A stretch of DNA of 30,442 nt from a virus. Of the stretch, positions 1 to 30,442 are shown piece by piece; position 1 is the first letter of the stretch, and each line of letters opens with the position of its first letter. The translations under genes were made by a program, and so were the position numbers. The stretch covers positions 1 to 30,442 of IMG/VR virus record IMGVR_UViG_3300031566_000249; one strand, given 5' to 3'. The notes below the pieces were generated by a model, which saw only the letters and a list, made by a program, of their open reading frames with translations, was not told the DNA's origin and did no database searches.

Positions 1-868
1 AGGTGACCTCGGGCATGCCCTCTACCACAGGGACCTCTGTGCATGCGCCATTCGGGTGGTCTGGTATGATCTGGTTCAGGTTGTAGATCGTGCCGTCGTC
101 GGCGAGACATGCGGGGCAGACCCTTCCATTATGGGCCGCGAGCCGTTTCTGACCGATAACGACCCCGCTCTCCACGTACTGGTCTACGCTCGCCTGCCGA
201 TAGACTCGCATCTGCTCGCTGCGGGCGATGACCAGCGCCTTTTGCAAGCCCCCAGTCAAGGCGTCCCGCATTCTCGCGGCTGTCTCGCGTGGATTGCGTC
301 CTCGAGCGGTGCCCTCGATGAGCTCGTCCATCAGCGTGCGCCAGCCAATCACACCCTGGTCTGGCAGCATCCTGCGCCAGAGAAGCTCAGCCACTGGCCT
401 GCCGTCGGCGCAGATGCCGACCATGTGCTGGACAGCCTGAATGGGGAGCCGGTCGAATTGAGCGCCAACGCTTGGAAAGTAGCTCATCTGGATCGCTTGC
501 GCGGATTGCCTGAGTCCCAGTTCGACCATCGCTTGCTGGCCGTATGTGATCGTCTGGCCTGCCCAGCCGGCGTAGTCATGGATCTCGCGCTGCGCCTGAG
601 CTTGGAGGTGCTTGTATCGCTCGAGCCGATAGACCTTGGCGGGGCTGATGGATTGCCCAGCCTCTCGTGCCTCGCTCATCTCTCGCGCCAGCAGATTGAT
701 GTCGGCGTCTAGAGACCGCTCCACGGTCAGCCAGCGCTTGGCCATCTCCTGCATCTGGACGTGTTGCCGGGCGAGCACGCCCTCCTTGAACTCGCGCATG
801 GCGGCCACAACGGCTGCCTCGGGCGGAGAGGGGAGTAGCGCGGAGAGATGCAGGTACGACTCCGTCAC
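1..868 (-). CDS. Minor head protein, Mu gpF / SPP1 gp7-like (partial, C-terminus off left edge)
   Basis: The frame is open from a GTG at 868 to the window edge (289 codons visible), so the C-terminus is missing. The start is set by an AAGGGGAG ribosome site about eight bases upstream and lies one base after the stop of the preceding small gene. The N-terminal half is helical and charged. The visible C-terminal part has an arrangement typical of phage head morphogenesis proteins of the Mu gpF / SPP1 gp7 type: IARSEQMRVYRQA, then a possible metal-binding segment CPACLADDG and a later HPNGAC. Such proteins enter the procapsid with the portal. The portal gene lies upstream in the same operon, but four surface-type genes intervene, which is unusual. 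The family call is from motif recognition only. Confidence 0.8.
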   Translation of the reverse strand, partial: MTESYLHLSALLPSPPEAAVVAAMREFKEGVLARQHVQMQEMAKRWLTVERSLDADINLLAREMSEAREAGQSISPAKVYRLERYKHLQAQAQREIHDYAGWAGQTITYGQQAMVELGLRQSAQAIQMSYFPSVGAQFDRLPIQAVQHMVGICADGRPVAELLWRRMLPDQGVIGWRTLMDELIEGTARGRNPRETAARMRDALTGGLQKALVIARSEQMRVYRQASVDQYVESGVVIGQKRLAAHNGRVCPACLADDGTIYNLNQIIPDHPNGACTEVPVVEGMPEVT

Positions 869-869
869 G

Positions 870-1037
870 TCAGCTCCCCTTGTATCCAGCGGCATAGGCG
901 GCCCGACCCTGCGCCTCCGCCTTCAGGCGGGCCTGCGCCTTGCTGCGCAGGCTGCCCGCGGTGTACGTGTAGCACTTGCCTGATTCTCCCCAGCGATACC
1001 CGCGCTTACCGTCCTGTTGGCATGCTTGTACTGGCAT
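870..1037 (-). CDS. Small basic phage protein, 55 aa
   Basis: Begins MPVQACQQDGKRGYRWGES and continues through KCYTYT to an Arg/Lys/Ala-rich helical tail. The pattern of a short Cys-containing, glycine-rich start followed by GESGKCYTYT is one I have seen in small uncharacterised phage proteins near head genes; I know no function. The ATG at 1037 is preceded by AGGAG about 13 bases upstream. A longer GTG-started form (from 1103) has no ribosome site and adds an arginine-rich stretch that looks non-coding. It ends one base before the minor head gene, so the two are probably translationally coupled. Confidence 0.65.
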   Translation of the reverse strand: MPVQACQQDGKRGYRWGESGKCYTYTAGSLRSKAQARLKAEAQGRAAYAAGYKGS

Positions 1038-1148
1038 CGCAACCACTCGTCTCCTATGTCTTGAGTTAGGGCCGTACCGAGACCGAACCTTCCCGCCCGC
1101 CAAACCGAGAAAGCCGGTCCCGGCACGACCGCCATGGCTGGCCGCCAG

Positions 1149-1469
1149 TTATCCGGTTGAAGGAGAATCCGGGGAACTGGCCGTATCGTCAGACAACTCG
1201 TGCCCTTCTTTCTCCAACACGAAGTTTATCATGGCTTGTCTCTTCTCGGTATCTGTGAGTCCAGCGGCTGTTTTGCCTATTGAAAGGGCATAGGCAGCAC
1301 AACAGGAAGCCACGTATTGCGGGCTAGTCATCAGAGCCTGAAATTCCGCATCCAGGATTCTCGCTGGTTTCTGCTGCGCAAGTTGCTCCACGAATGCCTC
1401 AACAGCCACCTTTGCCGCAATACCCTGAGCAGCAGATAAGGCTGCTCGTCTCAACTCACTGTCTGCCAT
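1149..1469 (-). CDS. Hypothetical helical protein, 106 aa
   Basis: Starts MADSELRRAALSAAQGIAAK; mostly alpha-helical, alanine-rich, with an acidic Ser/Asp/Pro tail. No signal peptide, membrane segment or known domain is recognised. The ATG at 1469 has GGAGGAGG about nine bases upstream; a TTG three codons earlier lies inside that site and is unlikely to be used. It overlaps the end of the upstream 71-aa gene (stop near 1475) only through its ribosome site. Its position among head genes suggests a virion or assembly role, but the sequence does not show one. The 110 bases between it and the next gene hold nothing I can identify. Confidence 0.6.
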   Translation of the reverse strand: MADSELRRAALSAAQGIAAKVAVEAFVEQLAQQKPARILDAEFQALMTSPQYVASCCAAYALSIGKTAAGLTDTEKRQAMINFVLEKEGHELSDDTASSPDSPSTG

Positions 1470-1474
1470 CCCCC

Positions 1475-1690
1475 TCAATCCTCCTCCATCATCCGTCGTG
1501 CGGCGGCGTCTACGGGCTCGTAGCTGGCACGGAAGATGTCATCGCCGCACGGGTATCGCTCGCCCGCGAGTCCAGTGATCAACCAGTCCCCTGGGTACCC
1601 TTTCAGCGTGCCCTCCCGGGTCTTGATCGTCACCTTTTGCTTGATTCGCACTGCGTCGATGATCACCGGCTTCTTGCGGAATCGTGCCAT
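1475..1690 (-). CDS. Small conserved phage protein of the MARFRKKPV...PGDWLITG type, 71 aa
   Basis: The protein opens MARFRKKPVIIDAVRI, has a central TREGTLKGYPGDWLITG and then GERYPCGDDIFRASYEPV. This arrangement (basic start, PGDxxxTG turn, YPCxxDIF, xTYE end) is a very common small phage protein family of unknown function, related in motif to the PGDYG group. The second ATG (1690) is chosen because GAGGGG stands six bases before it, while the first ATG (1696) directly abuts that site. It sits between the structural cassette and two other small genes in one operon. Confidence 0.75.
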   Translation of the reverse strand: MARFRKKPVIIDAVRIKQKVTIKTREGTLKGYPGDWLITGLAGERYPCGDDIFRASYEPVDAAARRMMEED

Positions 1691-1704
1691 TGGCATCCCC
1701 TCGC

Positions 1705-2454
1705 CTAAGCGCTCGTCGCGCGCGTAACGTCGCTTGTCACCCTCACAGAACTCTCTGTAAGCGTTGTGATCATAGCGCCTATGAGAACCTGGACGTCGTA
1801 TGTGAGCGTCGTGCCGCTCTCAAGCTTGGCTGTCTCGACTGCTGCGAGCACGATCGTGATATCGCCGGCGTCCTCGTCATCCACCGTGATAGACCCATTC
1901 CCAGGGGTGCCCGCTTCTGCGCTGTTCAGGTAGAGCAGCCCACCAGTCTCGGTTATCTGTATGGTCGCCTTGGTATCTGGATAGCTCTCTGATGCTTTGG
2001 CTGTGAGCCAGAGATGCGTCCTGCCGGCGAGGCTCCCCAGACCAGTGAGCGAGACAGACAGATCGTCGCCACGATGGATCGTGATGCGACTACCCTCCAG
2101 CGCCGCCTGAACCTCAGCCGCTGTCTGGGTCAGTGTTCTCGTCGCATAGCCCCAGATCGCCGTGGGATGATCGGTCATCGGGTCTTGCTGCACCGAAAAG
2201 TTCGAGTCGAGGGTCTCCGAGCCTGTATAGACAGCCTTGGCAAAGTAGTCGTATGTGTGAGAGTCGGCGTCGGCATACTCTTTGGCATAGTGGCCGACAG
2301 TGCCAATCTCGGCAGTCGGGTGCTCCCCATCCCAGATTGTCGTGACTGTGCCCGTCGTCTTTGCCCTGGCATAGAGGTAGATCTCTATGTCAGTCAATGT
2401 CAGTCCTGTCGCGGGTTCACCATCGCTCTTTGTGAACAGTGCCGAGAATATCAT
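1705..2454 (-). CDS. Beta-rich virion surface or baseplate-like protein, 249 aa
   Basis: The N-terminal segment (residues 1-90) begins MIFSALFTKSDGEPATGLTL and has the alternating beta pattern of domains at the N-termini of phage appendage proteins. The C-terminal segment (about 125-245) starts ITIHRGDDLSVSLTGLGSL and has an Ig- or BppU-like rhythm, with strands separated by TKATIQIT and TYDVQVLI. No catalytic motif is seen. It is preceded by AAGGGGGT and follows the collagen-like fibre gene by nine bases. Context suggests it belongs with the fibre as an anchoring or decoration protein on head or baseplate. The family is not certain. Confidence 0.6.
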   Translation of the reverse strand: MIFSALFTKSDGEPATGLTLTDIEIYLYARAKTTGTVTTIWDGEHPTAEIGTVGHYAKEYADADSHTYDYFAKAVYTGSETLDSNFSVQQDPMTDHPTAIWGYATRTLTQTAAEVQAALEGSRITIHRGDDLSVSLTGLGSLAGRTHLWLTAKASESYPDTKATIQITETGGLLYLNSAEAGTPGNGSITVDDEDAGDITIVLAAVETAKLESGTTLTYDVQVLIGAMITTLTESSVRVTSDVTRATSA

Positions 2455-2463
2455 GATACCCCC

Positions 2464-6135
<3,672 letters not shown>

Positions 6136-6136
<1 letters not shown>

Positions 6137-7563
6137 CAGTACACCATCAGTCCTGCATAGGCCGCTGGGTGTCGGGGTATGCGTTCGCCGCCCGCCGTGT
6201 ACTCGATGTGGAGCTTGGCAGCCTTGGCAGAGTCACCGCTCCAATCAACAGATTGTCCGAACCCAGCCGCCTGTGCGTCAACTCCAATAATAGTGATGGA
6301 CGCAGATCCGAAGCCTAGGCGATTAACTACCTCCTGGATGATGCCGTCGAAGGAGTTTGCAGGGCTAATGATGTAGGCACTTGTACTTAGGGTCGCTTCC
6401 CAAGCATAGCTTGCATCTGTCTTCGGTAGGCCGTCAATGTCGCTGCTTTCAGGCACACTCCCATTGTCTGCGTCTTCTGCATAGAATACACAGTCCAGCA
6501 ATGTATAGCTTCCTGACGCCCCATATAGAGAGAACTGAGCATTGGTGATTTCCGTCTCTGGGTCTATGGTGATGCCCGTAAAACGCTGGGCTGTAACCAG
6601 AGTGCTTCCATCACCCCAACAGTGATATAGATACGCCCTATCTGTTCGCTCGGCACCACCATATGAATAACAATCATCTGCATCTGCCCCTACAATCTCA
6701 TCAATGTCAGGGTCAAAGATGATAGTGCCTTCAGGTAGAGCATTGAGAGCAAGAACGGGTGCCCCTACAAGGAGATAGTGCTGGCCGCCTACCTTGACGA
6801 ACCGCTTGCGCAGAGGAACTTGAACCTCTGTGTCATCCTCGGCCCATGCCCTGCTTGCTGGCAACGCAGTGACAATCTCGCCCTCGTGATTCTTGAGATA
6901 CAGTCTGGCCTGTCTCTCAAAGTCCGTATCGTAGTCTATGTCGCCGTCATCGTCGGCCAGCCCTGGCACCTGGCCCCAATCCACCTCATAGACCAGAACC
7001 AGATACGTGTCAGCAGCGGGATACGGTGGCGAAGGCATAGCGTTTCTAGCCGCCTGTGAGACCTTTATCTCCTCGTGCAACCTGTCGCCCGATACGTGAA
7101 CCTCAAAGTCCACGCCAGGGAAGAGGTTGGCCCAGGTGAGCTTGCCCAGAGGATTTGCTAGGAGATTGTTACCATGTTCAATGGTTTCCACAGTTGGTGT
7201 AGTGTAACTGGCTGTACGAATTGTCTCGAACTCCTTAGTGGCTATGTTAAGGTACGCTATGCGCTCTAAACGAAAACCTATGCCCACGCCCTGCTTCTCG
7301 GCAGCGAACCACCCGCCGTTCCGCACCAGGAACCGCCAGTGGCTCTTCTGCATCTCCCAGTCCCAGCCGGGCTCATCGGTGGGCACTATGCGCGGGTCAA
7401 CCTCCAGCCAGTCGCCAGAGCCTTCCGTCTCCTCATAGTGCAGGGACGTGCCGACGATGCCGTCCCAACTGAAGCTGTTGGTCGGCTGGTCGTCCTCGTA
7501 CAGCCGCTTCGTCTTGGACGTGCGGTTTCGTCTGGCTAGGACTTCACGCCACTCTTTAGCCAC
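6136..7563 (-). CDS. Beta-rich structural protein with DNRLRE-like C-terminal domain, 475 aa
   Basis: The start is a GTG at 7563 with GCGAGG seven bases upstream, inside the end of the portal gene (eight-base overlap). The N-terminal 300 residues are beta-rich with many Trp/Tyr and acidic residues (GDWLEVDPRIVPTDEPGWDW; LEEDDTEV-type runs near the middle). Residues about 320-460 (ITNAQFSLYGASGSYTLLDC, SFDGIIQEVVNRLGFGS, AAKLHIEYTAG) resemble the DNRLRE/CBM-like jelly roll found in phage and cell-surface proteins. No signal peptide. As first gene of the cassette with the glycosyltransferase and fibre, it may be a virion decoration or carbohydrate-binding protein. Function is inferred from fold resemblance only. 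Confidence 0.6.
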
Positions 7564-8947
7564 GATTTACCTCGCCATCTTCCTCTTCCGTCTCCTCCGG
7601 CTCTTCGCCTTCGCCCTGGGCAAACCGGCGTTGTGCTTCCACCATAGCCAGGGCTAGCGTAGTCTGCTTTTGCGCTTCCTCGTCCGCTTTGTCCGTCGCC
7701 AACTGCTGCAACTCTTCTTCGCTCCACCCTTCCCGACGCAAGGCAGTGACAAGAGGCAGTTTCTCCTCCGAGCTCAGTTGTCGGATCTCGGCCTGAGTCT
7801 TGGGCTGTACCGTCTCGGGCTTGGCAAAGGTGACGACGATTGAGTTCGGCTCGACCGGCGTCCCCGCCAACTCTAACAGGAAGGCAGCCAGTTGACGCCA
7901 GACGCTAGTGAACCGCTTGATGTAAGTCGCACACTTCTTGTTCAGCGGAGCCTCCAAGGCCATGAGCGCCTCACCAGATAGATCTGCTCCCTTGCCGAAA
8001 AAGTAGTGGTGAGGGGTGCGGCTAATCGCGCTGACTGCGTTCACCAGGTCGTCGATAGCGTCAAGGAAGTTCTGGAGAGGCGTAGCCGACAAGGATCCCA
8101 CGGAGGCAGCTTGTCCCGCTTCATCCCCAGCAGGGATCTGCCATATAGAGCCAGGAATGTTTGCGAGTGTTTTGCTGAGATCGTCATCGGTGTTGCTGAT
8201 GATATAACGCTGTAGGTATGCCCCGCACTCGGCGCTGACCATCATATCAGCCAGGAGCTTGTTGATCGCGGCCTGGAGCGGCGTGATGTTCTCGAGCTCA
8301 GAAATGCAGGCTCGACGCTCCCGCTGGAAGTGAAAGACTGGGACCTTTCCCATTGCATTGACAAGAGGTGCCGCGTCCATCATCACGAACGACTTGTAGC
8401 TACGCGGCACTCCCGCCTTGCTGGTTCTGTACCGCTCGAAGCGATCAGGATAGTAGAGATTGATGCGTCTGAAGCCATCCTCCTCTGTCCAGATCTTTGC
8501 GGCCCAGAGCTTTTTTCGAGGATTGTCTGGGTCGTACTGTACGCAAACGCAATCCGAGCTCACGTAGTAGGCCTCGACGTGCTCGTCTTCGTCGTTCCGC
8601 CAGGCGATGACAAAAGCCTCGCCTGTGACCAGGGCCGCTCGATGCACGTCTTCCTCGTCCAGGTCCAACTCCGTGCTTTGCCAGAGGTCTGTCAACTCCT
8701 TAGAGAGTGCTTTGTTGTCAGTGACGGCGACGCTGGTCAGCTCTAGGCGCTCGACAATCGAATCGACGATCACTCCACACCAATTCTGAATGAACTTGCT
8801 CTTGATGTTGCGGAAGATCTTTCGCAGGCGTGCCGTCGAATACTCGAGCGGGTGGTCGCCGTCGTAATAGTGCCAGAGCAGGGAGTACGGAGCCTGCTTC
8901 GCTATCAGAGCTTTGTAAGCCTTCTCGAGATCAGGGTTCTCGGCCAT
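7556..8947 (-). CDS. Portal protein, SPP1 gp6-like, 463 aa
   Basis: Length and architecture match the Phage_prot_Gp6 portal family, whose dodecamer forms the DNA entry vertex of the head. Diagnostic stretches are LLWHYYDGDHPLEYS near residue 22, FIQNWCGVIVDSIVERL around 52, LVTGEAFVIAWRNDEDEHVE around 106, and a C-terminal stem region with GKGADLSGEALMALEAPLNKK near 320. The C-terminus is an acidic Glu-rich tail. The gene starts three bases after the terminase stop, the usual terminase-portal order, with GGGAG about ten bases before the ATG. No odd residues seen. Confidence 0.92.
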   Translation of the reverse strand: MAENPDLEKAYKALIAKQAPYSLLWHYYDGDHPLEYSTARLRKIFRNIKSKFIQNWCGVIVDSIVERLELTSVAVTDNKALSKELTDLWQSTELDLDEEDVHRAALVTGEAFVIAWRNDEDEHVEAYYVSSDCVCVQYDPDNPRKKLWAAKIWTEEDGFRRINLYYPDRFERYRTSKAGVPRSYKSFVMMDAAPLVNAMGKVPVFHFQRERRACISELENITPLQAAINKLLADMMVSAECGAYLQRYIISNTDDDLSKTLANIPGSIWQIPAGDEAGQAASVGSLSATPLQNFLDAIDDLVNAVSAISRTPHHYFFGKGADLSGEALMALEAPLNKKCATYIKRFTSVWRQLAAFLLELAGTPVEPNSIVVTFAKPETVQPKTQAEIRQLSSEEKLPLVTALRREGWSEEELQQLATDKADEEAQKQTTLALAMVEAQRRFAQGEGEEPEETEEEDGEVNRG

Positions 8948-8950
8948 GAA

Positions 8951-11365
8951 TCACAACTCCCAACTCCGAGCCTTCTTCTCGACTCGGGTCATTCCTGCGA
9001 CGACGTATCTGAGACCGTCAAGTCGGTGAAAGTCATTCTTGTTCCTGATCTGCTCGGTCGGCTCCCCGCTGTCGTCTAGCACGCGGCCGTAGGTGCCGAG
9101 CTCGTCCCGTATGCCAGTGCATGTACTGAACACAAACAGGCGTTGCTGCTTGAATAGGGCAATCACCCGATCGATGCCAGGCTCGACCGAGGCTATCGGT
9201 GGCCGTTGGACCCGAATGCCTGCCTGGGCCCAATCCCATCGCTCTTGCTGTTCAGAGGGCGCGCCGCCCCACCAACCATCGACCTGGTCAGCGTGGTCAT
9301 GCTTCAGCGCGGCCCAGACATGCTCCCTGGTACTCTTGTTGCCCCGCAGCGGGTCGTCGATGATGTAGTAGCTCAGCTCGCCACGGAGGTCTGGCTCTGG
9401 ATCCTCCGCCACCCAGATGAGCGCGTTGTTTATGGCCCCGTAGTCGATGCCCACAAAGCAACGCCAGTTGTCAGGGATGGGGAAGGGCTGGACCATGTGC
9501 GTGCGATCTTCGTAGGCCTTGTAGATCAGGCTGGCCGGCCGGGCATAGTCGCCCTCGTAGAACATACTGAACTTCCAGGCGGGCAGTCTCAGCCTGGCCT
9601 GCTCGAACTCCTCACGAGGGAAGGCCGGATTGGCGACACTGGCGAACTGAATCACGTCTATGTGCTTGGCCCCAGCCTTCCAGGGATCGAATATCTGCGT
9701 CTTGAGCCAGCCCAGGTTGTAGAGGGTAGTGGTGCCCAGGACGCGGCCTTGATTGAGAGAGAGCCTTCGCAAGACAGCTTCCCAGGCCTCGACGCGAAAG
9801 TCGTCTTGACCAACCTCATCGAGCCAAGCCCCCTTGGCTGTCGCAGCTTCGAGTCCTCCTGGAGCGGCCGCCGACCGAAGGATGATACGCGCCCACATGG
9901 GATCGTTCTGGGTTTTGGCCCAGAACTCACCCGTGGCTGGGTCTCGCAACTCCATCACCTTATCTCCTGCCCAATACCGACCAATGCCCAGTGCGAACTC
10001 GAACACAGACCGCATCTCGGGAAGCATCTTGAGCTTGAACAGATCGAATGTAGACGTGACCGCGAGATAGTCGCCAGGCCCACAGTGATTGATCTCCCGA
10101 TTCAGCCACCAAGGGCCAAACGAGGTGTTGTGTGTCGGGACATAGTCTCGCCCAACCAGATACAGGTGATGCGGCCCGTCCACCGCGATACATCTGCAGG
10201 GCGTCGTATTTACCGGCTCGACTGTGGCAACGAACCGCCTTCGAGTATCCGGTCGTATCGCCGTGGGCAGACGCTCCGCCTTGCGCCGCAAACTGCACAC
10301 CGGCATCGTGGTCATAAACCCCACACGGTACTTGGCCCCACAGTCTTTCCCATTGTACGTCGTCCATCCCTGACCGATCCGCGCCTTGATCCCTAGACTG
10401 CGTGCCAGCTCTAGCACGTTCTTTGCCAATCGCTCATTCGTGGATGTGAACTCACACCTGCCGTCCTCTGCGATAAACCCATCTGTATCCATCAAGCCCT
10501 GCAGCAGCACCAGACGCTGATGTACCGAGGCGGTCAGATACGATTCCGGAATGTGCTTGTCGCCCAGCACGCCCAACTCACGCAATTTGGGCACAAGGCC
10601 ATCCGACAGGTAGCGGCCGTCCTCGCCTCGCGTGCGCTCTGCCTTCGATGCCGCAAGGTAGTATGTCAGCGCTCTCCCCTGATTGGCCCTCTCTCGCCCA
10701 ATCCCTACGGGCACGCCTTCAGAGCGAATGCGTTCCATCACCTCGGGGTCTGCACTCGTCATGCCAGATCCCGTGCTGGTGCCGTCTCCCAGCCATGCCC
10801 CCAGCGTATATGGCGGAATGGGCAAATCCCCCTGTGGGTATTGCACCGGCTCGGGTAGGTCGATCGAGTGATTGCGTCTCGCCTTGCCATCGCGAGCCGT
10901 CACGATTAGTGTGTCTCTGATCTCTCGCGTTGTCCTGACGCTGAAGCCCTCATCAGGCCTCACCTCTCGCCGTGCCGCATTCTTGCGCTGGCGAGCATTC
11001 TGCGTCAGCCAACGATGGTTCATATCCGCCACGATGCTTGAGCCATCGTCAAACGTCACGCGACACATCTCATGCTCGTATTGCGTTGGAGTAACAAACG
11101 TCACAACGCATGGCCTACCATCCTGCCCATACACCTCGTCGCCCACGCGCAAGCTGCCCATTTCCCTGAATCCCTTGGGCGTTGGGATCGGCGTGTTCAT
11201 CGGCAGCGCCTTGCCACCTTGCGTGCCGGCCAGCATAAAGATGAGCCGCCGCAGACTCGCCCAGGTAGCATCTTGCCCCTCATGCAGCGTGAGGATGATT
11301 CTGTTACCCTCACGCCTCCAGAGCTGAGGGGCGGCCTGCCCCGTCGCCGTCGCCGTCGCCAGCAT
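8951..11365 (-). CDS. terL: Large terminase subunit interrupted by an intein, 804-aa precursor
   Basis: The packaging motor ATPase-nuclease. With the ATG at 11365 (GAGGA eight bases upstream; a GTG at 11380 is also possible) the Walker A loop GTQGGK lies at residues 47-52, is broken by a 361-residue intein, and resumes TSFGPWW at 414. Walker B is GAWLDEVG near 514-517, followed by VLGTTTLYNLGW (coupling motif). The C-terminal RNase H-like nuclease shows VGIDYGAINNALIW (Asp near 641) and a final RLDGLRYVV. Without the intein the protein is about 443 residues, normal for the family. The start overlaps the end of the small terminase gene by about 56 bases. Packaging activity requires intein removal, because the ATP-binding loop is not continuous in the precursor. 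Confidence 0.95.
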   Translation of the reverse strand: MLATATATGQAAPQLWRREGNRIILTLHEGQDATWASLRRLIFMLAGTQGGKALPMNTPIPTPKGFREMGSLRVGDEVYGQDGRPCVVTFVTPTQYEHEMCRVTFDDGSSIVADMNHRWLTQNARQRKNAARREVRPDEGFSVRTTREIRDTLIVTARDGKARRNHSIDLPEPVQYPQGDLPIPPYTLGAWLGDGTSTGSGMTSADPEVMERIRSEGVPVGIGRERANQGRALTYYLAASKAERTRGEDGRYLSDGLVPKLRELGVLGDKHIPESYLTASVHQRLVLLQGLMDTDGFIAEDGRCEFTSTNERLAKNVLELARSLGIKARIGQGWTTYNGKDCGAKYRVGFMTTMPVCSLRRKAERLPTAIRPDTRRRFVATVEPVNTTPCRCIAVDGPHHLYLVGRDYVPTHNTSFGPWWLNREINHCGPGDYLAVTSTFDLFKLKMLPEMRSVFEFALGIGRYWAGDKVMELRDPATGEFWAKTQNDPMWARIILRSAAAPGGLEAATAKGAWLDEVGQDDFRVEAWEAVLRRLSLNQGRVLGTTTLYNLGWLKTQIFDPWKAGAKHIDVIQFASVANPAFPREEFEQARLRLPAWKFSMFYEGDYARPASLIYKAYEDRTHMVQPFPIPDNWRCFVGIDYGAINNALIWVAEDPEPDLRGELSYYIIDDPLRGNKSTREHVWAALKHDHADQVDGWWGGAPSEQQERWDWAQAGIRVQRPPIASVEPGIDRVIALFKQQRLFVFSTCTGIRDELGTYGRVLDDSGEPTEQIRNKNDFHRLDGLRYVVAGMTRVEKKARSWEL
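10127..11209 (-). mobile_element. Intein with LAGLIDADG homing endonuclease domain inside terL
   Basis: The 361-residue insert begins ALPMNTPIPTPKGF (block A, with Ala instead of Cys/Ser at position 1) and ends GPHHLYLVGRDYVPTHN, with the His-Asn dipeptide required for C-terminal cleavage and Thr as the +1 residue. Block B is visible as IVADMNHRWLT. Two dodecapeptide motifs, YTLGAWLGDGT and LLQGLMDTDG, mark a two-motif LAGLIDADG endonuclease. An Ala1 intein cannot make the usual N-terminal thioester; known class 2 inteins use direct attack by the +1 residue. Insertion right after the Walker A lysine is a classic conserved-site location. Confidence 0.95.
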
Positions 11366-11936
11366 TCTGTCCGTCCTCACCCTGCTTGTCCAATTTCTCC
11401 TTGGGTGCTGGTCGCCTCACTATGATCTCCGTTATGGGTATGGAGCCACCGTGGGGGCCGCTGTGCTGGAGACCCTCTATCGTCGCCGGCTCACCTCTGG
11501 CCACGCGCTCAATTCTGGTGGCCACATCCATGAGGCGAGTGGCCTCGGCGCTCGACAGCTCTTTTCCGATGAGACTTTGCAGCTTCACCGTCGCCTTTTG
11601 CTGGCCGAGCAATCCGAGCGCAGCTTGCCGGCGGTTCATGTCGGCTATCTCTTTGTTGTGTTCCTCAGTCCGGAGCCGCTCTTGATCCGCGTCCCAGTAG
11701 GGAACCCGGCGTTGCCATTCGTGGCGCCTGGACCATGTTCCGAGCGTGTACCAGTAGACCGTAGGCGACTTTTCTGTAGGCGCGTTGTCGGATACTTGTA
11801 GGATGTATCCCTCCAGGAGTGCCCGCAAACTGCGCCTTGGACCCATCCGGCAATAGTCCATGAACGCACGGTAAGCCGTCGGGGTCTCACGGGTCTCAAT
11901 GCTACGATCCCAGGGTTGTGGCTGTGGTAAGCCCAT
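11310..11936 (-). CDS. terS: Small terminase subunit-like protein, 208 aa
   Basis: The N-terminal part (ETPTAYRAFMDYCRMGPRRS, then YTLGTWSRRHEWQRRV around residue 65) has the helix-turn-helix feel of phage small terminases that recognise the packaging site: a 'stepwise' HTH followed by WSRRHEWQRR and YWDADQERLR. The middle is a long charged helix, as in oligomerising TerS cores. The C-terminus is low-complexity (Gly-Asp-Gly repeat) and overlaps the large terminase start. It begins by a one-base TGATG overlap with the upstream gene. Position directly before terL is the main support; sequence similarity is moderate. Confidence 0.75.
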   Translation of the reverse strand: MGLPQPQPWDRSIETRETPTAYRAFMDYCRMGPRRSLRALLEGYILQVSDNAPTEKSPTVYWYTLGTWSRRHEWQRRVPYWDADQERLRTEEHNKEIADMNRRQAALGLLGQQKATVKLQSLIGKELSSAEATRLMDVATRIERVARGEPATIEGLQHSGPHGGSIPITEIIVRRPAPKEKLDKQGEDGQNAGDGDGDGAGRPSALEA

Positions 11937-12837
11937 CAGTGCCCCGCCAGATAGTCAGCCGCTATGAGTTCCAACGCCTGCCAGGAGTGCTTCAACTCCT
12001 GATCCTTCTTGACTGCCTTCACAGCTTCCTTGATGACCGCCCCAGCCTCTTTGGGCACCCGAAGCCCGCCAAGCACCTCAGCCAGACTGACCCAATCTCC
12101 CTCCAACTCCTGCACCTCGCCGGTTTGCGCCACGTCCAAGCCCACCTTGGCCATGAGGGCAATGGCCATGTTTGCGCTGCGGACATCGTGAAACCGAGAG
12201 AACCCCTCGACAGCCTTGACGAAACGATCGAAGAGGTTCGTCTCGCCTACGGCCACCAGATCCTGCCGGCCAGGGATGGACTCGATGAGATCGGTGAACG
12301 TCTCGAGCTGGTCAGGCAGAAAGGCCAACGTCACCGTTTTCCACTGCAGGTCCAACTTGGGCGCCAGCAAGGCGTCCAGCTCCTTCTCGATCTCGGCTTG
12401 CAGCTCCTCAGGAAGGAACGCCTCCAGCTTGTCATCGATGTCCGTGATCTCCTGACTCAGTTGGGCCATCACCTGGAGGTCGCTGAACCCCACGATGTTG
12501 TTGTGGGCCAGGACCTTGGCCGCCACCGCCGACCTGGAGAGGCCCGATTCATCCAGGAGAATGATGATCCGCTCCAGCCCGCTCTCTCGCGCCGCCCCAT
12601 GATGCCGTACCCCATGAGCGTCGAGAACAGGGTGACGTCGCTCGCCTCGATCCGTCCGGGAGCAAAGCCCGCCTTCACCGCAAGCTGGGACATGGCCAGA
12701 GCACCGCAAGCAGGCTCAACGAATCGGGTGTAGCCGCGCCGGCGGGCTCGGGCGAAGAACTGCTGCAGGTACGCCCGAGTCGAGGGACGTAACGTTCCCA
12801 GAAACAGAGTGCCGACTTGTCGTCCGTAGATCGCCAT
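11936..12837 (-). CDS. Methylase-like protein split by a -1 frameshift
   Basis: Two overlapping frames appear to be one gene. From the ATG at 12837 the first frame reads MAIYGRQVGTLFLGTL, then RGYTRFVEPACGALAMSQLA and RIEASDVTLFSTLMGYGIMG, similar to the SAM-binding start of D12-class DNA adenine methylases (FVEPxxGxGA; ASDxxxF). After ATGGGG (12595-12600) good coding sequence continues only in the -1 frame as AARESGLERIIILLDESGL, on through helical sequence to a stop at 11936. The shift could be a programmed -1 slip at the G run (the Gly codon GGG can re-pair with GGG one base back), a natural mutation, or a sequencing error. I see no DPPY motif, so methylation activity is doubtful. The gene starts 16 bases after a tRNA. 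Confidence 0.55.
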
Positions 12838-12853
12838 CACCCTACCCCGAAGG

Positions 12854-12925
12854 ACCGGCGGAGAGGACTCGAACCTCCATCCTGCCGCCTAGACAGCGGC
12901 CGCTCATCCATTGGGCTACCGCCGG
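12854..12925 (-). tRNA. tRNA, probably Arg (anticodon TCT), with atypical anticodon loop
   Basis: A 72-base cloverleaf: seven perfect acceptor pairs (CCGGCGG/CCGCCGG), TA at 8-9, a D arm with one mismatch, a perfect five-pair anticodon stem (GCCGC/GCGGC), and a T arm GGAGG-TTCGAGT-CCTCT. The loop TGTCTAG gives TCT at 34-36 but G instead of the near-universal U at 33, and the discriminator is T; no CCA is encoded. The structure is clear, the identity uncertain (Asp, reading GTC, would need a shifted loop). It lies between a terminator and the late genes. Confidence 0.75.
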
Positions 12926-12939
12926 ACATCTGAGGCACG

Positions 12940-12994
12940 AAAAAAGCGCAGCCTCAGATCGCGGGGTTCTCCCGCATTGATCTGAGCCGCGCTT
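12940..12994 (-). terminator. Intrinsic terminator at the end of the late leader RNA
   Basis: On the minus strand a long stem (about 16 positions, one or two imperfect: AAGCGCGGCTCAGATC against GATCTGAGGCTGCGCTT) encloses a second short hairpin (GCGGG/CCCGC) and is followed directly by six T residues. Bases after the T run (GCCTCAGAT) can instead pair with the 3' arm of the stem, so an alternative fold exists. It stands between the promoter at 13.1 kb and the tRNA plus late genes. Confidence 0.85.
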
Positions 12995-13007
12995 ATTACG
13001 CTGACGG
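12986..13007. repeat. Direct repeat copy 1 (22 bases)
   Basis: Perfect 22-base match to 13047-13068, offset by 61 bases. Core GCTTATTACGCTGACGG on the plus strand. This copy overlaps the stem of the terminator. Confidence 0.95.
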
Positions 13008-13046
13008 ACTCAAACTACGCGATTGGTCGTTACCACAGAGCCGGTT

Positions 13047-13068
13047 GCCGCGCTTATTACGCTGACGG
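13047..13068. repeat. Direct repeat copy 2 (22 bases)
   Basis: Perfect copy of 12986-13007. In the minus-strand transcript it is the first repeat met, about ten bases after the predicted start of transcription. Confidence 0.95.
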
Positions 13069-13082
13069 CTTCCTTCCCCCAC

Positions 13083-13111
13083 ATGATACCACAGTCAGGC
13101 CGGGTTGTCAA
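13083..13111 (-). promoter_or_regulatory. Sigma-70 promoter of the late leader
   Basis: TTGACA (minus strand, 13111-13106), a 17-base spacer, and TATCAT (13088-13083): a perfect -35 and a five-of-six -10 at ideal spacing. It begins 23 bases after the T run of the upstream gene's terminator, so it opens an insulated transcription unit. Confidence 0.85.
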
Positions 13112-13133
13112 CACAAACTGATGGTCTACGGAC

Positions 13134-13171
13134 AAAAAAAGGGCCCCTGGTGCTGGTGAGCACCAGGGGCC
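13134..13171 (-). terminator. Strong intrinsic terminator after the metallopeptidase-like gene
   Basis: A perfect 13-pair stem (13142-13154 with 13159-13171) around a four-base loop is followed on the minus strand by C and seven T residues. It closes the transcript of the genes at 13.2-14.6 kb about 50 bases after their last stop codon. Confidence 0.95.
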
Positions 13172-13222
13172 GTGTTTGGGGGCGTTAGTGGCGTCGCCAC
13201 CATGGGTTCTCTCCTTTCTTGC

Positions 13223-13909
13223 TCACCTAATCATACTCAGGATCAGCAGCGTTGCCCAGCACGCCAGCCTTGCGAACCATTTCGATGTGCCGAAGCTCCT
13301 CGCCAGCAGATAGGCCATCGCCGCCGCCACACCTATGAGGACATACGCTGGCTCAATCAAAGCAGCAACGAGGAATCCCCCAAACAGGGGGAGTGCGAGA
13401 GCAAAGCCGTACATTACGTCCATCTGCAGTGGCTCGGAGTCCGCGACAACCTGATCGTCGGCTTGACGATGTAGCTCTTGCCATTTGACTCCATTCTTGG
13501 AGAGGAACCAGCGAAGAGCCAACCCTTCCAGTTGCCCCATCCACTTGTCCACCAAGGCTAGGAAGCGACCTACGAAGACCTCCCCATGCCACGGGTGAAC
13601 ATCTGGCGTGACCACATGAGCCAGCTCATGCAGAATGACCATCTTGCGTCGGCAGGGACGGGGGACTTTTATTAGCCCAGTGCCGCCACCAAGGTACTGC
13701 CCACAGGCGTTACGCCGTCTGCGGCCATCGTTGACTTGCACCACGATCACGTGAGGCCACCGTTGCGTCCACCACGGACTATCGACGATGCGGTTGACCC
13801 ATCTCTGGATCTGCCATACTTCAGGAATGGAGTGGTTGCCCACCGCAACCCAATACTCATCTTCCCCATTGTAGACCTTTGATCGTTGGGAATCTCTTGC
13901 TCTGGTCAT
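13223..13909 (-). CDS. HELAH metallopeptidase-like protein with C-terminal membrane segments, 228 aa
   Basis: The soluble domain starts MTRARDSQRSKVYNGEDEYW, then WPHVIVVQVNDGRRRRNACG and KMVILHELAHVV, followed by VHPWHGEVF. RDSQRxxVY plus a zinc HExxH with a later His is the pattern of the TIGR04338-type putative metallohydrolases known from actinobacteria and their phages. Unlike those I recall, this one continues (about 165-228) into two or three hydrophobic segments (YGFALALPLFGGFLVAALI; YVLIGVAAAMAYLLA; CWATLLILSMI), suggesting membrane anchoring. The ATG at 13909 overlaps the upstream stop (ATGA). A strong terminator follows. Proteolysis, lysis timing or host-protein cleavage are all possible; no substrate is evident. 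Confidence 0.7.
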   Translation of the reverse strand: MTRARDSQRSKVYNGEDEYWVAVGNHSIPEVWQIQRWVNRIVDSPWWTQRWPHVIVVQVNDGRRRRNACGQYLGGGTGLIKVPRPCRRKMVILHELAHVVTPDVHPWHGEVFVGRFLALVDKWMGQLEGLALRWFLSKNGVKWQELHRQADDQVVADSEPLQMDVMYGFALALPLFGGFLVAALIEPAYVLIGVAAAMAYLLARSFGTSKWFARLACWATLLILSMIR

Positions 13910-14151
13910 GGCAGCCCAGCCATGGCGCGATAGCGGTGCTCTTGCTGGTCCGCCAACTCGGCAGCCTTGTCGCCGCACTGGCCATTGAGCGCGGCGACAT
14001 CCAAGTACATCATCAGCTCCCGGGGGCATTCAGCCCAGACACCGGTCGCCTCCAGATGCTCGATTGCTTCTGCCGCCCGGCCAGGCCTGCATTGCTGGGC
14101 AACTAGCCGGAATGCGCTGGCCTTGACGGATGCTCGTATTGCGGAAGCCAT
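13906..14151 (-). CDS. Hypothetical helical protein, 81 aa
   Basis: Begins MASAIRASVKASAFRLVAQQ and is predicted helical, with three cysteines (QCRPG, ECPREL, GQCGDK) not arranged as a clear zinc site. The ATG at 14151 has a near-perfect AAAGGAGGTGA eight bases upstream; the GTG inside that site is not the start. It is coupled to the metallopeptidase-like gene by an ATGA overlap and shares its promoter at 14.65 kb and terminator. No function can be assigned. Confidence 0.6.
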   Translation of the reverse strand: MASAIRASVKASAFRLVAQQCRPGRAAEAIEHLEATGVWAECPRELMMYLDVAALNGQCGDKAAELADQQEHRYRAMAGLP

Positions 14152-14183
14152 GATAGTTTTCACCTCCTTTCAGGTCATTTGGC

Positions 14184-14609
14184 CTAGCAGAGATCAAGCT
14201 GTCGGGTCACTGGCTCTGGGCCCTTGCCCGTCTCGAGCTCCTCGATGATCTCTCCCGTCTCCCGCAACCACCACTCCGCAAACACCTGCCGGTGGCACCA
14301 CTCATCGGGTTTGGTGAGATTCTCGTAGCACAATAGCACCAGATCCTTACCGCCGTTGGTCTCGCTGATCTCTTGGAACCGCTTGCTGATTGCTTTGGCC
14401 CCGATCCGATCCATCTTTTGGAAGTAGGCCACCGTGAACTTGCTGCGATCGTCGATGCGGAAGAGGTTCCCATATGGCGCCAGCCAGTTCAGTTCGACGA
14501 ACTGGAATCCCACGGGCCACCTCGGCTTGCCTACCGTGATTGCCACCTTGACCAGATCGGGCCGCTCTCTCAGCGCTCTGTTGTGAAAGCGACTGGTCCA
14601 GATTCTCAC
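14184..14609 (-). CDS. DUF488-like protein, 141 aa
   Basis: Residues about 2-40 (VRIWTSRFHNRALRE; VAITVGKPRWPVGF) and the stretch LVLLCYENLTKPDEWCHRQV near 100 match the DUF488 pattern, in which a strand ends in LLCxE and is followed by CHR. The biochemical role of the family is unknown. The start is a GTG at 14609 set by AGGAG seven bases upstream and lies about 34 bases after the predicted transcription start. Longer in-frame starts would place the promoter inside the gene; the extra translated segment is also seen over the related promoter at 18.2 kb, confirming it is non-coding. Confidence 0.75.
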   Translation of the reverse strand: MRIWTSRFHNRALRERPDLVKVAITVGKPRWPVGFQFVELNWLAPYGNLFRIDDRSKFTVAYFQKMDRIGAKAISKRFQEISETNGGKDLVLLCYENLTKPDEWCHRQVFAEWWLRETGEIIEELETGKGPEPVTRQLDLC

Positions 14610-14649
14610 TACCGTTCTCCTATCTGTTGTGGTTTTTTGCTGTGCTTTC

Positions 14650-14677
14650 ATTCTAGCAGACCCACCACCTGTGTCAA
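14650..14677 (-). promoter_or_regulatory. Sigma-70 promoter, copy A of a duplicated element
   Basis: TTGACA (14677-14672), 16-base spacer, TAGAAT (14655-14650). The spacer GGTGGTGGGTCTGC and flanks are shared with the promoter at 18157-18184. It drives the DUF488-like, helical and metallopeptidase-like genes. Confidence 0.85.
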
Positions 14678-14723
14678 GCGTTTTCGCGATGAGTTTTCGC
14701 GGAAAGGCGCCAGTTCGCCGGAA

Positions 14724-14744
14724 TTGACGGAAGTTGTTGGTCAA
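14724..14744. promoter_or_regulatory. Palindromic element upstream of promoter copy A
   Basis: A 21-base element with inverted ends TTGAC-N11-GTCAA, nearly identical to 18222-18242 (differences at two positions inside). It lies about 46 bases upstream of the -35, a position suiting an activator or a looping repressor. The binding protein is unknown; the LexA-type or PhoB-type proteins encoded here are candidates. Confidence 0.5.
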
Positions 14745-14763
14745 GTTCTCTGTCTGAGCCTGG

Positions 14764-15678
14764 TCATGGCGCGTTTGGCCTTGGCAGACTCACCCAGTTG
14801 CCTTTGACCAGCCGCTCAAACAGATTCCCGATGGCCCCGGCCTCTTGGTCATATCCAGCTGCTGCGAGAGTGCGGATGTATCGCACGAACACCTCCCCTA
14901 TCGAGTCGGTTGCCACCACCTGGACCAGAGGGAGGTCGGGTGCCTTTGGCACATCGATCTTGGCGTCCTTGCCCGAGGCGACCCACTGGGCTTCGGCTTC
15001 GACCTGCTGTACCCAAAACTGCTGCAGGTCGAATAGTGCGTCCTGGCTCTGTTCTTGGAGCAGGTCGCCCACAACTTGCCGAAACGCCCGAACGGTCATC
15101 CCGCTACTGTGGCTGTAGACCCGAAGAGCGATTCGCTGCCGGTTGTTGTCCAGGTCGGCCATCGCCTGACCATGACCTACGGGAAGCTGGCCCGAACCGA
15201 CCAGGCTTTGCGCCTCTGGAACGAGCTGGAGCAGAGACAGTCGGCGCCTGACAAGATCGAGGCTCACACCAGCCACGTCGGCCACCTGGGCCTCAGACCA
15301 GCCGAACTGGTCTATGCGGCGGCGATATGCGTTGGCTTCCTCGATCGGGGTCAAGTCTTCGCGTCCGATGTTCTCCGCCAGCATGATTGCTGACGCGGCT
15401 TCATCCGTCAGGGTTCGCACGATAGCGGGGATCTCCTGCCAGCCAAGGAGCTTGCAGGCTCGCCATCGCCGCTCGCCGGCCACGATCTGGTACTGGGTCT
15501 GCTGACCGCGTTCCATTTCGAGCCAATGGGCCATTGGCCTGATCGTTATAGGTTGGACCAGGCCGTGGGCCCGTATGCTCTCAGAGAGCTCCTCGAGGGC
15601 GACTTGGTCAAACGCCTGGCGGTCATTGTCACCGCGCCGTATGCTGTCGATCGGGATAGCCGTCAGTGTAGTGGTCAT
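14764..15678 (-). CDS. ParB/Spo0J-like DNA-binding protein, 304 aa
   Basis: The N-terminal ParB/sulfiredoxin fold is clear: IPIDSIRRGDNDRQ, LEELSESIRAHGLVQPITIR, YQIVAGERRWRACKLLGW (the GERRxRA CTP/DNA-sensing motif) and IMLAENIGREDLTPIEEA. A helix-turn-helix follows near 125-150 (WSEAQVADVAGVSLDLVRRR). The C-terminal third is unlike the canonical dimer domain and more variable. The start ATG (15678) overlaps the upstream stop (ATGA) and has TGGAGG five bases upstream. No ParA is in the window, so it may serve as a regulator, a partition factor for a plasmid-like prophage, or a DNA-modification accessory. The domain call is firm, the role open. Confidence 0.9.
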   Translation of the reverse strand: MTTTLTAIPIDSIRRGDNDRQAFDQVALEELSESIRAHGLVQPITIRPMAHWLEMERGQQTQYQIVAGERRWRACKLLGWQEIPAIVRTLTDEAASAIMLAENIGREDLTPIEEANAYRRRIDQFGWSEAQVADVAGVSLDLVRRRLSLLQLVPEAQSLVGSGQLPVGHGQAMADLDNNRQRIALRVYSHSSGMTVRAFRQVVGDLLQEQSQDALFDLQQFWVQQVEAEAQWVASGKDAKIDVPKAPDLPLVQVVATDSIGEVFVRYIRTLAAAGYDQEAGAIGNLFERLVKGNWVSLPRPNAP

Positions 15679-15908
15679 TTGAGCCTCCAGACTCCCGATT
15701 CTGGGACATGCACGGTGCGGGTGTTCGTTTTGGGGTCGTGAGTACCGATCCAGACATCCGGCGTGTCGCACCTCACAGTAAAGTGCTCAGGCCCCTGGCC
15801 TACCTTGGGCCGGCTGATGTCGAGGACAAGCCCACTAGCCTGGGTCTTTCCGCCATAGTCGTTGCGGTACGTGAAAAAGATGCGGTCACCGATGCGAATG
15901 TTCGTCAT
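15675..15908 (-). CDS. Hypothetical beta-rich protein, 77 aa
   Basis: Starts MTNIRIGDRIFFTYRNDYGG, a pattern of small SH3-like barrels (GDRIxxxY...GLVLDI), and ends VHVPESGVWRLK. GGAGGGAG precedes the ATG at 15908, which overlaps the upstream stop (ATGA), as its own stop overlaps the parB-like start. It is therefore part of a coupled four-gene run ending in the ParB-like protein. No known family recognised. Confidence 0.6.
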   Translation of the reverse strand: MTNIRIGDRIFFTYRNDYGGKTQASGLVLDISRPKVGQGPEHFTVRCDTPDVWIGTHDPKTNTRTVHVPESGVWRLK

Positions 15909-16147
15909 ACGTCTCCCTCCTGCCGTGCTTGGTCCCAAGCCTGGAGGCCGGCATCGCAGCAGCAGAACTTGGGTTCGTGCCCATCCATGATGATCCCCGT
16001 GTCGAAGCAGAGGCCACATTCGGCCCCACCAAGCAGCCTCTGACGGTGGGTAGTGTCAGAGGCTGCCTTCGGCGGATCCACTCGGACGGGCGTGCCCGAA
16101 AAGAGGGGCAAGTCCTCGCTTTCCCAGATCCGCTTTTGAGCCGTCAT
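15905..16147 (-). CDS. Small cysteine-rich, probable zinc-binding protein, 80 aa
   Basis: Residues about 44-64 contain CGLCFDTG and KFCCCDAG, a CxxC-CxC pairing that could bind one zinc ion, as in the DnaJ-type or treble-clef fingers of small phage proteins. The N-terminus (MTAQKRIWESEDLPLF) is acidic and may be disordered. Coupled by ATGA overlaps on both sides. Possibly a DNA- or RNA-contacting accessory of the ParB-like operon; function unknown. Confidence 0.6.
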   Translation of the reverse strand: MTAQKRIWESEDLPLFSGTPVRVDPPKAASDTTHRQRLLGGAECGLCFDTGIIMDGHEPKFCCCDAGLQAWDQARQEGDV

Positions 16148-16629
16148 AGTGCTTGCTCCTCAGAGCGCTGCTGGGGGGCAGCCAGCAACTCGACGGCCGC
16201 GAGGTGGTATTCCATCTTCTCGGGATCGATGTCACCAACGTATTCCTCGCCGATCCTCTGCAAGGCATCTGAGTCCCTGCCTAGGACCACGCTATCATCC
16301 GGGACCCCACAGCAGACTGTGACGAGCCCGCTCACGCCCTCATCACCAGGCATGATCACGAGGCCGCCACGGGCCTCGATCCAGGCCTTGCACAGGGCGT
16401 CGATGTCCTCAACCATGAGGCAGCGGAACCCGCCCCTGATGGGCTTGCCCCGCTTCCCGATGCCCTCAACGTTCACGGCGCCGTCGCCCTGGGGGTCGTC
16501 CTGCCCCCACTGGTCGATCCTCAATGCCGTGATCGGATAGTACCCGTTGCGCCCGACGATGTACGGGTCTGCGTACTTGCGCTGACCTACGGGAACCTCT
16601 ACTGTGACTCTGGCCTCAAACAGCTTCAT
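16144..16629 (-). CDS. Hypothetical protein, 161 aa
   Basis: Begins MKLFEARVTVEVPVGQRKYA; mixed alpha/beta with GGFRCLMVEDIDALCKAWIE near the middle and an acidic helical C-terminus ending in a Gln/Glu-rich stretch. No motif that I can name. The ATG at 16629 has AAGGGAGAG ten bases upstream, which rules out the longer frame. First gene of the tightly coupled run leading to the ParB-like protein. The 96 bases upstream, before the next gene, show no promoter I can support. Confidence 0.55.
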   Translation of the reverse strand: MKLFEARVTVEVPVGQRKYADPYIVGRNGYYPITALRIDQWGQDDPQGDGAVNVEGIGKRGKPIRGGFRCLMVEDIDALCKAWIEARGGLVIMPGDEGVSGLVTVCCGVPDDSVVLGRDSDALQRIGEEYVGDIDPEKMEYHLAAVELLAAPQQRSEEQAL

Positions 16630-16725
16630 GTCACTCTCTCCCTTCAGTGAATGGCCCCTTTGCCTCATCGGTGGACGCCTGGGCGGTGGCTGTCCAGACG
16701 CGGCCGGATGGCCGCGTTTCGGCTG

Positions 16726-17478
16726 TCAGATGGTGGGTCCAACGTGGTCGAGGATACCTTTGACCTTGAGCGCCAGCGCCTCGTCGCGAAGGTAAAGGTC
16801 AAACCGACAATTCTTGAACGTCGTAACTCGCGGCGCGGGCACCCAGGCCGTTTGGACTGTCCCAGGCGCTGGCTGCGAAGTGACGGCATGGTATAGAGAA
16901 CCCGTGCCGCCGAGGCCGAAATCCACGCCGTCCGCGTAGCGGATCACGGCCTCGAGGCCGAGTAGCCGGTCTCTGCAATCGTGGGCATTGTTAGACCACT
17001 CACGACCGAAGCTAATTCTCCAAGCGCAGAGACAGAGGGTAAGCCGAGAGCCTGACTGCTTGGCCTCGTACCGCCGCTCGCGCCATTCGCCGACGCGCTG
17101 CAGCATCTGGCGGGCGCTGTTGAGCATGTGTGTCCAGGTATCCTGCTGGGCGGTGGGCTCTACTTGCTCGGCGTACCATGTGGCGACGTCCACCAGGGCG
17201 ACATCAGCCTCTAGCGCTTGCTTTGCCCAGTCGTCGGGTTTGCAAGGCAGCCCAGGGAACTGCCGTCGTGCAACTTGGGAGACGGCCGCCGTAGCCGCCC
17301 GGGTCCGCGTTCCCTCGATGAGGGTGCGTAGGTGGTAGTGGTCCACGAGGGTGGCGTACTCGTTCCCAGTCACCCTCTGCCATGCAAGATTGGCTCGCTC
17401 GGCGTGGTCGAGTGCCCGCTGCAGGGATTCGATGCAGAGCTCCGCTTGTCTCAGTGCTTGGTTGCCATTCTCGGTCAT
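16726..17478 (-). CDS. Hypothetical phage protein, 250 aa (weak DUF4942-like feel)
   Basis: The N-terminal half is helical (MTENGNQALRQAELCIESLQ) with a long coiled stretch; the middle holds ARQMLQRVGEWRERRYEAKQ; the C-terminal part, SLYHAVTSQ then TTFKNCRFDLYLRDEALALK, resembles the end of DUF4942-type phage proteins (FKNGxxDLxF). That resemblance is faint and I give it little weight. AGAGGAG nine bases before the ATG sets the start. Gene neighbours (ParB-like operon to the left, structured-RNA region to the right) do not define a role. Confidence 0.55.
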   Translation of the reverse strand: MTENGNQALRQAELCIESLQRALDHAERANLAWQRVTGNEYATLVDHYHLRTLIEGTRTRAATAAVSQVARRQFPGLPCKPDDWAKQALEADVALVDVATWYAEQVEPTAQQDTWTHMLNSARQMLQRVGEWRERRYEAKQSGSRLTLCLCAWRISFGREWSNNAHDCRDRLLGLEAVIRYADGVDFGLGGTGSLYHAVTSQPAPGTVQTAWVPAPRVTTFKNCRFDLYLRDEALALKVKGILDHVGPTI

Positions 17479-17491
17479 TGTCGTTCTCCTC

Positions 17492-17692
17492 TCAGATGAG
17501 CCCCAGCACTATCATCCAACTGGGGCAGCCATGCTCGCAATAGCCGTCGGGCTCAACCCAACAGCCATCGGTCGCCTCGCAACCGCCTTCGGATTCCCAC
17601 TCCCTCAGCTGCTTCATGCTCGGTTGCGTTCTCCGCAACCTCTTGAGCATCCTGCGGGTGGTCAGCCTGCGTTCCTGTCCGTCTGTTGCCAT
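17492..17692 (-). CDS. Small Cys-rich conserved phage protein, 66 aa
   Basis: The C-terminal half, GGCEATDGCWVEPDGYCEHG and PSWMIVLGLI, is a motif I recognise from small phage proteins of unknown function (GCEAxDGCWVEPDGxCEHGHPSW). Four cysteines and one histidine suggest a zinc site. The N-terminal half is basic (RRLTTRRMLKRLRR) and may contact nucleic acid. AAAGGAGAT is eight bases upstream of the ATG at 17692; the longer frame runs into the structured RNA region and is rejected. It is the first gene after the candidate RNA. Confidence 0.7.
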   Translation of the reverse strand: MATDGQERRLTTRRMLKRLRRTQPSMKQLREWESEGGCEATDGCWVEPDGYCEHGCPSWMIVLGLI

Positions 17693-17726
17693 GACTCGAT
17701 CTCCTTTCTTGCTAGAATCGGACCAA

Positions 17727-17773
17727 AGGCGGTGGCGGGACTCGAACCAGTGCCGGGCCTGTTCCCACCGCCT
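17727..17773 (-). other. tRNA-like T-arm/acceptor-type hairpin
   Basis: A nine-pair stem (AGGCGGTGG/CCACCGCCT) encloses 29 bases that include ACTGGTTCGAGTCCCG, the consensus T-loop sequence. The D and anticodon arms of a tRNA are absent, and the T stem has mismatches, so this is not a normal tRNA. It may be a tRNA remnant or a tRNA mimic at the 3' end of the structured RNA. Confidence 0.4.
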
Positions 17774-18149
17774 GTTCGGGCCAGTCTCCACCCGGATCAC
17801 CAGCGCAATCTAGCCTGGCAGGCCAGCGTAATCTGGTGCGGTGCTGGGTGTGACTTGCCACGTGTTTCGGAGTCGGCACGCTAGGCCAACTCCTCTCTTC
17901 CCCTGGGTTGTAGCCCAGGAGGACGCTTTCGGGGCTCCTGTCCCCACTTCCCTTGACCTTTCCTTTCCGCCGGTTCCATTGCCCCCTATTTTGCCCTTCG
18001 CCTGTCCCCCAGTTTTCCGTTCCGATTCCTCATTCGGAGTTGGGCTCCGCTGGAAGTAGTGCTCGCTCTAGTCTGGCGGAGGATTGTTACCGGTGGTCCG
18101 TTCTGGTGTTTGTTAAGGTGACTGTGCTGTTTTGTATGGTATTCCGTAT
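17727..18149 (-). ncRNA. Candidate structured RNA, about 420 nt
   Basis: This stretch has no credible frame on either strand but is rich in stems on the minus-strand transcript starting at the promoter at 18157-18184. Visible stems (plus-strand coordinates): 18045-18050/18076-18081; 18021-18025/18034-18038; 17935-17940/17916-17921 or, exclusive with it, 17914-17919/17902-17907; 17885-17893/17869-17877 (nine pairs); 17833-17838/17798-17803 enclosing 17823-17826/17815-17818; and 17765-17773/17727-17735 (nine pairs). GGGG and CCCC near 17.93-17.95 kb could form a pseudoknot. Inside the last stem is GGTTCGAGTCC, as in a tRNA T arm. I cannot assign it to tmRNA, RNase P or a known phage RNA. It could also be a long 5' leader for the 66-aa gene. 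Confidence 0.6.
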
Positions 18150-18156
18150 CATCTTC

Positions 18157-18184
18157 ATTCTAGCAGACCCACCACCCATGTCAA
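18157..18184 (-). promoter_or_regulatory. Sigma-70 promoter, copy B of a duplicated element
   Basis: TTGACA (18184-18179), 16-base spacer, TAGAAT (18162-18157). Near-identical to the promoter at 14650-14677, including the spacer and about 20 bases upstream. Predicted start near 18150, at the beginning of the structured RNA region. Confidence 0.85.
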
Positions 18185-18221
18185 GCGTTTTTCGCATGAG
18201 TTTGCAACAGGTTTGCCGAAA

Positions 18222-18242
18222 TTGACAGAAGTTATTGGTCAA
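18222..18242. promoter_or_regulatory. Palindromic element upstream of promoter copy B
   Basis: TTGAC-N11-GTCAA, matching 14724-14744 at all but two positions. About 37 bases upstream of the -35. A further TGCCGAAAT at 18213-18221 adjoins it and recurs near 18278. Confidence 0.5.
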
Positions 18243-18327
18243 GTAGGAGTGAGCAGCCTGCTGTACTGTTGGGTGTGCCGAAATATGCCGACCTACGTCG
18301 CGCCATAGAGCAAGTGTTCTATCCGGG

Positions 18328-18461
18328 AAGCGCCGGAGAAGCGCCAAAAAGCGTACCCACTTCAACCCATTGCAGTAAAAGCGTCGAGGATGTATGGTGG
18401 TAAAGGGGGTCAGAAAGCGTATAGAGAAGCGTAAGAGGAGAAAGTGAGGCGGAGAGAAGCG
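18328..18461. repeat. Seven AAGCG boxes (iteron-like array)
   Basis: AAGCG, mostly as RAAGCGT or RAAGCGC, occurs on the plus strand at 18328, 18339, 18349, 18379, 18415, 18427 and 18457. Spacings are 11, 10, 30, 36, 12 and 30 bases, mostly near whole helical turns. The surrounding DNA is purine-rich. This resembles a protein-binding array such as an iteron origin, a partition site or an operator cluster. No gene is supported between 18243 and 18574; a long frame on the minus strand there has no ribosome site and its protein merely reflects the repeats. Confidence 0.55.
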
Positions 18462-18574
18462 TAAAGAATGGAATGGGCGTGGGTGAACATAAAGCTGAAG
18501 CTAGCAGACATAAGACGAATAAGGGGTCAAATGGCGGGCCAACAGCGGCTGTTTGTGCTGAAAAGGGTGTTGTT

Positions 18575-19000
18575 TCAGGGGTCACCGGGGACGACCACCG
18601 TGATCCTGATCTTGACAGTGAGTCCGGCGAAATCGATCACAAGCTGGCCCTTCTGGGGTTCTTCAAGGCGCTCCCCGAGCTCGAGGATCCGCCGCACGAT
18701 TGCCCTGGTCCTTGGCCCACCTTGCGACGTTTGATTGGCTGCCGATGACCTAGAAGGCTGGGATTCGCCGACGGAAATGCCCTGTGTGCCGGGCACGCTG
18801 AGACTCCTGCTTATGCCGGGATCTCTGTGAATGAGACCACGCCTCTGCAACGCGTTCAGATGATAGGTCACGGTCGATTTCGAGGGAATGTCGAGCGCCT
18901 GACAGATCTCGCGCAGCGAGGGCGCATAGCCCTTCTGCGCCACATATGAGTCAACGAACCCGAGAATCGCTTGCTGACGAGGATGCAGAGAGTCGTCCAT
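18575..19000 (-). CDS. LexA-type DNA-binding protein lacking the protease domain, 141 aa
   Basis: Residues 1-65 match the LexA N-terminal winged helix-turn-helix: LHPRQQAILGFVDSYVAQKG, PSLREICQALDIPSKSTVTY and HLNALQRRGLIHRD. In LexA a cleavage site and a Ser/Lys S24 peptidase follow; here only a linker (Ser/Gln-rich, 70-100) and a short helix-plus-strand tail (IVRRILELGERLEE; LTVKIRITVVV) are present. It could bind operators but could not self-cleave. GAGGAGG seven bases before the ATG at 19000 fixes the start. It lies beside the AAGCG array and duplicated promoter elements, which are plausible targets. It may act as a phage repressor or an antagonist of host SOS control. Confidence 0.85.
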   Translation of the reverse strand: MDDSLHPRQQAILGFVDSYVAQKGYAPSLREICQALDIPSKSTVTYHLNALQRRGLIHRDPGISRSLSVPGTQGISVGESQPSRSSAANQTSQGGPRTRAIVRRILELGERLEEPQKGQLVIDFAGLTVKIRITVVVPGDP

Positions 19001-19054
19001 GATTCGCCTCCTCAAGTGGTCACTCCGCCAAACTTCTCCAAGGCCTTTGCGATG

Positions 19055-19336
19055 TCATCGCTCATCAGTCAGCACCAGGCCCATAATGACGAAAGCCTCC
19101 TCGGATGAGCGAATCACGTCAACCTGGCCATGCCACCAGCCATGCCACTTTCGTTGCTTGGGCCTCAACTTGCCCTTTTCCGTCTTGATCTCGAACATAT
19201 AGTTGACGCCTCGAAACCCGACCGCGATATCTGGGCACCCCTCACCAACCTCATGCAAGTCCTCTACGGTGGCGCCGACGGCGCGCAGGTCTGCGACGAT
19301 GCTGGCCTGGTTTGCGTCAACGCGCTTGGGACTCAC
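19055..19336 (-). CDS. VRR-NUC-like nuclease, 93 aa
   Basis: A stand-alone PD-(D/E)XK nuclease of the VRR-NUC type: VDANQASIVADLRAVGATVE near the N-terminus, then GEGCPDIAVGFRG (catalytic Asp) and NYMFEIKTEKGKL (ExK), and LRPKQRKWHGWW. Length is typical. These cut branched or flap DNA in phage recombination/replication. The GTG start at 19336 is chosen because it overlaps the upstream methyltransferase stop as GTGA, the style used across this operon; a TTG seven codons earlier is an alternative. Confidence 0.85.
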   Translation of the reverse strand: MSPKRVDANQASIVADLRAVGATVEDLHEVGEGCPDIAVGFRGVNYMFEIKTEKGKLRPKQRKWHGWWHGQVDVIRSSEEAFVIMGLVLTDER

Positions 19337-20043
19337 GGCTCGCCGCCACCATTGCAAGCGAGCTCCATCTGGTCGAATCCCAATCCAGGCAGGAGCATGG
19401 ACGTAGCTCGGACCCGCTCTCGGGCGCTGAGACCAACGTCCGGCTCTATCTCAAAAGCGAGACACTTGCGCCTCAACACCTTGCACATGGCCGGCGCCGT
19501 GCCCCCACCGCAGAAGGGATCCACAAGCACGTCGCCGACGTGTGAGAAGCAATCGATGTAGTAACGTGCTGTGCTCTCGTCTTGGCCCCAGACGTGAAAG
19601 CGCTTGTCCTGACCACTGCCAACCCAGACTCCAAGCACCGAGCATCGAGGCCGGGGTGTCTGGCCGGGCTTCGTGTAGGTGAGTATTGACTTGGCCTTGC
19701 TGACGACCTTTCGGGCCCAGACCATGGACCCAGGGCCATTCCGCCCGTAGGCCACGAAATCCCAGAAATAGTCCAGCGATCGGCCCAGAAACTCCATGAT
19801 CGCCTGCTTGTGAAAGATGCCAGCGTATGCCAGGAGAAAGCCGTCTGGCTTGAGGATGCGAGCTGCGGCGTCCCCAAGCCAGCCATAGAGGGGCAGATAC
19901 TCCCTCATGTAGGGCGGATCCGTGAAGATGAGATCCACCGATTCATCAGGGATCGCCTTCGCAAGCTCCCGCGCGTCGCCGATGTATATGCCCTCGCATT
20001 CCCCCCCGGGACCAAGGGCATAGGGACCAAGGCTATCGACCAC
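19333..20043 (-). CDS. DNA N6-adenine/N4-cytosine methyltransferase, beta class, 236 aa
   Basis: Catalytic motif FTDPPY (motif IV) near residue 40 precedes the SAM-binding DPFCGGGTAPA (motif I) near residue 170, the order of beta-class amino-methyltransferases. ILKPDGFLLAYAG follows motif IV as usual. Length fits a solitary phage methyltransferase, without a large target recognition domain. The start is a GTG at 20043 with only a weak AAGGA upstream. It is coupled to the VRR-NUC-like nuclease and follows an MmcB-like protein. It probably protects phage DNA from host restriction or marks it; no cognate restriction enzyme is recognised. Confidence 0.92.
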   Translation of the reverse strand: MVDSLGPYALGPGGECEGIYIGDARELAKAIPDESVDLIFTDPPYMREYLPLYGWLGDAAARILKPDGFLLAYAGIFHKQAIMEFLGRSLDYFWDFVAYGRNGPGSMVWARKVVSKAKSILTYTKPGQTPRPRCSVLGVWVGSGQDKRFHVWGQDESTARYYIDCFSHVGDVLVDPFCGGGTAPAMCKVLRRKCLAFEIEPDVGLSARERVRATSMLLPGLGFDQMELACNGGGEP

Positions 20044-20075
20044 GGGCCACCACCCATTCCTTGCCCGAGAGTGGG

Positions 20076-20621
20076 TCAGTCATTGGTTGCTCCCCCGATT
20101 TGTGCCAGTCGTCTCATCAGCGCGACAGCGAAGTCTATGGGCATCGGCTCCACGTCGCGCTTCTTGGCTCGGCGAACGCACCTGATCTGCCAATCCGTAT
20201 CCCATACCCACACACCGCATCCAGGCGGGACCTTCGGCAAATCACCTTCCTGATAGACGCCAGGCCCAAGGGCAAAGCAGAACTGATTGCTCAAGCTCTG
20301 AGCCTGTATGCTCTTGTCGGGCATCCTCAGCTCCTTGAGCCAGTCAGGCCGAATGACCTTGATCTCATAGGCGACGCGCCAGTAGTGCTTCGAGGGCCAT
20401 GTAGCGATCGCAAAGGCATCTATCGTGCGGAGGCAATGCTGTGGTCTCCATCGAGCCGACGGCAACCAGCCAGGCGCCGTGCGAACCTCGGTGGCATAGA
20501 CCCAACCCGGTAATTGGTGACGGGTGGCCAGTATGGCCTTTATTCTCTCTGCTGGGTCTGTCTCCAGCAGCCAGTCAGGGGAGTCGCCCGCCTGCACCCA
20601 GAGCTTGCCCAGCTCAGTCAC
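20076..20621 (-). CDS. MmcB-like / restriction-endonuclease-fold protein, 181 aa
   Basis: CLRTIDAFAIATWPSKHYWR and VAYEIKVIRPDWLKELR form the PD-(D/E)XK pattern (Asp in IDAF, ExK in YEIKV), and SLSNQFCFALGPGVYQEGDL plus LPKVPPGCGVWVWD complete the arrangement seen in MmcB-type DNA repair proteins and related phage proteins. Probable nuclease in DNA metabolism. The start is a GTG at 20621 with GAGGG about ten bases upstream. It is followed by the methyltransferase and a second nuclease, so three DNA-acting proteins are co-transcribed. Confidence 0.75.
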   Translation of the reverse strand: MTELGKLWVQAGDSPDWLLETDPAERIKAILATRHQLPGWVYATEVRTAPGWLPSARWRPQHCLRTIDAFAIATWPSKHYWRVAYEIKVIRPDWLKELRMPDKSIQAQSLSNQFCFALGPGVYQEGDLPKVPPGCGVWVWDTDWQIRCVRRAKKRDVEPMPIDFAVALMRRLAQIGGATND

Positions 20622-20633
20622 GGGCTTGGTCCC

Positions 20634-20744
20634 TCACTTGTTGTCCATCCACCAACAGACGGCCACAACTCCGGCCAGCCAGAGCAAGATGACTGCGACG
20701 ACCTTCAGTGCCACAATGATCATCTCATCTCGAGGTGTGTGCAT
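20634..20744 (-). CDS. 36-residue membrane protein
   Basis: A short gene, MHTPRDEMIIVALKVVAVIL followed by LWLAGVVAVCWWMDNK, with an excellent AAGGAGGT five bases before the ATG. One hydrophobic helix of about 22 residues with an acidic/basic N-terminus and a Lys C-terminus. It overlaps the end of the upstream 77-aa gene by 20 bases and precedes the MmcB-like gene by 12 bases. It could be a small regulator of a host membrane complex or a holin-like peptide; the sequence does not decide. Confidence 0.7.
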   Translation of the reverse strand: MHTPRDEMIIVALKVVAVILLWLAGVVAVCWWMDNK

Positions 20745-20958
20745 TTGAGACCTCCTTCAGGAACGCTGCGATGTCTGCCAGACAGCCTCGGCTGTAGACG
20801 CCCTGAGCGACTGGAAAGTAGCAGTATTCTCGCCAGGGCCCATAGTAGCGGACCCTGCCGAGCTCGCCGCCGGTGCGATTGTTGCGGCAAGTCCACACGG
20901 ACGTTTTCGGCTTGTCGGCTACTTTGACGAAGTGGATGTGCTCGTATGTTGCCCTCAC
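20725..20958 (-). CDS. Small phage protein with conserved Trp/Cys pattern, 77 aa
   Basis: TYEHIHFVKVADKPKTSVWT, CRNNRTGGELGRVRYYGPWR and CYFPVAQGVYSRGCLADIAA give a KPKTxxWxCxN...LGxVxWYxxWRxYCFxP...CLxDI pattern that I recognise as a common small phage protein of unknown function. The GTG at 20958 is chosen because it overlaps the upstream stop (GTGA) and is preceded by GGAG; longer frames are arginine-rich shadow. Confidence 0.7.
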   Translation of the reverse strand: MRATYEHIHFVKVADKPKTSVWTCRNNRTGGELGRVRYYGPWREYCYFPVAQGVYSRGCLADIAAFLKEVSNAHTSR

Positions 20959-21176
20959 CTCTCCACCAGCGTCCAGCCAACGCCCCGCTGCCAGGTCCGG
21001 ACCGCGTAGCGACCCTCGCCGACGCGGCACAAGGGGTCAATCACCACATCATACCCGTCGGCGAGGAGGCCATTCAGGACGCTGCGCTCGCCCCCCGTGC
21101 AGAAGGCCGCAAAGATGGAGCCAAAGATGGCGACCACTACCAGAAGCACGATCAACCCCTTCATTGCCTTGGGCAT
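20955..21176 (-). CDS. Membrane-anchored or exported small protein, 73 aa
   Basis: MPKAMKGLIVLLVVVAIFGS gives a positively charged start and a strong hydrophobic helix ending at AAFC (about residue 25), so it is either a signal anchor or a lipoprotein signal with Cys as lipid site. The remaining 50 residues are soluble (GYDVVIDPLCRVGEGRYAVR). AAAGGAG nine bases upstream sets the ATG at 21176, which overlaps the PhoB-type gene's stop by one base. Function unknown. Confidence 0.65.
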   Translation of the reverse strand: MPKAMKGLIVLLVVVAIFGSIFAAFCTGGERSVLNGLLADGYDVVIDPLCRVGEGRYAVRTWQRGVGWTLVER

Positions 21177-21517
21177 CACAGTTTCTCCTTTCGTTTGCCA
21201 CGAGTAATTGGGTCCACCGCCACAATCCGATACCCGAATCCCCATATGGTCACGAGCCTCGTTGGATGCGCAGGATCGTCCTCGATCTTGCGACGGAGTT
21301 TAGCCACATAGACTCTGAGAATCGACAGGCCCCCTTTGGGCGGCATGGGCCAGCACTGGAATAAAAGCTGTCGCGCACTGTAGACCCGGGGGCAGCCAGC
21401 CATCAGGAACTTGAGCAGGTCGGTCTCCGTGGGCGTGAGCTGGGCGCTCTTGGTTCCAACCTGGACATGGCCACTGTTCGGGTCCAGGATCAGATCACCT
21501 ATGCGCATCGTCTCCAC
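21176..21517 (-). CDS. PhoB/OmpR-type winged-helix DNA-binding protein without receiver, 113 aa
   Basis: The whole protein is the effector domain of a response regulator: MRIGDLILDPNSGHVQVGTK (N-terminal sheet), LTPTETDLLKFLMAGCPRVY (helix 1), RQLLFQCWPM, then SILRVYVAKLRRKIEDDPAH (recognition helix, with VYVAKLRRKIE) and VTIWGFGYRIV (C-terminal hairpin). The phosphoacceptor domain is absent. It could bind direct-repeat DNA constitutively and control phage or host promoters. Start GTG at 21517 with GGAGG six bases upstream; ATG three codons later is possible. It overlaps the upstream gene by 23 bases. Confidence 0.9.
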   Translation of the reverse strand: METMRIGDLILDPNSGHVQVGTKSAQLTPTETDLLKFLMAGCPRVYSARQLLFQCWPMPPKGGLSILRVYVAKLRRKIEDDPAHPTRLVTIWGFGYRIVAVDPITRGKRKEKL

Positions 21518-21794
21518 GTCTTGCCTCCGATCGATGTTCTATCAGGTCACGTAGGCCCCGAGTCCGAGGCCTTCCAGGTCGCATCAGGCACGGTCTGGTC
21601 CGCTCCAATCTTGCCAGTATCTTGCGAGGCCTGTCCCGGTCTAAGCCGATGATCTCTGCCAGGTCCGCTGCCCACTCAGTTGCCAAAAACCATGCCGCAT
21701 GTCTCCTATGCGCTTCCGAGCTCATGTCCAGAACGGCGCGCAACAGGATTGCGTTCGCCAGTCTGATGCAGGCGCGGTGGTCGAGATTGGTCAT
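21495..21794 (-). CDS. Hypothetical helical phage protein, 99 aa
   Basis: MTNLDHRACIRLANAILLRA and HAAWFLATEWAADLAEIIGL form a helical pattern (AIxLxAxxD...AxxFL.s.WxxxLxxxxGLD) seen in small phage proteins near replication genes. The rest is arginine-rich. The ATG overlaps the upstream replication gene stop (ATGA). Function unknown; the position suggests DNA replication or repair. Confidence 0.6.
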   Translation of the reverse strand: MTNLDHRACIRLANAILLRAVLDMSSEAHRRHAAWFLATEWAADLAEIIGLDRDRPRKILARLERTRPCLMRPGRPRTRGLRDLIEHRSEARRGDDAHR

Positions 21795-22582
21795 GGTCCC
21801 CTCGTCTCTTGGGTGCGCTCATATTCCGCCTCCGCTACTGTTGCGACATACCCCCAAGTGTGGCCGGCGCACTCTAGTGCCTCATTGAGAGCATACTGGG
21901 CAATCGCTGGGCCATAGTCACGCACCAGTTTGCCCCAGCGCTTTCGGTCTGATTCGGTGATCGGGCGTTGGAGTATATCAGCGATTAGCTGTTCAGGGAT
22001 TTCAGAACAAGCGGCTGTAGCTGCTGCTGCTGCTGGGTCAGGGACAGGGTCAGGGACAGGGTCAGGGTCAGGGACAGGGTACTGTCCGAAAAGGTGAGGC
22101 CCTTGGCTGAGCACCTCAGGTATCTGGTCACCTGAGACGCCAGCTGAAGGCGACCAATGGGTGCTGGCTTGTGCATTACCTGACTGCCTGAGCCAGTTGT
22201 CCTCCAGATAGTGACCATTGAGCCGGGTTCGCACGTGATCTTGCCAACCCGGGGGCGGGGCCCACTTCGAGTAGTTAGCCCACTGTGGCCTCTGGTGAGT
22301 CCACCAAGTTCGGATCTGGAGCAACGCCTTGCCCCGAGCTTCGTAACGATGCAGCCGCTGACTCTCGATGAACCCCTCGAGGGCGCCCTCGATCTCATTG
22401 ACGGACGTGTCCTTGTACGGGAAAAGGGCTGCCCTTATGAGCCTGGCATTGTCGAGGAGTCTGCCCTGGTCATCCGCGCATTTGGAGAACAGGCCAATCC
22501 AAAGTGCCTGGCCGAAATACGACAGGGGACCGAACCATTCATCCTCCCAGATAGCAGACGTGATCATGCGTCTGTTGGCCAT
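21791..22582 (-). CDS. Replication-initiator-like (DnaD/O-like) protein, 263 aa
   Basis: N-terminal MANRRMITSAIWEDEWFGPL, then LSYFGQALWIGLFSKCADDQ, GRLLDNARLIRAALFPYKDT and ALLQIRTWWTHQRPQWANYS make the winged-helix pattern found in phage replication initiator/DnaD-like proteins. A low-complexity linker (PDPDPVPDPVPDP then polyalanine, about residues 170-190) joins it to a C-terminal helical domain (LIADILQRPITESDRKRWGK), probably the helicase-loader contact. Preceded by AGAGGA. It is the best candidate for the replication initiator here and might act on the AAGCG array. Confidence 0.65.
   Translation of the reverse strand: MANRRMITSAIWEDEWFGPLSYFGQALWIGLFSKCADDQGRLLDNARLIRAALFPYKDTSVNEIEGALEGFIESQRLHRYEARGKALLQIRTWWTHQRPQWANYSKWAPPPGWQDHVRTRLNGHYLEDNWLRQSGNAQASTHWSPSAGVSGDQIPEVLSQGPHLFGQYPVPDPDPVPDPVPDPAAAAATAACSEIPEQLIADILQRPITESDRKRWGKLVRDYGPAIAQYALNEALECAGHTWGYVATVAEAEYERTQETRGP
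22015..22080. repeat. GCT and GGGWCA microsatellites in the initiator linker
   Basis: A run of GCT triplets (22021-22035) adjoins about eight units of GGGTCA/GGGACA up to 22080. They encode the polyalanine and Pro-Asp linker of the replication protein. Prone to slippage, so linker length probably varies between relatives. Confidence 0.85.
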
Positions 22583-22600
22583 TGCGTGCTATTCCTCTTG

Positions 22601-23089
22601 TTAGCGTCGGTAGTAGTGTGCTTCCCACTCGGCCTGCGTCGGCGGACGACCCGTCCTATCCAGGAAGCCGAGAGACCATTGCCTGTCCCCAACATCCTGG
22701 ACGTCAGGCCGCCGGCCATGGACCTCGTAGAACTCGCCTTCCCAGTCAGGGTCTCTCGTTGGCGTCGGGGCCGCGACGGAGCTCTCCCTCTGTCGCCTTA
22801 TGGAGTCCAGGAGCAGTCGTGTGGCGTCATTCCCGGACGGCATTGGCCCGATCTCGGGAGACCTCGGTGTGCGCGTCGGGATGATGGGATATAGGGGATA
22901 CGGCTCCTGCGGCGCTAGCGTCGGCCACGGATACGGGTTCCTTGTGGGCCAGGGGTACGGCTCAATCGTCGGCGGTGGTGGGTACGTGTCCTCTGGCAAG
23001 CGCGGCGGGACTGGCTGGGCCAATAGGTTGCTTGTCACCAGTACCGACAGTAGCAGGGTTACAGACCATCGGATGACAGTTTCTCTCAT
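22601..23089 (-). CDS. Secreted proline-rich protein, 162 aa
   Basis: A signal peptide is clear: MRETVIRWSVTLLLSVLVTS followed by NLLAQ, with a likely cleavage after LLA. The next 70 residues are Pro/Tyr/Thr-rich (TYPPPPTIEPYPWPTRNPYP; IIPTRTPRSP), a disordered cell-wall-spanning type of sequence. The C-terminus is a soluble segment with FLDRTGRPPTQAEWEAHYYR. AAAGGAG eleven bases upstream sets the ATG at 23089. An exported phage protein outside a lysis cluster is notable: it could act in superinfection exclusion or be a spanin-like or lysogenic conversion protein. Confidence 0.7.
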   Translation of the reverse strand: MRETVIRWSVTLLLSVLVTSNLLAQPVPPRLPEDTYPPPPTIEPYPWPTRNPYPWPTLAPQEPYPLYPIIPTRTPRSPEIGPMPSGNDATRLLLDSIRRQRESSVAAPTPTRDPDWEGEFYEVHGRRPDVQDVGDRQWSLGFLDRTGRPPTQAEWEAHYYRR

Positions 23090-23106
23090 TTCTCTTGCTC
23101 CTTTAT

Positions 23107-23364
23107 TCACGATCTCGCCCACTCCGGCATCCACAGGCTCCCACTCATCGTGATGAAGACCATGTAGCCCAAATCACGCTCCAGGGCGTCGTGTATCTCC
23201 CGTATAGTCTGCCGCGTCTCCTCGGGTAGTAAGTACGGGTCGGCGCAGCGGACATCGAGATGCGCATACACTGGCATGGCGAGATCGTCGTGTACCACGA
23301 ACTCAGTCACCTCCTGGACTCCAGGAAGGGCTTCGAGAGCGGCCTTGGCTTCGGCCAGGGTCAT
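23107..23364 (-). CDS. Hypothetical protein, 85 aa
   Basis: MTLAEAKAALEALPGVQEVT, then FVVHDDLAMPVYAHLDVRCA and ETRQTIREIHDALERDLGYM: an alpha/beta sandwich-like pattern. Start set by GGGAGGGG before the ATG at 23364, inside the end of the upstream gene (62-base overlap in a different frame). No known function. Confidence 0.6.
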   Translation of the reverse strand: MTLAEAKAALEALPGVQEVTEFVVHDDLAMPVYAHLDVRCADPYLLPEETRQTIREIHDALERDLGYMVFITMSGSLWMPEWARS

Positions 23365-23611
23365 CTTGCCCCTCCCTTTTCTGAAGCAGTCGGAGACATT
23401 GCTGACAGATTCGATCACCCCAGTCAATCGGCCTCTTATCGTTGCGTCCGCCGTGACGCCCGCACAATGGCCATCGCGGCTTCTTCTTATTCCATAGGTG
23501 AATAACGTGCCCATAAGGAACATACCCTGCTACCAGATCACTTCGGTCACTCATCACCTGTTTCACAAACTCCATCTCTGCAACGTAGTCCCGTGGTTCA
23601 GTCTTGGTCAT
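23303..23611 (-). CDS. Small zinc-finger-like phage protein, 102 aa
   Basis: GHVIHLWNKKKPRWPLCGRH then DRICQQCLRLL give His/Cys positions of a small zinc-ribbon-type protein common in phages (HL...CGR...W...CxxCLR). The last 20 residues are Ser/Gly/Arg-rich and overlap the next gene. GGAAGGAGAG precedes the ATG. Its start lies 14 bases inside the upstream gene. Function unknown. Confidence 0.65.
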   Translation of the reverse strand: MTKTEPRDYVAEMEFVKQVMSDRSDLVAGYVPYGHVIHLWNKKKPRWPLCGRHGGRNDKRPIDWGDRICQQCLRLLQKREGQDDPGRSQGRSRSPSWSPGGD

Positions 23612-23870
23612 CCGACTCTCCTTCCAGGGCGCGGTGCAGAAGTGCTCGAATGTCGGCTACTGGCTGCGTCACACTAAGCCATGAGTCGTACCGCTTGCAC
23701 ATTGCCAGTGCCTCCTCCACGAGGCGGCGATCAACTGGCTGCTCGCACTTGCCCTCCAGGATGTCGAGCCGCCCCCTTTGGGCTTCCACTTCCTCGGCCA
23801 GCTCTCTGCTCCAAGCCGCTTGTCTAGTCTGCTCATACCACGGTACGCGCTCACTCAACTTTTGGGGCAT
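23598..23870 (-). CDS. Hypothetical helical protein, 90 aa
   Basis: MPQKLSERVPWYEQTRQAAW and AEEVEAQRGRLDILEGKCEQ form a probable coiled coil; the C-terminus is acidic (EGESDDQD). AAGGAGGAG precedes the ATG, which lies 20 bases inside the upstream gene. No domain recognised. Confidence 0.55.
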   Translation of the reverse strand: MPQKLSERVPWYEQTRQAAWSRELAEEVEAQRGRLDILEGKCEQPVDRRLVEEALAMCKRYDSWLSVTQPVADIRALLHRALEGESDDQD

Positions 23871-24150
23871 CTTGCTCCTCCTTCGCTACCTCGCGGCCCT
23901 TGGGGGTGAGAATAAAGCGGAAGTTGAAAGTGCCCTCGGCTTCGCGCTTCAGCAAGTCCATGTGCTCCAAACTCCGCACAGTTCTTGGGTTGGGACGCCG
24001 CACTGTGTGGATCACTGCCATGAATGTGCTGTCTGCGTCTGAAAACCATCCGACTGTCCACTGCCCCCCCCAAGTGCACACCCACATATACAACTTATAC
24101 TGCCACATCACTTTCAGTGTGCGCTTCTGTGCCTCACTCAGTTTTGGCAT
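23851..24150 (-). CDS. Winged-helix-like protein, 99 aa
   Basis: MPKLSEAQKRTLKVMWQYKL at the start, TVRSLEHMDLLKREAEGTFN in the middle and FRFILTPKGREVAKEE at the end give the helix-helix-wing order of small MarR/PadR-like winged helices (the LTPKGREVA end is characteristic). Between them is a Trp-rich stretch (WVCTWGGQWTVGWF). It shares the LSxxQKRxL start with the protein at 24792-25106. Possible DNA-binding regulator. Confidence 0.6.
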   Translation of the reverse strand: MPKLSEAQKRTLKVMWQYKLYMWVCTWGGQWTVGWFSDADSTFMAVIHTVRRPNPRTVRSLEHMDLLKREAEGTFNFRFILTPKGREVAKEEQDAPKVE

Positions 24151-24467
24151 TGCCCCTCTTTTGCAATCGCACCCGATCTGGGTGTGACGCGGGGCCAGTC
24201 CTCCCCCGGCTTAGCCTCTTCCAACGGTTCGCATTGCCCCATAGCGGCTCGGGTCTCGATTGCCTTTCGATACCGGCACCCCAGGGTATGCTTCTGCGTA
24301 GCTAGCGCACCCTTGGATGGCAGGAGGTATCCGCAATCACAGAGAGCATCAACAACCTTTCTGGAGAGAATCAAATACTGATCTTCCCAGAAACCGAGAG
24401 CTTTCTCGCTACAGGTTCCTGCATCTTCATCATCCAGCAATCGCTGCACTGGGGTTCTGGTATCCAT
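24138..24467 (-). CDS. Hypothetical protein, 109 aa
   Basis: MDTRTPVQRLLDDEDAGTCS, then FWEDQYLILSRKVVDALCDC and LGCRYRKAIETRAAMGQCEP. Four or five cysteines without a clear zinc pattern. The ATG at 24467 has AAGGAG seven bases upstream; the TTG two codons earlier lies close to that site. It ends 13 bases into the winged-helix-like gene. Function unknown. Confidence 0.55.
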   Translation of the reverse strand: MDTRTPVQRLLDDEDAGTCSEKALGFWEDQYLILSRKVVDALCDCGYLLPSKGALATQKHTLGCRYRKAIETRAAMGQCEPLEEAKPGEDWPRVTPRSGAIAKEGQCQN

Positions 24468-24502
24468 CGTCAATCTCCTTCTGGGTGCGGTCTCTCCTCA
24501 TC

Positions 24503-24802
24503 TCAGGCGGCGGGCGGCTCGGGCAAGTCCCTCACCTCGTTTCCTTCCCCGTCCACCAGGGGCACGCCTGGACACGGCTCGCTGGTATCGCCGGCCTCCT
24601 CTATTGGCGGGTCTGGCAGATCAGCCTCGGCCCAGTGGGTGGCATACGCCAGCGGTATGCTCTCATCGTCTCCCAACCACCAGCAATCGCGTTCCCATCC
24701 ATCCAGGTAAGCCAGTCCGCGTAGCTCTCCTGGGTTGCCAAGCCATACCATCACATCTGGTGCTGGCATCCGCTCCTCGCAGGGAATCCACTCAACTTCC
24801 AC
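24503..24802 (-). CDS. DUF551-like protein, 99 aa
   Basis: VEVEWIPCEERMPAPDVMVW opens the protein and AYATHWAEADLPDPP ends the domain: the W-(I/V)-x(3)-(D/E)RxP...THWxxxPxPP frame of DUF551 phage proteins, whose role is unknown. An extra C-terminal tail, PCPGVPLVDGEGNEVRDLP, is shared in pattern with the 65-aa protein at 26594-26791. The GTG at 24802 is set by GGAGG eight bases upstream and overlaps the preceding gene's last codons. Confidence 0.7.
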   Translation of the reverse strand: MEVEWIPCEERMPAPDVMVWLGNPGELRGLAYLDGWERDCWWLGDDESIPLAYATHWAEADLPDPPIEEAGDTSEPCPGVPLVDGEGNEVRDLPEPPAA

Positions 24803-25106
24803 CAGCGGCCTCCTTCCCAAATACGGCCCGCGCTGCTTTCTGTATCGCGTGTGTCATTGCTTCCAACGCCTCGTCGGGCGAACTCCATCCCCAGTCGCAG
24901 ATGGGACAATACCATTCGATCTTTCCCCACGGGGCGGCTTGAGCTACCATCGCGCACAATGTGCGCCAGTGAGGCCCCCGTAGAGATTGATCCTTCTTGG
25001 TACAATAGAAGGCCAGGCCTCCCTTGGGTCGAACCACCTGTATTTCTTCGGCCGCAATACGCTCCATCGTCCTTAGCACCCGCTTCTGGACATCACTCAA
25101 TTTCAT
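24792..25106 (-). CDS. Putative DNA-binding protein with zinc motif, 104 aa
   Basis: MKLSDVQKRVLRTMERIAAE is the same type of start as the winged-helix-like protein at 23851-24150. A central WYCPICDWGWSSPDEALEAM provides one CxxC pair, with another Cys nearby. AAAGGAGGAG precedes the ATG at 25106, which overlaps the upstream stop (ATGA). Possibly a DNA-binding accessory protein; no family name. Confidence 0.6.
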   Translation of the reverse strand: MKLSDVQKRVLRTMERIAAEEIQVVRPKGGLAFYCTKKDQSLRGPHWRTLCAMVAQAAPWGKIEWYCPICDWGWSSPDEALEAMTHAIQKAARAVFGKEAAGGS

Positions 25107-25345
25107 CGCTCCTCCTTTGGGTGCAATCTGGGTACGGTCTCCTGAGATTCCCGCTTTGTGTCCTCTATCCACTTTTCTAGCGTGCGCTTATCAGCCCAGC
25201 CAACGGCTTTCCATCCCCAGAGTCCAGGGACAGCCCGACGCACTTTGCCACAACCAGAACGAGGGCAATACTCCCGAAGGCCAAACGACTTTGGTATCCA
25301 CGTCCACCGATGCAGCCCAATACGGCAGAGCAAGTGCTTATTCAT
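25103..25345 (-). CDS. Small zinc-ribbon-like protein, 80 aa
   Basis: MNKHLLCRIGLHRWTWIPKS and YCPRSGCGKVRR give the C-x-(I/L)GLHxW...YCxRxGC pattern of a common small phage/host zinc protein. The rest is helical and charged (DKRTLEKWIEDTKRES). AGGAGG precedes the ATG at 25345; the longer frame is shadow. Coupled by ATGA to the next gene. Confidence 0.7.
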   Translation of the reverse strand: MNKHLLCRIGLHRWTWIPKSFGLREYCPRSGCGKVRRAVPGLWGWKAVGWADKRTLEKWIEDTKRESQETVPRLHPKEER

Positions 25346-25395
25346 CGTCGTCCTCCTGGATGGGCTGTCACCTGACTCGCCGCCCGTGCCACACT

Positions 25396-25611
25396 TTATA
25401 CGTCCCAAAGCAAGTTTGCCAGCCAGGTCTCTTCCGCAATGTGCCAAGATACTTCCACAAACAAAGGCCCGAAAGCAAGGCCGACGAACACCTCTCCCTC
25501 ATCTGGCTGTGTTAGAAGATATGGCCCAATACACATCATGCCAAATCTCCACCCCCAGCCAAGTCTGATCCTGTGCGTTCGTGAGAGCCAGCGGTAACCG
25601 TAGTCTCGCAT
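25396..25611 (-). CDS. Small aromatic-rich phage protein, 71 aa
   Basis: MRDYGYRWLSRTHRIRLGWG, then GPYLLTQPDEGEVFVGLAFG and PLFVEVSWH: a beta-rich protein with many Trp/Tyr/Phe, of a type common in phage early regions without known role. AGAGGAGG four bases before the ATG (25611) sets the start. It is the first gene after the two tRNA genes. Confidence 0.65.
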   Translation of the reverse strand: MRDYGYRWLSRTHRIRLGWGWRFGMMCIGPYLLTQPDEGEVFVGLAFGPLFVEVSWHIAEETWLANLLWDV

Positions 25612-25636
25612 CACACCTCCTCTTTTGGGTTTTGCG

Positions 25637-25726
25637 GGCGCGGGGCAGGGCTCGAACCTGCAATCTAGCGTGATTCCACCTGGTACGGTTTTACAAGCGG
25701 TATCCAGCTACGCTTTGGCCCCTCAC
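25637..25726 (-). tRNA. Putative class II tRNA, Tyr-like (GTA), degenerate
   Basis: A perfect T arm (GCAGG-TTCGAGC-CCTGC) is followed by an acceptor strand CCCGCGC that pairs with GTGAGGG 90 bases upstream at six of seven positions. A variable region of about 23 bases with its own small stem marks a class II tRNA. The loop TTGTAAA reads GTA (Tyr), but the anticodon stem has two mismatches and the D arm lacks GG. It may be divergent or decaying. Confidence 0.5.
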
Positions 25727-25795
25727 GACATGCTAGAGTTGTCGATCAGGCTACTGGGAATCACCCGCATGGTCCTACCATGCCGCCCGCGCCAG

Positions 25796-25867
25796 AGCCG
25801 GTGGAAGGACTTGAACCATCAACTTGCGCGTTACAAAGGCGCTGCTCTACCTTTGAGCTACACCGGG
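25796..25867 (-). tRNA. tRNA-Thr (anticodon TGT)
   Basis: A 72-base cloverleaf: acceptor CCCGGTG/CACCGGC (six of seven pairs), D arm GCTC-AAAGGTA-GAGC, anticodon arm with loop TTTGTAA giving TGT, and T arm GATGG-TTCAAGT-CCTTC with one mismatch; T discriminator, no encoded CCA. Its 5' end overlaps the last ten bases of the upstream zinc-ribbon gene. Confidence 0.85.
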
Positions 25868-26064
25868 TTGCCATCTACCTCTTCCTTTCCTTGTGCTGCC
25901 AACAGCTTTCGCACGGCGAACGTCGCATTGCAGTGGGGACATGCAACCAGCAGCGCGAAGAGCCACACGTTCGTGCCGTTGGCGCTGGGCGTGGAGCTGC
26001 ACCTCTGGAGTAGGAAGCTCTCGCCACATGCGGGGCAGCGGCACTCACGCACTAGCTCGGCCAT
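25858..26064 (-). CDS. Zinc-ribbon protein, 68 aa
   Basis: MAELVRECRCPACGESFLLQ and LLVACPHCNATFAVRKLLAA hold two CxxC pairs spaced about 30 residues apart, a typical zinc ribbon. GGAGGAGG before the ATG at 26064 sets the start. The 3' end runs into the tRNA-Thr gene, so processing of the tRNA would trim the end of its message. Role unknown. Confidence 0.7.
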   Translation of the reverse strand: MAELVRECRCPACGESFLLQRCSSTPSANGTNVWLFALLVACPHCNATFAVRKLLAAQGKEEVDGNPV

Positions 26065-26081
26065 TTCTGCCTCCTCCAGGC

Positions 26082-26597
26082 TCAGTCGAGCCACCGCCAT
26101 TCTTTTCTGCGAACAATCCCGCCGACGCAAGTCCGTGTGACATTGTATGCCTTCGCTATGGCACTCTGGGTTTCTCCACCTGCATAACGATTCCGAATTT
26201 CCCGAACTTCAACGCGGGTCAGTTTGTGAGAACCTTGCCGTTCTCCCCTTACGATAGATTCGGGATGAGTGCGAGTGCCATGTGTCGCCCCACGGGCTTG
26301 TCGTCCCTTCGCACACTTGTCTTTTACGTTCGCGCCATGTGTACCAAGGAAGAGGTGAGAAGGCCGAACGCAAGAAGGATTGTCGCAATGATGCAGTACG
26401 CATAGCTCCTGATCAAATTCCCCGAACGCTAGTTCGTAAGAAAGACGATGGGCCATCATCCGACGTTTCCGGAACCAGGGATGATTCACACCAGCTCGTA
26501 TCAGGCCGTATCCTTTTGGACTCTTGACACCAGCCCATTCCCAACAACCATCAGACTTTCGTACCTTGGCCCAGAACCGCTCTTCAAGTGGTTTCAT
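26082..26597 (-). CDS. HNH endonuclease with C-terminal DNA-binding helix-turn-helix, 171 aa
   Basis: MKPLEERFWAKVRKSDGCWE and GYGLIRAG precede the catalytic unit: MMAHRLSYELAFG, then CVLHHCDNPSCVRPSHLFLG, the HNH_3-type finger with HH-C-NPxCxxPxHL. The C-terminus (HKLTRVEVREIRNRYAGGET, AIAKAYNVTRTCVGGIVRRK) is a recognition helix-turn-helix of the homing endonuclease type. Free-standing, so probably a mobile gene inserted in the small-gene cluster. ATG at 26597 overlaps the upstream stop (ATGA). Confidence 0.92.
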   Translation of the reverse strand: MKPLEERFWAKVRKSDGCWEWAGVKSPKGYGLIRAGVNHPWFRKRRMMAHRLSYELAFGEFDQELCVLHHCDNPSCVRPSHLFLGTHGANVKDKCAKGRQARGATHGTRTHPESIVRGERQGSHKLTRVEVREIRNRYAGGETQSAIAKAYNVTRTCVGGIVRRKEWRWLD

Positions 26598-26791
26598 TGC
26601 GGAAACTGTTTCACCTCCCGCCCTTGCTCGTCCAGCAAGGGCACGCCTGGTCGGGCTCCTGACCCCTGCTTGAGGAAACATGCCACATTCGCCTCTCGGC
26701 ATTGGTCGAGCACGTCCCAAGCCCATACGAAGTTCAAGTCTCCGCCGCTGTAGTCGCAGTAAGCGATGTTACTACGCTTCGGTGTTGCCAT
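26594..26791 (-). CDS. Hypothetical protein, 65 aa
   Basis: MATPKRSNIAYCDYSGGDLN, WAWDVLDQCREANVACFLKQ and the end PGVPLLDEQGREVKQFP. The last segment matches the PGVPLxDxxGxEV tail of the DUF551-like protein at 24503-24802. Three cysteines. The ATG at 26791 is set by GAGG ahead and by a 20-base overlap with the upstream gene; its stop overlaps the HNH gene start (ATGA). Confidence 0.6.
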   Translation of the reverse strand: MATPKRSNIAYCDYSGGDLNFVWAWDVLDQCREANVACFLKQGSGARPGVPLLDEQGREVKQFPQ

Positions 26792-27197
26792 CGGTGGCCT
26801 CATTCCCGAACACGCTCATCCAGGCGTCGCCAATGCAGTAGCCAGGGCGGTCATCGGGCGACCTGAACCACTCGTCTGGGTCATATGGGTCGTCTGGGTC
26901 ATAGCTCAACTCACGGAAGCAAACCCATTCAAATCCATTCCAACCCCATTTCCAGTGATGTCCAAGTTCCCGCATCAGCCCCGCCACGCCCTCCAGCGTG
27001 CCCACGTAGTCGGGGCGCATCGCAGGTTTGCCTTCGGGATTGAGCCAGTGGGTGATTTCCTTCTCGATAAGGTCTTCATCTAGCCATTTGTCGTACTGGG
27101 GGATGGCCCCTGGCTTGGTGCGGAGCCAAGGCTTTTCGTCCCACGTCCACCCCATCGCCAACGCGATGCGGGCGTTCCGGTCATTCGGTCTTGGCAT
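26772..27197 (-). CDS. Phage ABA-sandwich-like protein, 141 aa
   Basis: MPRPNDRNARIALAMGWTWD and PDYVGTLEGVAGLMRELGHH, then WKWGWNGFEWVCFREL and GDAWMSVFGN fit the small phage 'ABA sandwich' family (N-x-x-(I/L)AxxMGWxxx; PDYxxxL; AxxLALxxA). The linker between is rich in Asp/Pro (DPDDPYDPDEWFR). GGAGG six bases before the ATG at 27197 fixes the start; it overlaps the upstream gene by 17 bases. Function unknown. Confidence 0.75.
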   Translation of the reverse strand: MPRPNDRNARIALAMGWTWDEKPWLRTKPGAIPQYDKWLDEDLIEKEITHWLNPEGKPAMRPDYVGTLEGVAGLMRELGHHWKWGWNGFEWVCFRELSYDPDDPYDPDEWFRSPDDRPGYCIGDAWMSVFGNEATDGNTEA

Positions 27198-27810
27198 CGA
27201 GGGCCTCCAATCCATAGACCCACACCCAGGGGTTGTCCCGTGAGCGGGTGCCTGGCTTTCTATGCAAAGAGTCCCACGAGTCCAGATAGAGGTCACAGGG
27301 TTTGCCAGGATACCAGGTTGTCGTGGGTGGGAAGTCCTGGCCTACCAGTACCCCCTCCTTGAGGGCGTCCGCATTGGTGATGCCCTGCAACCGCTCGGCT
27401 CGCACGTTGATGACCCTCGCGTAGTAGCGGCAGGCCAATTTGGGCATGAACATGGCGGGGAGCTTGTCGCGCTTCCAAGTCCATTCGCACTGTGGGCCAT
27501 CAGGAGACGGAACCCTCCCGTCTATGTCATAGACTGCGAAGGAGCCGTTACCCAGGTCGGGTGGCTCGCGGAAGCGTCGCAACGCTTCCCGTATCCACAG
27601 CACGTCGCCAACGGCGTAGGGTTGCTCGACTAACTCGAATAGCGTCTCGTCTTGGGCGACCCAGACGCCTTCTTCGCTCTGGATGATTGACAGTCCCTCC
27701 GCCGGCTGCGGCCTCACCAGTCGCCGCGTCTGGCTCTTTGCGTGCTGTTGCCAGGCGAGGATCGAGCGAGGCCCGAAGATAAGGGGCTTCATTGTTGCTG
27801 CTTTAGGCAT
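27181..27810 (-). CDS. ASCH-domain-like phage protein, 209 aa
   Basis: MKPLIFGPRSILAWQQHAKS, QTRRLVRPQP, PYAVGDVLWIREALRRF and AMFMPKLACRYYARVINVRA with ERLQGITNADALKEG form the ASCH-like arrangement (PhxxxxxAxLxGxKTxTRR; GD.lwVRE; I..v..erl..i...da..EG) common in phages; such proteins are proposed to bind RNA or modified nucleotides. The end has FPPTTTWYPG and NPWVWVYGLEAL. GAAGGAGA before the ATG. Confidence in the family is good, function is open. Confidence 0.8.
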   Translation of the reverse strand: MPKAATMKPLIFGPRSILAWQQHAKSQTRRLVRPQPAEGLSIIQSEEGVWVAQDETLFELVEQPYAVGDVLWIREALRRFREPPDLGNGSFAVYDIDGRVPSPDGPQCEWTWKRDKLPAMFMPKLACRYYARVINVRAERLQGITNADALKEGVLVGQDFPPTTTWYPGKPCDLYLDSWDSLHRKPGTRSRDNPWVWVYGLEALDAKTE

Positions 27811-27831
27811 CAGCGGTCTCCTTCGGCCGTG

Positions 27832-28653
27832 TCAGGGCTCATCCCTCTTGGCATTCATCAACTGCTCCACAAAGCCCCACATCGGCAACTGCACGCTGTC
27901 CCGCTCAGGTCGTGCCAGTCCTTCGAGATCCGCATCTTTGAGGGGGCATGGTCCTGCCCCCGTGCGGAAGATAAACAACTCGCTGGACGTGACGGCTGCC
28001 GATATCGCGATCGGGTTACATCGGTTTTGCTCGTCGAAGGCCACGGCCTCGTCGAATTCGGCCGGGTCGTTCTCTTTGATGTCCAGCCATTCGGCTGCGC
28101 TCCGGTAAGGACAGCCTATGCAAGCACTCTTCACGGGGACTGGGAGCCCGTGTTCTTGGAGCCAGGTGATGCAGTCCCAGCGCGTCATGGCGAGCTCGAT
28201 GAGTGGCCACCGATGCCGAATGAAGCGAACGGCACTAGGTTTGCAGCGCTTCCATTCGTCGGCACTGAAGCCTATCCAGACCTCTATCGCGTTTGGTTCT
28301 GGGTGGGGAGGGAGCGTTGCATCGTATCCCGCGACTTCCCTGGCTCGCCTCTTGATCTGTTGTAGCTTGAAATACCGCGTGCATTGTCTCTGGAGCGGCC
28401 CACCGGATGCGGTCCAGAACGGAATGTGAATGTGCTCCTGGACCCCCTCGCGCTTGATGTCGCGGCTCGGCAGGATCTCGAGCTGGAGGCCCCTACCTAG
28501 CAACCACTCTGAGTACCAGTCCCGTATCTGGTAGGTTTTACGTCTCTCCCAACCAGGGTCTGCCGTTATGATTGCATCCAGATGCGGGAGTTCTCCCAGC
28601 GCACTCATGGCCGCCAGAGTCGTAGACTGCACTCCGCACCCCCAGGACAGCAT
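27832..28653 (-). CDS. PP-loop ATPase, PAPS-reductase-like, 273 aa
   Basis: MLSWGCGVQSTTLAAM has the SxGxxSTT PP-loop of adenine nucleotide alpha hydrolases. LDAIITADPGWERRKTYQIR, then GGPLQRQCTRYFKLQQIKRR (CTxxFKxxPi motif), WPLIELAMTRWDCITWLQEH and ACIGCPYRSAAEWLDI (CxxC with FeS-type spacing) match phage PAPS-reductase-like proteins, related to DndC-type sulfur-transfer enzymes. It could act in DNA or nucleotide modification rather than sulfate reduction. The ATG is one base downstream of the SbcC-like stop, without a strong ribosome site, so translation is probably coupled. Confidence 0.85.
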   Translation of the reverse strand: MLSWGCGVQSTTLAAMSALGELPHLDAIITADPGWERRKTYQIRDWYSEWLLGRGLQLEILPSRDIKREGVQEHIHIPFWTASGGPLQRQCTRYFKLQQIKRRAREVAGYDATLPPHPEPNAIEVWIGFSADEWKRCKPSAVRFIRHRWPLIELAMTRWDCITWLQEHGLPVPVKSACIGCPYRSAAEWLDIKENDPAEFDEAVAFDEQNRCNPIAISAAVTSSELFIFRTGAGPCPLKDADLEGLARPERDSVQLPMWGFVEQLMNAKRDEP

Positions 28654-28654
28654 C

Positions 28655-30442
28655 CTAAGCAACTACGTGACTCCCCGTCTCGTCCTTCAGGATCCGGATG
28701 CAGTTGTCAGCCGCCGGCTCAAACGTGTCGTCATGCGACATGACAAATGTCTGGGAAGGCCCCTTAAGCCGACTAATGATGCCTGCCACCGCTTGCCGAC
28801 GCTCAGGATCAAGGTTCGCCGTCGGCTCGTCATAGAACGCGATATCAATGGACGACGTCGCCCGGAGAAGGGCCCAGCGCACTGCCAGGGCGGCGAGCAT
28901 CTGCTCACCACCGGAGAGTTGCGCGAAGGTCCGGCTGTAACCCTGTCCATCGAGGGACACCTCATAGTCGTCTGACCACTGGAGCCGTCGCCCCGAGTCA
29001 CCCATCAGCTCTCCGTAGATACTGGAGGCTTCCTGGGAGATCTGCCGGACAAGGCGTCGCGTGACCAGGGGGCCAGCTTCGCGCAGGAGCTCGCGTCCCC
29101 ACTGGATCGTCGCATGGGTCTCCTCTGTGTCCTGGAGTTCGGTGGTCACTCCGTCCAGGTCGGTCTGCGCAGTCTCCAGGTAGCCAAGACTCTTCTTCAC
29201 GACTGTCAGCCGCTCACGCTTCAGTGTGAGCTGAGCCTCACTAGCTACAAGGCCGGTGAGGAGGTTGCTGACCTCACGCTGGACGTTGGCGTGCCTCTGG
29301 GCATTGTAGCCTGCGCGGGAGACCTCAGAGACCAGCTTGGCGTTGTTGTAGACCTGCTCGATCCTAGCGTGTGCGGCTTTGACCTCACGGAGCTGGTCCT
29401 GCCGCTTGTTGACCTGCCCGCCTAGCGTGAGATTGCCCACGTAGGTCTCGTGTGCGGTTTTGTTCTCGCGCCGCTGGTCTTGGAAGTGCGATAGCAGGTT
29501 GTCCAAGTCCGCATACCGACCCAGGTCTCGATCGAGCCGATCAACCAGCTTCTGACCGTCGGCCGCACAGGTTATCTCCAGTTGGAAGGCTACTAGGGCC
29601 TCGATCCGTCGCTGAGATTGTGCCTGAGCCTTGCTCAGGTCAGTCACAGAAGGAAGGAGTCGCAGCTTGCCTAGCTCTTCCTGCTGGCACTTCTTAGCAA
29701 TCGTGAACTGGGCCAGCAAGCCGTGGAAAGTTTGATTGAGCTCTGCGAGACTAGTGCGATGTTCTGTGATGTCAGTCCGATTCCGAGCAAGCAGCTCCTC
29801 CCGATGTTCGGGAGTCAGTTTCGTGCCGCAAGTCGGGCAGATAGCAATATCGGAATCCGTGAGGAGGTCGTTTTGTTTGGAGAGCGCGTTTACCGCTGCT
29901 TGGAGGGAGCCCATCGAGACCATAAGCGGATCGCGCATACCCTCCGTTCGTTTGATCTCGCCATCCAACTCTTGTAGTGCCTTGTCGATATGAGAGGCTT
30001 CGATTAGCCCCCGCTCTATCTCGCTCACCCGTTCCGTCGCCTGATCCACCTCTTGTTGGGCTTCAGGAAGTCTTGCTTTGGCAGCAGTGAATCGAGCGAG
30101 GTCGGACCGGGCCTGGATTTGGTCTCTCAGGAGACCGTCGCGGATTCTTCTCCGTGTGTCCAGCTCCTGAAGTGTATTCTCGGCGTCCACGTATGCGGTG
30201 TGGGCAGGCAGGTCGTCATGCAGGGCGAGACGTGCCCTGTCCGCCTCCAAGAACGCCAGTAGCGCGTTCTGCATGATCGTCTGGTGAGCATCAAACCGGG
30301 TCTCCGCCTGACTACAAAGGAGTTCGGCCTCCTTGGCGCGAGCCTGGGCTTCATTCAGCTTGAGGAGGTTCTCCTCGGCCCCGGCCAGCGACTGGCGGTC
30401 AGTTGCGATCTCATCCACCAGGCCGCTGATGTCGCCCTTGAG
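28655..30442 (-). CDS. SbcC/Rad50-like ATPase, partial (N-terminus beyond right edge)
   Basis: The frame is open to the right edge; the GTG at 30418 is only the first possible start inside the window, and the Walker A lobe must lie beyond. Visible parts: two long coiled-coil arms, a zinc hook ICPTCGTKLTPEHREELLA about 200 residues in, and the C-terminal lobe with the ABC signature LSGGEQMLAALAVRWALLRA, Walker B IDIAFYDEPTANLDPE and switch segment TFVMSHDD. Such proteins act with an SbcD/Mre11 nuclease in double-strand end processing (T4 gp46-type). The nuclease partner would be expected off the right edge. Confidence 0.92.
   Translation of the reverse strand, partial: LKGDISGLVDEIATDRQSLAGAEENLLKLNEAQARAKEAELLCSQAETRFDAHQTIMQNALLAFLEADRARLALHDDLPAHTAYVDAENTLQELDTRRRIRDGLLRDQIQARSDLARFTAAKARLPEAQQEVDQATERVSEIERGLIEASHIDKALQELDGEIKRTEGMRDPLMVSMGSLQAAVNALSKQNDLLTDSDIAICPTCGTKLTPEHREELLARNRTDITEHRTSLAELNQTFHGLLAQFTIAKKCQQEELGKLRLLPSVTDLSKAQAQSQRRIEALVAFQLEITCAADGQKLVDRLDRDLGRYADLDNLLSHFQDQRRENKTAHETYVGNLTLGGQVNKRQDQLREVKAAHARIEQVYNNAKLVSEVSRAGYNAQRHANVQREVSNLLTGLVASEAQLTLKRERLTVVKKSLGYLETAQTDLDGVTTELQDTEETHATIQWGRELLREAGPLVTRRLVRQISQEASSIYGELMGDSGRRLQWSDDYEVSLDGQGYSRTFAQLSGGEQMLAALAVRWALLRATSSIDIAFYDEPTANLDPERRQAVAGIISRLKGPSQTFVMSHDDTFEPAADNCIRILKDETGSHVVA

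Follow-up and report, generated by a model that had tools for sequence, protein, structure and literature searches.

The gene-free, T-poor stretch of about 460 nt that lies 3' of a promoter on the minus strand (~18150 to 17693) of an IMG/VR virus record of 30,442 bases, the whole of which was analysed and is here called the window, is best explained, at a probability of roughly one in two, as the unusually long (about 458 nt, predicted to be untranslated) 5' leader of a phage operon, possibly processed at a tRNA-like mini-helix. This reading is favoured by a duplicated promoter cassette with an upstream dyad, an extended -10 element far above chance, the lack of a convincing coding frame, and the long stems, local folding signal and mini-helix of the 3' half of the stretch. 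Against it stand an ordinary overall fold, the lack of any homologue and hence of an argument from conservation, and the fact that relatives of the first gene of the operon lack this leader.

Genomic setting and anatomy of the operon

All recognised genes of the record lie on the minus strand, and the recognised proteins comprise a collagen-like tail fibre protein, a portal protein, a terminase, ParB-like and LexA-like proteins, a replication initiation protein and an SbcC-like protein. The leader is flanked by the LexA-like gene (18575-19015) and a gene for a 66-aa Cys-rich protein, and the features in and around it are as follows:

18328-18462 (+), array of seven same-strand AAGCGY words, a short way upstream of the promoter (word count against simulation)
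18211-18244 (-), operator-like block ACTTGACCAATAACTTCTGTCAATTTCGGCAAAC with a TTGAC/GTCAA inverted repeat, kept in the twin cassette (alignment)
18157-18184 (-), predicted promoter TTGACA-16-TAGAAT with extended -10, TGCTAGAAT (motif scan)
17950-18150 (-), leader 5' half, poor in T (5-12%) and unstructured, most windows giving a z around 0 or positive
17869-17946 (-), three consecutive hairpins (17946-17930, 17921-17900 and 17893-17869; stem count, z = -2.94 for 17868-17950)
17783-17855 (-), long interrupted hairpin with two CYAGATTRCGCTGG repeats (z = -1.93)
17728-17772 (-), tRNA-like mini-helix of 45 nt with a 7-bp acceptor GGCGGTG/CACCGCC and T-loop GGTTCGAGTCC (sequence, pattern expectation)
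17701-17706 (-), ribosome-binding site AAGGAG, 8 nt before the ATG (sequence)
17691-17718 (+), convergent promoter-like site ATGACT-16-TAGAAT with TG and a weak (4/6) -35 (motif scan)
17492-17692 (-), 66-aa Cys-rich gene, the first of the operon (ORF, relatives, codon usage)
14764-17478 (-), co-directional genes for a 250-aa unknown protein, a 174-aa unknown protein and a ParB-like protein (gene calls, domain scan)
14764-15771 (-), the ParB-like gene itself, with ParB_N and HTH_ParB domains (domain scan)
14647-14746 (-), twin operator-promoter cassette, preceding a GTG gene that starts at 14609 (cassette alignment)

An operon leader is the simplest anatomy because no terminator follows the stretch, which is succeeded instead by AAGGAG, an ATG and co-directional genes including that for ParB. 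Promoter, ribosome-binding site and gene are all found on one strand, and a scan of 17000-19200 revealed no terminator-like site. This arrangement fits one of the suggestions of the first-pass annotation, namely that the stretch is a long regulatory leader for the 66-aa protein, since the ribosome-binding site and ATG come directly after the last hairpin on the same strand. A rho-independent terminator was read from the sequence at about 13171-13134 (-), and between this operon terminator and a tRNA-Arg gene there are two perfect 22-nt repeats (CCGTCAGCGTAATAAGCGCGGC), 61 nt apart, at 12986-13068 (-). The 66-aa ORF is, on the basis of its relatives, a real gene, with residues 23/24-66 being 70-81% identical to proteins from five IMG/VR contigs. 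Its coding region also harbours the strongest RNA folding signal nearby (17540-17659 (-), z = -5.6), which sits around the conserved codons for DGCWVEPDGYC; the hairpin, partly common to contig L004, probably arises from the protein sequence itself.

A duplicated operator-promoter cassette

The first-pass annotation had credited the region with its own consensus promoter, and this is borne out by a predicted sigma-70-type promoter at 18184-18157 (-), TTGACA-16-TAGAAT with an extended -10 TG, which agrees with consensus at 11 of 12 positions. A second copy is found at 14696-14647 (-), with 88% identity over 50 nt and further identity upstream, where both cassettes carry the block ACTTGACCAAYAACTTCYGTCAATTYCGGCRAAC with its TTGAC/GTCAA dyad. 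The strongest evidence for the promoter is internal, in the form of the duplicated cassette, and its assignment is well supported at the sequence level. While the duplication itself can be read directly in the sequence, we infer that the promoter is regulated and used twice by the phage, with transcription of the leader starting at about 18150 (-). The twin promoter copes with a leader of only about 35-40 nt ahead of its GTG gene, a point against the long-leader reading.

Three exact copies of the word TGNTAGAAT are present in the window (0.39 expected), at both promoters on the minus strand and at 17710-17718 (+), where it is directed into the leader region. The third TGCTAGAAT, at this plus-strand position, faces into the region and may represent an antisense promoter with a weak -35. 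If this weak convergent site at 17691-17718 (+) were active, it would yield an antisense RNA.

Coding potential, composition and folding of the leader

Judged by the phage's own codon usage, no frame within ~18150-17693 is convincingly coding, in agreement with the gene-free status first assigned to it. Most known genes of the phage score 0.13-0.26, and the reading as a hidden gene was rejected on the codon scores; one frame broken by stops contains a single weak coding-like stretch. The minus strand is poor in T over the first three 75-nt blocks (12, 11 and 5% T) and becomes purine-rich towards the 3' side of the leader's 5' half, with 79% purine at 18000-17926 (-).

The folding of the RNA is uneven. 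Taken as a whole, the 424-nt RNA 18150-17727 has an ordinary minimum free energy (z = -0.75, with 23 of 100 shuffles as good), and the complementary strand folds better relative to its own shuffles (z = -2.38). The local signal is confined to about 17740-17950 in windowed z-scores, reaching about -2 to -2.9 in the 3' half (17950-17728), and is essentially lacking in the 5' half. The series of at least seven stems of 5-9 bp described at first is thus only partly upheld: stems of at least 5 bp with loops of up to 12 nt number 6 against 5.1 in shuffled sequences (p = 0.37), whereas those of at least 7 bp exceed chance, with 3 against about 0.5 (p about 0.02). To list seven stems in order does justice to the sequence but is weak evidence.

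A tRNA-like mini-helix

The 45-nt element at 17772-17728 (-) follows the order GGCGGTG ... GGTTCGAGTCCCGC CACCGCC. Its GGTTCGAGTCC T-loop motif lies 24 nt after the start of the GGCGGTG acceptor strand, and the spacing of the T-loop, the five following bases and the seven-base acceptor strand is exactly tRNA-like, a pattern expected 0.007 times per window in random sequence of the same composition. The D and anticodon arms are absent. Because only three of five T-stem pairs form and a 3' CCA is lacking (UUUGG follows the acceptor), the mini-helix would be a poor substrate for RNase P; neither the complete 5-bp T-stem nor the RCCA 3' end for this enzyme is present. ARAGORN and the Rfam models detected no tRNA or tmRNA here, and strongly relaxed ARAGORN thresholds gave merely an implausible tRNA-Phe-like fold and nothing credible. 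Rfam aligned the element to mascRNA at 15.1 bits, far from the gathering score of 42.5. We read 17772-17728 as a tRNA-like mini-helix or the relic of one, and not as a tRNA or tmRNA; of the tRNA-like end noted initially, the T-arm and acceptor in tRNA register stand, and an actual tRNA does not.

None of about 85,000 species genomes contains the 22-mer of the mini-helix, and its 20-mer is present in ten, several copies lying within tRNA genes of unrelated phyla; in a few bacteria, 20-21 nt are identical to the 3' ends of genuine tRNAs. IMG/VR contigs with the 21-nt tRNA end were considered and rejected as relatives: they carry an odd tRNA, a suppressor-like one and, in four contigs, one tRNA-like element, and show no similarity to the leader. 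Some of these loci are unusual in their own right. In L012, a 347-kb IMG/VR contig, the tRNA at 5818-5895 has the anticodon CTA (tRNA-Pyl according to ARAGORN) and may be an amber suppressor tRNA. Contigs L009 (around 6077-6190 (-)), L010, L011 and L013 contain the same element of about 112 nt with a long acceptor stem, a perfect T-arm and no recognisable anticodon arm, which was missed by ARAGORN and, in L009, the contig tested, by Rfam at gathering score. In Streptomyces and Dyella (L027 around 2341-2360 (-) and L029 around 7665-7684 (-)), only a few bases separate a tRNA 3' half from a tRNA 5' half that comes next and shares the GGCGGTG acceptor, representing odd partial tRNA arrangements.

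Searches for families and homologues

The first-pass annotation could not match the stretch to a known large phage RNA, and Rfam searches at gathering score and with E up to 10 returned chance matches only (the mascRNA alignment, tRNA-Sec at 13.6 bits, and miRNAs), and no riboswitch, T-box or attenuator family was recognised in the leader. No homologue was found by DNA search of phages and plasmids, in IMG/VR by promoter pattern or hairpin 18-mer, or through protein anchors (the 66-aa gene, terminase, the 250-aa gene, ParB and the replication protein); a search of 396 genomes from the phylum of the Acidimicrobiia genome G009, run without a positive control, likewise gave no match. The sole near relative, L014/L023, found by terminase, has the packaging and tail part in common at 66-75% DNA identity and does not share the leader region. 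In the five contigs with relatives of the 66-aa protein the upstream sequences are different and the leader is absent, so the leader and this gene are not an old unit.

Comparison with known systems

GOLLD and ROOL RNAs have an elaborate structure supported by covariation and are often found near tRNA islands (PMC12286853). The leader resembles them in being a large non-coding stretch of a phage genome with some tRNA association, but it lacks a covariance model match, its structure is limited to the 3' half, and in place of a tRNA island there are two tRNAs about 5 and 7.6 kb away. In the non-RepA mycobacteriophages RedRock, Alma and LadyBird, noncoding RNA regions of 400-500 nt adjoin parABS and are required for extrachromosomal maintenance of the prophage (PMC7157519). 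A noncoding region of comparable size, with predicted transcription, lies close to a partition gene here as well; however, the adjacency of parA and parB without a rep gene that marks such phages was not found. ParB stands alone, no ParA was detected among the proteins scanned from what may be a fragmentary contig, the record has a gene for replication initiation, and transcription would proceed in the direction of the operon instead of diverging from it. Like mascRNA-type structures and RNase P model mini-helices, the leader element combines an acceptor stem and T-arm with reduced or missing D and anticodon arms, although mascRNA is a eukaryotic family and the T-stem here is imperfect. The arrangement of promoter, long untranslated RNA, ribosome-binding site and co-directional genes is that of long bacterial and phage operon leaders, differing in that no known regulatory family is recognised.

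Alternative explanations

An unlikely but substantial rival is that the region acts in cis as DNA, with protein-binding sites (the AAGCGY array, the paired operator blocks and the CCAGATTACGCTGG repeats), and that the leader RNA is incidental and functionless. The seven AAGCGY words fall within 135 nt at spacings of 11, 10, 30, 36, 12 and 30, where 300 simulations gave a random maximum of 3, and AAGCGY also overlaps the -35 region in each of the twin promoters (18183 and 14676). Besides the LexA-like helix-turn-helix protein encoded next door, a 113-aa ORF at 21176-21517 (-) contains a PhoB/OmpR-type C-terminal winged helix (Trans_reg_C, E = 3.7e-19) and is too short for a receiver domain. PhoB/OmpR-type winged helices bind direct repeats about 11 bp apart, a mode of binding that we tie by inference to the array, whose repeats are possibly iterons or binding sites of a phage PhoB-like regulator. 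The ordinary overall fold also suits a DNA function; however, the array is outside the transcribed stretch, and the mini-helix in tRNA register and the long hairpins are left unexplained. Rather improbable is an RNA-primed or RNA-controlled replication origin, where the T-poor, G-clustered transcript would form an R-loop primer or pair with antisense RNA from 17691-17718. The 200 nt with the highest AT content in the window (18101-18300), a strand change of the purine excess at about 18.2 kb, the iteron-like array, R-loop-type G clusters at 18010-17982, the better folding of the opposite strand and the mycobacteriophage precedent are all in line with such an origin. Yet R-loop-type motifs abound in this genome, several of the 21 sites lying a long way from any likely origin, and were judged non-specific; a replication initiation gene exists (21791-22582), no ParA turned up among the proteins scanned, and the antisense -35 is weak.

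The reading put forward first, a stand-alone structured phage RNA of about 420 nt, is given little credence. Its own promoter, non-coding sequence, structured 3' third and tRNA-like end, together with the phage context and the tRNAs elsewhere in the window, are compatible with it, but the overall z, the unstructured 5' half, the absence of a terminator or evident 3' end, and Rfam matches no better than chance with no homologue run against it; a new large ornate class resembling GOLLD or ROOL is not supported. A related, similarly doubtful idea is that 18150-17728 is an undescribed phage RNA which RNase P would release at the mini-helix and which would either function in trans or prime or regulate replication at a neighbouring origin with iterons. 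It is common for phage attP sites to reproduce the T-arm and acceptor end of a host tRNA, and the identity to real tRNA 3' ends would fit a tRNA-like end that is an attP core or the relic of a tRNA gene 3' end and not an RNA element. This is very improbable, given that no integrase occurs among the scanned proteins, that the 22-mer is missing from the species genomes, and that the 5' acceptor strand, unneeded by an attP core, is in register.

Proposed function and implications

In the preferred interpretation as an operon leader, RNA polymerase would start at about 18150 from the regulated, twice-used promoter and produce a transcript with a T-poor, mostly unstructured 5' half followed by a series of hairpins. 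With no terminator in its path, it would read through into the ribosome-binding site of the 66-aa gene and onward across the ParB-containing operon. RNase P, the tRNA-processing enzyme, could cut on the 5' side of the T-arm/acceptor mini-helix, whereby about 380 nt of leader would be set free as a separate RNA and the operon mRNA would keep a short structured 5' end. Both this cleavage and any regulatory effect of the leader are putative.

If the region were instead an origin, RNA-based replication control would reach beyond the mycobacteriophages. Homologues are needed before a large ornate RNA of a new kind is claimed any further. If the mini-helix of the leader is a processing signal, a host tRNA-processing enzyme would separate the leader RNA from the operon mRNA. 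At present, the region stands as a clearly marked control region, with a leader of unusual length, in an uncultured phage.
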